From Lactobacillus sp. ESL0701 (GTDB taxonomy: Bacteria > Bacillota > Bacilli > Lactobacillales > Lactobacillaceae), in NCBI RefSeq assembly GCF_029433445.1, contig NZ_JAQTIC010000003.1:62001-126000 (forward strand): a stretch of 64,000 nt of DNA, in the 5' to 3' direction. This document shows, one piece after another, positions 1-64,000 of this stretch. Every line of letters starts with the position of its first letter. The first letter of the stretch is position 1. A program made the translations under genes and the position numbers. The notes under the pieces are model-generated. The model worked only from the letters and a program-made list of their open reading frames with translations. It was not told the DNA's origin and did not search any database.

Positions 1-1
1 A

Positions 2-3000
2 GCAGCAATTAGTGAACTAACACAAGCTGCTCAGGCTGCTAAGACAGCTATTGATAACTTGCCAGCAGATCAACTGAGTGCAAGCGAAAAAGAAGCTTAT
101 AAGAGTCAGATTGATCAAGCTGTCACTGCGGCAACTAATAATATCAACGCGGCTACGTCGACAGATGATGTAACCAGTGCTAAGACAATTGGTAAGACCA
201 ACATTAATAATATCGAAGTGGCGGCTGATTTAGCGGCTGCTAAAGCCAAGGCATTGCAAGAATTAACAACTGCTCAGACAACTAACAAGCAGGCAATTGA
301 TGATTTATTTGCAGCTGGTAAGATTGATGCTGCTAAGCAAGCTGAATTAAAGGGCAGAATTGATGACTTTTACAATGATGCAGTTGCAAAAGTAACGGCT
401 GATACCACAACTAACCAAATCGTAATTGATAAGACTGCAGGAATTAACGCGATGAACGGTGTGGCGACTGATGCTGCTGACAATGCTAATCAAGAGTTGA
501 CGACTGCCAAAGATAATGCCTTAGACAACACGGGTAATCCCATCGGTTTAAATAATTTGGCTGCTGAAATTAAGGAGCATATTGAGCAGGATAGTAATTT
601 GGGACCTAACCAAAAGTTAGCTTATCAAGCACAAGTTGATGCGGCTTTGGACAAGGCAAAGGCTGATGTCGCTGCGGCTGGGACAACAGACGAAGTTGCG
701 CAAGCAGCAACTAATGGTCGGGATGCAATGTTGCAAGTTAAGGCAGCTGCTGATTTGAAGTCAGCTCAAATTGCTGCTGAAAGAGCATTACTAGCCAAAC
801 ATGATGCTGTTATTGCGGCTATTAATCAAAAGACTAATATTGATAGTACTGGGAAAGCAGCGTTAATTGCTCAAGTTGAAAGTGCATATAATGCCGCTCT
901 AAATAAGGTTGATAATCCGGCACCAGCAACAATTGCTCAAGTTAACAGTGACCGGGATGCTGGTATTGATAACATGCAAAATGTGTTAGTTAATGCTGGT
1001 GATTTGGACAGTTTAATTAAGGAATACCAAGATAAGCTTGACCAAGTAGCACAAGATGCAGTTGATCGCGTTAATGCGTCGGCAATGACTGCTGATGCTA
1101 AACAAACAGCAATTAACGCAATTAACGCTGCTCGTGATGATGGTAAGCAGCAGATTGCGGCTAAAGATAATTTAGCTGATATTAAAACTGCTGAAACTGC
1201 AGGCGAGACAGCAATTTTAGAAGCAGAAAAGGAAACTAGCCTAACTGCTGCTAAGGATGCTGCTAATCAAAAAATTGCTGATGCCGCTGCCACTGCTAAG
1301 CAGCAGCTTCGTGATTCAATTAGGGGCTTATCTGCTGCTGAAATTGCTGCTGGTGAAGCCGCAATTGATGAAGCAGCTGCTACTGCTCATAACGCAATTA
1401 ATGGTGCAACAAGTGAAGCTGCAGTTACTGCTGCGGAAAACCTAGGTGAAACAGCGATTTATCAAGAAGTTGCTAAGGCTGGTTTAGCTGCTAATAAGCG
1501 GCAAGCTAAGGAAGCAATTCAAGCCGCAATCGATAATGCTCAATTCAATGAAGAGGATAGACAGCGGGCGGAATCAATTCAGACAGCTGCTAATAATACA
1601 ATTGATGCGGCAACTACCTCTGCAGAAGTTGATGAGCAAAAGCAATTGGCTTTGGCTGCAATTGCTAATGTTAAGACGGCAGCCGATTTGAACGAAGCTA
1701 AGGATAAGGCAATTGCTGCTCTTGATAAGGAATTAAATGGTGATGGCACTCCTGAAAATCCGGGAATTTTAAACCAAATTGCTAATAATCCTAACTTAAC
1801 TGCTGATGAAATAGCAGAATATCAGAAGCAAGCTAAGGATGCTTACACCAATGCTGTGGCTACCATTAATGGCTCTCAAGATGAGTCGTCACTTCCAGCT
1901 AAGGAGCGTGCGGGAATTCTGGCGATTGACGAAGCTTTAGTTGCCGCAACTTTGCAAGGCAAAAAGAATGCGGCTAACAAAGAATTGGATCAAGCTGCTC
2001 AAGATGCGACTGCAGCGATTGACCAGCTAGACTTGGACCAAACTAAGAAGGATAACTTAAAGAGCTTAGTTGCCAGCGAATTAGAAAAAGCCAAAAATAA
2101 GGTTAATGCCGCAACTGATGAGGCTGGGATTACAGCAGCTGCAACTGAAGGTAAAACAGCAATCAATAATATTAGTGGTCATGCCACTGATGAAGAATTA
2201 ACGCAGGCGGCAAATAATGCCAAAAATAATTTGCAAAATCAGGCAGATGATTTAAAGGCGCAAATTGCCCAGTCATATCAAGATGGAAAGCTAGATCAAG
2301 ATCAATATAATGACTTGAATGAGCAGGTTCAAACTGCCCTAGACAATGCAATTACGGCAATTAATCAGGCAAATACTCCAGATGAGGTAACCCAGGTTGC
2401 AGCTACTGGGACAACAAATATTGCTGCAGTTGCTTCTGCTAAAGATGTAGAAGAAGCCTTGAATACCGACCTGGCAGCCTTACAAGCTGCTGCGGATCAG
2501 GCAAATCAAGCAATTGACGCGTCATCGGCAACGCCGGAACAAAAGCAGCAGATGAAAGCGGCGATTGAAGCCGAACGAGTTAAGGCCGCTGATAAAATTA
2601 AGGATGCTAAGGAAACAACAGACCCAATTACCAATATGGCAGCTGCTAAAGATCAAGGCATAACGACAATTGCCAATATTTCCCAACTTTATGATGAGAA
2701 GGATACTGCGATTAAAGCTTTGAAGCAAAAAGCAGCAGACACTAAAGCTCAAATTGCCGCTGCAGCTAATAATCCAGCTGATGCCGCAAGTCCATACTTA
2801 AGCGTGAGCGAAGTTGCGGCAGCTAACGCCGCCGTTGATGCTGCCCTAAGTGATGCTATTTCCGCAATTAATGCCGCACCAGACCAAGCTGGAATTACTG
2901 CAGCGCAAACAGCCGGCGAGACCGCAATTACTAATTCAACTTTGCCGGCACAATTAGCGGCTGAGAAAAATAAGCAAATTGCCGCGATTAATGCTTACGC

Positions 3001-6000
3001 TGCTGGACCAGATGGTAAGGGTGCAATAGAAGCTTCTAATTTAACTGCTGAGCAAAAAGCAATGCTGGAAGCGCAAATTGAGGCCGCAAGAAAGAAGGCT
3101 GTGGACAAGATTAATAATGTCCAGTTGCCAGCTAATCCGCTGCCAGCTGATTTGACGGCTGCGACAACTGCTATTTCTGATGCTGAAAAGGGAACAGTGC
3201 AAGATGGTGCAGCTGACTTTGGCGAAGCAGGGATTGCCGCGATTGTTAGTGCAGCTTCGGATCAAGAGACGTTGAATCATAAGGCTGATAAGATTGCGGA
3301 GTTAGAACAGTACGCTGCGGATGCAAAACAAAAGATTGAACAATCTGGCTTGCCAGTAGACAAGCAGCAAGAGCAAAAAGCCTTGGTTGATGCTGCATTT
3401 GATACTGCTAAGGCAAAGATTGCGGCGGCAACTGATACAAATGCTGCTGATAATGAATTGAGTACAGGTGAGTGGAATATTGATAATGTTGTTAGAGCCG
3501 CACAACTTGACGGTCAAAAGAGTGCAGCCTTTGATGCTATTAAGGATGAGCAAGATAAGGCAATTGCAATTGTTAATAAGTCGAGCTTAACATCAGAGCA
3601 AAAGCAAGCTGCCATTGCAGATATTAATAGTTCTTATGATGCTGCTAAGGCGTCAGTTGAAGCAGCAGATGATGCTGCCCTTGATAGTGCTAAGGCAGAT
3701 GGTATTGATAAGATTAAGGCGGTTTTAAATAAAGGAAATAGTCATCCCCATTTTGCTAATGAAATTACTAATACTAAGGATTTAGCAACTGATTATGATG
3801 ATTTGGCATTAACTGATGAAGAGAAGACGCAATACAGTGATTTAATTACAGAAGTGGAAAATGGAATTGAAGACTTAGCTGGTGCAACTGATCTAGGATC
3901 AGCAGTTGAAGCTTATGATCGCGGTAGAACTGCTTTGAATAAGCTGATTGCTGCTAAAAAGGTTAATGATGCAGCTAAAGCAGCCAAAGACAGGATCGAT
4001 CAAATTCCGGATGATGTTTTAAGTCAGACGGATAAGACGAATTTGAAAGAGCAGATTGATGCTGCTGCCAAGAAGACGACGGATGCCATTAATGAGGTTG
4101 TTGAGCCCGATGGGGATGTTAGCGGCAAGGCTGATAAGATTGATGAAATTATGACAGCTGGCATGAGCGATATTAATGCTTATGATACGCAAGCATTAAG
4201 TCATTCCCAAGCTGCTGCTAAGAATAAGTTGGACCAAGAAGCAGATACTGCCAATACAGCAATTGATAATTCAGCTTTGACGGCTGAGCAAAAGGCAGCA
4301 CAAAAGCAAAAAGTTCAGGAAGCGTTGGCTGCTGCTAAGGATAAGGTAGATGCTGCAACTGATCAAAATGGAGTTAATACTGCCTTGACAGATGGCAAGA
4401 CAAAGATTTACGATGTTTCCAAGGATACAGAACTTTTACTTGATAAGAATCAAGCTATTCAAGATTTGCAAAATGCTGCAGATGAAGCAACGACTTTAAT
4501 TGATAATTCTAACTTATCTGATGAGGAGAAAGCCACAGAAAAAGGTAATATTGCTGCTGCTGTAAGTGACACTCAGGATAAAATTAACCAGGCTACAACT
4601 AGTGACGATATTCAAGCAGCTTTAACAGACGGTAAGCAATATATTAGTCTAATAGTTGATAAAGTTAACTTACAGCAAGCTAAGAGTAAAGCCAAACAAG
4701 ACTTGGCTGCCGCAGCTGATGCTGCCAATACGGCAATTGATAATTCAAGTTTGACAGATGAGCAAAAGGCAGAACAGAAGGAGAAAGTGCAAGCCGCTTT
4801 GACTACTGCTCAAGGGAAGGTAGACGCTGCGACTGATAGTAAAGATGTTGCAACCGAATTGACTAATGGTAAGACAGCAATTAATGACGCGACAGCTAAT
4901 ACATCACTTCTTGATGCTCAAAACAAGGCTAAGCAAGAATTACAGTTAGCAGCTGATACTGCCAATACGGCAATCGATAATTCAAGTTTGACGGATGAGC
5001 AAAAGGAAGCACAGAAACAAAAAGTGCAAGCTGCTCTGACTGCTGCTCAAGATAAAATTGATGCTGCAACAGATAGTACAGGTGTCGCAAATGCATTAAC
5101 TAGTGGCAAAGATTTGCTTACTGCTAGACAGGATGCAATTAATAAGATTAGCGATGCCTATACAACAGCTAAGGATAAGTTATCGACAGGCAAAATTAGT
5201 CCAACTCAATTGGCCATTGCTAAGCAAAAAGCGCTAGATAACTTAAATGACACTACAAGCAGTGATGATATTAATGACAACTTGGTTAGCTGGCTGCGTG
5301 ACATTGCTACGGCAGCTGTTCAGGATGCAGCAAATGCTGCTGATCAGGCTATTGATAGTAATCCTGATTACAGCCAAGCTGATAAGACTAAGCTCAAAGC
5401 TAAGGTTAATGAGCTATTAAACGAAGCAATCAAGGATCAGGGCGCAATTAACTCGGCAACTGATCATGAAAGTGTGATTGCTGCCCGTGATAAGGCAATT
5501 AATGAAATTATCAAGCATTACACTGATAAGCCAACTATTGATCATGTTTTGCATGATAGTGATAACAGTGGCTCAATTTCAGCACCGACGCCAACTTTAC
5601 CTGCTAATGATGTGGAAAAAGAACAAACCCTGCTGCATAATGCTTATATTTATGATGAAAGTGGCAAGCGAGTTAATAAGTGGGTTCTGAAAGCTGGTTC
5701 AACAGTTAAGACCTATGGCACTAAGGAAATCGCTGGTCAAACTTACCTGATTTTACATAATCAAGGCAAAGAATACTACCTAATTGACACTAACGTCACT
5801 GGTAAATCGGCTAAGTTGAACCATAATGCTTATGTTTATAATCGTTTTGGCAAGCGTGTTGGTACCAAGTCGGTTCTCAAGAAGGGCAAGGCAATTACGA
5901 TTTATGGCAGCCCAGTTAAAATTGCTGGTAAACAATACTACATTATTGGTGCTGGCGAATATATCAAGGCAGCTAATGTCAATGCCGCAACGGCTGTTAA

Positions 6001-6385
6001 GCCATCAGGTCAGCCAGCAACTTTAGGACCTAACGAAAAACTGTTGATGCATAATGCTTATTTGTATAATGAGCATGGTGAACGCGTCAGCCAGGTGGTT
6101 CTAACCGATAATTCAATTGTTGAAGTTAGTGGAACTACAGTCATTAATGGTCGCGAGTTTACTAAGTTGACTAATGGATACTATATAGCTGCTGCTAATA
6201 TAATTGGTACTGAACAGAAGCTGACACATAGTGCCGCTATTTACAATCGGTCAGGTAAGCAAATCGGCAATAAGCTTATCGCCAAGGGTAAGCAGGTAAC
6301 CGTTTATGGTGACCCAGTTACAATTAAGGGTAAACAGTATTACATTATTGGTCGCAACCAATATTTGCAGGTCAATAATTTTTAA
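2..6385 (+). CDS. giant DUF1542-repeat surface protein with C-terminal SLAP domains (5' end outside window)
   Basis: The frame is open from base 2 with no stop, so the gene begins upstream; the TTG at 59 is only an internal codon. More than 2100 residues are visible. About nucleotides 2-5560 encode many Ala/Lys/Asp/Asn-rich helical repeats of roughly 70-80 residues, with recurring motifs such as AADTANTAIDNSSLTDEQK and AATD, typical of DUF1542 repeats of Gram-positive adhesins. A short Ser/Pro linker near 5570-5600 leads to four SLAP-type repeats (about 5626-5800, 5812-5985, 6037-6205, 6217-6380) carrying HNAYVYNRFGKR-like and GKQYYIIG-like motifs. No LPXTG sorting motif is present, so non-covalent wall attachment through SLAP domains is inferred, as known for acidophilus-group S-layer proteins. 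The role is probably adhesion or a wall-spanning stalk; the ligand is unknown. Confidence 0.9.
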   Translation, partial: AAISELTQAAQAAKTAIDNLPADQLSASEKEAYKSQIDQAVTAATNNINAATSTDDVTSAKTIGKTNINNIEVAADLAAAKAKALQELTTAQTTNKQAIDDLFAAGKIDAAKQAELKGRIDDFYNDAVAKVTADTTTNQIVIDKTAGINAMNGVATDAADNANQELTTAKDNALDNTGNPIGLNNLAAEIKEHIEQDSNLGPNQKLAYQAQVDAALDKAKADVAAAGTTDEVAQAATNGRDAMLQVKAAADLKSAQIAAERALLAKHDAVIAAINQKTNIDSTGKAALIAQVESAYNAALNKVDNPAPATIAQVNSDRDAGIDNMQNVLVNAGDLDSLIKEYQDKLDQVAQDAVDRVNASAMTADAKQTAINAINAARDDGKQQIAAKDNLADIKTAETAGETAILEAEKETSLTAAKDAANQKIADAAATAKQQLRDSIRGLSAAEIAAGEAAIDEAAATAHNAINGATSEAAVTAAENLGETAIYQEVAKAGLAANKRQAKEAIQAAIDNAQFNEEDRQRAESIQTAANNTIDAATTSAEVDEQKQLALAAIANVKTAADLNEAKDKAIAALDKELNGDGTPENPGILNQIANNPNLTADEIAEYQKQAKDAYTNAVATINGSQDESSLPAKERAGILAIDEALVAATLQGKKNAANKELDQAAQDATAAIDQLDLDQTKKDNLKSLVASELEKAKNKVNAATDEAGITAAATEGKTAINNISGHATDEELTQAANNAKNNLQNQADDLKAQIAQSYQDGKLDQDQYNDLNEQVQTALDNAITAINQANTPDEVTQVAATGTTNIAAVASAKDVEEALNTDLAALQAAADQANQAIDASSATPEQKQQMKAAIEAERVKAADKIKDAKETTDPITNMAAAKDQGITTIANISQLYDEKDTAIKALKQKAADTKAQIAAAANNPADAASPYLSVSEVAAANAAVDAALSDAISAINAAPDQAGITAAQTAGETAITNSTLPAQLAAEKNKQIAAINAYAAGPDGKGAIEASNLTAEQKAMLEAQIEAARKKAVDKINNVQLPANPLPADLTAATTAISDAEKGTVQDGAADFGEAGIAAIVSAASDQETLNHKADKIAELEQYAADAKQKIEQSGLPVDKQQEQKALVDAAFDTAKAKIAAATDTNAADNELSTGEWNIDNVVRAAQLDGQKSAAFDAIKDEQDKAIAIVNKSSLTSEQKQAAIADINSSYDAAKASVEAADDAALDSAKADGIDKIKAVLNKGNSHPHFANEITNTKDLATDYDDLALTDEEKTQYSDLITEVENGIEDLAGATDLGSAVEAYDRGRTALNKLIAAKKVNDAAKAAKDRIDQIPDDVLSQTDKTNLKEQIDAAAKKTTDAINEVVEPDGDVSGKADKIDEIMTAGMSDINAYDTQALSHSQAAAKNKLDQEADTANTAIDNSALTAEQKAAQKQKVQEALAAAKDKVDAATDQNGVNTALTDGKTKIYDVSKDTELLLDKNQAIQDLQNAADEATTLIDNSNLSDEEKATEKGNIAAAVSDTQDKINQATTSDDIQAALTDGKQYISLIVDKVNLQQAKSKAKQDLAAAADAANTAIDNSSLTDEQKAEQKEKVQAALTTAQGKVDAATDSKDVATELTNGKTAINDATANTSLLDAQNKAKQELQLAADTANTAIDNSSLTDEQKEAQKQKVQAALTAAQDKIDAATDSTGVANALTSGKDLLTARQDAINKISDAYTTAKDKLSTGKISPTQLAIAKQKALDNLNDTTSSDDINDNLVSWLRDIATAAVQDAANAADQAIDSNPDYSQADKTKLKAKVNELLNEAIKDQGAINSATDHESVIAARDKAINEIIKHYTDKPTIDHVLHDSDNSGSISAPTPTLPANDVEKEQTLLHNAYIYDESGKRVNKWVLKAGSTVKTYGTKEIAGQTYLILHNQGKEYYLIDTNVTGKSAKLNHNAYVYNRFGKRVGTKSVLKKGKAITIYGSPVKIAGKQYYIIGAGEYIKAANVNAATAVKPSGQPATLGPNEKLLMHNAYLYNEHGERVSQVVLTDNSIVEVSGTTVINGREFTKLTNGYYIAAANIIGTEQKLTHSAAIYNRSGKQIGNKLIAKGKQVTVYGDPVTIKGKQYYIIGRNQYLQVNNF

Positions 6386-6405
6386 TAAAATTATTCAGAC
6401 CTGAC

Positions 6406-6438
6406 AAAAAACGCTAAGCTGAAAAGCTTAGCGTTTTT
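6406..6438. terminator. bidirectional intrinsic terminator
   Basis: A perfect hairpin with stem AACGCTAAGCT and loop GAAA is flanked by A- and T-runs. It lies between the convergent surface-protein and BI-1 genes and can serve both. Confidence 0.9.
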
Positions 6439-6456
6439 GTTTGTAAAATTATGCTG

Positions 6457-7164
6457 TTAATTATTGTTGTTACTGTATCCGAAAATCTCGAGGATAAACA
6501 GAAAAATGTTAATGAAGTCCAAGTAGAGCTGTAAGGCACCTAAGATGGCCAGACCATTAGTTGAAACCTGATTGCCATAATTGTTGTAAATCATCTTCAT
6601 CTTGTTGGCATCACTGGCAACTAAGCCGGTAAAGATAATCACGCCAATGAAGGAAAAGATGTAGGTAATCGTTGGATTATGCAAAAACATATTAACAATC
6701 CAAGCGATGAAAAAGCCGAATAGAGCGGCGCTGAAATAGGAACCCCAATTAGTTAAATCTTTCTTGGTAAAAGTCCCAAAAGCAGCCATCGCAATGAAGA
6801 CCGCACTTGAAGAAACAAACGCGGTTGTGAGCTGCGTTCCCGTGTAAAAGCCGGCAATTAGGGCAAATTCGAAGCCATAAATGACGGCTAAAATCATTAA
6901 CATAATGAAACTAGCAGCAGGATTGCGGTTGGCCTTAAAGCTGATTCCCAGCGATAAGGCGAAAGGTACCAGCAAAATGAGCCACATCATTGCGACTGGC
7001 ATTTGCATGACGGCACTTCTAAAGACGGTCATTGTTAAATAAGCGGCAAGAGCGGAAACCAGCACTGCGACACCCATTAACGCGTACATTTTGGTTAAAA
7101 AGCTGTTGGTATCAGAGATACTGCGGATTTGCCGCCGTCCCTGATTAGTATCAAAATTATTCAT
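6457..7164 (-). CDS. Bax inhibitor-1 / YccA family membrane protein
   Basis: A 235-residue protein with a short polar N-terminus (about residues 1-20) followed by seven hydrophobic segments, matching the size and topology of bacterial BI-1/YccA/YetJ proteins. Characterised members are pH-sensitive calcium leak channels or FtsH-interacting membrane proteins; the role here is inferred from family only. The ATG at 7164 follows an AAAGGATG-type ribosome site. It is monocistronic, convergent with the surface-protein gene and divergent from the HigBA pair. Confidence 0.85.
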   Translation of the reverse strand: MNNFDTNQGRRQIRSISDTNSFLTKMYALMGVAVLVSALAAYLTMTVFRSAVMQMPVAMMWLILLVPFALSLGISFKANRNPAASFIMLMILAVIYGFEFALIAGFYTGTQLTTAFVSSSAVFIAMAAFGTFTKKDLTNWGSYFSAALFGFFIAWIVNMFLHNPTITYIFSFIGVIIFTGLVASDANKMKMIYNNYGNQVSTNGLAILGALQLYLDFINIFLFILEIFGYSNNNN

Positions 7165-7298
7165 TTAATGACATCCTTTCTTTTTATTAGATGTTAGATA
7201 ATACGGTAACACATTTGGTGTAGAGAGTGAAGAAATAGGGGAAATTTGTTTAATATTATATAAGTGAATTTACAATGCATTAATGATATAATTAGACT

Positions 7299-7664
7299 AT
7301 GAAAAATCCAGAATTTGAATCATATCAGAGACCTAATGGTCACGATGAATTTGTCGAATGGCTAGATAAATTATCTATTAAAGATCAGCAAAAACTATTA
7401 CAGGTAATCACGGATACAGAAGAACAGGGGCTGCTCGTTGCACAAAGGATGAATTGGGTGAAAAAAATTGGCGTCACTAGGAATTTATATGAATTACGAA
7501 GTAAAGTAGGAAAAAACATTCAGAGAGCACTATATTTTCATGTTGAAGATGAACGATATGTTATTACTCATGGTTTTACCAAAAAAACTCAGAAAACGCC
7601 TATTTTTGAAATTAAACATGCGATTAGTTTAAGAAAGGAATGGTATGAACAAAATGAAAATTGA
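7299..7664 (+). CDS. higB: HigB/RelE-type toxin (phage Gp49-like family)
   Basis: A 121-residue basic protein resembling the Gp49-like/HigB branch of RelE-fold mRNA interferases. Visible features are an N-terminal helix with FVEWLDKL, the core VTRNLYELRSKVGKNIQRALYFHV, and a C-terminal THGFTKKTQKTP followed by a helix. The segment LYELR...RALYF and the basic HGFTKKTQKTP match family positions used for RNA contact and cleavage. The gene lies toxin-first and overlaps the downstream HTH gene by 20 bp, the usual HigBA order. The expected activity is translation-dependent mRNA cleavage; this is family knowledge and untested here. Confidence 0.85.
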   Translation: MKNPEFESYQRPNGHDEFVEWLDKLSIKDQQKLLQVITDTEEQGLLVAQRMNWVKKIGVTRNLYELRSKVGKNIQRALYFHVEDERYVITHGFTKKTQKTPIFEIKHAISLRKEWYEQNEN

Positions 7665-7920
7665 CGATATTTTAAAACAAAAATTAAAAGATCCTGAATT
7701 TGCAGAAGGCTATTATTCTGAAAAAGAGCGCTCTGCAAGCGCAATTGCACTATATTATGCAAGAGAAGATGCAGGATTGACACAGGCAGATTTGGCGGAA
7801 CGGGCTGGTGTTCCGCAATCAACAATCGCAAGGATTGAGAGCGGCGGTAATGTAACTTTTGATAAATTAGCTAAGATTGCTCATGCAATGGGTAAAACTA
7901 TTAAAGTGGAATTTTTATAG
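7645..7920 (+). CDS. higA: HigA-type antitoxin, XRE-family HTH protein
   Basis: A 91-residue protein whose C-terminal half is an XRE/Cro helix-turn-helix (about residues 35-85), with AREDAGLTQADLAERAGVP followed by QSTIARIESG. AAGGA lies about 5-7 bases before the ATG at 7645, inside the toxin gene, giving translational coupling. A second ATG three codons later is a possible alternative. It is expected to bind and neutralise the upstream toxin and to autorepress the operon. An AT-rich promoter-like tract lies before 7299, but I could not assign an operator. Confidence 0.88.
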   Translation: MNKMKIDDILKQKLKDPEFAEGYYSEKERSASAIALYYAREDAGLTQADLAERAGVPQSTIARIESGGNVTFDKLAKIAHAMGKTIKVEFL

Positions 7921-8000
7921 GAATTCTTTTTGACAATACTTTTCTGCTATTTTCCTGTAAAATAGAAATGTTAATCAGTGTTTGTAAAAAAGGACGAAAA

Positions 8001-9347
8001 ATGGAAAAAAATCAAATTATTGACTTAGAAATTACCGACTTGTCTTACGAGGCAATGGGAGTAGCGCATTATGAAGGCATGACGATTTTCGTGACCAATG
8101 CGCTGCCGGGTGAAACAGTCAGTGCCAAAATTTTGAAGGTCAAGAAGCGGTTTGCTTTTGCTAAAATCGAAAAGATTATTAAGGAAAGTCCCGACCGAGT
8201 AAATATTGAGCTTAATCAATGGGTGCAAACAGGCCTAGCATCATTAGCACACATTAAGTATGACAAGCAGCTGGAGTTTAAGCGCAATCAGGTCGTTAAC
8301 TTACTGCAAAAGGCTCATTTGGACAATGTGGAAGTCGGTCAGACTTTGCCAAGCCCAGAAGAGACAGGTTACCGTAATAAGGCGCAGGTGCCGGTACGAA
8401 CAGTTAATGGCCAATTGGAGATTGGCTTTTTCAGACGGCATTCACATGACTTGGTGCCATTGACTAATTTCTTTACGACTGATCCCGAGATTGATCGCGT
8501 TTTGGTTGCCGTGCGTGCCATTTTGCGTGCCAGCAAAGTCCCAGCTTATGATGAAATTCATAATAAGGGCGAGGTGCGCTACCTTGATGTGCGCCGCAGC
8601 AAGGCTAATGGCGAAATCATGGTCATCTTGGTTTGTCTGCACAAGGATTTCCCTCAATTAGAAAAAATTGCCGCAGAAATTAAGAAAATCGAAGGTGTTA
8701 CTAGCCTAGTCTTAAATTACAATCCGAAGAAGACCAATGTTATTTTGGGTAAAGCTGACTACTTAATCTTTGGTAAGCCGCAGATTGTTGACCAAATTGG
8801 TGATGTTAAGTTCAGAATTTCGCCGGAAAGTTTCTTCCAAATTAACTCGCTGCAAACGCCAAGATTGTATGACTTGGCAATTAAGCAGGCTGACTTAAAG
8901 GAAACGGATACGGTGATTGATGCTTATTCTGGTATTGGGACAATTGGTTTGAGCGTTGCTAAGCACGTCAAGAGTGTGCGTGGAATTGAAGTTGTGCGGG
9001 ATGCCGTTAAGGATGCCAATGATAATGCCGAAATGAACGACATTCACAATGCCAAGTATTTTGTGGGTAAGGCCGAAGAGTTGATGCCGCGTTGGGCCGA
9101 CAAGGGTATTACCAGCGATGTGATTTTCGTTGATCCCCCAAGAAAGGGCCTGACACCAGAATTTATTGCCGGCGCAGTTAAGACTGGTCCGAAGAAGATT
9201 GTTTATATCTCCTGTAACCCCGCCACGCTTGTGCGTGACTTGCAGGAATTCCAAAAACTGGGTTATGACTTTAACCGGATTGATCCAGTTGATATGTTCC
9301 CACAGACGCCACATGTCGAAGCAGTAGTGGTGTTGACAAGAAAATAG
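8001..9347 (+). CDS. rlmD: 23S rRNA (uracil-5-)-methyltransferase, RlmD/TrmA family
   Basis: An RNA m5U methyltransferase using S-adenosylmethionine. The N-terminal 60 or so residues form a TRAM-like domain (GEGMGV-type region, then LPGETV). The C-terminal half has the SAM motif DAYSGIGTIGL, the DPPRKG motif and the catalytic cysteine in SCNPATLVRDL. An earlier in-frame ATG exists at 7968, but AAAGGACG just before the ATG at 8001 and the family's usual N-terminus favour 8001 (448 residues). The cysteine cluster for an iron-sulfur site seen in E. coli RlmD is absent, as in many Firmicute members. A second paralogue lies at 41186-42565; which uracil each modifies is not readable here. Confidence 0.88.
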   Translation: MEKNQIIDLEITDLSYEAMGVAHYEGMTIFVTNALPGETVSAKILKVKKRFAFAKIEKIIKESPDRVNIELNQWVQTGLASLAHIKYDKQLEFKRNQVVNLLQKAHLDNVEVGQTLPSPEETGYRNKAQVPVRTVNGQLEIGFFRRHSHDLVPLTNFFTTDPEIDRVLVAVRAILRASKVPAYDEIHNKGEVRYLDVRRSKANGEIMVILVCLHKDFPQLEKIAAEIKKIEGVTSLVLNYNPKKTNVILGKADYLIFGKPQIVDQIGDVKFRISPESFFQINSLQTPRLYDLAIKQADLKETDTVIDAYSGIGTIGLSVAKHVKSVRGIEVVRDAVKDANDNAEMNDIHNAKYFVGKAEELMPRWADKGITSDVIFVDPPRKGLTPEFIAGAVKTGPKKIVYISCNPATLVRDLQEFQKLGYDFNRIDPVDMFPQTPHVEAVVVLTRK

Positions 9348-9782
9348 AATAATAGATTAGTATTTTTTGTGTGGAGAAAAAAATAAGGTGCTAATTTAGA
9401 TTTTGCAGCTTTTAGGATAATTAATTAAAAAACTACTGTGGCTGAAAAATTTTTACTACAACCTCTATAAAGAGCCTGAAAAAATTTTTTCTAAAGGAAA
9501 TAAAGTTTTCATATTAATGAAAGTCATAAAGAAATTTATAAGATAATCTGAGAATTGATATTATTAATTCCTTGATTATGAAAACGAGTAATTTAGTTGA
9601 TGATTTTAAACTTGAAATGTTGTTGATAACAGGTAATTACTGAATTATAACACGTTTGTACTTTTTGATTTAAGCCTAATAAAGTATAAAATTTAATTCA
9701 TTATCGCAATTTTCAAGCGCAGCTTTTGCTATACAAAATTAATGATATAATTAATTTTAATTATATTTAAGGAGTCTTATTA
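9348..9782 (+). other. AT-rich non-coding stretch upstream of the DUF262 gene
   Basis: About 435 bp with stops in all frames and no convincing gene or strong hairpin. A TATAAT at 9746-9751 and the ribosome site AAGGAG at 9769-9774 belong to the following gene. I see nothing else identifiable. Confidence 0.6.
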
Positions 9783-11741
9783 TTGAAAGCTGACACTGCA
9801 CATTTATTTGATTTTTTATCACAGAACAAAACTATTTTTGAAATTCCTGTTTTTCAGCGAAACTACGAGTGGGACGAAGAACAATGTGAACAGCTTTTTA
9901 ACGATCTTGTGCTTGCCTCTCAGAACAATCGCGATCATTTTATTGGTACGATTGTTTATGTTTCTGAGACTGGTTCGAATCTAAGTCATCTTAATCGCAT
10001 TATTGATGGACAGCAGCGACTGACCACCCTAACTTTATTATTAAGGGCAATAGCTAATCAAGATGAGGAGCATTGCCAAGAAATTGAAGAGGAATTTTTA
10101 TTCAATAAGTATTTAACTGCCAACAATCATTTGAAATTTAAGCCGATTGAGCATGATATTTCTGCTTTCAATGCGGTGATGAATAACAAGTTGATAGAAT
10201 TTAATGAACCATCTAAGATTATTGAAAATTACCGCTTTTTTGAACAAAAGCTGCAGAATAGCCCAATTAAGATTGCTGAATTATATGAAGCAATGAATCA
10301 CTTTGAGTTGGTATGGATTGAATTAAATAATAACCAAGTTGAAAATCCGCAAGAAATTTTTGAAAGCTTGAATTCAACCGGGAAGTCTTTATCAGCTTCA
10401 GATTTAGTTCGTAACTTTTTGTTAATGGGGTTAGATATTGATGAGCAGCAGCAATTGTATCAAGAATATTGGTTAAAGATTGAAGCACTCTTTTCAACAA
10501 AAACTTTTGCAGAATTTTTGCGGCATTATTTGATTATGCAGACACACACTACGGTTAAAAAAGATCGAGTTTATCCTACCTACAAAAACTTCTTTTATGA
10601 TAAACAGTTAAACGCCGTAAGTGCTTTACGTGAGCTAACTAATTTTGCTAGACTTTACAAGCAATTATTAGAAGCAAATACTGCATTACCAAAATTAAAT
10701 AAAAGTTTATTACACATTAACATTATGGATAGCAGAGTTTTATATCCATATTTATTGAAATTGCTAGCAGATAAAGAAACTGATTCAGACCAAATTATTG
10801 AACTTGTAACAGTACTTGAGAATTATTTGTTTCGGCTTAAGATTTGCAGTCGGCCAACAAATGGTCTAAATAAGATTGTGGCTGCACTTTGTGAAGATGA
10901 TGATCATTTATTGGAGTGAGAACTAACTTTTTTAAAGAATACTTTTCCAAGTGATAGTGAACTCAAAGCTAGTCTGATGACTACTAATCTATATAAGTTG
11001 CGCAATAATATGGCTAAGTTAACTCTGGTAATGTTAGAAGAAAGTCGTACTAAAGAAGTAATTGACTTTGATGATGCGCAAGTTGAGCATATTATGCCGC
11101 AGCATTTAACGACTGACTGGCGGTTGCAGGTCACAAATGCGGATCGAGTTAATGAACAATATGGCGGCAGTTTAGGCAATTTAACTTTGACTAAGTATAA
11201 CCAAGAAATGAGTAATCGGACTTTTTCAGAAAAGAAAGAATTTTACCGTGATTCAAACATTAATTTAACTCGTGAAGTTGCGCAAAGTTATTCTATGTGG
11301 GATGAAACAGCGATAACTACTAGAGCTAAAACATTAATTGTGGAATTATTACGTATTTTTCCTGAACCGAAGATTTATAGCGAGAAGCAAACTGAACTGA
11401 TATTAGCTGGCGAGTATAATATTGCTGATGGAATTAATATTACTGGTAGAAAACCTGCCTCGCTCACTATTAATGGTGTAAGTTATCCAGTAACATCTTG
11501 GCGCGCAGCTTTAATTACGCTGCTTAATTATCTTTGGGATGAGGATAGTCGTAATTTAACTCAGATCAAGCAAGAACCAAGTTTACAGAAAAAGTTATTT
11601 TCAAGTCTACGTAGCCCATCAGTCTTGAAAAATGGTCTTAAAATTGAAACTAATTATTCAGCTCGTGATATTCTTGCTATTATGACGAAAGTTGCAGAAG
11701 TCTCTGGCATTACCGACCAAGTAGGTTATACTATTAAATAG
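9783..11741 (+). pseudogene. GmrSD-like type IV restriction protein (DUF262 + DUF1524), interrupted by one in-frame TGA
   Basis: The TTG at 9783 follows AAGGAG by 8 bases. Codons 1-378 encode a DUF262 (GmrS/ParB-fold) domain with FQRNYEW near residue 24 and IDGQQRLTTL near 74. A TGA stands at 10917-10919; the same frame then stays open to 11741 and encodes the DUF1524 (GmrD-type HNH) domain with VEHIMPQ and LGNLTLTKYNQ. No frame change is needed: one TGA interrupts an otherwise complete protein of about 650 residues, the usual GmrSD length. GmrSD-type enzymes are nucleotide-dependent and cleave modified phage DNA. A downstream ATG at 10977 has no ribosome site, so separate expression of the nuclease half is doubtful. 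TGG (Trp) or CGA (Arg) could be the ancestral codon. Confidence 0.85.
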
Positions 11742-11770
11742 TATTATTTTCTTAGTGAAGGTGACTATTT

Positions 11771-12304
11771 ATTTTAATTTCCAAATCTGCTATTTGTCCT
11801 AATCAAGCTTATCGTGAAGCCAAGAGATTATACTTATCAGCATTTCCCAAGTGGGAACGATTTCCATTATGGCAGCTTAATTTGATGGCACTGCATAAGA
11901 ATGTGCATTTTCAAGCACTCTATGATGATGGTAAATTTTGCGGCATGGCATATTATGCTGTCGGCAGTCAAACTGTTTATCTGCTTTACTTGGCGGTTAA
12001 TCCTGACTTGCGCGGGCAAGGGTATGGCACGCAGATTTTGCAGCATCTTCAAGTTAAGTTTCCAGATAAGCAGTTGACGCTGGACATTGAGCCAGTGACC
12101 AAAATTGCTAAGAATTATTCACAGCGTGTCCGCCGGTTGCACTTTTATGAGCGGAATGGTTTTCATCAGACATCAGCTAGATTAATGGATGCTGATGGTG
12201 AATTTCAGATTTTAACAACAGGTAAAAGGCTCAATACTACGTCTGTAGTTGCAACATTAAAGCAGATGAGTTCAGGGTTTTACCATTTCAAAGTTGAATA
12301 TTAA
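11771..12304 (+). CDS. GNAT-family N-acetyltransferase with apparent ATT start
   Basis: A GNAT fold with the acetyl-CoA loop RGQGYG in LAVNPDLRGQGYGTQIL, about 177 residues from 11771. The first ordinary start codons are TTG 11882 and ATG 11885, but neither has a ribosome site and both would remove the N-terminal strand/helix (AYREAKRLYLSAFPKWER) that GNAT proteins need. That segment is open in frame back to a stop at 11762. AAGGTGA at 11758-11764 is ideally spaced (6 bases) from an ATT at 11771. The gene therefore either uses a rare ATT start or has lost its ATG and is weakly expressed or dead. The substrate is unknown. Confidence 0.7.
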   Translation: MLISKSAICPNQAYREAKRLYLSAFPKWERFPLWQLNLMALHKNVHFQALYDDGKFCGMAYYAVGSQTVYLLYLAVNPDLRGQGYGTQILQHLQVKFPDKQLTLDIEPVTKIAKNYSQRVRRLHFYERNGFHQTSARLMDADGEFQILTTGKRLNTTSVVATLKQMSSGFYHFKVEY

Positions 12305-12313
12305 TGGACATAA

Positions 12314-12352
12314 CAAAAACGTCTTTTCACTAATTGTGGAAAGACGTTTTTT
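12314..12352. terminator. bidirectional intrinsic terminator
   Basis: The hairpin pairs AAAACGTCTTTTCAC with GTGGAAAGACGTTTT and is followed by T-residues. It lies between the convergent GNAT and transporter genes. Confidence 0.88.
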
Positions 12353-12374
12353 AATAAATTGGTGTTATTTAAAA

Positions 12375-13574
12375 TTACAGTAGCTTTAAGAAAATTGACG
12401 CAATAATAACTGAAGCAACGGATACAGTTGCGAAGCCGCCAACCAGCATCTTAGGTAAGATTTGGTCAACTAAGACTGCTTCTTCTTCCTTATCTTTAGC
12501 AACATTATGACAAATTTCTGTTGTCAGAATATAGTCAGCTGGGAAGCCAAACAGTGAGGTTAATGAACAAGCGAAGGCCATTTCTGGGCTCATGCCGAAT
12601 GGCTTAGCCAAGATAGCAGATGCGAGGAACATGCCTAATAATCCGAGTAACATTAAGACAATGATTTGAACGAAAACTTTGCCAATAATCTGTGGTGTCG
12701 TGATGCTTAATTGTGAAAAGACATAAGCAAGCAGACCATACATTAACCATTGGAAGACATTAGCTTTGTTTAAGGCGCTGTCTTCCAAGAAGCCTAATTG
12801 GTGGGCGATAACACCGAAGATTAAACAAACAACGTTAGCGTTCAAGTCAAAATTGAAGGTCGTCTTTAAGAAAGAAGAGAACCAATTAGCTAGTAAAGCA
12901 ACAAATGCGACCTTAACCAAGATGAAGGCAGCGGTATGGTATTCAGCCGGTAATTTGAAGCCGCCTTTTTTGCCGTTTTCTTTCTTAACTTCTTCAACAG
13001 AAACTGGTGCTTGAATATTACCCTTGTGGTATTCACCGGCAACGCGGCGACCTTCACGTTTAAGCATCCAAGCTGTTAATGGATAACCGACAACTGAGTG
13101 CATAACAAACATAGCAATTGGCAGTGCGACTAAAGACGTGATGCCAGCGGCTTTTAACCCGTTAGTCATGAGCAGTGCGGAAACAAGTCCACCGGTTAAT
13201 GGCGGTACAGCAGCGATAACTGTGTGCCAGTCAAAGATTTTAGTACCAATAGTCAAGGTTAACAAGAGTGTTCCTGCAACTCCTAATAAAGAGATGCAAA
13301 CTGCCTTCCATTGCTGGATTAATTCCTTTAAGTTCATCAGAGTACCAAGGTGAACCAGCAATAATGAAATACAAATGTTAGCGAAGTCAGGACCAAACGA
13401 TGCCTTGGCAACGACGTTTTTAGGTAAGAAAGTCCAAAAACCGACGGCGAACAGGACAGCCGTAATAAAGACAGATGGTACATAAGCATTAGTTAGTGAG
13501 GAAACCCACTCGCCAATCATAATAAACAGCATAACAACTGCGAACGAAATTGATGCATACATTGCTGGACTCAT
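12375..13574 (-). CDS. polytopic membrane transporter, GltS-like architecture (family uncertain)
   Basis: A 399-residue protein with about ten hydrophobic segments in two halves joined by a polar loop (about residues 180-215, KREGRRVAGEYHKGN and a lysine-rich stretch). Each half carries a glycine-rich re-entrant-like motif, VPPLTGGLVSALLMTNG and SLTSLFGFPADYI, an arrangement resembling the GltS/ESS-type inverted-repeat sodium symporters. I do not recognise the exact family. It is transcribed divergently from four amidohydrolase genes across a 169 bp gap, so it may import their substrate or export a product; this is inference from position. Confidence 0.6.
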   Translation of the reverse strand: MSPAMYASISFAVVMLFIMIGEWVSSLTNAYVPSVFITAVLFAVGFWTFLPKNVVAKASFGPDFANICISLLLVHLGTLMNLKELIQQWKAVCISLLGVAGTLLLTLTIGTKIFDWHTVIAAVPPLTGGLVSALLMTNGLKAAGITSLVALPIAMFVMHSVVGYPLTAWMLKREGRRVAGEYHKGNIQAPVSVEEVKKENGKKGGFKLPAEYHTAAFILVKVAFVALLANWFSSFLKTTFNFDLNANVVCLIFGVIAHQLGFLEDSALNKANVFQWLMYGLLAYVFSQLSITTPQIIGKVFVQIIVLMLLGLLGMFLASAILAKPFGMSPEMAFACSLTSLFGFPADYILTTEICHNVAKDKEEEAVLVDQILPKMLVGGFATVSVASVIIASIFLKLL

Positions 13575-13743
13575 AAATTAATCACTCCTAAAAAATAAAT
13601 TAAATTTGTATGAGATAGATTATAAAAGAGATTTTGAAATTTCGCAACAACTTTTAGAAAAATAGTGTTGTCAAATATCAAAAATAATCATAGAATATAC
13701 TCATTAAATTAAAAATAAATAAAAAATAAGTAAGGAGTAGAAG

Positions 13744-14946
13744 ATGACAACTTTATACACGAACTGCAATTTATTCGATGCAGAAACTGAGGAAATGCAA
13801 AATAATGCTTGGTTATTAGTAAACGATGAAGGCTTAGTTGGAGCTAGTGGCACAGGCACTGCTCCTGAAGCCGATCAAACAGTAGACTTGCAGGGGCAAT
13901 ATGTCATGCCTGGGTTAATTAATGCTCATACTCATATTATGATGGATCCGATGGATAATCACACAGCTTACTTAACGGAAACTGAAGCGACCGTCAATGC
14001 AATTAAAAACTTGAAGACTCTGTTGCGTAACGGTGTCGTGGCAATTCGTGATTGTGGTGCGGTTAGTGATACGGACGTTAAGTTAATGAAGTTAATGCAC
14101 CAAGGCAGAGTTGAAGGTCCAGAAATTGTCCCTTCTGGTAGACCAATGAGTATTTTGGGCGGTCATGGTGATTTCCCAGAAGGTGACGATGGTAAGGAAG
14201 TTTGGGGTCATTTGACTACTTGTGCTGCTGATATGCGCCAAAGCGTGCGAGAAGAATTCAAGCATGGTGCTAAGAATATCAAGGTCATGGCGACTGGTGG
14301 TGTTATGTCACCAACTGATCGTGTTGATGATACTGAGTTAACCGCTGAAGAGTTGAACGCCGCAGTTGAAGAAGCTCATTCTAAGCACATGACAGTAGCT
14401 TCACATGCCCAAGGCAATCGCGGCATCCAATTGTCGCTTGAAGCTGGTGTTGATTCGATTGAACACGGGATCTACGTTGATGAGCAACAGATGGATTTGA
14501 TGATTAAGCAAGGTACCTGTCTAGTACCAACCTTGAATGCCTGTCAATGTATCTTTGATGCGCCAAAGGGCTCAATTCCCGATTACATGATTAAAAAGGA
14601 TATTGAAGTTAAGGATATTTTCTTTAAGAATATTGGCAAGGCAATCGAGAAGGGTGTCAGAATTGTTGTTGGTACTGATGCCGGCACTCCGTTTAACCGC
14701 TTTGATAATGGGACAACTACAGAAATGGAATTGCTAGTTGAAGCTGGTGAAACACCTTTGCAAGCTTTACTTGGTGCAACTAAGTATGCCGCAGAATTGA
14801 TTCAACTTAGTGAAGATTATGGTACTTTGACTGCCGGCAAGAAGGCTGATTTCCTTGTTTTGAAGGATAATCCACTGGTTGATATTAAGGCAGTTGCTCA
14901 AGAAGATAAGCAAGTTTATCAAAATGGTAAGTTAGTAGAATATTAA
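13744..14946 (+). CDS. metal-dependent amidohydrolase, copy 1 (imidazolonepropionase/prolidase-like)
   Basis: A 400-residue amidohydrolase-superfamily TIM-barrel enzyme. Candidate metal and catalytic residues are visible in order: H62 and H64 (AHTH), K180 (IKVMATGG, the position of the bridging carboxylated lysine), H221 (SHAQG), H241 (IEHGIY) and D312 (GTDAGTP). This set matches the binuclear amidohydrolases that include Xaa-Pro dipeptidase-like and N-acyl-amino-acid-hydrolysing members. The exact substrate cannot be read. It is the most divergent of the four local paralogues: it lacks the EDKAVYKKGQRAY-type end of copies 2 and 3 and carries an extra loop before WGHLTT. The ribosome site AAGGAG lies before the ATG. 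It is followed after 25 bp by copy 2, probably in the same transcript. Confidence 0.85.
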   Translation: MTTLYTNCNLFDAETEEMQNNAWLLVNDEGLVGASGTGTAPEADQTVDLQGQYVMPGLINAHTHIMMDPMDNHTAYLTETEATVNAIKNLKTLLRNGVVAIRDCGAVSDTDVKLMKLMHQGRVEGPEIVPSGRPMSILGGHGDFPEGDDGKEVWGHLTTCAADMRQSVREEFKHGAKNIKVMATGGVMSPTDRVDDTELTAEELNAAVEEAHSKHMTVASHAQGNRGIQLSLEAGVDSIEHGIYVDEQQMDLMIKQGTCLVPTLNACQCIFDAPKGSIPDYMIKKDIEVKDIFFKNIGKAIEKGVRIVVGTDAGTPFNRFDNGTTTEMELLVEAGETPLQALLGATKYAAELIQLSEDYGTLTAGKKADFLVLKDNPLVDIKAVAQEDKQVYQNGKLVEY

Positions 14947-14971
14947 AAATAATTTTTAGGAGGTCTTTTAA

Positions 14972-16156
14972 ATGACTAAAACTGCATATACTAATATGAA
15001 TCTTTATGATGGTGAACAAGAAAAAGTTACTGCTGGTAGTTATTTGGTTGTCGATGATGAAACCGGTAAGATTACAGCAATTGGGACAGGAGCTACTCCT
15101 ACTGCCGACAAGACAGTTGATCTAGCTGGTAAATACGTCATGCCGGGGTTAATTAACTGTCACGACCACATGATTATGGATCCAGATGACCCAACTGGTG
15201 GAACGGCAACTGATGTTGTCCGGACGACTGTTAATTCTGTCAAAAACTTGCACACGATGCTGAAATCCGGCGTTACTTACGTTCGTGAATGTGGTTCAAC
15301 TTATGACGTCGATATTACAATTGCTCGCATGATTGATGAGGGTAAAATTACCAAGGTACCAGAGGTTATGCCATCTGGTCGACCATATTCAATGACTGGC
15401 GGTCATGGCGACATGCCAAACTTTGGTCACTTAGTTGATTCACCAGACGAAATGCGTAAGGCGGTTCGCCAAGGATTGAAGAAGGGTGCTAAGTCAATTA
15501 AGGTCATGGCCACCGGTGGTGTTATGACTAAGAACGACTTTATGACCGATCCACAATTGAGTGTCGCTGAAATTCATGCCGCAGTTGAAGAAGCTCACCA
15601 CAAGGGTTTGATTGTTGCTGCCCATGCCGAAGGTAATCCAGGTATTATGAATGCGATTAAGGCTGGCGTTGATTCAATTGAGCATGGTTTTTACGTTAAC
15701 GATGAAGAAATTGACCTGATGCTCAAGCAGGGAACTTACTTAACACCAACAGTTGTTGCTGACTGGGCCTTTCCAACTTACGCTGAGGGTAAGGTTCCTG
15801 ATTGGGAAATCAAGAAGGCTAGCGATGCACTTGGTGACTTGCGTAAAAATATTACTCATGCCAAAGATCGCGGCGTTAAGATTACGTTGGGTACTGATGC
15901 CGGAACGCCATTTAATGACTTTTCAATGACGCCAGTTGAATTGCAACTGTTGGCAGAACAAGGCTTCACTAACTATGAAGCCTTGAGAACCAGTGTCCAT
16001 TCTGCACAATTGATGAAGATTGAAGATGAATATGGCACTTTGGCAGAGGGGAAGTACGCTGACTTCTTGGTACTCGATGGCAATCCACTGGAGGACATTA
16101 AGGCCGTTGCCCAAGAAGACAAGGCTGTTTACAAGAAGGGCCAACGTGCATATTAA
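14972..16156 (+). CDS. metal-dependent amidohydrolase, copy 2
   Basis: 394 residues, same fold as copy 1, with all candidate metal ligands present: H64/H66 (CHDH), the lysine of IKVMATGG, the histidines of AHAEG and IEHGFY, and the aspartate of GTDAGTP. A strong TAGGAGG ribosome site precedes the ATG, 25 bp after copy 1. By eye it is clearly closer to copies 3 and 4 than to copy 1, with shared blocks such as SMTGGHGDMPNFG and SPDEMRKAVRQG. The variable barrel-loop segments (for example TVVADWAFPTYAEG) differ among copies and may set substrate choice. It ends at a strong terminator. Confidence 0.85.
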   Translation: MTKTAYTNMNLYDGEQEKVTAGSYLVVDDETGKITAIGTGATPTADKTVDLAGKYVMPGLINCHDHMIMDPDDPTGGTATDVVRTTVNSVKNLHTMLKSGVTYVRECGSTYDVDITIARMIDEGKITKVPEVMPSGRPYSMTGGHGDMPNFGHLVDSPDEMRKAVRQGLKKGAKSIKVMATGGVMTKNDFMTDPQLSVAEIHAAVEEAHHKGLIVAAHAEGNPGIMNAIKAGVDSIEHGFYVNDEEIDLMLKQGTYLTPTVVADWAFPTYAEGKVPDWEIKKASDALGDLRKNITHAKDRGVKITLGTDAGTPFNDFSMTPVELQLLAEQGFTNYEALRTSVHSAQLMKIEDEYGTLAEGKYADFLVLDGNPLEDIKAVAQEDKAVYKKGQRAY

Positions 16157-16167
16157 GCTTAATTAAG

Positions 16168-16207
16168 TAAAAACGTCTTCTTACTATAATGTAAAAAGAC
16201 GTTTTTT
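16168..16207 (+). terminator. intrinsic terminator after amidohydrolase copy 2
   Basis: The hairpin AAAACGTCTTCTTAC / GTAAAAAGACGTTTT is followed by T-residues. Copy 3 ends in a similar AAAACGTCTT hairpin, so the terminator may have been duplicated with the gene. Confidence 0.9.
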
Positions 16208-16417
16208 ATGGCTTGAAGTTTTTGAGACAGATATTTATATCAATCTATACATAAATTGTGAGTTAGCGTAAAAAATACATCACGGCTAAATCACAAGTTA
16301 TCATTAAATTTGCAGCTGTTGATAACTTAAGATTAATTGGGTAATCTGTCTCAGAATGAAAAAATGAATTAAACAAAATAGACACCAGCCACTAAAGCAG
16401 ATGTTTATTATTTTTGT

Positions 16418-16451
16418 TATAATAAAAATGGTACATGAGAAATCATGTACC
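16418..16451 (+). promoter_or_regulatory. extended -10 promoter with a stem-loop at the predicted transcript 5' end
   Basis: TGTTATAAT (TATAAT at 16418-16423 with an upstream TG) is an extended -10 box. The predicted start, near 16430, falls at a perfect 9-bp hairpin with a GAAA loop (16430-16451, stem GGTACATGA). A 5'-terminal hairpin of this kind commonly stabilises small mRNAs or RNAs. Confidence 0.6.
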
Positions 16452-16480
16452 CTATGGTTATCATGAAAGGAAGTCTTATT

Positions 16481-16567
16481 TTGACAAACCTTTTGGTGTT
16501 TGGCACTGGCTATGGGGTACACTGGCATGTACCTCGGAACGCAGTGCCTAAAAGTTCAATCTCATAG
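16481..16567 (+). CDS. 28-residue peptide of unknown function in its own transcription unit
   Basis: A TTG start lies 7 bases after AAAGGAAG; upstream in-frame ATGs at 16454 and 16463 could lengthen it. The peptide begins with a hydrophobic MTNLLVFGTGYG segment and continues with HWHVPRNAVPK, rich in His, Trp and Arg. It sits between its own promoter and 5' hairpin (16418-16451) and its own terminator (16632-16665). I do not recognise the family. It could be a type I toxin, a leader peptide, or a chance ORF in a small RNA; the ribosome site and compact unit argue that the transcript at least is real. Confidence 0.45.
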   Translation: MTNLLVFGTGYGVHWHVPRNAVPKSSIS

Positions 16568-16631
16568 CTTCGTTTCACTATCATTATTAATATCTTCATT
16601 GATATGATAACACGGATTGAGCAACTATGGA

Positions 16632-16665
16632 AGTAGCTAGACCTAGTGTGGTTTAGCTACTTTTT
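16632..16665 (+). terminator. strong intrinsic terminator of the small transcription unit
   Basis: A 12-bp stem, AGTAGCTAGACC with GGTTTAGCTACT (one G-U pair) and loop TAGTGT, followed by TTTTTG. Confidence 0.88.
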
Positions 16666-16722
16666 GTATATAAAAAATTAAGTTGGCGATTAAATTCCCC
16701 TTCAGCTTTTTGCAATTTTAGG

Positions 16723-16751
16723 TTGACATGATTAAATCATGATGATAAATT
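16723..16751 (+). promoter_or_regulatory. promoter of the T-box leader / amidohydrolase copy 3
   Basis: A consensus -35 TTGACA at 16723-16728, a 17-base spacer, and TAAATT at 16746-16751. Transcription would start just upstream of the T-box stem I. Confidence 0.75.
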
Positions 16752-16764
16752 AATTATAAATAAG

Positions 16765-17018
16765 AACATCTTGAGAAGCAGAGTAGCTATTTGCGTGTCT
16801 TTAAAGCGAGACGACATTATGATGAAAGTTGTTAGGCTAGTGATAGTGAACATGGGCTTTGAATTGGTGACTACTGGTGATATTTAGCCAGCAGCGGTGC
16901 TGCAGCCGTTATCAATGCAAGCTATTGTCAGATAGCTAGTGAGGTTTGTCGTGTAAATGGCAAACAAATTAAAGGTGGTAACACGAGCACTCGTCCTTGA
17001 ATTAGGACGGGTGCTTTT
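16765..17018 (+). promoter_or_regulatory. T-box riboswitch with terminator controlling amidohydrolase copy 3
   Basis: The T-box sequence AAAGGTGGTAACACG lies at 16971-16985, followed at once by an 11-bp terminator hairpin (AGCACTCGTCC / GGACGGGTGCT, 16986-17018) and a T-run. Stem I is recognisable: base AGTAG (16782-16786) with CTACT (16871-16875), a helix TTTAAAGC with GCTTTGAA, an ATGATGAAAG AG-bulge region, and a terminal loop GGCTAGTG. The specifier strand is TTGGTGA just before CTACT. GUG (Val, followed by A) and UUG (Leu) fit a tRNA with discriminator A, as implied by UGGU in the T-box; UGG (Trp) is a less consistent reading. Uncharged tRNA would promote antitermination and expression of copy 3. 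Confidence 0.88.
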
Positions 17019-17045
17019 TTAATTGCCAAAATAGGAGGCATTTTG

Positions 17046-18230
17046 ATGAGTAAGACAATTTTTACCAATATTAATTTATTTAATGGCAAAGATAATGAAA
17101 TTAAGGCAGGCAGTTACTTGTTGGTCGATAACCAAACGGGCAAAATTATCCAAGTGGGTTCTGGTGAGCTGCCACAAGCTGATAAGACAGTTGATTTGGG
17201 CGGCAAGTATGTTATGCCGGGATTAATGAATTGTCATACGCATATTTTTATGGATCCGACAACTCCTGATGGTGGTTCAAGTGCTGGGGTTGTTCCCTCA
17301 ACTGTCCGTGCCGTCCAGCATTTGCATGATTTGTTAAAATCTGGCGTTACTTATATTCGTGAATGCGGCAGTACTTATAATATCGATATTGAATTAGATA
17401 AATTAATTAGGGCAGGTAAGTTAAGTCGGGTACCCGAAATTATGCCTGCAGGTCATCCTTTTTCAATGACTGGCGGTCATGGTGACATGCCGAACTTTGG
17501 TCGTTTGGTTGATTCACCTGATGAAATGCGCAAGGCCGTTCGTCAGGGAATTAAAGAAGGGGCAAAAGCAATTAAGATTATGGCAACTGGTGGTGTCATG
17601 ACTGAAAGTGATGCACTAGACCAGCCGCAATTAAGTGAAGCAGAAATGCATGTGGCAGTTGAGGAAGCACACCACAAGGGCTTGATTGTTGCGGCACACG
17701 CTGAAGGTAATCCGGGAATTTTGAATGCGATTAAAGCTGGCGTGGATTCGATTGAGCATGGTTTTTATGTTAATGATGAAGAAATTGAATTGATGCTAGA
17801 AAAAGGAACATACTTAACGCCAACAATTGTTGGTGCATGGGCCTTTATTGCATATGCTCCTGGTAAGATTCCTGACTGGGAAATGGCTAAAATTTCTGCC
17901 GCTTGGAAAGATCTGCGGGGCAATATTACTAAGGCCAAAAATGCTGGCGTTAAGATTACATTAGGCACAGATGCCGGAACGCCGTTCAATGACTTCACGA
18001 TGACACCGCAAGAGTTGCCGCTGTTAGTTGAGCAAGGGTTTACCAACTTTGAAGCTTTGCAAACAAGCCTCAATGATGCTAAGTTGATGAAGATTGACAA
18101 TGAATATGGCACGTTAGAAGCTGATAAGTATGCGGACTTCTTGGTTTTAGATGAAAATCCATTGGCTGACATCACCGTAGTTGTTCAAGAAGATAAGGCT
18201 GTTTATAAGAAGGGTCAACGTGCATATTAA
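17046..18230 (+). CDS. metal-dependent amidohydrolase, copy 3, T-box controlled
   Basis: 394 residues. AGGAGG lies 7 bases before the ATG at 17046, so the adjoining TTG at 17043 is not the start. Motifs are CHTH, IKIMATGG, AHAEG, IEHGFY and GTDAGTP, all candidate metal ligands intact. It ends in KKGQRAY like copy 2. It alone has a T-box leader, so its expression should rise when one amino acid runs short. T-boxes control genes for aminoacylation, synthesis or uptake of amino acids, so this enzyme probably releases the cognate amino acid from a peptide or N-acyl form. Substrate-loop residues (TIVGAWAFIAYAPG) differ from copies 2 and 4. Confidence 0.86.
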   Translation: MSKTIFTNINLFNGKDNEIKAGSYLLVDNQTGKIIQVGSGELPQADKTVDLGGKYVMPGLMNCHTHIFMDPTTPDGGSSAGVVPSTVRAVQHLHDLLKSGVTYIRECGSTYNIDIELDKLIRAGKLSRVPEIMPAGHPFSMTGGHGDMPNFGRLVDSPDEMRKAVRQGIKEGAKAIKIMATGGVMTESDALDQPQLSEAEMHVAVEEAHHKGLIVAAHAEGNPGILNAIKAGVDSIEHGFYVNDEEIELMLEKGTYLTPTIVGAWAFIAYAPGKIPDWEMAKISAAWKDLRGNITKAKNAGVKITLGTDAGTPFNDFTMTPQELPLLVEQGFTNFEALQTSLNDAKLMKIDNEYGTLEADKYADFLVLDENPLADITVVVQEDKAVYKKGQRAY

Positions 18231-18236
18231 ATTTTA

Positions 18237-18268
18237 AAAAACGTCTTTTTCTAAAAAAGGCGTTTTTT
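18237..18268 (+). terminator. intrinsic terminator after amidohydrolase copy 3
   Basis: The hairpin AAAACGTCTTTTT / AAAAAGGCGTTTT has a CTA loop and a T-tail. Copy 4 therefore depends on readthrough or its own promoter. Confidence 0.88.
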
Positions 18269-18338
18269 ATGTTGGAGTTGTTCTCATACTTAAAAGGGAA
18301 TAAAATATACGTATTTAATAAAGAAAAAGGAGAACAGC

Positions 18339-19520
18339 ATGAAGGTTCTATACCAAAATTTAAATTTATTCGATGGTGAGCAAGATAGCATTCAAGCAAA
18401 TTCTTGGCTGGAAGTTGATGAGCAAACTGGTAAAATTGTGGCTTTGGGCAGTGGCGACGCACCACAAGCTGATAAAGTAGTCGATTTACAGGGTAAGTAT
18501 GTTATGCCGGGATTGATTAATTGTCATGACCACATGGTGATGGATCCAACTGACCCACGTGGGGTAACTGACTTTAACGTGGTGGAAACGACGGTTGATT
18601 CTGTTAAGCATTTACATGAAATGCTTAAGTCTGGAGTTACATACGTGCGTGAATGCGGCTCAACTTTTGACATTGATCTAACAATTGCACAGATGATTAA
18701 TGAAGGAAAAATTACAGATGTGCCTGACGTGATGCCATCAGGACGCCCGTATTCAATGACTGGCGGTCACGGGGATATTCCTAATTTTGGCTATGTTGTT
18801 GATTCACCAGATGAGATGCGCAAGGCAGTTCGTCAAGGCTTAAAGCGCGGTGCAAAAGTAATCAAGGTGATGACCACTGGTGGGATTATGACCGAGCGTG
18901 ACTTTATGGATGATCCGCAACTTAGTGTTGCTGAAATTAAGGCAGCGGTTGACGAGGCACATCATAAAGGGATTACGGTTGCGGCTCATGCGGAAGGAAT
19001 TGCTGGCATTATGAACGCGATTGAAGCTGGCGTCGATTCGATTGAACACGGCTTTTACGTTAATGATGAAGCCATTGATCTAATGTTAGAAAAGGGAACT
19101 TACTTAACACCAACAATTATTGCGGCATGGGCCTTTCCTGAATATGCAGCTGGGATTGCACCAGATTGGGAAATGAACAAGGCAAAGAAGGCGTTAGCTG
19201 ATTTATGCCAAAATATTGCTCATGCCAAGGATCGCGGTGTCAAAATCACATTGGGAACAGATGCTGGGACCACCTTTAACGACTTTTCGAAGACTCCCGT
19301 CGAATTGCAACTGTTGGTTGACGATGGTTTTAGTACTTTTGAAGCTTTACAAACCAGTGTAAATTCAGCCAAGTTGATGCAAATTGATGATGAATACGGC
19401 ACGTTAGCAGCTGGCAAATACGCCGACTTTTTGGTTTTGGATAATGATCCGTTAGCAGATATTAAGGCAGTTGCCCAAGAAGATAAGGCTGTTTATAAGA
19501 AGGGCCATCGGGCATATTAA
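18339..19520 (+). CDS. metal-dependent amidohydrolase, copy 4
   Basis: 393 residues, with AAAAGGAG before the ATG. Candidate ligands are intact in CHDH, IKVMTTGG, AHAEG, IEHGFY and GTDAGTT. Differences from copies 2 and 3 include ATGG to TTGG after the lysine and GTP to GTT after the catalytic aspartate, both near the active site, so its substrate may differ. The 70 bp gap after the copy 3 terminator is short; a promoter was not obvious. Specific substrate unknown. Confidence 0.85.
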   Translation: MKVLYQNLNLFDGEQDSIQANSWLEVDEQTGKIVALGSGDAPQADKVVDLQGKYVMPGLINCHDHMVMDPTDPRGVTDFNVVETTVDSVKHLHEMLKSGVTYVRECGSTFDIDLTIAQMINEGKITDVPDVMPSGRPYSMTGGHGDIPNFGYVVDSPDEMRKAVRQGLKRGAKVIKVMTTGGIMTERDFMDDPQLSVAEIKAAVDEAHHKGITVAAHAEGIAGIMNAIEAGVDSIEHGFYVNDEAIDLMLEKGTYLTPTIIAAWAFPEYAAGIAPDWEMNKAKKALADLCQNIAHAKDRGVKITLGTDAGTTFNDFSKTPVELQLLVDDGFSTFEALQTSVNSAKLMQIDDEYGTLAAGKYADFLVLDNDPLADIKAVAQEDKAVYKKGHRAY

Positions 19521-19537
19521 ATTTAATTAAGGCATAT

Positions 19538-19571
19538 AAAAATCCTGTTAATGTGTATTAACAGGATTTTT
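19538..19571. terminator. bidirectional intrinsic terminator
   Basis: AAAAATCCTGTTAAT pairs with ATTAACAGGATTTTT around a GTGT loop, between convergent amidohydrolase copy 4 and the Abi gene. Confidence 0.9.
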
Positions 19572-19594
19572 TGTTTAAAGTTTAGTTGTATTAT

Positions 19595-20605
19595 TTAATA
19601 GCCAGATAGGTTGTTTTGGGATTGTTTAAATAACTTGTTAATGGCTTCTTTAGATGTAAAGCCATAATAATTGGCAGTAGTTGTGTTATCAATTAATTTA
19701 AAAATGGCTTTTTTAAGATCTGAAAATATATATTTGTTATTGATTTTACCCATGAGTTTGACGATGATACAAATTTGCATTGCAAGAGAATTTGTATAAT
19801 TGCCATCTGGTAAGCGAAATAAAATATCCATATCTTTTTCAGAATCAAATTTAAACTCTTGAGGAACTTTGGCACGAGTACGTAATTTGAAGTCTGCTAA
19901 TAAACCATTATGGCAACAAATGTTTCTAATTAAGTTGATACTTTCTAGCCAGCTTACTAATTCATCTGTTTTACAACCAAAATAATTAGAAATTTCTTTT
20001 CTATTTGTCTTAGACATTAATTTATAAATATGAATTGTTTCGCCAAGTGTTAGTTCATTCATTAATAACCAAATAGGTGGATATACTCGTTCAGTATTTT
20101 CAACAAAGTCTTTCATATCATATGAATTAGATTTTTTAACTTTATATTGAATTTTACTTACAAAATTAGATTGCTCTTTTTCAATAGCAAATTTATCCAT
20201 TAGATGATTGTTAAGAAATTTATTTCTAGAATTTCGCTGACACCACAACCTAAATGGTAAGTAGCCATATTCACCATATTTTGTACCAATAGTGTTAGCA
20301 ATACGAGTATTTAAAGTGGTTTCAATATCTTCAATCGCATGTAAAACAGCTTGTCTAAGATGTTTATCACGATAGTATCTTGCTACTAACTCATCAAAAG
20401 AAAGATTATTATACTGTTTAGTTGAAGTGTCTAAATATGGTTTAGCATAGTTTTTAAGATTATAGTAACCAATAGTACTAATAGTCTTTAATTGCTGATT
20501 TAACTTAGTTGAATCCAGATGTGCATTTAAAGAAATATTATTGATTCCTCGAAGTTTAAATAGTGAGAGTTGATCAATGTATCTAAGGGAAATTTTATTT
20601 TTCAT
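19595..20605 (-). CDS. abiF: Abi_2 / AbiD-AbiF family abortive infection protein (HEPN RNase-like)
   Basis: 336 residues. The N-terminal RYIDQLSLFKLRGI and IGYYNLKNYAKPY blocks, the central PPIWLLMNELTLGE (about 176-189) and the HEPN motif R227-N-x3-H232 (RNICCHN) are the hallmarks of the Abi_2 family. HEPN proteins with an R-x4-6-H motif are typically metal-independent RNases, and Abi_2 members halt phage growth by killing or arresting the cell. The ATG at 20605 has no Shine-Dalgarno sequence and comes 10 bases after the T-run of an upstream terminator, so expression seems to rely on readthrough of the ncRNA transcript. Lower GC than its neighbours suggests acquisition. Confidence 0.9.
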   Translation of the reverse strand: MKNKISLRYIDQLSLFKLRGINNISLNAHLDSTKLNQQLKTISTIGYYNLKNYAKPYLDTSTKQYNNLSFDELVARYYRDKHLRQAVLHAIEDIETTLNTRIANTIGTKYGEYGYLPFRLWCQRNSRNKFLNNHLMDKFAIEKEQSNFVSKIQYKVKKSNSYDMKDFVENTERVYPPIWLLMNELTLGETIHIYKLMSKTNRKEISNYFGCKTDELVSWLESINLIRNICCHNGLLADFKLRTRAKVPQEFKFDSEKDMDILFRLPDGNYTNSLAMQICIIVKLMGKINNKYIFSDLKKAIFKLIDNTTTANYYGFTSKEAINKLFKQSQNNLSGY

Positions 20606-20614
20606 AATTGTGTA

Positions 20615-20723
20615 TAAAAAAACCTTCGCGATGGGACGTGTCCGTTAAGCGAAGGGATAGATCTTTCATTAATAATTTAACGGATAATGTATTCAAAGTC
20701 AATAATTTATTCTGCTCAATAAT
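20615..20723 (-). ncRNA. abiF-associated ncRNA with predicted H-type pseudoknot and terminator
   Basis: Read on the minus strand, a TATAAT box (plus 20730-20735) would start an RNA near 20723. Within it UCCGUUAA (plus 20677-20684) is complementary to UUAACGGA (plus 20641-20648), and CCUUCGC (20649-20655) pairs with GCGAAGG (20623-20629), followed by seven U. The two helices interleave (1-2-1'-2'), which is a pseudoknot, and the second also serves as terminator. A conserved structured RNA upstream of abi_2 genes, the abiF RNA motif, is known. RNA antitoxins of type III systems have the same promoter-RNA-terminator-toxin order. Exact ends are estimates. Confidence 0.75.
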
Positions 20724-20871
20724 AAAAATATTATACAATACTAGAATAGAAATTACAGTATCTTAGTTAATAAGAAAAAATGATATTTAAAACTCGAGAA
20801 TCTTGCTTTGATTTGGTAAATTCTCTTGCTTTTTTAGCAGATAGTTTCATAATTGTAACAAGAAAAATAAG

Positions 20872-20902
20872 TTCCTATCACTGTGCAGTGATAGGAATTT
20901 TT
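20872..20902 (+). terminator. hairpin with T-run upstream of the MFS gene
   Basis: TTCCTATCACTG and CAGTGATAGGAA form a long inverted repeat followed by TTTTT, about 25 bp before the MFS start. No plus-strand gene precedes it, so it may attenuate the MFS transcript or end a small RNA. Confidence 0.6.
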
Positions 20903-20928
20903 GTGTGATTTAAATTTGAGGAGTAATG

Positions 20929-22407
20929 ATGACTAAGAAGCAGATTAAGTATGTCACGCTGGCATTAATGCTAGGTAACATTATGTCGGGATTGGATGGG
21001 ACAGTAATCAATACCGCGATTCCGGCAATTGTCGCGGCACTACATGGTATTCAATTTATGGGGTGGATTGTTGCCATCTTTTTACTGGGGATGTCGATTT
21101 CGATTCCCTTGTGGACAAAAATCGGTGAGAAAATTACTAACAAATTAGCTTTTGAGTTATCATTGGTTTTGTTTATTATTGGTTCAATTTTTGAAGGATT
21201 AGCACCAAATATTTTTTTCTTTTTGGCTGCTCGGCTAGTAATGGGGATTGGCGCCGGTGGAATGGGGTCGCTGCCGTATATTATTGTTGGTTATATTTAT
21301 CCTAATATTAAAACGCGGACACGAATTTTGGGTTATTTAACTGCAAGTTTTAATGTGGCAGCGATTATGGGACCATTAGTTGGCGGCACCATTATCGATA
21401 CGATGTCGTGGCACTGGGTCTTTTACCTTAACGTGCCAATTGGTATTATTGCGGTTATCTTGAGCATATTTTATTTCAAGCCGATAACGCCAAAATCGAC
21501 ACGCAAGTTTGATTTTTCCGGCGCGTTATTACTAGCAGTTGGTTTATTGACATTTTTAATGGGCATCCAGCTGCTGGGGTTGACCAGTAATTTAGTTGTC
21601 GCGTTACTAATTACGATTAGTCTGATTTTTATTGGTGGCTTTTTGTGGCGAGAAAAGCGGGCGACTAATCCAATTATTCCGCTTTCAATTTTCAAAAATA
21701 AGGCGTTAAATGGTGACTTTTTGCTCTTTGCATTCACTTGGGGAGCTTATTTAGCAGTTAATACTTACTTGCCAATGTGGGCTCAAGCACTCTTGGGGAC
21801 TACGGCGCTAGTTGGTGGGGTAACCTTAGTTCCCAATTCAATTGTTGATATTACTGCCTCACAGAGTGTTTCTTTTATTAGTGATCGGGTGCGCACCTTT
21901 ATGTTAGTTTTAATTGGTATTTTAGGGATGACCATTTCAGTAGGTGGGGTATTTTTAGCGGATTTACAAACACCTTTGCAGTGGTTAACTTTTGTTTGTG
22001 CTTTTTCGGGGATTGGCGTTGGCTTTATCTTTGTGGCACTGCAAGTCAAAGTGCAAGTAGATGCCGGCATGGCTAATATGGCAACAGCCACATCAACATC
22101 ATATTTAATTAGGATTTTGGCACAAACGGTAATGTCAGCCGTATATGGCGTAATTATGAACATGGCACTAGCACGCGGCGTAAAACAACATCTAGGAATT
22201 ACCATGCATATGATGAATGAGTTAAGTGATGCGCAAACGGCAAAACATTTACCAGCAAAGTTATTGCCGACAATGCGGATGATTTTTCATAATGGTATTA
22301 AGGAAATTATGTTGGTGTCGCTGTTATTACTGGTAGTGGCTTTTGGGCTCAACTTTTACTTTAACTGGCATACTGACGTGAACAAGCCAGTTGAAGTTGA
22401 TAAATAA
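20929..22407 (+). CDS. MFS multidrug exporter, DHA2 (14-TM, EmrB/QacA-like)
   Basis: 492 residues, about 14 hydrophobic segments, with the DHA2 signatures LDGTVINTAIPAI in TM1, AARLVMGIGAGGMG, and GPLVGGTIIDTMSWHWVFYLNVPIG in motif C, which marks exporters. It probably pumps drugs or toxic metabolites by proton antiport. Two ATGs abut at 20926 and 20929; GAGGAG at 20918-20923 is spaced better for the second. The T-run hairpin just upstream could regulate it. Confidence 0.88.
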   Translation: MTKKQIKYVTLALMLGNIMSGLDGTVINTAIPAIVAALHGIQFMGWIVAIFLLGMSISIPLWTKIGEKITNKLAFELSLVLFIIGSIFEGLAPNIFFFLAARLVMGIGAGGMGSLPYIIVGYIYPNIKTRTRILGYLTASFNVAAIMGPLVGGTIIDTMSWHWVFYLNVPIGIIAVILSIFYFKPITPKSTRKFDFSGALLLAVGLLTFLMGIQLLGLTSNLVVALLITISLIFIGGFLWREKRATNPIIPLSIFKNKALNGDFLLFAFTWGAYLAVNTYLPMWAQALLGTTALVGGVTLVPNSIVDITASQSVSFISDRVRTFMLVLIGILGMTISVGGVFLADLQTPLQWLTFVCAFSGIGVGFIFVALQVKVQVDAGMANMATATSTSYLIRILAQTVMSAVYGVIMNMALARGVKQHLGITMHMMNELSDAQTAKHLPAKLLPTMRMIFHNGIKEIMLVSLLLLVVAFGLNFYFNWHTDVNKPVEVDK

Positions 22408-22514
22408 AAAATCTAATATAATTTTAAATAAATTCTAAAATAATCTTTAAATCTTTGCAGATATTAGTTAAAATATAAGCAAAGATTTTTTGGTTTAAAG
22501 GAGGATTTATCCTA

Positions 22515-23516
22515 ATGAAAGTTTTACTATACAATATGACACCTGAACAAATGGTTTATGTTGACAAATGGCGTAAAAATCACCCTGAAGATGACTTAGA
22601 AACAAGTGAGGACATTTTGGATGCATCAACGGTTGATCTAGCTAAGGGGTTTGACTGTGTTAGCATGATGCAAGTTGAGGACATAGACCAAGAAGAGGTC
22701 TATAAAAAGTTAGCTTCCTTTGGGATTAAGCAGTTAGCTTTGCGGTCAGTTGGCTACAATATTATTAATTGGGATTATGTTCATAAATATGACCTATTTG
22801 TTACCAACACTCCAGCATATTCACCGCGAGCTGTTGCGGAAAACACGCTGACTTCAGCCATGTACTTATTGCGTAACTGGGGGCAAATCTTGCACAATGA
22901 AAAGCATGATTTAAACTTTGTCCGTGAAGAAAATCTGATGAGTGATGAAATTTATAATAAGACTGTCGGGATTATTGGTGTGGGTCGAATTGGTTCAGCA
23001 GTTGCGGAAATCTTTAGTGCCTTGGGTGCTAGAGTTATTGGTAATGACTTGATTGAAAATCCTGCCAACGAAGCCTTCTTGGAATATACGGATTTTGATA
23101 CAGTTATTAAGGAATCTGACATTTTAACTTTGCATACGCCACTTGATCCATCAATTGTGGATATGATTAACGCCAAGCAATTTAAGCAAATGAAAGATAC
23201 GGCAATTATTATTAATGATGCCCGGGGTCCGCTAGTTAATACCGAAGACTTAGTAGCTGCTTTGAAGAATCATGAAATTGCTGGTGCTGCTTTGGACGTT
23301 TTGACAGAAGAAAATGATTTCTTCATGAAGAAATTTGATGACCTTTCCGAATTACCAAAGACTTACCAGGAATTAGCGAAGATGCCAAATGTTATAATTA
23401 CACCACATTCTGCTTACTACACGAAGACGTCAGTTAAGAATATGATTGAGCATAGTATGACTGATATTAAGCGTGTGTTAAATGGTCAAAAGCCAGTTTA
23501 CCTTGTTGAAATGTAG
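22515..23516 (+). CDS. D-2-hydroxyacid dehydrogenase (D-lactate / D-hydroxyisocaproate dehydrogenase-like)
   Basis: 333 residues, the normal size for the family. It has the NAD-binding loop GVGRIG (155-160), catalytic arginine in NDARGPL (R237), glutamate in the LTEEN region and histidine in TPHSAYYT (H298). It reduces 2-oxoacids to D-2-hydroxyacids with NADH. By memory it is more divergent than the main D-lactate dehydrogenase of lactobacilli, so a branched 2-oxoacid substrate such as 2-oxoisocaproate is possible. The AAAGGAGG ribosome site is strong. Monocistronic, followed by a terminator. Confidence 0.85.
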   Translation: MKVLLYNMTPEQMVYVDKWRKNHPEDDLETSEDILDASTVDLAKGFDCVSMMQVEDIDQEEVYKKLASFGIKQLALRSVGYNIINWDYVHKYDLFVTNTPAYSPRAVAENTLTSAMYLLRNWGQILHNEKHDLNFVREENLMSDEIYNKTVGIIGVGRIGSAVAEIFSALGARVIGNDLIENPANEAFLEYTDFDTVIKESDILTLHTPLDPSIVDMINAKQFKQMKDTAIIINDARGPLVNTEDLVAALKNHEIAGAALDVLTEENDFFMKKFDDLSELPKTYQELAKMPNVIITPHSAYYTKTSVKNMIEHSMTDIKRVLNGQKPVYLVEM

Positions 23517-23536
23517 TCGTGAATTCTAAACTAGCT

Positions 23537-23570
23537 AAGCGATTAACTTTTTTAAGTTAATCGCTTATTT
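23537..23570 (+). terminator. intrinsic terminator after the dehydrogenase gene
   Basis: AAGCGATTAACTT pairs with AAGTTAATCGCTT, then ATTTTT. Confidence 0.9.
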
Positions 23571-23660
23571 TTGCGGTAAAATTATCAAAATTCGGTTTAT
23601 TCGCTTATAATGAAAGTATTGGTATAATTGATGGCGTTGATATAAATGATGGAGAATTAG

Positions 23661-24371
23661 ATGAAACGATTTCATCATAAGTACACACTACCGGCAATTT
23701 TGCTTATGTTGGCAATTGCGCTCGCGCTCTTATTTAATGGGCTAGTTAATTTGAAAAAGCAAACGACGCTGCCGCCGGATGCTAATTCAAGTGCAATTGG
23801 CGTGGAATTAAATCAAGATTATGGCTATGTTTCAATGCATGAATTGCAGGCAAACGGAATCTCCTTTGTCTACTTACGCAGTACACAGGGACGGTCATAT
23901 TTTGATGACGATTATCTAGCTTATCGCGATCAAATTTTAGGAACTAAGCTGGCGTTTGGCACGAGTGTAGCGTATAGTGATGAGTCGACACCCCAGCAGC
24001 ATTATACTTATTTTATGAAAAAAGTAGGGTCTAACACGGGTAGTTTACCAATTATGGTGATACCAGCAGTAAGTGAACGCCGACTAGAGTATATTAAGCA
24101 GATGGCGCAGTTTACAAATATGCTGGTAAATACTGGTAAACGTGTGATGGTTGACCTGCCGGTTAAGTATAAAAAGTATTTTCCAGCTGGTGTTTTATTT
24201 ATTACAGCCAGCAAACGTGAGCCGAACAAACTCCAATATGCCTTTTGGCAATACACGACTAACGGCCGGGTTAAAAATGTCCGTGAGTTAGAAGATGGTG
24301 GGGTTGTCATGCTGGCATATAACGGCACAGTAACACAGTATAAACAGAAATATGGGCAGTTAACACAATAA
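23661..24371 (+). CDS. membrane-anchored GH25 lysozyme-like protein, catalytic motifs degenerate
   Basis: 236 residues with an N-terminal signal anchor (about residues 12-30). The rest follows the GH25 layout: GVELNQDYGYVSMHELQANG, FVYLRSTQGRSYFDDDYLAYRDQ, LAFGTSVAYSDESTP, and a final FWQYTTNGRV. In active GH25 enzymes the first motif carries Asp (GIDVS), the second Glu (ATEG) and the central strand a DxE; here they read GVEL, STQG and PIMVIPA. Hydrolase activity is therefore doubtful and a binding or regulatory wall role is possible. Its TAA overlaps the ATG of the helicase gene (TAATG), so the genes are translationally coupled. Confidence 0.75.
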   Translation: MKRFHHKYTLPAILLMLAIALALLFNGLVNLKKQTTLPPDANSSAIGVELNQDYGYVSMHELQANGISFVYLRSTQGRSYFDDDYLAYRDQILGTKLAFGTSVAYSDESTPQQHYTYFMKKVGSNTGSLPIMVIPAVSERRLEYIKQMAQFTNMLVNTGKRVMVDLPVKYKKYFPAGVLFITASKREPNKLQYAFWQYTTNGRVKNVRELEDGGVVMLAYNGTVTQYKQKYGQLTQ

Positions 24372-25606
24372 TGAAACAAGAAATTGAAGCAGTTTTAACT
24401 AAACTAGGCTTAAAACAGCCGACGTTAATTCAACAAGAAACACGTGACGCGATTTTAAATGGGGCTAGTCTGGTAGCACTTGCTAAAACAGGAACGGGCA
24501 AGACGCTAGCTTATGCATTGCCAGCTTTGGAACGTGTCAAGAAGGGTATGCCCAATAGTTTAATAATCATTGCACCAACAACTGAACTGGCGGTGCAGAT
24601 TCGGCACGCAATTAATCCTTTTATTCATGCCTTAGGCTTGAAGGGTGTTAGTTTAGTTGGTGCTGGTAATCGTCAGCGGCAGGAAGATAATTTAAAGAAG
24701 AAGCACCCAGAAGTTGTTGTCGCTACTCCAGGACGCTTTTTTGACTTCTTTTCCAGTAATCGCATTAAAATAGAGCAAATTAAGACGTTGGTTATTGATG
24801 AAGCCGATGATATTTTAGAATTCAGCAAGATGGAACTACTTAGTTCTTTAGGACAAAACCTGTCTTCTGACGCGCAAATTCTGTTGTTTGGTGCGACAGA
24901 ATCGGAAATTACGCAAAAGGCCGAAGAAATTTTCGGGCGCGTATTTTTACTAGTTGATGTACGCTCGCAGCAGACAACAACTGTTAAGAATTATTTCTTG
25001 CAGATTGATAATACTCATAAGATTGACTTTGTGCAGCGGTTGACGCGGTTGGATCATTTTAAAGGAATTTTGTTCTTTGATTCCAACCAAACAATGATGC
25101 GGTTTGCGGGGATTTTTGCGCATACTAAGACTAAATTTACCCTGCTGGCAAATGAATTTGGCAAGGAAAAGTGCGAGCAGGCACTCCATGATCTGAAGGT
25201 CGGGAAAACCAAATTGCTGCTGGCAACGGATTTGGCAGCTCGCGGACTGGACATTCCCGGTGTGACTTACGTCATTAACTTTGATATTCCGAGCGAAGTT
25301 AACACTTATTTGCATCGTGCTGGTCGAACAGGTCGAATGGGAGCAAATGGTTATGTGGTAACGCTTGGCGATGACCATGATTTTCGTGATTTAAAGAAAT
25401 TGCTTGGTGATAGTGCGACTTTAGAACGGGTTTACTTTGCTGGATACAGATTGGTAACCAAATTACCGCGTAAGAAGAAGGCTAAAAAAGCAGTTACTGA
25501 GGAAAAAGTGGTATCGGCGCCAAGCAAAAAGAAGAAACATAAGAAGCAGAAGAATAAAAATAAGGGTTATCACCCACACTATTTGAAGCAAAAGGGGGAA
25601 CAATGA
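24371..25606 (+). CDS. DEAD-box RNA helicase
   Basis: 411 residues with ordered helicase motifs: Q-motif region (PTLIQQETRDAI), motif I AKTGTGKT (38-45), Ia PTTELA, Ib TPGR, II DEAD (143-146), III GAT (SAT variant), and motif VI HRAGRTGR. The C-terminal tail of about 50 residues is very lysine-rich (KKKKHKKQKNKNKG), typical of RNA-binding tails. It unwinds structured RNA, probably in ribosome assembly or cold adaptation. Start overlaps the GH25-like stop and its own stop overlaps the PTS gene (ATGA), an unusual coupling of unrelated functions. Confidence 0.9.
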   Translation: MKQEIEAVLTKLGLKQPTLIQQETRDAILNGASLVALAKTGTGKTLAYALPALERVKKGMPNSLIIIAPTTELAVQIRHAINPFIHALGLKGVSLVGAGNRQRQEDNLKKKHPEVVVATPGRFFDFFSSNRIKIEQIKTLVIDEADDILEFSKMELLSSLGQNLSSDAQILLFGATESEITQKAEEIFGRVFLLVDVRSQQTTTVKNYFLQIDNTHKIDFVQRLTRLDHFKGILFFDSNQTMMRFAGIFAHTKTKFTLLANEFGKEKCEQALHDLKVGKTKLLLATDLAARGLDIPGVTYVINFDIPSEVNTYLHRAGRTGRMGANGYVVTLGDDHDFRDLKKLLGDSATLERVYFAGYRLVTKLPRKKKAKKAVTEEKVVSAPSKKKKHKKQKNKNKGYHPHYLKQKGEQ

Positions 25607-26931
25607 GTCGATTAGTAGCTTGGCTGGAAGATTATGTATTGCCAATAGCCAATAAAATTGGTCAAGTGGGCTGGCTGGTAGCGTTGCGGGATGCATTTGT
25701 TTCTGTCATGCCAATTACGATTGCTGGTTCGGCTGCTGTATTGATTAAAAGTTTGATTGCAGCAGCGAAGACCAACTTAGGTTGGACAACTTTTGCCTGG
25801 ACAATGCAGCCCATGGTCTTAATTTGTAATGTGGTGTGGCGTGGCACTTTTGCCTTGTTCGCGCTCTTTTTGGCATTATCACTTGGCTATCACTTTGCTA
25901 AAAGCTTGGAGGTTGACTCGCTTGCTGGCGCGTTAGTTGCACTTTCGTCATTAGCCATGAGTATTGCTAATTTGACGAAAATTCAGGTTGCTGGTCATGA
26001 CGTTATCATGAACCAAGTGTTTAACATTGAGCAATTTTCAACTACCGGGATTTTTACCGCAATTTTGTTTGGGACGATTGGTGTTTTGATTTATGCTTTC
26101 TGTGTTAAGGCACGAATAATGATTCATCTTTCAGCTAATCTACCTTATGCAGAGCAAAGAGCCTTTGACTCATTAGTACCAGCAACAATTGCAATTTTTG
26201 TTGTTGGGGCAATTAATTTTATTTTTCAAGTAGTAACTGGTACATACTTTGGCAATTGGCTCTTGCACACAATTCAATGGCCGTTAGTCAAGATGGGGCA
26301 GGGCTTCGGGATGGTGATGCTCGTGACGCTGCTTGTTCAAATCTTCTGGTTCTTTGGTATTAACGGGTTAAGCGTGATGGCGCCCATCTTGGATTCAATC
26401 TGGATGACAGCACAAAATATGAATATTACGGCCGTGCGTAATGGTAAGCCAGCACCAATGTTGTGGGTACGAGGATCATTTGATGTGTTTGCCTGGTTTG
26501 GTGGTGCTGGTGGAACATTGATGTTGATTGTTGCAATCTTGCTCTTTTCTAAACGCAGCGATTATCGAACAATTGCCAAAGTCGCCTTGGCACCAGCTAT
26601 CTTTAACATTAATGAGCCAGTTGTCTTAGGACTACCAGTTGTTCTTAATCCTGTATACTTCATTCCATTTATTGTGGCACCGTTAGTTAATGTTGCTTTC
26701 TCATATTGGGTGAGCATGATGGGATTGGTTAATCCTGTTCAAGCTGCGGTGCCGGGAATTTTGCCGCCGATTATTGGCCCGTTCTTGGCTTGCAACTACG
26801 ACTGGCGTGCCATCGTCTTGTGTGTTGTTAATATGTTGATCGCCTTGGCAATCTGGACACCGTTTGTCTTTGCGGCAGACAAATTGGCTGATGCTAATGG
26901 TCCGCGTCCATATTATACGAGGCAATATTAA
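25603..26931 (+). CDS. PTS EIIC, lactose/cellobiose family permease component
   Basis: 442 residues with about ten membrane segments. FVSVMPITIAGSAAVLIKS, the central GINGLSVMAPILDSIW and the INEPVVLGLPVVLNP motif (substrate-site glutamate, NEP) are characteristic of CelB/LicC-type EIIC. It translocates a beta-diglucoside or related sugar, with phosphorylation supplied by separate EIIA and EIIB proteins. No EIIA or EIIB is nearby, so it must borrow partners encoded elsewhere. It is coupled to the helicase gene by a 4 bp overlap. No terminator is evident before tRNA-Arg. Confidence 0.88.
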   Translation: MSRLVAWLEDYVLPIANKIGQVGWLVALRDAFVSVMPITIAGSAAVLIKSLIAAAKTNLGWTTFAWTMQPMVLICNVVWRGTFALFALFLALSLGYHFAKSLEVDSLAGALVALSSLAMSIANLTKIQVAGHDVIMNQVFNIEQFSTTGIFTAILFGTIGVLIYAFCVKARIMIHLSANLPYAEQRAFDSLVPATIAIFVVGAINFIFQVVTGTYFGNWLLHTIQWPLVKMGQGFGMVMLVTLLVQIFWFFGINGLSVMAPILDSIWMTAQNMNITAVRNGKPAPMLWVRGSFDVFAWFGGAGGTLMLIVAILLFSKRSDYRTIAKVALAPAIFNINEPVVLGLPVVLNPVYFIPFIVAPLVNVAFSYWVSMMGLVNPVQAAVPGILPPIIGPFLACNYDWRAIVLCVVNMLIALAIWTPFVFAADKLADANGPRPYYTRQY

Positions 26932-26984
26932 TTACTAAAAAAATTGGCTTTTATCACGTAAATTTGGTAAAGTTAATTTGTTAT

Positions 26985-27057
26985 GACTCCGTAGTTCATC
27001 TGGATAGAACAATGGTCTCCTAAACCGTAGAGGTGAGTTCGAATCTCACCGGGGTCA
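26985..27057 (+). tRNA. tRNA-Arg (anticodon CCU)
   Basis: Cloverleaf: acceptor GACTCCG/CGGGGTC, D-arm GTTC...GAAC, anticodon stem ATGGT/ACCGT with loop CTCCTAA (anticodon CCU, reads AGG), T-arm GTGAG-TTCGAAT-CTCAC, discriminator A. CCA is not encoded. tRNA 3' ends often serve as integration sites, and the accessory-looking stretch to about 30.5 kb begins right after it. Confidence 0.95.
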
Positions 27058-27087
27058 TTGAAATCTGAATAATTTTAAGAATATAGT

Positions 27088-27123
27088 AAAACCCAGAAGT
27101 TAGTTGTTCTAGCTTCTGGGTTT
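27088..27123. terminator. intrinsic terminator downstream of tRNA-Arg
   Basis: AAACCCAGAAG pairs with CTTCTGGGTTT. It can end the tRNA transcript and the opposing HicB gene. Confidence 0.85.
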
Positions 27124-27164
27124 CATTATTATCTCTAGAAGATTTTGGTTAGTCTGTTAATAAC

Positions 27165-27428
27165 CTATTTTTTAACGTTAATTGATATCACTCTTGTAAT
27201 AGCGTTTTTAGCTTCATGAGGAATTACAACCTTATCAAGTGGTATAGCTTCAGGATAATTAGTAGTATGGGCTAGCATGCAGTAGATTAAGTCGCGCGCC
27301 ATATAAATAGCATTATCTAAATCAGTTCCTTGAGTAGCTAAGCCATTTTTACCTAAGTCTGGCACTGAAACATTATAGCCGTTTTCAGCTGGCCAAATAA
27401 TTACTGGATAAGTTAATAAATTCTGCAT
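27165..27428 (-). CDS. HicB-like antitoxin-family protein, copy 1
   Basis: 87 residues from the ATG at 27428, which is spaced 9 bases from AAGAAGGG; the upstream ATG at 27437 directly abuts the ribosome site. The sequence LTYPVIIWPAENGYNVSVPDLG followed by TQGTDLDNAIYMARDLI is the partial RNase H-like fold of HicB. No C-terminal DNA-binding domain and no HicA gene are seen. It may be a HicB remnant, a solitary regulator, or partner of a distant HicA. Confidence 0.75.
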   Translation of the reverse strand: MQNLLTYPVIIWPAENGYNVSVPDLGKNGLATQGTDLDNAIYMARDLIYCMLAHTTNYPEAIPLDKVVIPHEAKNAITRVISINVKK

Positions 27429-27501
27429 ATTATACATCCCTTCTTAACTTTATGTGTTTAGTTTGATGATTTTTTGCCAAATACTTAGGTGCGATTTTAG
27501 G

Positions 27502-27771
27502 TTACTTGTCTTGTAACCATTTTTCCATGTCAACAGTGACATACACTATGCTTTCATTAGGCTCTAATTCCCAATTCTTTGGATCTTGAGGTTTAGGGTA
27601 TTCTTCACCCTCAATCATAGTGGCAATGGCATCTTCTGTCCAATACACTGCATCTTCGAAAGTGTCTCCTTGAGTGACCATACCTTTTATATTTGGCGAA
27701 CTTACACAAAAATAATGACCGTCTTCATCAGTTACTTCAGTAATAATTACTGGATAAGTTAATTTCTTCAT
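27502..27771 (-). CDS. HicB-like antitoxin-family protein, copy 2
   Basis: 89 residues. LTYPVIITEVTDEDGHYFCVSSPN then TQGDTFEDAVYWTEDAI is the HicB fold, related to the copy 65 bp downstream. The ribosome site AGGAAAGGAT precedes the ATG. Its acidic, DNA-binding-domain-less form suggests protein binding only. The promoter (TATAAT on the minus strand near 27797-27802) is back-to-back with a plus-strand promoter for the small-peptide cluster. No HicA toxin adjoins it. Confidence 0.8.
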   Translation of the reverse strand: MKKLTYPVIITEVTDEDGHYFCVSSPNIKGMVTQGDTFEDAVYWTEDAIATMIEGEEYPKPQDPKNWELEPNESIVYVTVDMEKWLQDK

Positions 27772-27879
27772 ATCTATTATCCTTTCCTAGTAATTATATA
27801 CAATAAACGTGTATAATGATTAAATAATAATTCCTTAATAGTATGTGAGAGTTCTAGGAATGATGAGGAAAATAAGCAA

Positions 27880-28020
27880 GTGAAAATATACAAATATCAT
27901 TATCAAAATAAAAAAGGTAATATCATTATCAATACAATAATTGATTTAAGACCTAAAAAATTAGTTTTAGCCGGGTTAATGATTGTAGTAATTGCAGGAG
28001 TAATAAAATTACTAAAATAA
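27880..28020 (+). CDS. 46-residue small membrane peptide (candidate)
   Basis: A GTG start follows GAGGAAA by about 10 bases. The peptide is basic at the N-terminus (MKIYKYHYQNKKG) and ends with a hydrophobic helix, KLVLAGLMIVVIAGVIKLLK. A TATAAT at 27812-27817 could serve as promoter. Family unknown. It is first of four tiny plus-strand ORFs of similar charge/hydrophobic layout. It could be a membrane-active peptide (bacteriocin or toxin type) or a chance ORF in AT-rich DNA. Confidence 0.45.
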   Translation: MKIYKYHYQNKKGNIIINTIIDLRPKKLVLAGLMIVVIAGVIKLLK

Positions 28021-28035
28021 CTAGAGCAAAGAAAA

Positions 28036-28158
28036 ATGAAAAGTAAAAATATGAAAAAACAAAAAGATAAAGCATCGGCCTTAGACATAGCTGCAGTAAT
28101 TGCATCAATTATTTCAGCAGTTATTGCAATTCTTTTGTACTTTGGCATTAAGCCTTAA
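28036..28158 (+). CDS. 40-residue small membrane peptide (candidate)
   Basis: The ATG at 28036 begins a lysine-rich head (MKSKNMKKQKDKASALD) followed by one transmembrane-length helix (IAAVIASIISAVIAILLYFG). The ribosome site is weak (AGAGCAAAG). It starts 15 bp after the previous tiny ORF. The layout of cationic head plus single helix is shared with its neighbours. No family recognised. Confidence 0.45.
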   Translation: MKSKNMKKQKDKASALDIAAVIASIISAVIAILLYFGIKP

Positions 28159-28204
28159 CTAAAGAAAGTCATTAAACATATAAAATTTAATAAAGGAGAA
28201 AATA

Positions 28205-28279
28205 ATGAGTAAATGTACGGCTCAAATAATAATAATCGTTTGTTCAATAATAACAATAATCTTCAAACTGTTACCATAA
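28205..28279 (+). CDS. 24-residue hydrophobic peptide (candidate)
   Basis: AAAGGAG stands 8 bases before the ATG at 28205, the best ribosome site in this cluster. The product is almost wholly hydrophobic (AQIIIIVCSIITIIFKLLP) with two cysteines. At this length it could be a membrane-inserting toxin or signal peptide. Function unknown. Confidence 0.45.
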   Translation: MSKCTAQIIIIVCSIITIIFKLLP

Positions 28280-28312
28280 AGTTTTTATATATTAGAAAGG
28301 TATTTTTGAAGA

Positions 28313-28411
28313 TTGACTAAAAAAGAAAAGAAATATTATAGATCTGCTGTTATAGCGATTGTATTGGCAATCATATTAGATATAATTAGAAAGATAATCG
28401 CAAATGGCTAA
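28313..28411 (+). CDS. 32-residue cationic amphipathic peptide (candidate)
   Basis: TTG start; the product opens MTKKEKKYYRSA and continues with the helix VIAIVLAIILDIIRKIIANG. The ribosome site is poor. It is the last of four tiny ORFs, all on the plus strand, before a hairpin region and a terminator at 28549-28584. Confidence 0.35.
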   Translation: MTKKEKKYYRSAVIAIVLAIILDIIRKIIANG

Positions 28412-28548
28412 TTGATTAAATAAAATATTTAAGAATTACAGAGTATTGCATCAGGTAGAATACCGCTTATTAAGCTTTAACTTCACTTGCTTATGCCTGA
28501 TAGAGCACGGGAGTTATTAAAATGTAGGTAAACAAAATTTGAACTAAA
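28412..28548. other. non-coding segment with inverted repeats after the tiny ORFs
   Basis: ATCAGG (28450-28455) pairs with CCTGAT (28496-28501), enclosing the palindrome GCTTATTAAGC (28465-28475). No ORF. It may be the 3' part of the small-peptide transcript or a separate small RNA on either strand. Confidence 0.35.
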
Positions 28549-28584
28549 AGACCTAGCTGAATTAACAGCTAGGTCTAATTTTTT
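28549..28584. terminator. intrinsic terminator, stronger on plus strand
   Basis: AGACCTAGCTG pairs with CAGCTAGGTCT; on the plus strand AATTTTTT follows, on the minus strand a shorter T-run. It separates the tiny-ORF cluster from the converging zinc-ribbon gene. Confidence 0.85.
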
Positions 28585-28586
28585 AT

Positions 28587-30494
28587 TTAAAGATCTAATA
28601 ATTGTTTCTTTTTAGCATCAAAATCTTCTTTGGTAATAATATCAGCTTCTAATAATGCTTTATAGTTTATTAGTTCTTTCATGATGTCGTTAGTTTGTTT
28701 CTTTTTTTGCTTTTTTTCTATTTCATAATCCTGCCAAGTATCAAGAATGGCAATTACTTGTTCTAATTGAGAATATGCGCTATCAACACGAGCACTGGTC
28801 ATCTCACTTTTGATAATTACAAATTTAATTTCAAATTCGCTATTATCAGTTAAAGTAATAGTTAAGCCGAGGTGATCGAGGTATTCTTTTGTTTCAGATG
28901 TGGTTTTTCCCATTGGAATATTGTTGACAAAATATTCTGTGACAAAATGTTTTTCAGTTTCAGTATGTTTTTTCTCATTAATGTGATATGAAGCAATTTC
29001 ACTAGCATCGACTAATCTTTCAGGAAATAGCAGTGTTTTGTCAATATAGATTTTTTTGGCATCAATATTAAAGTAATAATGGGAATAGCGGGTGGATTTC
29101 TTTTTAAAAGCTGCTATATATTGGTCTTTTTCTCCTTTCTGGATTTGTACTTCTAAAGAAATATCTGTGAAATCTTCACCCTTATCAATGTATTCCTTTA
29201 AGTCATTAATTGTATGGGAGGCTGTCCAATCACCCATATTTTTTGCTGATTCAGCGTACTTATATTTAGTCATACAATCTTGACAAATATAAGTAGAACC
29301 TTTTAATTTTAAAAATTTGTCGCTGTAATAAAGACCTTGACCACAGAGAGCACATTGTGCATCATTTTGTTCAGTTAGAATATCATAATCAATTTTGCTT
29401 GATGTACGAGCACCGCAAACAAAGAAGATAGCCAAGAGTGCCACAATAATTCTGATAAAAATGTTTATAAACGACGCTGTCAAGCACGCTGTAAAAGCCA
29501 TTATAATAAGCAGCCATATTTCAGTTCGCTTGTACCATGGTTTGTGAAACTGGCTGTCATAAACCGGCGGTGTTGATAGGTTATTACCAGTAGCCAAAAT
29601 AATATCAGTGAAATCTTGACCCTTGTCAAGATATTTTTTTAAATCTTCGACAGTATGAGAAGCTGCCCAAGCCCGAGCTTTACTAATAGGAGTAAACTTA
29701 TATTTGAGCATGCAATTTTTACAAATATAAGTTGAATACATAAATTTCAAAAAGCGAGTTTCGTTGTCAAGATATTGACCACAGAGTGCACACCGTGAAT
29801 GATTCTTTTTCCAAATTTCTTCGTTATTATTCTTATCTGATAAAAAAAGTATACCAACTCCAAATATTAAACAAAGAGATGCAAAAATTTTTATAGAAAA
29901 AATTGCTGAAGTTTCAAGTAAGTAAAATATCAAAGCTATTAAAATAAGTAACCAAACCCAAAAGCGTTCATACCAGTGTTTAGGCGATCCTTTCTTGGGT
30001 TTGGCGTACTTCTTGATTTCTAAAACAATATCTGCGAAATCTTGGCCTTTATCAAGATGTTTTTTAAAATCGTCAATTGTATGATACTTGACCCAAGTAA
30101 TAGCCGTATTACTTATCGGGAATTTATATTTGTGCATACAAGCTTTACAAATATATGCTGAATTTTTAAATTTTACATGAAGTTGATAATAGCAAATATT
30201 TTTACCACAAAAGGCGCATTGTGCGATTGGCACAAGTAGTGGGTATTTTACAGTAGTTATAATATTTATTTTTTCTGTGTTTTCGGGTTGCTTTTTTGGA
30301 AGTTGGTCTTTGACGTGGTTATGTGCTAGATAATATCCTAAAAGATAAAAGGCTAGGCAGAATAGTAATGAAACTTTTTCAAAAATACTAGATGTAGTAG
30401 TTAAATACAATATAGAAATTATAATAATTAGCCAAACCCAAAAGTGTTTGTACCAGGGTTTGGGATTTTTATGCTTATGTTTTTTTAATGTCAT
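28587..30494 (-). CDS. membrane protein with three zinc-ribbon (DUF4428-like) repeats and a C-terminal SHOCT-like motif
   Basis: 635 residues. Three tandem units, each of two close membrane segments headed by WYKHFWVWL / WYERFWVWL / WYKRTEIWL, then a four-cysteine ribbon (CAFCG...YICKACM, CALCG...YICKNCM, CALCG...YICQDCM) and a conserved HTIDDFKKHLDKGQDF tail. After the third unit comes a beta-rich, PH-like region (about 470-590) and a final ALLEADIITKEDFDAKKKQLL, matching the SHOCT motif. Zinc binding and oligomerisation at the membrane are inferred. Function unknown. The repeats arose by internal triplication. Confidence 0.8.
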   Translation of the reverse strand: MTLKKHKHKNPKPWYKHFWVWLIIIISILYLTTTSSIFEKVSLLFCLAFYLLGYYLAHNHVKDQLPKKQPENTEKINIITTVKYPLLVPIAQCAFCGKNICYYQLHVKFKNSAYICKACMHKYKFPISNTAITWVKYHTIDDFKKHLDKGQDFADIVLEIKKYAKPKKGSPKHWYERFWVWLLILIALIFYLLETSAIFSIKIFASLCLIFGVGILFLSDKNNNEEIWKKNHSRCALCGQYLDNETRFLKFMYSTYICKNCMLKYKFTPISKARAWAASHTVEDLKKYLDKGQDFTDIILATGNNLSTPPVYDSQFHKPWYKRTEIWLLIIMAFTACLTASFINIFIRIIVALLAIFFVCGARTSSKIDYDILTEQNDAQCALCGQGLYYSDKFLKLKGSTYICQDCMTKYKYAESAKNMGDWTASHTINDLKEYIDKGEDFTDISLEVQIQKGEKDQYIAAFKKKSTRYSHYYFNIDAKKIYIDKTLLFPERLVDASEIASYHINEKKHTETEKHFVTEYFVNNIPMGKTTSETKEYLDHLGLTITLTDNSEFEIKFVIIKSEMTSARVDSAYSQLEQVIAILDTWQDYEIEKKQKKKQTNDIMKELINYKALLEADIITKEDFDAKKKQLLDL

Positions 30495-30656
30495 ATTTTA
30501 AAAGCCCTTTTTAGCGTTAGTATTATCAAAATCTAATTAAACCTGAAATTATTGTACTACTTTTATTAATAGCTTTATATATTTAATTATATGGTTGATT
30601 TCAAAATAATTGAATTTGATATGCAAGAGCTTTTAAAAATAAACATTACAAATAGG

Positions 30657-30845
30657 CTAAGCCAACGGATTTTTAATAATCTGTACTGCTAAAAAAGCAA
30701 CAATTAACAGACAAATAATCCCAATTATGAGTAAAATTCGTTTAGTTTTTTGACTTTGCTTCTTATCAAAGCTGTAAACTAGGCTAAAACTGGCAAAAAC
30801 GATTAATAGACCAGCAATTAATAAAAGAATAAAACTGTGATTCAT
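30657..30845 (-). CDS. small two-helix membrane protein
   Basis: 62 residues with two hydrophobic helices separated by a basic loop (SFDKKQSQKTKR). AAAAGGTG lies 8 bases before the ATG, supporting a real gene. Function not recognised. It is divergent from the UDP-GlcNAc 2-epimerase gene. Confidence 0.65.
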   Translation of the reverse strand: MNHSFILLLIAGLLIVFASFSLVYSFDKKQSQKTKRILLIIGIICLLIVAFLAVQIIKNPLA

Positions 30846-30943
30846 TTAAACGACACCTTTTCTAAATTCTGTCTTAATTAAACCATACGAGCTTGTTTTT
30901 CGCCTGTTAAATCGGGTATGATTATATCAAGACGGAGGCTTTT

Positions 30944-32086
30944 ATGACGAAAATTAAGGTAATGACGGTTTTTGGCACTAGACCTGAAGCAATTAAAATG
31001 GCACCACTTGTATTGAAACTGCAGGCTGATAAGCGTTTTGACGAGGTAACGGTGGTTAGTGCGCAGCACCGTGAAATGCTCGATCAAGTTCTAGAAATTT
31101 TTAAAATCAAACCGGATTACGACTTTGATATTATGAAGCAGAATCAATCACTTGAGGAAATTACGGCCAAGGTAATGATTGACTTAGCCAAAGTGATTAG
31201 GAAAGAAAAGCCGGATATTGTGCTGGTACATGGTGATACAACGACCAGTTTTGCGGCTAGTTTAGCTAGTTTTTATGAGCAGAGCACAATCGGGCATGTC
31301 GAAGCTGGTTTGCGGACGTGGAACAAGTATTCACCTTATCCTGAAGAAATGAACCGGCAAATGACTGACGATTTAGCTGACTTATACTTTGCGCCAACTG
31401 AATTAAGTAAAGCGAATTTGTTAAAAGAAAATCATCGCGCCGACAATATTTTTGTTACGGGCAATACTGCAATAGATGCTCTTAAGCAAACTGTTCAACA
31501 AGATTATCACCATGATGTCCTTGATTTAATCAAGCCGGGTCACAAAGTCATCTTGGTAACGATGCACCGCCGTGAAAATCAAGGTGAACCGATGCGGCGG
31601 GTGTTTAAGGTGATGAAGCAGGTAGTTGACAGTCATGAAGACGTTGAAATTATCTATCCTGTCCACTTGTCGCCGCGTGTTCAACAAGTTGCCCGTGAAA
31701 TTTTGGGTAATGATCCACGTATTCATCTGATTGCTCCATTAGATGTGGTCGATTTTCATAATTTAGCCAAACGCAGTTATTTTATTATGACGGATTCTGG
31801 TGGCGTGCAAGAAGAAGCCCCTTCACTTAATAAGCCGGTCTTAGTGTTGCGTGATACAACTGAACGCCCTGAAGGGGTTAAGGCTGGTACACTTAAATTA
31901 GTGGGAACTGAAGTTGATGCGGTGCGTGAGGCGATGCTTGATTTGCTGGAAAATAAAGCAGCTTATCAAAAAATGGCTAGCGCCAAAAATCCATATGGTG
32001 ACGGTCATGCTTGCGACCGAATTATGGATGATATTGCATATTATTTTGCAAAACCACAGGGACAAAAGCCAGCAGATTTTGAATAA
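30944..32086 (+). CDS. wecB: UDP-N-acetylglucosamine 2-epimerase (non-hydrolysing)
   Basis: 380 residues, the normal length. FGTRPEAIKMAPL near the N-terminus, VHGDTTTS, HVEAGLRT, PEEMNR, and the UDP-binding SGGVQEEAPSLNKPVL segment identify the enzyme that interconverts UDP-GlcNAc and UDP-ManNAc, supplying ManNAc for wall polysaccharide or teichoic acid linkage units. GGAGG precedes the ATG. GtrA and GalU nearby fit an envelope-sugar theme. Confidence 0.93.
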   Translation: MTKIKVMTVFGTRPEAIKMAPLVLKLQADKRFDEVTVVSAQHREMLDQVLEIFKIKPDYDFDIMKQNQSLEEITAKVMIDLAKVIRKEKPDIVLVHGDTTTSFAASLASFYEQSTIGHVEAGLRTWNKYSPYPEEMNRQMTDDLADLYFAPTELSKANLLKENHRADNIFVTGNTAIDALKQTVQQDYHHDVLDLIKPGHKVILVTMHRRENQGEPMRRVFKVMKQVVDSHEDVEIIYPVHLSPRVQQVAREILGNDPRIHLIAPLDVVDFHNLAKRSYFIMTDSGGVQEEAPSLNKPVLVLRDTTERPEGVKAGTLKLVGTEVDAVREAMLDLLENKAAYQKMASAKNPYGDGHACDRIMDDIAYYFAKPQGQKPADFE

Positions 32087-32097
32087 TTATGATTATA

Positions 32098-32160
32098 AAA
32101 AAGCCACAGACTTATTTCTGCGGCTTTTATTGTTTTATTAATTACAAAATAAAAGCCGCA
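32098..32160. terminator. bidirectional terminator region with alternative hairpins
   Basis: AAAAGCCACAGA pairs with TCTGCGGCTTTT (32098-32128), while TGCGGCTTTTAT (from 32119) is also complementary to ATAAAAGCCGCA (to 32160). The two structures exclude each other, one for each converging gene. Confidence 0.75.
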
Positions 32161-32182
32161 AGAATAAATTTGCGACTTTATT

Positions 32183-32671
32183 TTATTTGTTATTTTTATG
32201 CCTTTGAATTCGCTGTTTAGCTCGTTCAATCAAGGTTGTTTCCTGTGCTTGGAAAACTGACCGTGTTGTTAGATAATTGAAAATTCCTACTAATACTTGG
32301 TCAATAATCTTAACTGGCAGGGGACTAAGGTGCAGCCATGAAATACCAACAGACATAATCATCTGGTCAGGAATTAAGCTGATAATTCTGTAAGTGAAAA
32401 AAACAATCAACTTATGCCATGTTGAGTGATCTTGGTCAACATTGTTGATAAAGACGGCTTTTTGATTAAAGAAGTAAGAAGCCAAATTAGAAATTACAAA
32501 TGCGATAATATTAGAAAAGAAAACGGCTCCACCCCACCACTTGTGTAGAGCCATGAAGACAACCGTATTAATTAGTGCGGCGATAAACCCAAAAACCATA
32601 TAAACGAAAAGATTGCGGTGCCGTTTAACAAATTTTATGGGGTGACGCCATGGATTAATCCTATTAGCCAT
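32183..32671 (-). CDS. GtrA-family membrane protein
   Basis: 162 residues, four hydrophobic segments, with the GtrA signatures FLVYMVFGFIAALINTVVF-like TM1, NIIAFVISNLASYFFNQKAVF and FNYLTTRSVF. GtrA proteins act in transfer of polyprenyl-linked sugars across the membrane for surface polymer glycosylation. Starts 8 bp inside the flavodoxin gene, so it is translated in the same transcript. Confidence 0.88.
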   Translation of the reverse strand: MANRINPWRHPIKFVKRHRNLFVYMVFGFIAALINTVVFMALHKWWGGAVFFSNIIAFVISNLASYFFNQKAVFINNVDQDHSTWHKLIVFFTYRIISLIPDQMIMSVGISWLHLSPLPVKIIDQVLVGIFNYLTTRSVFQAQETTLIERAKQRIQRHKNNK

Positions 32672-33119
32672 TTAACCGATCAGCCATTTCTTCTGCTGCC
32701 TTATCAATCGCGGCGATAGCATCATCATCTGGTGCATTTTCAATTGTCACTGGTGCAACAGCTTCTTTAGCGCCAACTTGCTTGAACATCTTTTCGAAGT
32801 CAAAGACATTTTCACAAAAATGATCATTGTAAGTCTTATCGCCACTGCCCATTACTGCAAAATATTTGCCGCTTAAATCTAATTCTTTTAATTGCTCATA
32901 AAAGTCAGCAACATCATCGGTCATCTTGCCTTCACCATAAGTGTAGGTCACGAAGATGCAGAGGTCACTTGTTAAATAGTCGCTAGCATCTGTAAATTCA
33001 GCCTCGCTAGTTTCTACATCAAAATCATAATCTTGCAGATCTTCTTCCAAAATATCTGCCATATCTGCATCATTGCCAGTCATACTAGCGTAGACAATCC
33101 TTGCCTTCATGCTTTTCAT
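32664..33119 (-). CDS. flavodoxin
   Basis: 151 residues. The FMN phosphate loop region YASMTGNDADMA, the acidic TYTYGEGKMTDD loop and MGSGDKTYNDHFC loop are those of short-chain flavodoxins. It carries low-potential electrons for reductive enzymes; the partner here is unknown. Two ATGs (33119 and 33110) are possible; AGGAAAGG favours the first slightly. Confidence 0.88.
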   Translation of the reverse strand: MKSMKARIVYASMTGNDADMADILEEDLQDYDFDVETSEAEFTDASDYLTSDLCIFVTYTYGEGKMTDDVADFYEQLKELDLSGKYFAVMGSGDKTYNDHFCENVFDFEKMFKQVGAKEAVAPVTIENAPDDDAIAAIDKAAEEMADRLNG

Positions 33120-33243
33120 ACCTTTCCTATTTAATTCATCATATTATTATACATAATTTAGGCAGATTGATGAAATTCTTTAGTAAACTTTTAAAAAACG
33201 CTATAATGTAAACAAAGATGATTTTTAAGAGGAGAGTTTAGTT

Positions 33244-34071
33244 TTGATTACAATAAAATCCGTTCGAGAACTTAAAGGGATGCAGGCTTCGGGTCGGTTA
33301 CTGGCATCAATGTTTGAAGGCTTGCGTGATGTGATTAAGCCGGGGATTACGACGTGGGATATTGAGGAATTCTGTCAAGAGTTTGTCAAAAGCCGTGGCG
33401 GTCGTCTATCTGAGCAGGGCTTTGAAGGTTATAAGTATGGGACGTGTATTTCGGTAAACGACCAAATTGCCCACGCGACCCCGCGTAAAGATACAATTTT
33501 AAACGAAGGCGACCTAGTTAAAGTTGATGTCACTTGCAATCTCAATGGTTATGAAACTGATTCTTGTACCACTTACCCAGTGGGTAAAATTTCGGATGCC
33601 GACCGTGATTTGATGGAAACAACCAAGAAGGCAATGTATCTGGGAATTGATCAAGCGGTTTTGGGTAATCGAATTGGTGATATTGGTGCGGTGATCCAAC
33701 ATTTTGTTGAAGACGAACACGGCTACGGCGATGTTAAAGAGTTAGTTGGTCATGGTATCCAACCAAGTATCCATGAAGATCCAGAAGTACCGCATTGGGG
33801 CAAGGCTGGTCATGGCTTACGGTTACGTGAAGGCATGACAATCACCGTTGAGCCAATGGTCGAAGCTGGCGGCGACTGGCGCATTGAGCAAAAGACAGTT
33901 AGTGATCCTAACGATGATTGGGTTTATTATGCGACACCAGATGGTTCTAAATCGGCGCAGTTTGAACATACTTTTGCCATTACCAAAGATGGTCCCAAGA
34001 TTTTAACTTTGCAAAAACCTTACGCTGGCTATGAAAAATACCTACCACATTTTGACGAAATGGATGATTAA
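33244..34071 (+). CDS. map: methionine aminopeptidase type I
   Basis: 275 residues from a TTG preceded by AGAGGAGAG. Ligand motifs in order: the HAT region, KVDVTCNLNGYETDS (two aspartates), GHGIQPSIHEDP (His), ITVEPM (Glu) and FEHTFAI (Glu). It removes the initiator methionine of nascent proteins. Slightly longer than the usual 250 residues, with a C-terminal extension ending in acidic residues. YihY gene follows after 6 bp. Confidence 0.93.
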   Translation: MITIKSVRELKGMQASGRLLASMFEGLRDVIKPGITTWDIEEFCQEFVKSRGGRLSEQGFEGYKYGTCISVNDQIAHATPRKDTILNEGDLVKVDVTCNLNGYETDSCTTYPVGKISDADRDLMETTKKAMYLGIDQAVLGNRIGDIGAVIQHFVEDEHGYGDVKELVGHGIQPSIHEDPEVPHWGKAGHGLRLREGMTITVEPMVEAGGDWRIEQKTVSDPNDDWVYYATPDGSKSAQFEHTFAITKDGPKILTLQKPYAGYEKYLPHFDEMDD

Positions 34072-34077
34072 GGTTGC

Positions 34078-34995
34078 ATGAATAGAAAAAAAGAGGCAGC
34101 ACCAAATCGTGTTGCCTTATTTTATAAAACACTATCACTCAAATTCTCCCAAGGTGAAGTATTAACTAGTGCAATTGTCATTGCTTATTATGTTTTGTTT
34201 TCGATATTTCCATTAATTATTATTATCGGAAATATTTTGCCGTTGTTCCATATAGATACGACGCCAATTGCCAGCTACCTTGATCTGATTTTTCCGGACA
34301 AAATTGCTAAATTTATTATGCCGATTATTAATTCGCTGTTAAGACGCAAGTCAACTGGTTATATTTCGTTTGGTGTTATTTTAGCTTTATGGTCAGTTTC
34401 ATCGTTAGTCAATGCGATTCGGATTGGCATGAATCGCATTTATGGTGTGCGCTCTACGGAGTTAAAGCAGAAGTGGCAGGTAACGGTTTGGACACGGTCA
34501 ATCACAATATTATTAACTAACTTAATGATTATAATTTTTACTTTGCTGAGTCTAACCTTGATTTTTGGTCAGCAGGTATTGGAATTTTTACGACCGATTT
34601 TTTCTTTCTCTGTTGGTGAAATTGAAAAGATTTTTAGCTATCGTTATCCAGTTGTGGGGATTATTTTGCTGGGAACGTTATTTTATTTGAATTACGTTTT
34701 GCCTAATATTAAATTGAAAAAACGGGTAATCTGGCCGGGAGTTTTTACAACTTTAATTGGCTGGCTGCTATTATCTTATTTGTTTAGTTTTTATTTGCAT
34801 CACTTCCATATTAGTTGGGAAAATTATGGCATCATTGGTACCTTTATTATTTTCATGTTATGGCTTAATATTTCTTCAGTTTTATTATTACTTGGTACCT
34901 GTGTCAATGCGGCGATTATTTCATTACGTGTTGGTAAAGTACAGTATTCTGCCGGTCATTTAGCAGAATATATCCAAAGAAAACGCCATCATTAA
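34078..34995 (+). CDS. YihY/BrkB-family membrane protein
   Basis: 305 residues with about six membrane segments; AYYVLFSIFPLIIIIGNILP, ALWSVSSLVNAIRIGMNRIYG and LPNIKLKKRVIWPG are conserved blocks of the YihY/BrkB family. The old name ribonuclease BN is a misassignment for this family. Function is unproven, possibly transport. Probably co-transcribed with map. Confidence 0.88.
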   Translation: MNRKKEAAPNRVALFYKTLSLKFSQGEVLTSAIVIAYYVLFSIFPLIIIIGNILPLFHIDTTPIASYLDLIFPDKIAKFIMPIINSLLRRKSTGYISFGVILALWSVSSLVNAIRIGMNRIYGVRSTELKQKWQVTVWTRSITILLTNLMIIIFTLLSLTLIFGQQVLEFLRPIFSFSVGEIEKIFSYRYPVVGIILLGTLFYLNYVLPNIKLKKRVIWPGVFTTLIGWLLLSYLFSFYLHHFHISWENYGIIGTFIIFMLWLNISSVLLLLGTCVNAAIISLRVGKVQYSAGHLAEYIQRKRHH

Positions 34996-35063
34996 AAATT
35001 AGCACAATCGCGCAAAATCTGTTATATTGGATTTCAAAGCATAGATAAAAGAAAGTGTAAAAA

Positions 35064-35963
35064 ATGAAAGTAAGAAAAGCAATTATACCAGCAGCAGGTC
35101 TGGGGACGAGATTTATGCCTGTAACTAAGGCAATGCCTAAGGAAATGTTGCCAATTGTTGATAAGCCAACCATTCAATTTATTGTTGAGGAAGCTAAAAA
35201 TTCAGGAATTGAAGACATTTTGATTGTTACTGGTAAAAATAAGCGGACAATTGAAGACCACTTTGATTCTAATCCTGAACTTGAACAAAATTTGCAAGAA
35301 ACAGGTAAAACCAGCTTGCTTGAGATGTCGCGAGAAATTACGCAATTGGGGATTAATATCTACTATACAAGACAGCCCCATCCTCTTGGCTTAGGCGATG
35401 CGATTGCTCGCGGACGTAGTTTTGTTGGGGATGAGCCCTTTGTTGTCATGCTGGGTGACGACTTAATGTTAGATAAAGTGCCGTTAACTCAGCAGCTAAT
35501 CAACCGGTATAATGAAACTCATGCTTCAACAATCGCAGTGATGCCGGTGCCGCACAAGGAAGTTTCTAAATACGGTGTTATTGAGCCGGAGAACGAAATT
35601 GTGCCGGGACTGATTAATGTTAAGTCCTTTGTGGAAAAGCCGGATATTGATAAGGCACCTAGCGATTATGCGATTATTGGTCGGTATCTGCTAACGCCAG
35701 AAATTTTTGACATTTTGGCTAAGCAGAAGCCAGGTCGCGGTGGAGAAATTCAATTGACTGATGCCATTGATACAATGAATAAGACGCAGCGCGTTTTTGC
35801 TCATGTTTTTAAAGGTGAACGCCACGATGTGGGTAATAAGGAAAGCTATCTGGAAACGTCCATCGAATATGGTCTTAATCATCCTGAAATTAAGGATGAT
35901 TTGCGTAAGTATATTATTAATTTGGGTCAAAAGTTAGCGGCTCAAGATAAGAAAAAGAAATAG
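35064..35963 (+). CDS. galU: UTP-glucose-1-phosphate uridylyltransferase
   Basis: 299 residues. The nucleotide-binding signature [20 protein letters not shown] at the N-terminus, [21 protein letters not shown] and the sugar-binding VEKPD segment define GalU. It makes UDP-glucose for polysaccharide, teichoic-acid glucosylation and galactose metabolism. Confidence 0.94.
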
Positions 35964-35976
35964 ACAAAATGATTTG

Positions 35977-36016
35977 AAAGCACTTTAAACTTTAGGTTTA
36001 GGATGCTTTTAATTTT
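35977..36016 (+). terminator. intrinsic terminator after galU
   Basis: AAAGCACTTTAAAC pairs with GTTTAGGATGCTTT (13 of 14 positions counting G-U), loop TTTAG, then T-residues. Confidence 0.8.
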
Positions 36017-36132
36017 GTCTAAATTTTTGAAAACGACTTTAAACTTTTTCTTAACACCACTCAAACCACTAGTTAAACGTGTCGAAATTTGCTAAGGTTT
36101 GGAAATAAATCTTTTAGTAGGAGAATCTGTTA

Positions 36133-37284
36133 ATGAAAGATATTTTTATTGTTGCTGCGAAAAGGACACCATTTGGTCGTTATCGCGGGCAATGGGCTGA
36201 TCAGGATGCGGTCTTTTTGGGTCAATTAGCACTTACCGAAACTTTGCGTAGTATTAGTCTTGAAGCTAGCGACCTTGATGCTTTGTTTATGGGGAATGTT
36301 TTAGGAAGCGGCTTGGGTCAAAATATGGCGCGGCAAATAGCTTTGAATGCTGGCATGAAGCTGAATAGCAGCAGTGTAACTGTTAATGAAGTCTGCGGTT
36401 CGAGTTTGAAGGCTTTGCGTCTAGCTCAAGGGCAGATGGAATTGGGAGACTTTGGCTTGGTTGCCGTTGGCGGTAGTGAAAGCATGACCAATGCCGCATA
36501 TTTTAGTAGCACCAAAAATTCACCGGCACTTGAAAGTATCATGTTAACTGATGGCTTGACTGATGCTTTTTCTGGGCAGCATATGGGCATAACTGCAGAA
36601 AATGTCGCCGAAAAATATCAAGTTTCACGCCAAGAAATGGATGAGTACAGCTATGAGTCACACCAAAAAGCCGCACGAGCTGTTAAGCAAGGATATTTTG
36701 CACCGGAACTAATTACGACCAAGATTAATGGTCACCAAATTGTTCAAGATGAAAATATTCGCCCAGATACCAGCCTTGACGCGTTAGGTAAGCTCAAGCC
36801 CGCTTTTACTCTAGATGGGCAAGTCACTGCTGGGAATGCTTCACCACTTAGTGATGGTGCCAGTATGGTACTTTTGGCAACGGCAGAAAAGGTAAAAGAG
36901 CTGCAGCTCAAGCCGTTAGCTCGTTTGGGCGCATTTGCGGAGTCCGGAACTGATCCAGCTTATATGGGTTATGCACCGTATTATGCTGTACAAAAGTTAT
37001 TGAAACAAACAGCTAGTCAAATTACGGATTATGATGTAATTGAAGTCAACGAAGCATTTGCGGCCCCGAGTGTTGCCTTGGCTCGCGACCTGGCAATTCC
37101 AATGGAACGGTTGAATATTTTTGGTGGTGCGATTGCTCTAGGGCATCCCTTAGCTGCCACAGGTACGCGGTTAGTGACAACTGCAATTAATGCACTAAAT
37201 CATGTTAATGGCAAGCGGGCACTGGTAACTCTCTGCATTGGTGGCGGTCAAGCAATTGCCTGTGAATTAATCGGGATGAATTAA
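36133..37284 (+). CDS. mvaC: acetyl-CoA acetyltransferase (thiolase)
   Basis: 383 residues. Acyl-accepting Cys88 in NEVCGSSLKAL, the GHPLAATG histidine and the LCIGGGQ cysteine form the thiolase active site. It condenses two acetyl-CoA into acetoacetyl-CoA, first step of the mevalonate pathway. TAGGAG precedes the ATG. Its stop is followed at once by the HMG-CoA reductase start (TAAATG), giving a tight three-gene operon. Confidence 0.93.
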   Translation: MKDIFIVAAKRTPFGRYRGQWADQDAVFLGQLALTETLRSISLEASDLDALFMGNVLGSGLGQNMARQIALNAGMKLNSSSVTVNEVCGSSLKALRLAQGQMELGDFGLVAVGGSESMTNAAYFSSTKNSPALESIMLTDGLTDAFSGQHMGITAENVAEKYQVSRQEMDEYSYESHQKAARAVKQGYFAPELITTKINGHQIVQDENIRPDTSLDALGKLKPAFTLDGQVTAGNASPLSDGASMVLLATAEKVKELQLKPLARLGAFAESGTDPAYMGYAPYYAVQKLLKQTASQITDYDVIEVNEAFAAPSVALARDLAIPMERLNIFGGAIALGHPLAATGTRLVTTAINALNHVNGKRALVTLCIGGGQAIACELIGMN

Positions 37285-38499
37285 ATGAAGTTTTATCGAT
37301 TAACGCCGCAGCAGCGACGGGACGTACTTGTAAAACAAGGAATAAAATTAGATGACATTGACGCGGCAACGTTAAATCAGCTTAACCAATTAAGCGAAAA
37401 TGTTGTAGGGCAATTACGTTTACCAGTAGGCTTAGTGCAAAATTTGCTGGTTAATGGCCACTCTTATTGGGTGCCAATGGCAACAGAAGAACCTTCAGTT
37501 GTGGCGGCTGCCAATCATGGCAGTAATATTTTTAATAAATGTGGCGGCGTTACTGCTCAAAGCAAGCGTCAGGGTATTTATGGTCAAATTATTTTACAGG
37601 TCACAACTGACTTTAAGCCAGAAAAATTAAGCGAGCAGTTTCCCCAATTAATTGAACTGGCTAATCAAGAATTTGCGAGTTTGGTTAAACATGGCGGCGG
37701 TGTGAAAGAAATTGAGCTGCGGCAAGAAGATGAGCTTGTTTATGTGAAAGTATTAGTTGACCCCGCTGAAGCCATGGGGGCCAATAAGGTAAATGCAATT
37801 ATGGAGTTTTTAGCGGATCAATTGGTAAAATTGCCGATAGTTACTTCAAAATTATTTGCGATTTTATCAAATTATCCTAGTCAATTGACGACAGCCCAAG
37901 TTAAATTGCCAGTAAATGCAGTTGGCGGGGCGGAGATTGCTGACAAGATTGCCTTATTAAGTCAAATTGGTCAACGCGATGTGTATCGTGCTGTGACTAA
38001 CAATAAAGGAATTATGAATGGCGTCTATGCCGTCTTAATGGCAACGGGCAATGATGAACGTGCGGTTGCGGCTGCATCCGGCGTTTTAGCTAGTCAGTCT
38101 GGGCAGTACACAAGTTTAAGCAAGTGGGAAGTTCAAGGCGACTATTTATCTGGGGAATTGACTTTGCCGCTGGCAATTGGTACAGTTGGCGGCTCAATTA
38201 AGGCACGCACCGATGTTCAACAAAATTACCGGATTTTAGGAAAAACTATTACCACCGCAGAATTAGCTAATGTAATTGCGGCAGTGGGACTGGCTAATAA
38301 TCTGGCTGCCTTACTGGCAATTGCGACCGAAGGTATCCAAAAAGGGCACATGAAGCTGCAGGCTCGCAATTTAGTAGCTAATTTATCCGCGACTGCGCAA
38401 GAAAAAAAGCAGGTTTTGCAGTTATTGACGCAAAATCGTGAGTATTCAGAAGCTGCAGCCAGTAAGTTTTTGCATCAAGTTAGAGAAAGGGAAGACTAA
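37285..38499 (+). CDS. mvaA: hydroxymethylglutaryl-CoA reductase, class II
   Basis: 404 residues, slightly shorter than the usual 425-430. Key residues: Glu in TEEPSVVAAAN, EAMGANKVNAIMEF (cofactor helix), catalytic Lys in NNKGIMNG, Asp in GNDERAVAAA and C-terminal His in KGHMKLQAR. It reduces HMG-CoA to mevalonate. Zero spacing on both sides couples it with thiolase and HMG-CoA synthase. Confidence 0.93.
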   Translation: MKFYRLTPQQRRDVLVKQGIKLDDIDAATLNQLNQLSENVVGQLRLPVGLVQNLLVNGHSYWVPMATEEPSVVAAANHGSNIFNKCGGVTAQSKRQGIYGQIILQVTTDFKPEKLSEQFPQLIELANQEFASLVKHGGGVKEIELRQEDELVYVKVLVDPAEAMGANKVNAIMEFLADQLVKLPIVTSKLFAILSNYPSQLTTAQVKLPVNAVGGAEIADKIALLSQIGQRDVYRAVTNNKGIMNGVYAVLMATGNDERAVAAASGVLASQSGQYTSLSKWEVQGDYLSGELTLPLAIGTVGGSIKARTDVQQNYRILGKTITTAELANVIAAVGLANNLAALLAIATEGIQKGHMKLQARNLVANLSATAQEKKQVLQLLTQNREYSEAAASKFLHQVRERED

Positions 38500-39663
38500 A
38501 TGCAGGTTGGAATTGACCAGATAGGGTTTTATACGCCTAATAAGTATGTTGATATGGTGGATTTGGCTCACGCGCGCAATGAAGATCCCAATAAATATTT
38601 AATTGGCATTGGCCAAAGCCAGATGAGTATTGCCGATCAGACGCAGGATGCCGTTTCAATGGGAATTAACGCCACACAGAGCTATTTGTCACAAGTTGAT
38701 CGCGAGCAAGTGGGCTTGCTGGTTTTTGGGACTGAAAGTGGTGTTGATCAGTCGAAGTCTGCTTCTTTATTTGTCAAAAGCGCCTTGAATTTACCCCCAG
38801 AAGTTCGAACTTTTGAGGTGAAGGAAGCTTGTTTTGGCATGACTGCTGGTGTGATGATTGCCCGCGATTATGTTCGCTTGCATCCCCATCATAGCGCGAT
38901 TGTAATCGGCAGTGATCTGGCTCGTTACGGTATTGCGACTGCGGGAGAAGTTACCCAGGGCGCGGGCAGCGTCAGCTTGCTAATTAAGGCGCAGCCGCGT
39001 ATTTTGACCTTAAACGATGGTCATAGTGCCTTTAGTCAGGATATTAATGACTTTTGGCGGCCTAATAATTCTGCGACCGCGTTAGTTGACGGTAAGTATT
39101 CCACCCAGGTTTACTTGGACTTTTTTCAAAGAACGTTTACGGATTATCAGAAATTAAAAAATTGGCAGACAAGTGATTTTGCGGCGCTAATCTATCATTT
39201 ACCCTTTACCAAAATGGGTTTAAAGGCTAACCGGTTAGCAGTTGTCAATCAAGATGAAGCAACGATTAGTCGTTTGGTGGCTAACTTTACAGCCGGTGCG
39301 CAATACGGCAGAGTGGTAGGGAATATTTATACGGCGTCACTTTATTTAAGCTTATTGAGTTTATTAGAAAACGGCTCATTAGCAGATAATGCCTTAGTTG
39401 GTCTTTTTTCTTATGGCTCAGGTGCGATGGGCGAGTTCTTCTCGGGACGAACAGTTGCAGATTATCAAAAAATGCTTAACCCGAGTGCAACGCAAGATTT
39501 ACTAAGCAGGCGACAAAAATTAACAATTCCGGAATATGAGCAGATTTTTACAATGGCTCTTAGAGATCCGGCTGATGGCTTAATCTTAGTTAGTGATGAA
39601 GCTGCGGGGTACTGGTACTTTGCTGGCACGAAAAATCATATTCGCCAATATCGGCAAAAATAA
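38500..39663 (+). CDS. mvaS: hydroxymethylglutaryl-CoA synthase
   Basis: 387 residues. The catalytic triad falls exactly at the positions known for bacterial MvaS: Glu79 (FGTES), Cys111 (KEACFGMT) and His233 (IYHLPF). It condenses acetyl-CoA with acetoacetyl-CoA. Last gene of the mevalonate entry operon and followed by a strong terminator. Product feeds isoprenoid and undecaprenyl carrier synthesis. Confidence 0.95.
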   Translation: MQVGIDQIGFYTPNKYVDMVDLAHARNEDPNKYLIGIGQSQMSIADQTQDAVSMGINATQSYLSQVDREQVGLLVFGTESGVDQSKSASLFVKSALNLPPEVRTFEVKEACFGMTAGVMIARDYVRLHPHHSAIVIGSDLARYGIATAGEVTQGAGSVSLLIKAQPRILTLNDGHSAFSQDINDFWRPNNSATALVDGKYSTQVYLDFFQRTFTDYQKLKNWQTSDFAALIYHLPFTKMGLKANRLAVVNQDEATISRLVANFTAGAQYGRVVGNIYTASLYLSLLSLLENGSLADNALVGLFSYGSGAMGEFFSGRTVADYQKMLNPSATQDLLSRRQKLTIPEYEQIFTMALRDPADGLILVSDEAAGYWYFAGTKNHIRQYRQK

Positions 39664-39664
39664 T

Positions 39665-39693
39665 AAAAGCAGACTGGTGACAGTCTGCTTTTT
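39665..39693. terminator. bidirectional intrinsic terminator
   Basis: AAAAGCAGACTG and CAGTCTGCTTTT around a GTGA loop. The last base pairs reach the stop of the converging small gene. Confidence 0.92.
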
Positions 39694-39976
39694 AAGTTAG
39701 TCTAACCGAATTAGTTTCCGGTAAAATTTGGATGCCATAAATGGGTAATCGTTCAGTGCCGTCTTGTACCCATAGTGGGATAGCGCGACCGTGCAAATGC
39801 TTGACTAAGTGGATGATTTTGGCTTTAGTCATTGGGACTTTTCCTGGATAAAGCAAACAATTACTGCTCGTAATCTTTAATTGTCCTAGCGGCAATACTT
39901 GCTCTTTAATTGTTAAATAAAAACTTGTTTGCGCATTTAAGTCATTAGTTAATTGTAGTAAATCTGTGAGTCTCAT
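39692..39976 (-). CDS. conserved-looking hypothetical protein
   Basis: 94 residues, soluble, with no recognised motif; TSFYLTIKEQVLPLGQLKI and IPLWVQDGTERLPIYGIQIL suggest a small beta-rich fold. TAGGTTA precedes the ATG. It fills an otherwise empty 360 bp gap, has gene-like composition and converges on the mvaS terminator. Function unknown. Confidence 0.6.
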   Translation of the reverse strand: MRLTDLLQLTNDLNAQTSFYLTIKEQVLPLGQLKITSSNCLLYPGKVPMTKAKIIHLVKHLHGRAIPLWVQDGTERLPIYGIQILPETNSVRLT

Positions 39977-40050
39977 ATTATTAACCTATACAAAAGCTAA
40001 AATGTTATACTAATCGTATTATATTTTTGATAGAAAGTTGGCTATACTCT

Positions 40051-41007
40051 TTGAAACAATTAAAACATAAAAAATTATGGCTTTCATTAATTATCGTTGT
40101 TTTATTGATTTGTCTGTTATTTACTGGTGCCGGGTTTTATTTCTTTAAGGTGGCTTGTGTCCCGGGACATAAGAGTTTTTTGTCTTCTTCAAGTAAGGTT
40201 CTTAAGAAGTCTGACCCGCTTTACAAGCAGAAGAAATGGTTCAAGCAGGTTAATAAAGAAAAATGGCACATGCAATCTGCTGATGACAAGTACCGCCTAG
40301 ATGCTAATTATATTCCTAGCAAACATTCGCATAAAACAGCAATTATCTTGCCAGGTTACATGAATGTTAAAGAAGATATGGGCAAGTACGACGCGCTATT
40401 TCATGAGTTAGGTTACAATACTTTGACACCAGATCCACGTGCCCAAGGCAAGAGTCAAGGAAAATATATTGGCTACGGCTGGGTCGAAAAGGCCGATGTC
40501 AAAAAGTGGATTAACCGAGTACTTGCTAAAAACGGTCAAAACCAGCAAATTGTTGTCTTTGGCGTTAGCATGGGTGGTGCCACGACGATGATGGTCAGCG
40601 GGTTGCAGTTACCTAAGCAGGTTAGGGCATTTGTCGAAGACTGTGGCTATACTAGTGTCAAAGATGAAATTGAACACGAGGCTAAAGCTCTATATAATAT
40701 GCCGGCTTTCCCAAGATTTCCAATGGTTGAAATCTTGAGTGGAATTAATCGCGTTAAAGTTGGTTACTTCCTTAAAGATGGTTCAAGTATCAATCAGTTG
40801 CACCAAAATCATCGACCAATGTTGTTTATTCACGGCGGTAATGATACTTTTGTGCCAACTAAGATGGTTTATCGTAATTATCGTGCGACTCAAGGTCCTA
40901 AGCAGCTTTGGATTGCTCCAAAGTCCAAACATGCTAATTCTTATGAGGATCATCCCGCAGCTTACAAAGCACATGTTAGTCAATTCTTAGCCCAATACAT
41001 TAAATAA
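40051..41007 (+). CDS. membrane-anchored alpha/beta hydrolase
   Basis: 318 residues from the TTG at 40051; the TTG at 40027 has no ribosome site, while GAAAGTTGG lies about 10 bases before 40051. A signal anchor (about residues 9-30) precedes an alpha/beta hydrolase domain. Nucleophile Ser in GVSMGGA, Asp in HGGNDTFVP and His in KSKHANSY form the triad; AIILPGYMNVKEDMGKY provides the oxyanion region. Expected to act outside the membrane as an esterase or peptidase-like enzyme; substrate unknown. Confidence 0.88.
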   Translation: MKQLKHKKLWLSLIIVVLLICLLFTGAGFYFFKVACVPGHKSFLSSSSKVLKKSDPLYKQKKWFKQVNKEKWHMQSADDKYRLDANYIPSKHSHKTAIILPGYMNVKEDMGKYDALFHELGYNTLTPDPRAQGKSQGKYIGYGWVEKADVKKWINRVLAKNGQNQQIVVFGVSMGGATTMMVSGLQLPKQVRAFVEDCGYTSVKDEIEHEAKALYNMPAFPRFPMVEILSGINRVKVGYFLKDGSSINQLHQNHRPMLFIHGGNDTFVPTKMVYRNYRATQGPKQLWIAPKSKHANSYEDHPAAYKAHVSQFLAQYIK

Positions 41008-41154
41008 AGTTTAATATTTGCAAGCGATTACAATAATTGCTATGATAACTAAGTGGATAGCGTATCAGCAAAAATTTAATCTCTAAAATTGTATATTGTC
41101 AAAATGCTCTGCTAATAATGTAATAGATAGTAGAAATATACCTTATCCGCAAAC

Positions 41155-41187
41155 AAAAACAGCTGCCATTATGGCAGCTGTTTTTTT
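41155..41187. terminator. bidirectional intrinsic terminator
   Basis: Near-perfect palindrome AACAGCTGCCAT / ATGGCAGCTGTT flanked by A- and T-runs, between the hydrolase and the converging methyltransferase gene, whose stop it touches. Confidence 0.92.
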
Positions 41188-42565
41188 ATTTGCGTAAAGT
41201 TAATTTGGCAATACATTCACACCGTGGAGTCTGCGGCAGCATATCAACGTTCTCAATTAAGCGGACATCATAAGCTTCAGATAGTAAGACGAGGTCTTGG
41301 GCCAAAGTTGATGGGTTACAAGAAATGTAAACAAAAGTTTGTGGCTTAATCTTGAGCAGCGTTTTAATTAAGCTCTTAGCTAACCCAGTTCTTGGGGGGT
41401 CAACGATTAAGGCGTCAATTGCTACGCCGGTTTCTTGTAAATGCGGCAAAACTTTTTCAACACTGCCTTGAAGATAATCGGCGTTCTTGATGTGGTTGAG
41501 TTCGACATTGTGTTTAGCGTCATCAACGGCTTCTGGAATGGTTTCAATGCCAATCACTTGCTTAACGTGTTCTGCAGCTAAGATACCTAAGGTACCAACA
41601 CCGCTGTACGCGTCAATTAAGGTTGCATCTTGGTCAAGATCTAAAAACTTCAACGCTTCCGAGTACAAATTGGCGGTTTGTTGCGGATTTAGTTGGAAAA
41701 AGGCCCGCGGTGACAAGGCAAACTTTTTACCCAAGATTTCTTCAGTAATCTTGTTTTTACCGGCAAGTTTTTCGGTTTTATTGCCCCAGACTTGTGGGTT
41801 ACGCCAGTCAGTTTCATTTTGATAAACGCTAACCACGCCAGGTAATTTCATGATTTCTTGGCTTAACGGCAACAAGTTCTTGATTTCATGACCAACAGTG
41901 ATTAAGGTTACTTGAATTTCTTGGGTAGCTTCGGCTTCGCGAACAACAATAGTCTTCAGACCGGGAGTATGCCGGTAAGGATTAGCAACAGCCACGTGCA
42001 TTTTTTCAACTAAGGTCTTAATTTGCCGTTCAATCTTTTGCGTAGCTTCACTTTGGGTTGGCATGTTTGGCAAGTCATAAAGATGATGTGAATTTGGCGC
42101 AAACAAGCCTAAGTTAGTTTTACCGTGATCTTGCTCAATTTGGTACTGTGCTTTGTTACGGTAGTGCCATTCATTTGGGGCCGGGATGGTCGGTTTAACT
42201 TTGTATTTACGATAGCCGCGGGGATGGAATTTTTCTAAGGCTTCAAGTACATTGTCACGTTTAAACTCTAATTGCTTAGGGTAGGACAAATGTGCTAGTT
42301 CAAGACCGCCGATTGCGGGATTAACGCCTTTAGGGAAGGCAACGCGATCAGGACTTTGTTCTTTAATGCGGACAAGTTCAGCTTGAAGGTAATGGGGAAA
42401 ATCTTTGATAATTTTAGCAACGACGACTTCACCTGGTAAAGCTCCAGGAATAAAAATAATCTTCTTACGGTAGTAGCCGATGCCCTCACCGTTAATGCCA
42501 AGACGCTTAATGGTAATAATTACGTCTTTTTCTTTTGGTTGGTTTCGTTTGAAATTTTTGTACAT
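41186..42565 (-). CDS. RNA (uracil-5-)-methyltransferase, TrmA/RlmD family, second copy
   Basis: 459 residues with a TRAM-like N-terminus (LGINGEGIGYYRKKIIFIPG), SAM motif DAYSGVGTLGI, DPPRTGL and catalytic cysteine in SCNPSTLAQDL. Firmicutes often carry two or more such enzymes, together covering m5U747 and m5U1939 of 23S rRNA. The sequence alone does not tell which site this one modifies. It is divergent from recX and unlike the 8001-9347 paralogue in its basic N-terminal tail (KNFKRNQPKEKD). Confidence 0.88.
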   Translation of the reverse strand: MYKNFKRNQPKEKDVIITIKRLGINGEGIGYYRKKIIFIPGALPGEVVVAKIIKDFPHYLQAELVRIKEQSPDRVAFPKGVNPAIGGLELAHLSYPKQLEFKRDNVLEALEKFHPRGYRKYKVKPTIPAPNEWHYRNKAQYQIEQDHGKTNLGLFAPNSHHLYDLPNMPTQSEATQKIERQIKTLVEKMHVAVANPYRHTPGLKTIVVREAEATQEIQVTLITVGHEIKNLLPLSQEIMKLPGVVSVYQNETDWRNPQVWGNKTEKLAGKNKITEEILGKKFALSPRAFFQLNPQQTANLYSEALKFLDLDQDATLIDAYSGVGTLGILAAEHVKQVIGIETIPEAVDDAKHNVELNHIKNADYLQGSVEKVLPHLQETGVAIDALIVDPPRTGLAKSLIKTLLKIKPQTFVYISCNPSTLAQDLVLLSEAYDVRLIENVDMLPQTPRCECIAKLTLRK

Positions 42566-42695
42566 AATGTTCTTTCTACAATAAATAATTAACTATTAAT
42601 AATTTATTGTACTCCTCAGAAAAAGTTTTTAGCAAGAAACACGAAAATTTGCTAGCATATAGGGTGAGGTTAAGAATTAGAAAGTTGAGGTTAAA

Positions 42696-43511
42696 ATGCC
42701 AGTCATTACTAAAGTCAGCAGTCAAAAACGACCGGGACGTTACAATATTTTTTTGGATGGGCAGTATGCTTTTTCAGCTAGTGAGCAGACCGTTGCCGAG
42801 TTTATGTTGTTAAAAGGGCAGGAACTGACACCTGAAGAATTAGCGACGGTTAAAAAGTTTGATGCCGACAGTAAGGCGACTAATTTAGCTTCAAATTATC
42901 TAAGTTACCAAGCACGTACAGTTTATGAAGTCTTACAATATTTAAAAAAGCACGAGATTGACGATGAAGCTGCACAAAGTGCAGTTACGCAGCTAAGTGC
43001 GATGGGCTTTTTGGATGATCGCAAATATACCGTTTTATCAATTAAGCAGAGTCTGCGCAGCGGGACTGATGGACCGTTGACCTTGACACGTAAGTTAACC
43101 CAAAAGGGAATTGATCCAGCAATTATTCAAGAAGAAATGACTGCAATAGCCGATGAAGATTGGCTGGATACAGGCTTGCGGGTATTAAAGTCCCTGAAAA
43201 GTCAGGTTGGTAAGGTATCCGAGCGTGAATTGCAGCGCAAGATGAATTCCAAGCTCATGAGTCACGGCTTTTCTAGTGGTATTGCCTCACTGGTTATTGC
43301 CGAAATAGATTTAGAGCCAGACGCTGAGGCACAGGTTGAAGCACTCAAAAAGCAAGGGGTCAAAGCCTATAAACGTTTTCGCAGGCTGCCAGAAAGCGAA
43401 CGCGACCGCAAGATTCGTAATTATTTGTTTGCTCACGGTTTTGCCAGTAATGAAATTGATGCGTTTTTAGCTGGTGAAATTATTCCGCTGGCTGAATTAG
43501 CTGAATATTAG
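42696..43511 (+). CDS. recX: RecX regulatory protein
   Basis: 271 residues, the long Firmicute form. Three-helix RecX repeats are visible: ASNYLSYQARTVYEVLQYLKKH, MGFLDDRKYTVLSIKQSL, and the C-terminal RRLPESERDRKIRNYLFAHGF. RecX binds RecA filaments and modulates strand exchange. AAGTTGAGG precedes the ATG. Followed after 10 bp by a small gene of unknown role. Confidence 0.9.
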   Translation: MPVITKVSSQKRPGRYNIFLDGQYAFSASEQTVAEFMLLKGQELTPEELATVKKFDADSKATNLASNYLSYQARTVYEVLQYLKKHEIDDEAAQSAVTQLSAMGFLDDRKYTVLSIKQSLRSGTDGPLTLTRKLTQKGIDPAIIQEEMTAIADEDWLDTGLRVLKSLKSQVGKVSERELQRKMNSKLMSHGFSSGIASLVIAEIDLEPDAEAQVEALKKQGVKAYKRFRRLPESERDRKIRNYLFAHGFASNEIDAFLAGEIIPLAELAEY

Positions 43512-43521
43512 GAGAAGAATA

Positions 43522-44001
43522 ATGAAACAAGCACAAGAAGAATTGATTTTTGTCGGAAGACCATTTCCTGACGCGATGATGGATCAGGAAAAATCGTTTT
43601 CCGGCTGTAACTTGAAAATGGAAAATGATCCTGCTTTTCGGCAGTTTTTGAAGTCGAACCATTTGAGTAACAAGCGCAGCAGCCTAGTCGTGTTTGGCCC
43701 AGAAAATTTTATGTATTGGTACGGCGTAATTGTTCCTAAGGAAGTTGAAGTGCCAAGTACATTAATGAAGTTTGTCCTGCCGCGAACTCAGGTTGCCCGA
43801 GTTGAATTGTCTGAGCAAAGTTTAGCCTTTTTTAATCAGCCGCTTAACTTTGTCTTGCCGGAACTGATCCAAAAAGTAACCGAAGAAGGGACTCAGGTTT
43901 ATGAGAATATGGGCGATAGTACCACGCCATATATTTTGCAGAGTCTAGATTTAGATACAAAAAAACTGTTCCAAGACTTGTATCTTGAGGACAGTAAGTA
44001 A
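43522..44001 (+). CDS. hypothetical cytosolic protein downstream of recX
   Basis: 159 residues, soluble, no clear motif. AGGAG lies before the ATG, 10 bp after recX, so it is co-transcribed. FGPENFMYWYGVIVP and a FVLPRTQVARVEL strand suggest an alpha/beta fold like effector-binding domains, but this is a guess. Its stop directly abuts the stop of the converging gene. Confidence 0.7.
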   Translation: MKQAQEELIFVGRPFPDAMMDQEKSFSGCNLKMENDPAFRQFLKSNHLSNKRSSLVVFGPENFMYWYGVIVPKEVEVPSTLMKFVLPRTQVARVELSEQSLAFFNQPLNFVLPELIQKVTEEGTQVYENMGDSTTPYILQSLDLDTKKLFQDLYLEDSK

Positions 44002-44463
44002 TTAATGCTGCTTGGGGTCAATTGATAAGTTATCGTATTCGACATACGCGCCAAGGCAGGTTGACAAAAGCATTACCAAAAAGACAATGCCGACAGATTT
44101 ACCGACAATCTGGTCAAGTGTCAGGCAATTACGGACTAAAAACGTTGCCGCAAAGCAAAGAATGAAGTCAAGTACCATGTTGGCAAACAGTAGCAAGTAG
44201 CGCCGTCTAATACTGAAAAAACGCAATAATTGTTTAAAAAAGCCGTCGTCAACGGCAACGGCTAATAAATCAACGGGGCGTTGGATTGTTGCTTTGATGG
44301 CAAACATGATAATCGCGCCAACTAGCGCGCCGATAGTTGTTCTGAATAAGTCGGCCGAATGCAGAACTAGCGCATCGTAGCCGATACCGATAATTAAAAG
44401 GCTGCATAGGTAGGGAATTAATAGTAAAAATGTAAAAACAAGTAGAACGTGACTTTTTTTCAT
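44002..44463 (-). CDS. hypothetical four-helix membrane protein
   Basis: 153 residues with about four hydrophobic segments and a basic loop (RRRYLLLFANMV). No recognised family. A good GAGGTTAA-type ribosome site lies before the ATG at 44463. Divergent from the CBS-domain gene. Confidence 0.7.
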   Translation of the reverse strand: MKKSHVLLVFTFLLLIPYLCSLLIIGIGYDALVLHSADLFRTTIGALVGAIIMFAIKATIQRPVDLLAVAVDDGFFKQLLRFFSIRRRYLLLFANMVLDFILCFAATFLVRNCLTLDQIVGKSVGIVFLVMLLSTCLGAYVEYDNLSIDPKQH

Positions 44464-44564
44464 TAAATTAACCTCGTTTCTTACGTGCTATTCTAACATA
44501 TCACGGGCGTACATGATATAATGTTATTATTTATATTGATGTTTTAAGAAAGAGAGCAAAAATT

Positions 44565-45434
44565 ATGACTAGCGACCCTGCCAAGGGGAATTTATTTAAG
44601 CGATTTAAGAATAAATTTTCCCCTGCAAGTGATGAAGAAACCAAAGAACATTTAGCTAAGGAAGTTACAACACTGTTTGAAGACAAGCAAATTAGTGAAA
44701 CAGAATCCTCCATGCTAAACAATGTTTTGGATTTTCAAGGGCGGATGGTCCGCGAGGTAATGGTCCCGCGGATTGACGCGTATATGGTGGATTGCTGTGA
44801 TAGCTTTCAGGATAATCTTGATGACATTTTGCGTGAGCCTTATTCGCGCATCCCTGTGTACCAGCAGGATAAGGATAAAATCATCGGTGTGATTCATATT
44901 CGCACGGTGCTTCGTAAGGCAAGAGAAAAGGGCTTCGACAATATTGATTATGATGATGTGATGAACCCGCCGTTATTTGCACCGGAAACAACTGATCTAA
45001 GTGAACTACTAGTTGAAATGCAGCAGACGCAGCAGCAACTAGCTATTTTGACGGACGAATACGGCGGCGTGGTTGGGATAGCCACGATTGAAGATTTGAT
45101 TGAAGAAATTGTCGGCAATATTGATGATGAGGTCGATCATGCCGAAGTCTTGTTTAACCAGCTTAGCCCTAATAAGTATGTCATTTATGGCAAGATGCCG
45201 CTGGTTGATTTTAATGAACAGTTTGGCACTGACCTTGAGATGGAGGATGTCGATACTGTTGCCGGCTTTATGATTACCAAGCTAGGAATTATTCCGGCTA
45301 AGGGCGAAAAGTTATCGGTTAAACTGGATAACGGGATGGTATTAACAACTAGAAGAATGATGCGGTCACGGCTTCTGACGGTGTTATTGACAATTCCGGA
45401 AGGAAAACAAAAGGAAGAAGAGCAAAGTAATTAA
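44565..45434 (+). CDS. CBS-pair / CorC_HlyC-domain protein (hemolysin-like)
   Basis: 289 residues: a leader with [16 protein letters not shown], two CBS motifs (about 65-190) with [21 protein letters not shown], then a CorC_HlyC domain. Like E. coli CorC it lacks the membrane DUF21 domain. Such proteins are linked to Mg/Co transport or adenine-nucleotide sensing; a true hemolysin role is unsupported. Its TAA shares one base with the prfC ATG. Confidence 0.88.
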
Positions 45435-47005
45435 TGAGTGAAGGACTTTTAGATAAAGTAAAAAGAAGAAGAACATTTGCGATTATCTCGCACCCCGATG
45501 CTGGGAAGACGACGATTACGGAACAAATGCTTCTTTTTGGTGGGGTAATCCGCAATGCCGGAACGGTTAAGGCACGTAAGACTGGTCATTATGCCACCAG
45601 TGACTGGATGGAAATTGAAAAGCAACGTGGGATTTCTGTTACCAGTTCCGTAATGCAGTTTGAATATCAGGGTAAACGAATTAATATTCTTGATACCCCG
45701 GGACACCAAGATTTCTCAGAAGATACATACCGGACGTTAATGGCTGTCGATTCAGCCGTAATGGTTATCGATTCTGCAAAAGGTATTGAACCGCAGACTA
45801 AAAAGCTGTTCAAGGTTGTTAAGCAGCGCGGGATTCCGATTTTTACCTTTATGAATAAGCTTGACCGTGATGGTCGCCCGCCGCTAGACCTAATTGCGGA
45901 ATTAGAAGACTTACTTGGCATTGAAGGGGTCGCAATGAACTGGCCGATTGGTTCAGGACAAACGCTGCAAGGACTATACGATATTGCCAATAATCAGGTT
46001 GAATTGTACCGTAAGGATGGCGAAGACCGCTTTTTGCCATTAGATAAGGACGGAAAACTGCCAGCAAGTGAACCGTTTAGTCAAAATTCACAATTCCAAG
46101 ATACTTTGGATGAGATTGACTTAATTAAGGAAGCGGGTAATACCTTTGACCTTGATAAAGTTATTAAGGGTGACCAGACACCGGTTTTCTTTGGTTCAGC
46201 TCTAACAAATTTTGGTGTGGAAACCTTCTTAAAGAGTTTTGTGCAATTAGCTCCGGCTCCTGAAAGTCATTTGGTTAACGGGGACGAGGAATTGAATCCT
46301 GATGATTCAGAATTTTCGGGCTTTGTCTTTAAAATTCAGGCTAACATGAATCCCCATCACCGTGACCGAATTGCCTTTGTCAGAGTAGGCAGCGGTGAGT
46401 TCAAGAAGGGACTTGATGTTACCTTAGCGCGGACGGACAAGCCAATTCGGCTGAATAACGCTACGGAATTTATGTCTAGTGAACGTGTTCAAGTTACTGA
46501 TGCCGTTGCTGGTGATATCGTTGGGTTATACGATACCGGTAATTTTCAAATTGGGGATAGTATCTACGCGGGTAAGCGCAAGGTTGTCTATCCTGCATTG
46601 CCGGAATTTACGCCGGAATTGTTTGTGCGGGTAACTGCCAAAAACGTGATGAAGCAAAAGTCGTTCCACAAGGGGATGACGCAGTTGGTTCAAGAAGGAG
46701 CCATTCAGCTTTACCGCAATTACCAGACTGACGAATATATTTTAGGTGCTGTTGGACAACTGCAATTTGAAGTATTTAAATTCAGAATGAAGAATGAATA
46801 TAACTCAGATGTTGAAATGACCAGTATCGGTCATCGGGTAGCTCGCTGGATTGATCCAGACCAGCTTGATCCGGCAATGTCGAACAGTCGTAATCTGCTG
46901 GTTAAGGATCGCTATGATCAACCGCTCTTCTTATTTGAAAATCAATTTGCGGAACGCTTCTTTAAAGATAAGTATCCGGATGTTAAATTAACTGAAAAAC
47001 TTTAA
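45434..47005 (+). CDS. prfC: peptide chain release factor 3
   Basis: 523 residues. G1 [10 protein letters not shown]2 region RGISVTSS, G3 DTPGHQDFS and G4 NKLDRD identify an EF-G-like GTPase of the RF3 type. It removes RF1/RF2 from the ribosome after termination. Coupled to the CBS-domain gene by a one-base TAATG overlap and ended by a terminator. Confidence 0.94.
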
Positions 47006-47013
47006 AAATTCAA

Positions 47014-47047
47014 AAAAATGGTTGGCAATTAATGTCAACCATTTTTC
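47014..47047. terminator. bidirectional intrinsic terminator
   Basis: AAAAATGGTTGGCA pairs with TGTCAACCATTTTT; it overlaps the last codons of the converging small membrane protein gene. Confidence 0.9.
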
Positions 47048-47310
47048 TGATGTTCTAATTTCTCCTGTTTACGGCGGTTAATTCTATCTTTAATGTCCAA
47101 GATGGCACAGATTGAAAAATAAATAGCTAAAACAACAAAAGTTACGGAAATTGTTTTGGCAAAAACGCCGAAGTTAGTCATGACCGTCCAGATTAAGAAA
47201 CAGACATAACATGATGAAATAACACCAACAATTCTGCTAATCCTGCGTTCAAGGTTAATCAGGTGAAAAAATCTACCCTCACTTAAATTTTTGATTTCTT
47301 TCTTTTTCAT
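47035..47310 (-). CDS. small two-helix membrane protein
   Basis: 91 residues, basic ends, two hydrophobic helices (about 25-45 and 52-72). No recognised family. Its ribosome site is poor, so expression level is uncertain. Its 3' end is built into the prfC terminator. Confidence 0.6.
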   Translation of the reverse strand: MKKKEIKNLSEGRFFHLINLERRISRIVGVISSCYVCFLIWTVMTNFGVFAKTISVTFVVLAIYFSICAILDIKDRINRRKQEKLEHQKNG

Positions 47311-47414
47311 TTGTCGATACCCATAGTTAAATTTACTTATTTGAAAATTAAAATAATGTTAGCATTATTTATTGTAATTGTTAATTGGATTTTGCGATAA
47401 GTCAGAATAAATAA

Positions 47415-47452
47415 AAAAAGGCACTTTAAGAATCATCTTAAAGTGCCTTTTA
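47415..47452. terminator. intrinsic terminator after the DUF1827 gene
   Basis: AAAAGGCACTTTAAGA and TCTTAAAGTGCCTTTT form a perfect 16-bp hairpin with an ATCA loop. Confidence 0.93.
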
Positions 47453-47467
47453 CTAGCAATAACTATC

Positions 47468-47749
47468 TTATTTATCAACGTGAATTTCGACCACGCGTTG
47501 ATTTTTATCAAAGGTTACTAAATATGAAGGATCATTTTCTTTAATCAAACGTTTGATAATGAATTCGACCTCATCCTTACGGACGCGGCGGTCGTGGTTT
47601 TCGATCGCAATCCCGATTGCCTTGTCACTTTCAGTATAAATAACAGAAGTATTGCCTAAAGAATAAACTTTGACATAGTTCACGTCAGTTGAGTTAAGCT
47701 GACTGTGAACTAAATCCCGATAGCTATTGGTTACATCTATTAAATGCAT
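47468..47749 (-). CDS. DUF1827-family protein
   Basis: 93 residues from the ATG at 47749; a GTG at 47758 is possible, but a GGGTG element is better placed for the ATG. LIDVTNSYRDLVHSQLNSTD, VKVYSLGNTSVIYTES and DEVEFIIKRLI match the lactic-acid-bacterial DUF1827 family, of unknown function. It lies beside clpE with its own terminator. Confidence 0.75.
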   Translation of the reverse strand: MHLIDVTNSYRDLVHSQLNSTDVNYVKVYSLGNTSVIYTESDKAIGIAIENHDRRVRKDEVEFIIKRLIKENDPSYLVTFDKNQRVVEIHVDK

Positions 47750-47821
47750 GGATTTCACCCGTTTCTTGTAGTAGTTTTATTAACTCTAGTATAACGCTAA
47801 ATTATTATTTTTTCCCAATAT

Positions 47822-47860
47822 AAAAGCATGATTATTGTAATTTACAGTAATCATGCTTTC
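47822..47860 (-). terminator. intrinsic terminator after clpE
   Basis: AAAGCATGATTA pairs with TAATCATGCTTT; T-rich on the minus strand. Confidence 0.85.
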
Positions 47861-47872
47861 TTTATATTTTAA

Positions 47873-50065
47873 TTAAAGTTCGGTGTCTGAAACTGCTGTT
47901 TCACTAGTAGCCAGTTGCTCATTAATTACAATGTGGTCATCAATAAGACTAGCAATTAAGTTCTTGGCATCTGGATGGTCAAGCTTGAAGTCGGCTACGC
48001 GGTCTTCAATTTTTTCTTGAATTATTCTGCGTAAAGGTCGTGCACCCATAGCTGGATTATAACCTTCCTCGATTAATTTCTTCTTGGCATCATCAGTTAC
48101 ACTAATTTGCAAGCCTTGATTCTTAACCATGCTGTTAGTTTCATCAAGCATCAAGTTAACAATTTTAACTAAATCTTCCTTTGATAACTCGTTGAATTCG
48201 ATGACATCATCAAGCCGGTTTAAAAATTCAGGCTTGAAGAATTGACTCATTGAGCTTCTAGCAGAATCTTTTTCTTCATCTGTATTTTCAGCCGCAAAGC
48301 CAACACTAGTATTCTTAATTCCCTGACCAGCATTAGAAGTCATGATGATAATCGTGTCTTTAAAGGAAACGGTCCGACCTTGTGAGTCAGTTAAGCGCCC
48401 ATCGTCTAGTATTTGTAAGAACAGGTTCATTACTGAGGGGTCTGCCTTTTCGATTTCATCAAGTAAAATTAGGCTGTAAGGGTGACGACGAACTTGTTCG
48501 GTTAATTGACCTGCTTCTTCATAACCAACATAGCCAGGAGCAGAACCGATTAATTTGGAAACAGAGTAGGATTCCATAAATTCTGACATATCAAAACGAA
48601 TCATTGAATTTTTTGAACCAAACATTTGCTTGGCTAATTGCTTAGCTAGTTCTGTCTTACCAACCCCAGTTGGACCAACAAATAAGAAGGAACCAATTGG
48701 GCGACCGGACTTATTAAAGCCAATGCGGTTGCGGCGGATTGCGCGGGCAACTTTATCAACGGCTTGGTCTTGCCCAATAACATGGGCTTTTAAGGTAGGT
48801 GCTAAAGTTTGTAGCTGATTTTCTTCTTGCTTTTGCAAGTCGCCAACAGGAATACCAGTTTTTTCTTCAACAATCTTGTTCATAATTTTGCTGGTGATAA
48901 CTGGGGACTTGTCAGGATCAATCTTTTGGTCTTTTACTTTATTGTACTTTTCGATTTGGTCGCGGTAATATGCGGCCTTTTCGTAGTCCTCGTTTTTCAA
49001 TGATTCTTGCTTTAATTGTTGAGCAGCAGTAATGCGTTCCTTGAGCTTGTCCTTATCAACATAAGGAATGGTCAAGTTCATTCTTGAACCAGCTTCATCA
49101 AGCAGGTCAATGGCCTTGTCAGGCAAAAAACGATCTTGGATATAACGTTCTGATAATTCAGCTGCTGATTTGATGGCATCATCAGTATAGTGAACATGGT
49201 GATAATCTTCGTAACGTTTTTGGATTCCTTTTAAGATACGGATGGTTTCCGTAACAGATGGTTCTTTAACATCAACAGGTTGGAAGCGCCGAGCAAGTGC
49301 AGAATCTTTTTCGATTTCACGGTATTCTTTTAAGGTGGTTGCGCCGACAAGTTGTAAATCGCCGCGGGCTAGGGCAGGCTTAATAATATTACCTGCGTCC
49401 ATTCCGCCTTCAGCGTTACCTGCACCGACAATTTCGTGAATTTCATCAATAAATAAGATAATGTCGTCGTGCTGTTGCAATTCTTTAATTAATTGCTGCA
49501 TGCGCTGTTCGAATTGACCACGAATACCAGTTCCTTGAACAAGTGAAACGACATTTAGTGAAATAATTCGCTTGTCCTGTAATTTAGCAGGAACTGACCC
49601 ATCAACAATTTGTTGGGCGAGTCCTTCGACAACTGCTGTCTTACCAACGCCGGCTTCACCAATCAATACCGGATTGTTTTTAGTTCTTCTATTTAAAATC
49701 TCAATTACGCGGGCAATTTCCTTATCCCGACCAATAACTGGGTCGATTTTGCCCTTTTTAGCTAGTGCTGTTAAGTCAGTACCATATTGGTCGAGTAGTG
49801 AATGACCACCGCCGGCGCCATTATTAACGTGTTGCGGATGCTCGGAATTAGCATTATTAAATGCCGCGTTATTTGCGTTCATACTATTAAATAAGTCATC
49901 AAAGTCTCCGAAGAAACCGTTGTTGTCATTATTCATATTGATATTTCCTTGTTGTTTAAGTTGTTGATAACATTGTCCACATAAATTAATTTCGCGACTT
50001 TGACCATTAACCTTGGCATAAAGGTGAATGGAAGCAGGCCGCTTTTGACAGTTTTGACAAAGCAA
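47873..50065 (-). CDS. clpE: ATP-dependent Clp protease ATP-binding subunit ClpE
   Basis: 730 residues. An N-terminal four-cysteine zinc finger (CQNC at 3-6, CGQC at 29-32) marks ClpE among Clp ATPases. Two AAA+ modules follow with GEAGVGKT and GPTGVGKT, separated by a UVR-like helix ([19 protein letters not shown]). It unfolds damaged proteins for ClpP during heat stress. The start is TTG, about 10 bases after AAAGGCGG. The promoter is buried in a CIRCE element, so HrcA repression is expected; no CtsR box was seen. Confidence 0.94.
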
Positions 50066-50099
50066 TTACACTTACCGCCTTTCATTTCAAGTTTACTAA

Positions 50100-50135
50100 A
50101 TTATATAATTAGCACTCTCAATAATCAAGTGCTAA
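50100..50135 (-). promoter_or_regulatory. clpE promoter overlapped by a CIRCE (HrcA) operator
   Basis: CIRCE arms TTAGCACTT (50127-50135, minus strand sense) and GAGTGCTAA (50109-50117) flank a 9-base spacer; one mismatch from the TTAGCACTC-N9-GAGTGCTAA consensus. On the minus strand, TTGATT (50123-50128) and TATAAT (50100-50105) are spaced 17 bases, so the operator covers the -35 box and the spacer. Confidence 0.92.
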
Positions 50136-50226
50136 AACCTGAAAAACTTATTTTTTGTAAGTTCAATAAATATGTTAAAATAACAGTGGTCATTAAACAA
50201 AAAGATAAAAAAGACGGTGATATTTA

Positions 50227-50409
50227 GTGGATTATCAAAAAATTCTTGAACAGTTGGCTGAAGGGGAGCTTGACCAATATGAAGTTGCTCCCCAAGATGC
50301 CTTTGATTTTCAAGCAGCCTTGCGGGCGTTTGGCAAACGGCAAAATATTACTGGCCGTGCTTTACGTGGTGGAAAAATAATTTATTCACAGTCAAAGTCT
50401 GAAAATTAA
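50227..50409 (+). CDS. small conserved-looking protein, unknown function
   Basis: 60 residues from a GTG. MDYQKILEQLAEGELDQYEV then FQAALRAFGKRQNITGRALRGGKIIY reads as a compact helix-beta protein. The ribosome site GGTGAT is moderate. It lies between clpE and ptsH, divergent from clpE. No family recognised. Confidence 0.65.
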   Translation: MDYQKILEQLAEGELDQYEVAPQDAFDFQAALRAFGKRQNITGRALRGGKIIYSQSKSEN

Positions 50410-50521
50410 TGATGTAAACTGTTACATTTATGTTGTCTAATTCACAAAAAAATGATAGTCTAATACTCGAGTAGGTATTTACTACCGTTTTGATTTTTCA
50501 ATTTTAAAGGAGATAATTATA

Positions 50522-50788
50522 ATGGAAAAATGCGATTTTCATATTGTTGCAGAAACAGGTATTCACGCTCGTCCAGCTACACTTTTAGTACAAGCTGCTT
50601 CGAAGTTTGGTTCAGATATTAATTTAGAGTATAACGGTAAGTCAGTTAACTTGAAGTCAATCATGGGTGTTATGTCACTTGGTGTTGGTAAGGGTGCTGA
50701 TGTTACAATTACTGCTGATGGTGATGATGAAAAAGACGCTATTGCCGCTATTTCAGATACAATGAAAAAAGAGGGTTTAGCTGAATAA
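50522..50788 (+). CDS. ptsH: phosphocarrier protein HPr
   Basis: 88 residues with His15 (TGIHARPAT), phosphorylated by Enzyme I, and Ser46 ([11 protein letters not shown]), the HPr kinase site used in catabolite repression with CcpA. AAAGGAG precedes the ATG. Its stop overlaps the ptsI start (TAATG), as is usual for this pair. Confidence 0.97.
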
Positions 50789-52521
50789 TGACCAAGATTT
50801 TAAAAGGAATTGCTGCAAGTGATGGTATCGCTGTGGCACCCGCTTATCTCTTGGTAGAACCAGATCTTTCATTTACGAAGACCACTGTTTCCGATGCTGT
50901 TAGTGAATTAGATCGCTTTAAAAATGCGATCACTGCTTCGACTTCAGAAGTTGAAGCAATTCGTGACAGCGCTAAAGAGAGTTTAGGCGAGGACGAAGCT
51001 CAAGTATTTGAAGCCCATTTGATGATTTTAAATGATCCTGAATTTACAGGAGCCATTGAAACTGAAATCAAAGACCAAAAAATTAATAGTGAAGCCGCAC
51101 TTGATGAAACTGCACAAAAGTTTATTGCAATTTTTGAAGGGATGACTGACAACGCTTATATGCAACAACGTGCTGCTGATGTGCGCGATGTTTCTAAGCG
51201 AATCATGGCTCATCTTTTGAATAAAGAATTGCCTAATCCAGCTGCAATTGACCATGAAGTTATTGTGGTTGCGCATGATTTGACTCCTAGTGATACTGCT
51301 CAATTAAACAAACAATTTGTTAAGGGCTTTGTGACTGATATTGGTGGTCGGACTGCGCACTCAGCAATTATGGCTCGGTCACTTGAATTACCAGCCGTTG
51401 TTGGTACTGAGTCAATTACTGCTGATGTTGAGAACGGTCAGACTTTAGTAGTCGACGGTTTAAATGGCGATGCTGTCATTGAGCCAAGTGATACTCAAGT
51501 TGCTGATTACAAGCAAAAGAGTGAAGCTTTCTTAGCCCAAAAGGCTGAATGGGAAAAATTGAAGAATGAACCATCAGTTACAGCTGACGGCAAGGAATTC
51601 ACCATTGCAGCTAACATTGGTACACCAAACGATATGCAAGGTGTCAATGATAATGGTGCCGAAGCGATTGGCTTGTACCGGACTGAATTTTTGTACATGG
51701 ATTCTAAGGACTTCCCAACAGAAGACCAACAATTCGAGGCTTATAAAGAAGTTATCGAAGGAATGCACGGCAAGCAAGTTATTATTCGGACAATGGATAT
51801 CGGTGGCGATAAGCACCTTGATTATTGGGACTTGCCAGACGAAATGAACCCATTCTTAGGTATTCGTGCCATTAGACTGTCACTGAAGAATGAAGACATT
51901 TTCCGCACCCAATTACGGGCATTGCTTAGAGCCTCTGCTTACGGCAAGTTAGGAATTATGTTCCCAATGATTGGTACCTTGAACGAATTACGCAAGGCCA
52001 AGGCTATTTTAGCTGAAGAAAAGACTAAGTTAGTTAATGATGGTGTCAAAGTTGGCGATAACTTAGAAGTCGGGATGATGATTGAGGTTCCGGCTGCTGC
52101 AGTTTTGGCTGACCAATTTGCCAAAGAAGTTGATTTCTTCTCAATTGGAACTAATGACTTGATCCAATATACAATGGCTGCTGATCGTGGTAACGATAAT
52201 GTTTCTTATCTGTACCAACCTGCTAACCCATCAGTATTGCGGTTAATTAAGCATACAATTGATGCAGCTCACGAAAATGGTATTTGGTGTGGCATGTGTG
52301 GTGAAGCTGCAGGTGACAGCACCATGTTCCCAATCTTATTGTCAATGGGTCTTGATGAATACTCAATGAGTGCAACTTCTATTTTGCGAATTAGAAGCTT
52401 AATGAAGAAGCTTAACACTGAGGATCTCAAGGAACTGGCAAATAAGGCATGTTATATTTCTGAAACTGCTGAAGAAAATGAACAGTTAGTTGCTGACTTG
52501 ATGAATCAAGTTGACAAATAA
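50788..52521 (+). CDS. ptsI: PTS Enzyme I (phosphoenolpyruvate-protein phosphotransferase)
   Basis: 577 residues. Active-site His in [14 protein letters not shown] (about residue 191), PEP-binding [12 protein letters not shown]-type segment ([12 protein letters not shown]), and the C-terminal GMCGEAAGD cysteine site are visible. It moves phosphate from PEP to HPr for all PTS sugars, including any carried by the EIIC at 25603. Ended by a strong terminator. Confidence 0.97.
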
Positions 52522-52529
52522 CAGAATAA

Positions 52530-52567
52530 AAAAATAGTACATTATCAAAGATGATGTACTATTTTTT
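52530..52567 (+). terminator. intrinsic terminator after ptsHI
   Basis: AAAATAGTACAT and ATGTACTATTTT arms with a T-run. Confidence 0.88.
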
Positions 52568-52650
52568 GTTTAGCTTTAAACTTTCTTGATAAAAAAGTCA
52601 TAATTTATTCACTTTTTATTTGTAAGATGAAAATATAGTTAATTACAAAA

Positions 52651-52708
52651 ATACTACTTACAAAAAAGAAGTAATATGCTATAATAGATTATAGATAAGA
52701 AGTAGTAT
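52651..52708 (+). promoter_or_regulatory. spx promoter framed by a 9-bp inverted repeat
   Basis: TTACAA (52658-52663), 16-base spacer, TATAAT (52680-52685). ATACTACTT (52651-52659) and its complement AAGTAGTAT (52700-52708) flank the promoter, one arm overlapping the -35 and the other in the 5' leader. A regulator site is plausible but unproven. Confidence 0.6.
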
Positions 52709-52731
52709 TTGTTCAAAGGAGCGTGAAATAT

Positions 52732-53130
52732 ATGGTTAATTTATATATATCTCCGAGTTGTACCTCGTGTCGTAAAGCTAAGGCTTGGTTAAAGAAGCAT
52801 GACATTGCTTTTAAAGAAAGAAATATTTTTTCTGAACCTCTTACTAAAGACGAGCTTATTCAAATCTTGCGGATGACAGAAAATGGTACCGAAGAAATTA
52901 TTTCAACGCGTTCAAGAGCTTTTCAGCAGTTAAAAGTTAACCTTGATGATTTATCGATTGACCAATTGCTTAATTTGGTTGAAAAGAATCCAAGTTTGTT
53001 AAGACGACCAATCATTATGGATGATCGGCGCTTGCAAGTTGGTTACAATGAAGATGAAATTCGTCGGTTCTTGCCACGGAAAGTTCGTCGGCTTGAGCTC
53101 GAAGAAATGCAAAAGATTGCAGACTTATAA
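52732..53130 (+). CDS. spx: Spx/ArsC-family transcriptional regulator
   Basis: 132 residues from the ATG at 52732, 10 bases after AAAGGAG; the GTG at 52723 sits on top of the ribosome site. The redox switch C10-T-S-C13 and the Spx core ([26 protein letters not shown]) are intact. Spx binds the RNA polymerase alpha subunit and reprogrammes transcription under thiol stress. It is degraded by ClpXP with YjbH; a YjbH-like gene lies 2 kb downstream. Confidence 0.94.
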
Positions 53131-53148
53131 TCAAGCTATATTTTTAAT

Positions 53149-53180
53149 AAAAAGCGTTAGTTTTTTAAACTAACGCTTTT
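53149..53180 (+). terminator. intrinsic terminator after spx
   Basis: AAAAGCGTTAGTTT pairs with AAACTAACGCTTTT, then ATTTTAT. Confidence 0.93.
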
Positions 53181-53237
53181 ATTTTATCTTCAAAGTACGC
53201 TACAATGGATAAAAGAATCCAATGGAGGTGAAAACTC

Positions 53238-53966
53238 GTGCAAGTTGATCATATTAATGAAAATACTATTCGTGTCCGAATAGATAAGAATGAGTTAGCT
53301 AGTCGTGGCTTAAAAGTTTTAGATTTATTAGGGGATCGGGATAAAATCCAGCATTTCTTTTATTCAATTTTGGATGAAGTTGATACCGACCATTCCTTTA
53401 GTCAGGACGCGCCAGTAACCTTCCAAGTAATGCCAAATAATGGCGGCTTAGACTTGTTAATTAGCAAGGTAACGAATAAGGATCGCGATAATTTGACGCA
53501 AATGTTTGGCGGCGAAGCTGAAACTGAGAAAGAAACTGAAGATTCGCGTAAAACATTTATTGATTTGGATTCTGATGAGGAACCAGAAGAGCCTGAAGCC
53601 GAAGAAGATCCTGTTAGCAATTCTCAAGATAATTCGCAACCGCAGGTTAAGAAGCCATTTTGGAAGTTTCAAAAGAAGCAGGCATACAGCTTTAAGGATT
53701 TAGATCCATTAACTGAATTAGCAGATAATTTGCGAGCTAATGATTTGTCCTCAAGTCTTTATTTTGAGCGAGGAGAATTTTTCTTAGAGTTAACATTCAA
53801 TAATGAAAATTATGCAGAAATCAAACCTGCAGATGCTTGGGCAATTGCCAATGAGTATGGTATTAAAGTCAAGGCCAGTGAGATGGCGCGGGTACGCACA
53901 ACGGGGAAGTGTCTAATTGCCTGTGATGCACTGGGACAACTACGTAAGTATTTTGATAAAAAGTAA
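53238..53966 (+). CDS. mecA: adaptor protein MecA
   Basis: 242 residues from a GTG after GGAGGTGA. The N-terminal MQVDHINENTIRVRIDKNEL domain binds substrates; a long acidic linker (about residues 94-125, DSDEEPEEPEAEED) precedes the C-terminal ClpC-binding domain (LRANDLSSSLYFERGEFFLEL). It targets proteins such as competence regulators to ClpCP. Confidence 0.94.
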   Translation: MQVDHINENTIRVRIDKNELASRGLKVLDLLGDRDKIQHFFYSILDEVDTDHSFSQDAPVTFQVMPNNGGLDLLISKVTNKDRDNLTQMFGGEAETEKETEDSRKTFIDLDSDEEPEEPEAEEDPVSNSQDNSQPQVKKPFWKFQKKQAYSFKDLDPLTELADNLRANDLSSSLYFERGEFFLELTFNNENYAEIKPADAWAIANEYGIKVKASEMARVRTTGKCLIACDALGQLRKYFDKK

Positions 53967-53975
53967 TCGTTAATT

Positions 53976-54005
53976 AAAAAGGCAAGTAAGTTACTTGCCT
54001 TTTTG
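53976..54005 (+). terminator. intrinsic terminator after mecA
   Basis: AAAAAGGCAAGTAA and TTACTTGCCTTTTT form a tight hairpin with a T-tail. Confidence 0.88.
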
Positions 54006-54029
54006 CGTATGTAAATTTAGGTGATAAAT

Positions 54030-54857
54030 TTGTACGCAGCATTATTGAATAATCAGTTGGTCTTAGCGACAGTTGAGGCACAGACTAAAAGTAAATCAGT
54101 AAGAAATTATTTTTGTCCGCGGTGTCATCACCGTGTGCAGCTTATTAGTAAGGCAGATGGCGCGTATTTTAAGCATTTAGCTAAGACAGCTAATATGATG
54201 GGAGAAAGGGCGGAACATGCGCAGAGCAAGTTACTACTTAAAGAGGCGTTAAGGACAGCCGGCTTTGATGCACAGGTGGAAATTCCACTGGCACAAGGGC
54301 AGCTGCGAGCAGATGTCCTGGCAAGTCCGCAGTTAGCGTTTGAGGTGCAGTGTGCACCATTAAGTTTGTCAGAATTTAACCATCGGCATCAATTGTATTC
54401 TGAAATTGGGATTGTTGATGTCTGGGTTGTGGGCCAGAGACATTATTTACGCAGGCAACTAAAAAAGTCACAGCTGCTATTTTTTCGTGAAAATGAACTG
54501 TGGCATGACTATTATCTAGAAATTAATCCCCAAAAGCAGCAATTAATTCTCAAATATAATATTTTACTTGAACCGGTTACTACGCGGGTTCATTATCAAA
54601 AAATGACATTTGCGCTAAACGCACAAGGTTTAAAGCAGTTATGGCACTTTCAGCCGCAACTTCAAGTATATCAAGTTAATCCTGGTGATCAACGTGATTA
54701 TTTGGCTCGGCAATTAATTCAGCAAACTAAAACAGGACAGTCAATTGCGACCGCCCTGTATACTAGGAAACTTACTTTTGATGATTTGCCGGATGAGATT
54801 TTTAGTAAAATGCGCCATGTAGGTCAACTTAATAATGTTTTGACCTATTTAAATTAG
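54030..54857 (+). CDS. coiA: CoiA-family competence protein
   Basis: 275 residues from the TTG at 54030, chosen because AGGTGA lies 5 bases before it; the GTG at 54021 is part of that site. A zinc-binding CPRCHHRV segment (about 29-36) is followed by a nuclease-like domain: AEHAQSKLLLKEAL, then LRADVLASPQLAFEVQCAPLS, whose D and E-x-Q fit the PD-(D/E)xK-type CoiA core. CoiA promotes RecA-mediated recombination in transformation. Position after mecA matches other Firmicutes. It overlaps the converging YjbH-like gene by 9 bp. Confidence 0.88.
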   Translation: MYAALLNNQLVLATVEAQTKSKSVRNYFCPRCHHRVQLISKADGAYFKHLAKTANMMGERAEHAQSKLLLKEALRTAGFDAQVEIPLAQGQLRADVLASPQLAFEVQCAPLSLSEFNHRHQLYSEIGIVDVWVVGQRHYLRRQLKKSQLLFFRENELWHDYYLEINPQKQQLILKYNILLEPVTTRVHYQKMTFALNAQGLKQLWHFQPQLQVYQVNPGDQRDYLARQLIQQTKTGQSIATALYTRKLTFDDLPDEIFSKMRHVGQLNNVLTYLN

Positions 54858-55487
54858 GCGCAGATGATTAGTTTTACGCAAGTCACAATCTTTAGTTTCC
54901 TCGTTAAAGTTTTCGAGTAAGCAAGAATCATGCTTTAAGACCTTAATTAATTTATCGTGAGCAACGGTACCTTCCAGTAAAATACCGTTGTAATTACCGC
55001 TTTCGTTATAAATAATTGTTGTCGGTGTGTTGCGGACATTCATCTTCTCAGCAAGTTCCATATCTTGTTTAATTGATTTATCAATATATTTGTTGGCTTT
55101 AGGATTATTGATTTTGTTGAAATCTAAATTCAATTTTTTGGCAATTTTTCGTTGTAAATTTTCAGAATAGAGATTAAAGTTAACATTCAATGCCTGTTGC
55201 AGCTCAACCAAATAAGCACGGGCTTTTTTATTACCATATTCGAACTTAATTGCATGATAGATATGTAATGTCTGAAAAGAGGCCATCGTGTATTTGGAAA
55301 CATCCGTTAACTTTTGCCCCTCTTTGCGGCGGCGAATAACGTCCGCTGTAATTACTTTTGTGTTAGTAATCGGAATATAATTAAAACAAGTATCAATATT
55401 AAGTTCATTAGTGGCTTGTTTGATTAAAAGTTCTGTATCATAACAGTAGATGCCAATCGGATTGACAAAGAGAAAAATCTCAAACAT
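54849..55487 (-). CDS. yjbH: YjbH/DsbA-like thioredoxin-fold protein (Spx adaptor homologue)
   Basis: 212 residues from the ATG at 55487, 7 bases after GAAGGAAGG; the TTG at 55505 lies before that site. A DsbA/FrnE-type fold is suggested by FEIFLFVNPIGIYCYDTELL at the start and VRNTPTTIIYNE (cis-Pro motif) near the C-terminus. The usual CxxC active site reads IYCYD with a single Cys, so redox catalysis is unlikely. B. subtilis YjbH is the adaptor feeding Spx to ClpXP; synteny with spx and mecA supports that role. Confidence 0.8.
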   Translation of the reverse strand: MFEIFLFVNPIGIYCYDTELLIKQATNELNIDTCFNYIPITNTKVITADVIRRRKEGQKLTDVSKYTMASFQTLHIYHAIKFEYGNKKARAYLVELQQALNVNFNLYSENLQRKIAKKLNLDFNKINNPKANKYIDKSIKQDMELAEKMNVRNTPTTIIYNESGNYNGILLEGTVAHDKLIKVLKHDSCLLENFNEETKDCDLRKTNHLRLI

Positions 55488-55568
55488 CTTTAATCCTTCC
55501 TTCAAATTACCAATTAACTATTACTTTACCAAATAACTTATATATAAACAAAGAATACGCTCACATAA

Positions 55569-56192
55569 TTATCTTCTAACACGATGACTAAAGGCACGTG
55601 CGATTTTGGGCTGGTTAGTATTAGTTTTAGTTTGCTTAAAGTTATAGTCGTTTTCAAGGAAAATGAGGACTTTTTTGATTAAAGTAGGATTAGAATTTTC
55701 GATTTCTAATTCGTAATCAATATAAGAATCCGGATAAGTAGTTGCATCTAATGTTAATTCACAATTTTCGGGTCCAACAGCTAAAATGCGGCGTGTCTTA
55801 TTAAAAGTTTGGAGGTATAGTTCAAGCCGCGTACCTAAATTATCTCGCAAGTATCGTTCAACATTACTATTAAATACAGCAACTGTACCCTTTTCTGCCT
55901 GCTGGACAAATTTTTGCGCGGCAGCCAGTTCTAAATCATCATTAATTTCAACTGCTTCATGAAAGTTATGTTGAATAAGCTGTGAGTGGGGAACTTTGAG
56001 TGTTTGTTCTGCATGGTCTTTGAATATTCGCACGCGGCAGCTGATATGGTGCTGCTTTAATAAGCCATCGGGCGTATCAAAATAATAATTAGCCTGCAAG
56101 AAGTCACTTTTAATGGGAAAGGCGGCACATAATTGTTGATAGGTTGTCTTAGTTAATAATGTTTTAGCTTCAATTTCAGTATTTTTAGTCAT
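55569..56192 (-). CDS. CYTH-domain protein (YjbK-like)
   Basis: 207 residues from the ATG at 56192, 8 bases after GGAG; upstream codons are part of the divergent relQ region. The CYTH signature ExExK appears as EIEAKTLL at the N-terminus, with RVRIF, EQTLKVP, and the late ELEIE strand. CYTH enzymes bind triphosphates in a tunnel and act as inorganic triphosphatases or adenylate cyclases. Neighbouring RelQ and NAD kinase suggest nucleotide or triphosphate metabolism. Confidence 0.88.
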   Translation of the reverse strand: MTKNTEIEAKTLLTKTTYQQLCAAFPIKSDFLQANYYFDTPDGLLKQHHISCRVRIFKDHAEQTLKVPHSQLIQHNFHEAVEINDDLELAAAQKFVQQAEKGTVAVFNSNVERYLRDNLGTRLELYLQTFNKTRRILAVGPENCELTLDATTYPDSYIDYELEIENSNPTLIKKVLIFLENDYNFKQTKTNTNQPKIARAFSHRVRR

Positions 56193-56265
56193 TATCATTA
56201 CTCCAATCTGTTTACTCTTATTATATGGTAAAATGAAGTTGCTGTTTGAGAAAGGAATTATTTCA

Positions 56266-56898
56266 ATGGAAATAGATTGGGACAACTTTTTATGGCCGTA
56301 TACAGAGGCCGTCAATGAATTAAAAGTAAAATTTCGGGCCCTTAGACAGAGCTTTTTAACTAAGGGAGAACACTCGCCAATTGAATTTGTCGTTGGTCGA
56401 GTAAAAACAGTTGATTCGATTAAAGAAAAAATGACCCGGCGGGTAATTAGTCCTGATGTAATTGAAACCGACATGCAGGATATTGCGGGAATTCGAATTG
56501 TGTGTCAGTTTGTTGACGACATTTATAAGGTAGTGGATTTAATCCATGAGCGGCAAGACATGGAAGTCTTGGAGGAACGCGATTATGTGCAAAATGCCAA
56601 GCCCTCAGGTTACCGTTCTTACCATATGGTGATTTCGTATACCGTTTATTTGCCAGAAGGTGCGAAAAAATTGCTCGCCGAAATTCAGGTGCGAACATTA
56701 GCAATGAACTTTTGGGCAACAGTTGAGCATACTTTAAATTATAAGTATCAAGGTTCTTATCCAGATGACATTTCCAAGCGTCTAAAGTCAACAGCGGAAA
56801 CAGCATATAAGTTAGATGAGGAAATGTCTTTAATTAAGGATGAAGTTCAAGAAGCGCAGAAGATTTTTACCAAGAATAAGGGCAAGGAAAAATCATGA
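56266..56898 (+). CDS. relQ: small alarmone synthetase RelQ
   Basis: 210 residues from the ATG at 56266, 9 bases after GAAAGGA; an upstream ATG at 56233 is less likely. A lone RelA/SpoT synthetase domain: RVKTVDSIKEKM, DIAGIRIVCQF, KPSGYRSYHMVI, EIQVRTLAMNFWATVEH. No hydrolase or regulatory ACT/TGS domains. It makes (p)ppGpp or pGpp under wall and other stresses. Overlaps nadK by 4 bp. Confidence 0.94.
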   Translation: MEIDWDNFLWPYTEAVNELKVKFRALRQSFLTKGEHSPIEFVVGRVKTVDSIKEKMTRRVISPDVIETDMQDIAGIRIVCQFVDDIYKVVDLIHERQDMEVLEERDYVQNAKPSGYRSYHMVISYTVYLPEGAKKLLAEIQVRTLAMNFWATVEHTLNYKYQGSYPDDISKRLKSTAETAYKLDEEMSLIKDEVQEAQKIFTKNKGKEKS

Positions 56899-57701
56899 AA
56901 ATAACGATTGCTCATAATACTAATGAGGAAACGTTGCGGGTCGTCGCGCATTTAAAAAAATTACTGCAGCAAAAAGATAATGTTGTCTTTGATGCCAAGT
57001 ATCCGGATGTAGTAATTACGGTGGGCGGCGATGGCACATTAATTAATGCTTTTCATCGTTATGAATCTCAGATTAGTTCAATCAGGTTTATCGGGATTCA
57101 TACGGGGCATTTGGGCTTTTATACTGATTGGCGCAGTGACGATGTTGATAAGATGGTTGACGCACTCTTTTTGCGGCAGCCGGAATCAACCAGCTATCCG
57201 TTACTGGAAGTTGAACTTGAAACCGAAGCGGGTGGAAAACAACATTTTTTGGCTCTGAATGAATCGGCAGTCAAACGAGTTTCACATACCTTGGAAGCTA
57301 ACGTCTATATTGAAGGTCAATTATTTGAAAACTTTCGCGGCGATGGTCTGTGCGTGTCAACGCCAACTGGTTCAACTGCCTACAACAAGTCGCTTGGCGG
57401 TGCGGTAATTCATCCGCGGTTAAAAGCATTGCAAATGGCTGAGATTGCTTCAATTAATAATCGGGTGTTTCGCACGCTGTCTTCGCCGATTGTTATTGCC
57501 CCTGACCAGTGGATTACAATTGTCCCAGATGCCAATCATTTGGTGATGACAATTGACGGTCAGCGCATTGATGTTTGCAATGCCAAGAAGATTACTTACC
57601 GGATTTCACAAAAGGTAATTCAGTTTGATCGCTTTGGTCACACGCGGTTCTGGTCGCGAGTTCAGAGTGCCTTCATTGGTGATAAAGATGACACTATTTA
57701 A
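56895..57701 (+). CDS. nadK: NAD kinase
   Basis: 268 residues. GGDGT at 44-48, LNE in the ALNESAVKR region, and the glycine-rich STPTGSTAYNKSLGGAVIHP loop are the signature of NAD kinases. It makes NADP from NAD. Coupled to relQ by ATGA overlap and overlapping rluD by 14 bp. Confidence 0.95.
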   Translation: MKITIAHNTNEETLRVVAHLKKLLQQKDNVVFDAKYPDVVITVGGDGTLINAFHRYESQISSIRFIGIHTGHLGFYTDWRSDDVDKMVDALFLRQPESTSYPLLEVELETEAGGKQHFLALNESAVKRVSHTLEANVYIEGQLFENFRGDGLCVSTPTGSTAYNKSLGGAVIHPRLKALQMAEIASINNRVFRTLSSPIVIAPDQWITIVPDANHLVMTIDGQRIDVCNAKKITYRISQKVIQFDRFGHTRFWSRVQSAFIGDKDDTI

Positions 57702-58578
57702 GTTAAAGTTTACAAGCAAAAGCCCTAAAAAGTTAGGGGCTTTTTTAATGAACAATGGTTTTTCAAAACAAGCTATCAATAATGCTAAAAATCATGCTGG
57801 TCTAATTCTGGTTAATCATAAACGGCGCTATACCAGCTATCAATTGCATGATGGTGATGAAATTATTTTTGTGCCAGGTCAAGAAAAGACTAATCCGTGG
57901 CTGCGTCCTTCTGATAAGCCGCTAGTGCAGGTTAAGGAAACAGCTAACTACTTGGTCGTGAATAAGCCAGCTGGAGTTTTGTCCATTCCTTCACGTTATG
58001 AAGACGATGACGCTCTCGTTAATCGCGCTTTAGGATACTTTGCTAAGAATAAACAGCAAGAAGTTAAGCCGCATGTAATTACCCGCCTTGACCGTGATAC
58101 TTCGGGATTAGTGTTAATTGGCAAGAATCCAATTGCTCACGCCCGTTTTGCCAAGTTAAGTAAAGATGATTTTGTAAAAAAATACCATGCTGTGGTTCAT
58201 GGCAACTTTGCGGCAGATGATTTAAGCGGAATGATTAAGGCGCCAATTGGTCAAAGAAATGGCACCGTTGTTCGTCAAGTTGATCCTACTGGTCAATCAG
58301 CTGCGACTGAATATCGTGTTTTGGAGCAAGTCAAAGGTGCAAGTCTAGTTGAATTACGTTTATTTACTGGTCGCACCCACCAAATTCGCGTTCATTTGCA
58401 GTCGATTGGGCATCCATTATTTGGCGATCCGTTGTATGGGGTTGCTGATAACTTTACAAGGCAAGCCTTGAACTGCTACTATTTAGCTTTTCTGGATCCA
58501 TTTTTGGATCAGCAAGTAGAAATTAAAATTCCAGAGCCGCTTGATATGCAAGAATTATGGCAGAATTTACAAGGATAA
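57688..58578 (+). CDS. rluD: RluD/RluA-family pseudouridine synthase
   Basis: 296 residues from the ATG at 57688, with GGTGAT just upstream in nadK. An S4-like N-terminal region precedes the catalytic domain with HVITRLDRDTSGLVL (catalytic Asp), VEVRLFTGRTHQIRVHLQ-type motif (LVELRLFTGRTHQIRVHL) and HPLFGDPLYG. It isomerises uridines in 23S rRNA. Unusually, a terminator-like hairpin with six T lies inside its first 20 codons. Confidence 0.9.
   Translation: MTLFKLKFTSKSPKKLGAFLMNNGFSKQAINNAKNHAGLILVNHKRRYTSYQLHDGDEIIFVPGQEKTNPWLRPSDKPLVQVKETANYLVVNKPAGVLSIPSRYEDDDALVNRALGYFAKNKQQEVKPHVITRLDRDTSGLVLIGKNPIAHARFAKLSKDDFVKKYHAVVHGNFAADDLSGMIKAPIGQRNGTVVRQVDPTGQSAATEYRVLEQVKGASLVELRLFTGRTHQIRVHLQSIGHPLFGDPLYGVADNFTRQALNCYYLAFLDPFLDQQVEIKIPEPLDMQELWQNLQG
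57720..57746 (+). terminator. terminator-like hairpin inside the 5' end of rluD
   Basis: AGCCCTAA pairs with TTAGGGGCT (one bulged G), followed by TTTTTT at 57740-57745. It could end part of the relQ-nadK transcript within rluD. A later in-frame ATG at 57748 follows AGGGG. Confidence 0.5.
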
Positions 58579-58608
58579 AAGTATGGAGAATCCATACTTT
58601 TATTTTTT
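58577..58608 (+). terminator. intrinsic terminator after rluD
   Basis: AAAAGTATGGA and TCCATACTTTT around a GAA loop, then TATTTTTTT. Confidence 0.9.
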
Positions 58609-58666
58609 TACTTTATAATTTCCTGATAACTGGTTGCTAAACTTATTAAAAAAGGGAGGTTAGACA

Positions 58667-59380
58667 GTGAATGATAATGAATTATTGATAACGACAAAAA
58701 ATTTGACTAAAAAATATGGTCAAACTGAAGTAATCAAGAATTTATCGTTAGCAATTCCTAAAAATACAGTTTATGGCCTATTAGGAGCAAATGGTGCGGG
58801 AAAATCGACAGCGCTTAAAATGATTACCGGAATTGTTCGACCAACTAGCGGCATTATTTATTATAAAGGCAAGCCATGGCAAAGGCAGGACTTAAATGAA
58901 ATTGGTGCGCTAATTGAAACACCGCCGTTATATGGCAACTTAACTGCATTTGAAAATTTGTTGGTTAGGACAACTTCTTTAGGTTTAACAAAAGAGAAAA
59001 TTAGTGAAGTATTGGCAATAGTTGACTTAACGAATACAGGTAAGAAAAAGGTTAAGCAGTTTTCTTTGGGGATGAAGCAACGTTTAGGAATTGCTTTGGC
59101 ATTGATTAATAAACCAAGCTTACTTATTTTGGATGAACCAACTAATGGACTTGATCATTTGGGAATTGAATCTTTACGTAAGTTAATTCGTTCTCTGCCC
59201 AAAAAGGGAGTTACGGTTATTTTTTCAAGTCATATTTTAGCTGAGGTTGAGAATGTAGCCGATGAAATTGGGATTATTGCTACTGGGAAGTTGGGCTATC
59301 AAGGAAAAATACCAAATAATACTGAGGAACTAGAAAAATTGTTTATGACGGTAGTAAGAAAAGGGTCAGTAGATGAGTAG
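58667..59380 (+). CDS. ABC transporter ATPase, lantibiotic-immunity type (LanF/BcrA-like)
   Basis: 237 residues from a GTG 8 bases after AAGGGAGG. Walker A GANGAGKST (40-48), signature FSLGMKQRLGIA, Walker B LLILDEPTNGLDHLG and IFSSHILAEVE. The glycine-for-serine signature variant SLGMKQRLGIA and the early ALIETPPLYGNLTAFENL block are typical of BcrA/LanF proteins that expel peptide antibiotics. It overlaps the first permease gene by 8 bp. Confidence 0.9.
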   Translation: MNDNELLITTKNLTKKYGQTEVIKNLSLAIPKNTVYGLLGANGAGKSTALKMITGIVRPTSGIIYYKGKPWQRQDLNEIGALIETPPLYGNLTAFENLLVRTTSLGLTKEKISEVLAIVDLTNTGKKKVKQFSLGMKQRLGIALALINKPSLLILDEPTNGLDHLGIESLRKLIRSLPKKGVTVIFSSHILAEVENVADEIGIIATGKLGYQGKIPNNTEELEKLFMTVVRKGSVDE

Positions 59381-60110
59381 AATGCAAAATTTAATTACAG
59401 CTGAAATGATTAAAAATCGTCACTCTTTTATAGTTCTTAGTTTATGGCTATTGCCCTTAGTAACGATAGTTTTAGCAAGCTTTTTACTAGCCGAAAAGCA
59501 AGTACAGCAAGCAGCCTTCAATTGGTGGTATATGGTTATGTTGCCGATAGAAGTTGCCCTAATTAGTAGTTGTCTACTCGAAAACGATAAAAAACAAAAT
59601 TATTTTACCCTTAAGTTAACACCAATTCCTACCCTTAAAATTTGTCTTGCCAAAATTTTAACAGGTTGCAGCTATCTGTTATTTACTAATATAATTATGA
59701 TGCTTTTAGTTTTGGGAGTAGGAAGTTTGTTTGGCAAACAGTTATTTCTAGGACAAGTATTGCAGGCAACTATCTTGCTGACGGTATGCTTTGCTTGGCA
59801 AATTCCACTTGGGATGCTATTAGAACTCAAATTACCAGCAATCTTTACGCTAATTATGATGTTTATTGTAAATATGTTTTTTGCTAGTCAAACTTTTGCT
59901 GGCAGCAAGACATTGTGGCTGATTCCTTTTGCAATTCCGGCCAGACTAATGGCGGCCATTTTGGGTATTAATCCTAATGGTGTTTTGTTAGCCAAAAATA
60001 GTTTTCTACATGCAAAGAATGTTATTTTTCTAGGTGTTTTACTTACCATTGCACTATTTGGAATTTTTGTGGTTATACTTGGCCATTACTTTAAAGAAGA
60101 TAAACTATGA
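59373..60110 (+). CDS. ABC permease, LanE-like
   Basis: 245 residues with six hydrophobic segments. The order ATPase-permease-permease and the LITAEMIKNRHSF N-terminal block fit lantibiotic-immunity permeases (LanE/LanG, MutE/EpiE type). It would extract cationic peptides from the membrane. Overlaps the next gene by 4 bp. Confidence 0.85.
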   Translation: MSRMQNLITAEMIKNRHSFIVLSLWLLPLVTIVLASFLLAEKQVQQAAFNWWYMVMLPIEVALISSCLLENDKKQNYFTLKLTPIPTLKICLAKILTGCSYLLFTNIIMMLLVLGVGSLFGKQLFLGQVLQATILLTVCFAWQIPLGMLLELKLPAIFTLIMMFIVNMFFASQTFAGSKTLWLIPFAIPARLMAAILGINPNGVLLAKNSFLHAKNVIFLGVLLTIALFGIFVVILGHYFKEDKL

Positions 60111-60853
60111 ATTTAATAAATTTGCTTAAAGCTGAGTTTTTAAAATTACGTCACACAAATTATTTTGTAATTCATGTTGGTCTGCCTTTACTAGGAGGAA
60201 TATTAGGTGCCAGCTGTTTCTTAATAACTAAGTATCGTTTCACTACTTTTCTAATTAATTATTTCCTAGTAATTGCGCTTAGTTATCCATTTGCCTGTAG
60301 TTATGCTTGCTACAGTATTTTTGAACAAGAAATAAAGAATGGCTGCTTTAATCTCTTGAGTGTAACTAAGCGTTGGCAGGTTTTGCTAGTTAAATTGTGT
60401 TATCTGTTAATTAGTAGCTTAATTTCTTGCTTTTTAGCGATTTGTACATTTACTTGTATGGTCAAAATAATGCGCGCTAAAATAATAATTAATGTAAGTT
60501 ATTTGTTAGGAATGTGTTTGTTACTTTGGGGCAGTAACTGCTTAGCATATCTTGTTCATAGCTTTTTGGAATTAAAGTTTGGTCATAATGTTAGCTTAGT
60601 TTGTGCTGCTCTTGAATTTTTATTAGCAGCCCTGTTACTAACAGATTTAGGTAATTTGCTTTGGCCATTTTTTCCTAGTAGTTGGGGTGGACACCTTGTG
60701 CGAATTTATACAATGGCAGTCTTTAATTTAAAAGTTGTCTCATTTATTCCAATACGTTTTGCTTTATCAATAATTATTAGTTTGACATTAGCAATGCTAA
60801 TTTTTGCTTTTTGTTGGTTCAATCAGTGGGAAGGACGCAAGAATGAAGGTTAA
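60107..60853 (+). CDS. ABC permease, LanG-like
   Basis: 248 residues, six hydrophobic segments; LLKAEFLKLRHTNYFVIHVGLPLLGG matches the N-terminal block of LanG/MutG permeases. Forms the heteromeric membrane part with the preceding permease. Its end overlaps the upstream-most possible start of the regulator gene. Confidence 0.85.
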   Translation: MNLINLLKAEFLKLRHTNYFVIHVGLPLLGGILGASCFLITKYRFTTFLINYFLVIALSYPFACSYACYSIFEQEIKNGCFNLLSVTKRWQVLLVKLCYLLISSLISCFLAICTFTCMVKIMRAKIIINVSYLLGMCLLLWGSNCLAYLVHSFLELKFGHNVSLVCAALEFLLAALLLTDLGNLLWPFFPSSWGGHLVRIYTMAVFNLKVVSFIPIRFALSIIISLTLAMLIFAFCWFNQWEGRKNEG

Positions 60854-60876
60854 TGATTTATCAAGAGGAGAAGATT

Positions 60877-61560
60877 ATGTCTAAAATTCTTGTCGTTGAT
60901 GACGATCAAGATTTGCTAGTATTGGTTAAAAGAGCATTAACTCGTGAAGGTTATACTGTTGATACTAGGTGCTCAACTAAAGAATTAACTGCTGAAAGTT
61001 GTCGCTTTTATCAGTTGTTATTAGTTGATGTCATGATGCCCGATGAAGATGGTTTTGATTTTTGTCAGCGAATTAGGCCAGTATATGATGGTCCAATTAT
61101 TTTTTTAACGGCTAAGACTGATGATGCTGCGTTGGTGCGTGGATTAGGACTAGGCGGTGATGATTATATTAAAAAGCCGTTTAGCTTGGCTGAATTACGT
61201 GCACGAGTTAATGCGCATTTGCGTCGTGAACAGCGTCAGCCACTGCATGCGTATGAACGCTCAGGTGTACTCTTTAATTTATCAGAAAGAAAAGCCTATG
61301 TTCGTGGTGAATCCGTTCCTTTTACCAAAGGTGAATTTCAGTTGGCAGCTCAGTTAGCAGAGCATCCAGGTCAGGTTTATACCAAAGAACAATTGTATGA
61401 AACAGTTTTTGGCTTTAATACTGCTCATGACAATGCTGCAATTGCTGAACATATTAAAAATATTCGTGCTAAATTAAAAATGTTTTCGTTAACACCGATT
61501 ATAACTGTCTGGGGAGTGGGCTATAAATGGCAAGAAGAAGGAGTATTTCCTACTTATTAA
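60877..61560 (+). CDS. response regulator, OmpR family (LanR/NsrR-like)
   Basis: 227 residues from the ATG at 60877 after AGAGGAGAAG; an in-frame ATG at 60853 lacks that site. Receiver domain with acidic DDDQD (8-12), phospho-acceptor D51 (LLVDVMMPDEDGF) and K near 101 (YIKKPFS). A winged-helix DNA-binding domain follows, ending VWGVGYKW. Probably activates the adjoining ABC genes in response to a peptide antibiotic. Confidence 0.9.
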   Translation: MSKILVVDDDQDLLVLVKRALTREGYTVDTRCSTKELTAESCRFYQLLLVDVMMPDEDGFDFCQRIRPVYDGPIIFLTAKTDDAALVRGLGLGGDDYIKKPFSLAELRARVNAHLRREQRQPLHAYERSGVLFNLSERKAYVRGESVPFTKGEFQLAAQLAEHPGQVYTKEQLYETVFGFNTAHDNAAIAEHIKNIRAKLKMFSLTPIITVWGVGYKWQEEGVFPTY

Positions 61561-62885
61561 TTGAATTTTTATTAGTTAATGGAATAATGATTATTTTCTT
61601 AACTTGTATCTGGTTTTTCAGTGACCAGTATTTAGCGACTAATGGTGTTATCTACCCAGCCAACTATGATGAGCAGAAAGTTCAACAGTTTGTTAAAAGG
61701 CAAAGCCATGAGCGAGTGTTTAATGCTGACGAAGTACCTGATAATGTAAGTTATGCTTTATTCAATCAGCAACATCACATTTTGAAGACTAATACAACGC
61801 AAACTGACCAGCAAAAAATGCGGCAGTATTTACATTATCCTGACCAAACTGCTTATGGTTACCAACTTGTACGTTATCCGAATAAATCGGTTGTAGTGCT
61901 CCATTATTACTATCTAATTCGGTATGTTAACTCAGTTTTGCAAAAGAATTTACCGCCATATGAATATTTTTCTTTAGGAATATTATTATTCTTAATTTTG
62001 TTTTGCTTGGTTGTGACAACTGTTTTATTAAGAAATAAGATAGTTAAGTCGGTTAATCTGTTTCATCAAGTTGGTGAAAAGATAGCTAAACGAAATTTGG
62101 ATTTTAAAATACCACAATCTAATATTAAAGAATTTGAACATGCTTTGAATGCAATGGCAAAAATGCAGTCAGCTTTAAAAGAATCATTGATAAGCAAATG
62201 GGCACAGGAACAAAGTCAGCAGCAAGAAGTCTCTGCTCTTAGTCATGACTTAAAAACTCCGCTCACTATTATTCATGGTAATAGTGAGTTGTTACTCGAA
62301 GATAACAATTTGACTCAGCAGCAGCGAGAAAATTTACAAAGTATTATGCGTAATACTATTCAGGCTGATGAATATTTAGATTCACTCAGAGCAGCAACTA
62401 ATGGCGACGTTGAACAGGCAGAAAATATTGATTTGAATATTTTGCAAAGTATAATTATTCAGCGTGCTCAAGAACTAGTTTATCCTAAAAAAATCAAGTT
62501 AATACAAAGTGGCATTATGTCGGGTTATGCTTATTTACAAAAAAGTCATATTATTAGAGCAATAATTAATGTCATTGAAAATGCAGTTACCTTTACGTCT
62601 ACAGGCGAAGAAATTAAGTTATCTTTTAAAAATCGAACAGGACAGGTGCAAATTGGTATTTATGATCAAGGCCCAGGCTTTTCTAAAAGTGCCTTATTGA
62701 ATGCAACTAAGCGTTTTTGGAAAGAAGACCAAGCACGCAAAATTAATGGGCATAGTGGTCTAGGGCTATGGTTTGCTAATGATGTTGTTAGTAAAAATAA
62801 GGGACAACTAATTATCAAAAATGGTTCTAGTGGTGGTATTGTTTTGATAAATTTAGTCAAGATTGACAATAAACATGAAAATTAA
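61527..62885 (+). CDS. sensor histidine kinase, LanK-like
   Basis: 452 residues. TM1 (about 10-32), an extracellular sensor of about 110 residues, TM2 (about 147-168), then a cytoplasmic HAMP-like helix, H-box SALSHDLKTPLTII (H240), N-box NVIENAVTFT, G1 DQGPGFS and G2 GHSGLGLWFAND. The large extracellular domain fits peptide sensing as in NisK/CprK rather than transporter-dependent BceS. It overlaps the regulator gene by 34 bp; no other in-frame start is available nearby. Confidence 0.88.
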   Translation: MARRRSISYLLIEFLLVNGIMIIFLTCIWFFSDQYLATNGVIYPANYDEQKVQQFVKRQSHERVFNADEVPDNVSYALFNQQHHILKTNTTQTDQQKMRQYLHYPDQTAYGYQLVRYPNKSVVVLHYYYLIRYVNSVLQKNLPPYEYFSLGILLFLILFCLVVTTVLLRNKIVKSVNLFHQVGEKIAKRNLDFKIPQSNIKEFEHALNAMAKMQSALKESLISKWAQEQSQQQEVSALSHDLKTPLTIIHGNSELLLEDNNLTQQQRENLQSIMRNTIQADEYLDSLRAATNGDVEQAENIDLNILQSIIIQRAQELVYPKKIKLIQSGIMSGYAYLQKSHIIRAIINVIENAVTFTSTGEEIKLSFKNRTGQVQIGIYDQGPGFSKSALLNATKRFWKEDQARKINGHSGLGLWFANDVVSKNKGQLIIKNGSSGGIVLINLVKIDNKHEN

Positions 62886-62887
62886 AA

Positions 62888-62916
62888 GGAGTCCATTCTT
62901 AATGAATGAACTCCTC
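62888..62916. terminator. hairpin between histidine kinase and lactonase genes
   Basis: GGAGTCCATTC and GAATGAACTCC arms. On the minus strand it is followed by TTTTAATTTT, so it mainly ends the lactonase transcript. Confidence 0.7.
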
Positions 62917-62934
62917 GTTGTTTATTAAAACTAA

Positions 62935-63960
62935 TTATTCAAATAAGACACAAGTACCTTCTGGTACGGTAATACCTTTTTGAATTGGGGTTAGACAACC
63001 ATTCTCCGCGTCCCGAGTGTAAAGCGTGGCGTTATCTGTATTTTGGTTAGCGACCACCACGTATTGTTCTTTTTCGTCCCAATTAAAGTCACGTGGGAAC
63101 TCACCGAACGTGGAAATTCGTTGAGCCAGCTGCAAAGTATGGTCGGGCTTAATACCAAAGACAGTAATTGAATTGTGACCACGGTTAGAAACATAAAGAT
63201 ATTTGCCATCATCGCTCATCCGAATGGCTGCTGCGCCGTTATGTTCAGTGTAGTCTTCAGGAATGGTCGAATAAGTTGCAATATTTTCAAAAGTCCAGTT
63301 ATCTTCGTCAAATTTAACGACGTTGATTTTGCTGGACAATTCGCCGGCAACGTAAAAGTACTTGCCATCAGGACTGAAAACAATATGACGACTGCCAAAT
63401 CCCGGTTCGTTCTGGTAACTTGCTAAGTGTGCTAATTTTTGATTTTTGAAACTATAAAAGTCAACACGATCATTACCTAAATCACAACTAACTAAATTGC
63501 CATTAGGTGTTTCATCAAAAAAGTGGGGGTGTGGACCGTCGACTTGTTCAGGTTGTGGTCCTAGAGTGTCAGCCGTATGGGTTACTGAATCCAGCAGCGT
63601 CAATTTGCCGTCTGCAGTATAAGAAAAGACTGCCAATTGAGCTGTATGGTAATTGGCTGTATAGAGCCGTCTTTGCTCTTGATTGATGCCAATATAGGCA
63701 GGAGATGAACCGACTGTTAAATAAGAATCAGTTTCTTGGTATGAACCATTAATTAATTTATAGGCACTAATTCCGCCTTTATCACCCGCGTTATTAATTG
63801 TAAAAATTAGGTCATGATCTTGGACAAAATAAGTTGGTCCACCAACTTTGATAATTTCCTTTGCCTGACCTATTTTAGCTGTTGAATCCTTGATTTCAAG
63901 CGGTAATTCGTAAATTCCGGTGGCTGTATTTTTAGTGTAGCCGCCAATTAATAGCTTCAT
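62935..63960 (-). CDS. lactonase-family beta-propeller protein (6-phosphogluconolactonase, Pgl/YbhE type)
   Basis: 341 residues with repeated blades (YLTVGSSPAYIGINQEQRRLYTANY, GPHPHFFDETPNG, FGSRHIVFSPDGKYFYVAGE, YLYVSNRGHNSI). HPH and SRH motifs are typical of the seven-bladed Pgl family. It probably hydrolyses 6-phosphogluconolactone in the oxidative pentose phosphate route. GGAGG precedes the ATG. Confidence 0.88.
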   Translation of the reverse strand: MKLLIGGYTKNTATGIYELPLEIKDSTAKIGQAKEIIKVGGPTYFVQDHDLIFTINNAGDKGGISAYKLINGSYQETDSYLTVGSSPAYIGINQEQRRLYTANYHTAQLAVFSYTADGKLTLLDSVTHTADTLGPQPEQVDGPHPHFFDETPNGNLVSCDLGNDRVDFYSFKNQKLAHLASYQNEPGFGSRHIVFSPDGKYFYVAGELSSKINVVKFDEDNWTFENIATYSTIPEDYTEHNGAAAIRMSDDGKYLYVSNRGHNSITVFGIKPDHTLQLAQRISTFGEFPRDFNWDEKEQYVVVANQNTDNATLYTRDAENGCLTPIQKGITVPEGTCVLFE

Positions 63961-64000
63961 TTTTGAACCTCCAGTTAAATTTTGTAATATAATTACTCTT

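Follow-up and report, generated by a model that had tools for sequence, protein, structure and literature searches.

An AbiF-type HEPN locus of Lactobacillus sp. ESL0701 with a terminator-embedded RNA, and copies of the RNA family without a toxin gene

The window analysed here, a stretch of 64,000 nucleotides (64 kb) from Lactobacillus sp. ESL0701, carries on its minus strand a promoter, a small RNA gene that ends in a terminator, and a HEPN protein gene (Table 1).

Table 1. Features of the ESL0701 abiF locus, in window coordinates
Feature	Position	Strand	Basis
abiF/abiD-group HEPN toxin gene (Abi_2)	19595..20605	minus	Pfam, PADLOC and PDB 8vz6 matches
HEPN motif codons R227-N-I-C-C-H232	19910..19927	minus	motif conservation; alignment to PbAbiF
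Gene of a small RNA (about 52 nt), a predicted antitoxin or leader	20616..20667	minus	models R2 and R1
Unpaired 5′ leader GAAAGAUCUAUC (...UCAAUC in the family consensus)	20656..20667	minus	alignments A13–A15
Outer stem, 5′ arm CCUUCGC	20649..20655	minus	fold; two-sided changes in family model
Inner hairpin GGA-CACG-UCC	20634..20643	minus	fold; alignments; CAGRUACGUYCUG equivalent in relatives
Outer stem, 3′ arm GCGAAGG	20623..20629	minus	fold; covariation
U7 tail of intrinsic terminator	20616..20622	minus	sequence; 10 nt ahead of start codon
Promoter TTGACT-17-TAAATT of RNA and gene	20674..20702	minus	position conserved over 41 loci
Pseudoknot 5′ arm UCCGUUAA of the earlier note	20677..20684	minus	within promoter, probably not transcribed

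The gene, a reading frame of 336 aa in the ORF list of the window, encodes a genuine AbiF/AbiD-group Abi_2 protein, as an earlier note on this DNA had proposed. Residues 41–235 match Pfam Abi_2 (PF07751) at E = 2.5e-42, with 145.7 bits against a cut-off of 25.6 for membership, and the PADLOC AbiD profile matches at E = 1.3e-38; an NCBIfam search at E up to 1 returned nothing for the protein. Across the ESL0701 genome (1.63 Mb), protein matches to AbiF occur at one place only. By sequence, the sole PDB match is 8vz6 (E = 8.5e-15), the PbAbiF dimer of Prevotellaceae with its non-coding RNA, and the same entry is the sole PDB match below 0.001 when an AlphaFold2 model of the protein (9-sequence alignment, pLDDT 86.5, pTM 0.83) is searched with Foldseek (E = 3.3e-13, TM 0.67/0.75). 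This match spans the length of the protein at 23% identity in the fold alignment, a likeness at the protein level.

The R-x4-H motif of HEPN ribonucleases is intact as RNICCH, with R227 and H232 as the earlier note read them. In the sequence alignment to 8vz6 these two residues fall on PbAbiF residues 210 and 215, whose double mutant is reported to be inactive (PMC12373285, in the part of that paper available). Among 48 tabulated AbiF-clade loci, the ESL0701 copy counted with them, the pattern RN.C.H is intact in 45, the exceptions being RIVCCH in L037, a stop within the motif in L044 and a partial gene at a contig end in L048. With an R-x4-H motif set in a modelled HEPN fold, the protein is predicted to have RNase activity. 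No Shine-Dalgarno sequence is seen by eye ahead of the start codon, again in agreement with the earlier note.

Upstream regions of AbiF homologues mostly begin with a TTGACA-16/18-TATAAT promoter, followed by a short UCAAUC leader and a closing stem of 7–9 bp that contains one or two hairpins and runs into a series of U residues. The ESL0701 RNA is a reduced version of this plan. It folds as the nested hairpin CCUUCGC[GGA(CACG)UCC]GCGAAGG, in which the outer stem doubles as the terminator, so that the structured part is a 33-nt hairpin merged with the terminator; the first inner hairpin of the family is missing, as it is in L003 and L006, and the remaining one reads CAGRUACGUYCUG in many relatives and GGA(CACG)UCC in ESL0701. 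Model R2, described below, recognizes one RNA unit at the locus. The seven-U tail that the earlier note had described is present and ends 10 bases ahead of the ATG. Folded as a single sequence, the 53-nt stretch 20668–20616 forms the nested hairpin at −12.7 kcal/mol, a value equalled by 10 of 200 shuffles, and a simple terminator scan restricted to loops of 3–8 nt does not include this hairpin.

The 5′ end of the RNA was placed from its promoter. The best promoter has at least 10 of 12 matches in 29 of the 41 loci compared (against 3.9% of shuffles), at least 9 in 35 and at most 8 in the other 6, and in 29 of those 35 the −10 box ends 6–8 nt ahead of the RNA start. Because of this regular spacing we place the start of the ESL0701 RNA near 20667, although TTGACT-17-TAAATT taken alone is at chance level in a pattern scan (3 sites against 2.5 in shuffles). 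The comparison thus gives an RNA of 52 nt rather than the 110 nt or so of the earlier note.

To ask whether the fold is conserved, we relied on alignments made with covariance models, since sequence-only MAFFT alignments misplaced the stems (RNAalifold retained just 4 pairs on one of these, A2). Three RNAs from two other genera, the near relatives L003 and L006 not among them, gave model R1, whose best match in the window is the ESL0701 RNA (E = 0.0092 in a search of 296,651 bases; the match after it has 1.7). Model R2, built from 25 RNAs with L003 and L006 included and ESL0701 and L011 excluded, finds it with filters off at E = 9.4e-6 across the 64 kb, where the match after it has 0.063; all these E-values are rough by the tool's own statement. 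The RNA has the leader, outer terminator stem, inner hairpin and U tail of the R2 family.

In alignment A13 (25 sequences, from which a tighter E-value had dropped one match that resembles a plain terminator, L066:1214-1251), 92.3% of cells pair, two-sided changes occur at 15 of 17 pairs and covariation scores 0.500, where shuffles give 0.197. Alignment A15, with 36 RNAs partnered by AbiF (35 distinct, ESL0701 included), has two-sided changes at 17 of 17 pairs and a score of 0.539 against 0.209, which 0 of 500 shuffles reached. All nine pairs of the outer stem in the family model show two-sided changes. As covariance-model alignments lean towards the modelled structure, we give a second control besides the shuffles: sliding the partners by 1–3 columns lowers covariation to at most 0.114 on both A13 and A15. 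This covariation, together with detection by a model built without ESL0701, supports the terminal hairpin and the inner GGA/UCC helix as more than chance.

The family extends well beyond ESL0701, and often lacks a toxin gene. R2 matches occur in 17 of 75 genomes of the genus (E up to 0.5) and, at E up to 0.01, in 32 of 397 genomes of the family Lactobacillaceae, at 34 places. A protein profile (E up to 1e-20) finds AbiF in 30 genomes of a family draw of equal size (397), and the RNA adjoins the gene at the R2 threshold in 15 of them; of the other 15, 11 have a UCA-type leader and a terminator hairpin by eye, L053 has a different-looking hairpin, and L033, L035 and L036, all of one genus, have no recognizable RNA upstream of AbiF. 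L033 is open with RNICCH intact; L035 and L036 have internal stops.

Conversely, among the 35 Lactobacillaceae loci retrieved from the genus and family R2 searches (a count of retrieved loci, not of every listed place), AbiF is present at 16, and no trace of it is seen within about 1.5 kb at 19, the downstream sequence being limited to 746 nt at L093 and 272 nt at L100. Among the 19 is L106, which resembles a plain terminator and is probably a false match; without it, 18 of 35 remain. In the syntenic relative L011 (G049:C1:538477-541692), the flanks align to the ESL0701 locus at 81–83%. About 750 bp of its toxin gene are missing (about 19821–20576 in window coordinates), the HEPN motif within them, yet its RNA matches the ESL0701 RNA at 45 of 45 positions, against 108 of 148 for the upstream spacer, and the promoter is kept as well. 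The loss of the toxin with retention of the RNA can also be read as plain decay caught midway. A blastn search with the orphan region of L107 returned no phage record. As a separate observation, in L088 and in L122, which share the RNA and adjoining sequence, a toxin-less AbiF-type RNA is followed by mazEF-like genes, identified by eye from the L088 ORF translations.

Viral contigs also contain both arrangements. A pattern scan yielded 59 loci, and 33 of them are confirmed by R2 (E up to 0.05); these are not all independent, since several scores are identical. An AbiF match accompanies 18 of them (two match only the first 57 residues) and 15 have none; the contig of one of these, L126, ends 25 nt past the RNA, so 14 of 33 are counted as toxin-less. 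When viral contigs are entered from the protein side, the RNA lies upstream of AbiF at seven of eight loci, and the eighth begins at the coding sequence. Phage Javan149 has both kinds, the partnered L066 and the toxin-less L175; the latter lies upstream of the terminase and overlaps a gene annotated as a 47-aa hypothetical. Of 19 toxin-less loci scanned with ARAGORN, 7 have tRNA or tRNA-like genes, and Rfam finds such sequence in 3 of 7. A phage activator gene (phrog_248) lies upstream in L096 and L097, the latter also with a terminase small subunit downstream; the RNAs of L098 and L100 come after an endolysin gene, and that of L094 lies close to a repressor. Toxin-less stretches in phage or viral contigs are L155, L125, L136, L139, L131, L127, L129, L152, L174 and L175; two streptococcal phages have such RNAs upstream of terminase genes, and several stretches lie beside tRNA-like sequence.

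Copies without AbiF retain compensatory base changes and the same loop. In 31 toxin-less copies (30 distinct; 18 from Lactobacillaceae, 13 viral; alignment A14, made without L122, L126 and L106, the last for its plain-terminator look), covariation is 0.590 against 0.202 in shuffles, a score reached by 0 of 500. Nine phage copies, drawn from 11 sources of which L176 and L177 gave no match, score 0.274 (0.135 in shuffles), and 6 of their 16 pairs have two-sided changes; that their inner hairpin is invariant is in part a product of the search pattern. In neither the 31-copy nor the nine-copy set does the number of further pair types exceed that of shuffles (67/500 and 416/500). Changes that predate the loss of the toxin could contribute to the covariation in toxin-less copies.

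An AbiF protein with an upstream RNA antitoxin is a published kind of system. In Clostridioides difficile, AbiFCd is toxic, and the RNA RCd22 binds it and neutralizes it in cis and in trans (PMC12373285, in the part available). The likeness to ESL0701 lies in an Abi_2/AbiF HEPN protein with an RNA directly upstream and a terminator before the gene, and extends to the sigma-A promoter and co-transcription reported there. The RNAs differ: RCd22 transcripts of 88–132 nt hold two abiF motifs and a separate terminator (PMC12373285), with which the phage phiC2 stretch agrees by eye, whereas ESL0701 has one unit of about 52 nt whose outer stem is the terminator. The Rfam abiF model (RF03085), against which the earlier note had suggested a check, gives no match in the window even with the limit raised to E = 10, and 36 related loci are likewise without one (19 searched at E up to 0.5 and 17 at E up to 1), while it detects the RCd22 region of phiC2 with 37.6 bits; membership of the ESL0701 RNA in RF03085 is thereby ruled out. 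It is equally silent in 75 genomes of the genus, a search in which the named controls gave no match either. On this covariance-model comparison, the ESL0701 RNA family is distinct from Rfam abiF. Since it is a single terminator-embedded unit without an RF03085 match, unlike RCd22, we regard ESL0701 as a variant of a known system.

In Lactococcus lactis, a 50-nt transcript ends at a terminator just upstream of abiD1, which encodes a protein of the same group; the regulation reported there differs, being translational activation by phage Orf1 and cold (PMC2661086, in the part available). ToxIN and other type III toxin–antitoxins share the order promoter, RNA, terminator, toxin, and differ in toxin structure and in the repeated motifs and pseudoknots of ToxI (PMC12373285), where ESL0701 has a single nested hairpin. 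At ESL0701 the RNA lies directly upstream on the same strand with a terminator between RNA and toxin, as in type III loci, and tandem RNA repeats, also typical of these, are absent. Cas13 effectors combine two HEPN domains with a CRISPR array. They have been traced to defence ribonucleases, and Cas13an is a proposed descendant of the HEPN AbiF group (PMC12165695, in the part available), to which the ESL0701 protein is likened on its HEPN homology; both PbAbiF–AbiFr (Zilberzwige-Tal 2025) and the descent of Cas13 are taken here from the available parts of PMC12373285 and PMC12737573. Homology, conserved layout and published relatives support the type III-like order and the Cas13 link that the earlier note had proposed.

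What is established at ESL0701 is the identity of the gene, its fold, the intact catalytic motif, the promoter–RNA–terminator–gene layout and a conserved, covarying RNA fold. We interpret the locus, with a probability of roughly 0.78, as a chromosomal AbiF-type toxin–antitoxin or abortive-infection module with a terminator-embedded RNA antitoxin; toxicity, RNase activity, binding, neutralization and a phage trigger would follow from the behaviour of characterized relatives. A housekeeping promoter would drive an RNA of about 52 nt that mostly stops at the terminator formed by its own outer stem, and occasional read-through would yield a toxin mRNA without a Shine-Dalgarno sequence. The abundant RNA would bind the AbiF dimer and block its HEPN RNase site until phage infection or stress tips the balance, by lowering the RNA or favouring the toxin, whereupon AbiF would cleave RNA and growth would stop. 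The AbiFCd/RCd22 and abiD1 precedents (PMC12373285 and PMC2661086, in the parts available) argue for this interpretation, as does the loss of the toxin while the RNA stays (L011, and 19 of 35 loci without AbiF, the doubtful L106 among them). Against it count the AbiF loci without a recognizable RNA (L033, L035 and L036), the single unit outside RF03085 in place of the two motifs of RCd22, an RNA that appears only moderately stable by single-sequence folding, and the report that a translation reporter did not rise when the abiD1 terminator was removed (PMC2661086).

The hairpin might instead be solely a transcription attenuator that limits read-through into a toxic gene, the RNA having no antitoxin activity. 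Its outer stem and U7 do form a terminator, and read-through control has been reported for abiD1 (PMC2661086) and for RCd22 in cis (PMC12373285). An attenuator, however, needs no conserved CAA leader, UACGU loop or inner helices and leaves unexplained why copies are conserved without any toxin gene, and RCd22 also acts in trans (PMC12373285); we consider this alternative unlikely. Those many copies without AbiF would suit a stand-alone regulatory or phage RNA that lies ahead of abiF by happenstance in many genomes, a view made highly improbable by its position upstream of AbiF in several genera and phages, including the viral-contig loci found by protein search (7/8).

The earlier note had pictured a different RNA, transcribed from a TATAAT box and folded into two perfectly complementary, interleaved helices, UCCGUUAA/UUAACGGA and CCUUCGC/GCGAAGG. 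The letters are exact: TATAAT stands at 20735–20730, UCCGUUAA at 20684–20677 and UUAACGGA at 20648–20641, both helices are letter-perfect in ESL0701 and in the orthologue L011, and L011 retains the TATAAT. A Watson–Crick 8/8 upstream partner for the UUAACGGA arm arises in only 1 of 500 shuffles for ESL0701 and 0 of 500 for L011, and the orphan orthologues L081 and L082 can form 7/8 Watson–Crick pairs (reached by 16 and 18 of 500 shuffles). However, UCCGUUAA falls within the spacer of the conserved TTGACT-17-TAAATT promoter and extends into the start of its −10 box, and we reject the TATAAT as the promoter of the RNA in favour of this one. The UUAACGGA arm overlaps the inner hairpin common to relatives, and in the other 7 of 11 short-type loci its partner is at chance (174–496 of 500 shuffles; 53–489 with G–U pairs). 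Among 1,000 dinucleotide shuffles made from the 161-nt region, 338 contain some 8-mer complementary pair, as do 103 of 397 window tiles. In A7, an alignment of five close loci, the two varying pairs of this helix only break, with two-sided changes at none; as 6 of its 8 pairs never vary, A7 alone cannot exclude a pseudoknot. Of the compensatory changes sought in both helices, CCUUCGC/GCGAAGG shows them in the family alignments and UCCGUUAA/UUAACGGA shows none in these close relatives. The interleaved pairing is best read as chance, and a 110-nt pseudoknotted RNA from the TATAAT is scarcely credible. Thus, from the earlier note the gene, the motif, the strings and the terminal hairpin stand, as do the type III-like reading and the Cas13 link, while the pseudoknot, the upstream promoter and the size of the RNA do not.

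A sister Abi_2 clade, represented by L012, L013, L014, L015, L022 and L024 of Lactobacillus and by L070 of phage IPP38, has upstream an RNA of another kind, whose terminator is separate and in which a helix AGAG/CUCU (by eye, unclear in L013) is interleaved with a helix GCGGNNN/NNNUUGC. In the latter, 98% of cells pair across the seven sequences and covariation is 0.483 against 0.249 (1/500 shuffles); 2 of its 7 pairs have two-sided changes, a number also reached by 227 of 500 shuffles. The six Lactobacillus loci have no Rfam match at E up to 0.5. This RNA is a candidate pseudoknot antitoxin, and an interleaved two-helix structure may occur there, though not in the clade of the ESL0701 gene.

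The ESL0701 locus represents a variant of an already described system, and the main lead lies in the toxin-less, covarying copies (18 of 35 loci in Lactobacillaceae, 14 of 33 in viral contigs), which are the new element of this work; a literature search, mostly at title and abstract level and covering few subscription papers, returned no description of toxin-less AbiF RNAs. Together with the retention of the RNA in L011, they support an antitoxin role and suggest phage-borne mimics. They raise two questions: is the RNA sufficient to protect against AbiF, and do phages employ it as counter-defence? Tentatively, and at rather less than even odds, we propose that the RNA family is mobile and leads two lives, one as an antitoxin of AbiF in cis, the other as a decoy without a toxin gene, borne by phage or prophage, that would neutralize host AbiF in trans. 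The positions beside tRNA-like sequence upstream of terminase genes, or after endolysin, would be the settings of such a decoy, a part of the proposal that we hold just as tentatively. The analogy is with pseudo-ToxI of phage PhiTE, a precedent for RNA mimicry directed at ToxIN (PMC3475682, in the part available), and the lytic cyanophage S-CREM1 is listed with an Rfam abiF RNA in an account whose available part contains no counter-defence reading of it (PMC9964418). Variation among AbiF RNA antitoxins, such as that of the ESL0701 clade, which the Rfam model misses, matters for the origin of guide RNAs because AbiF with its RNA is the proposed ancestral state of Cas13.

Other features were seen near these loci. 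A DUF3800-I RNA (Rfam RF02969) lies at L039:3431-3549, about 1 kb downstream of the AbiF gene. In the window, the plus strand of 13744–19520 holds four mutually similar ORFs in tandem, of 393–400 aa and amidohydrolase-like by eye, with a T-box leader at 16762–17001 ahead of the third.
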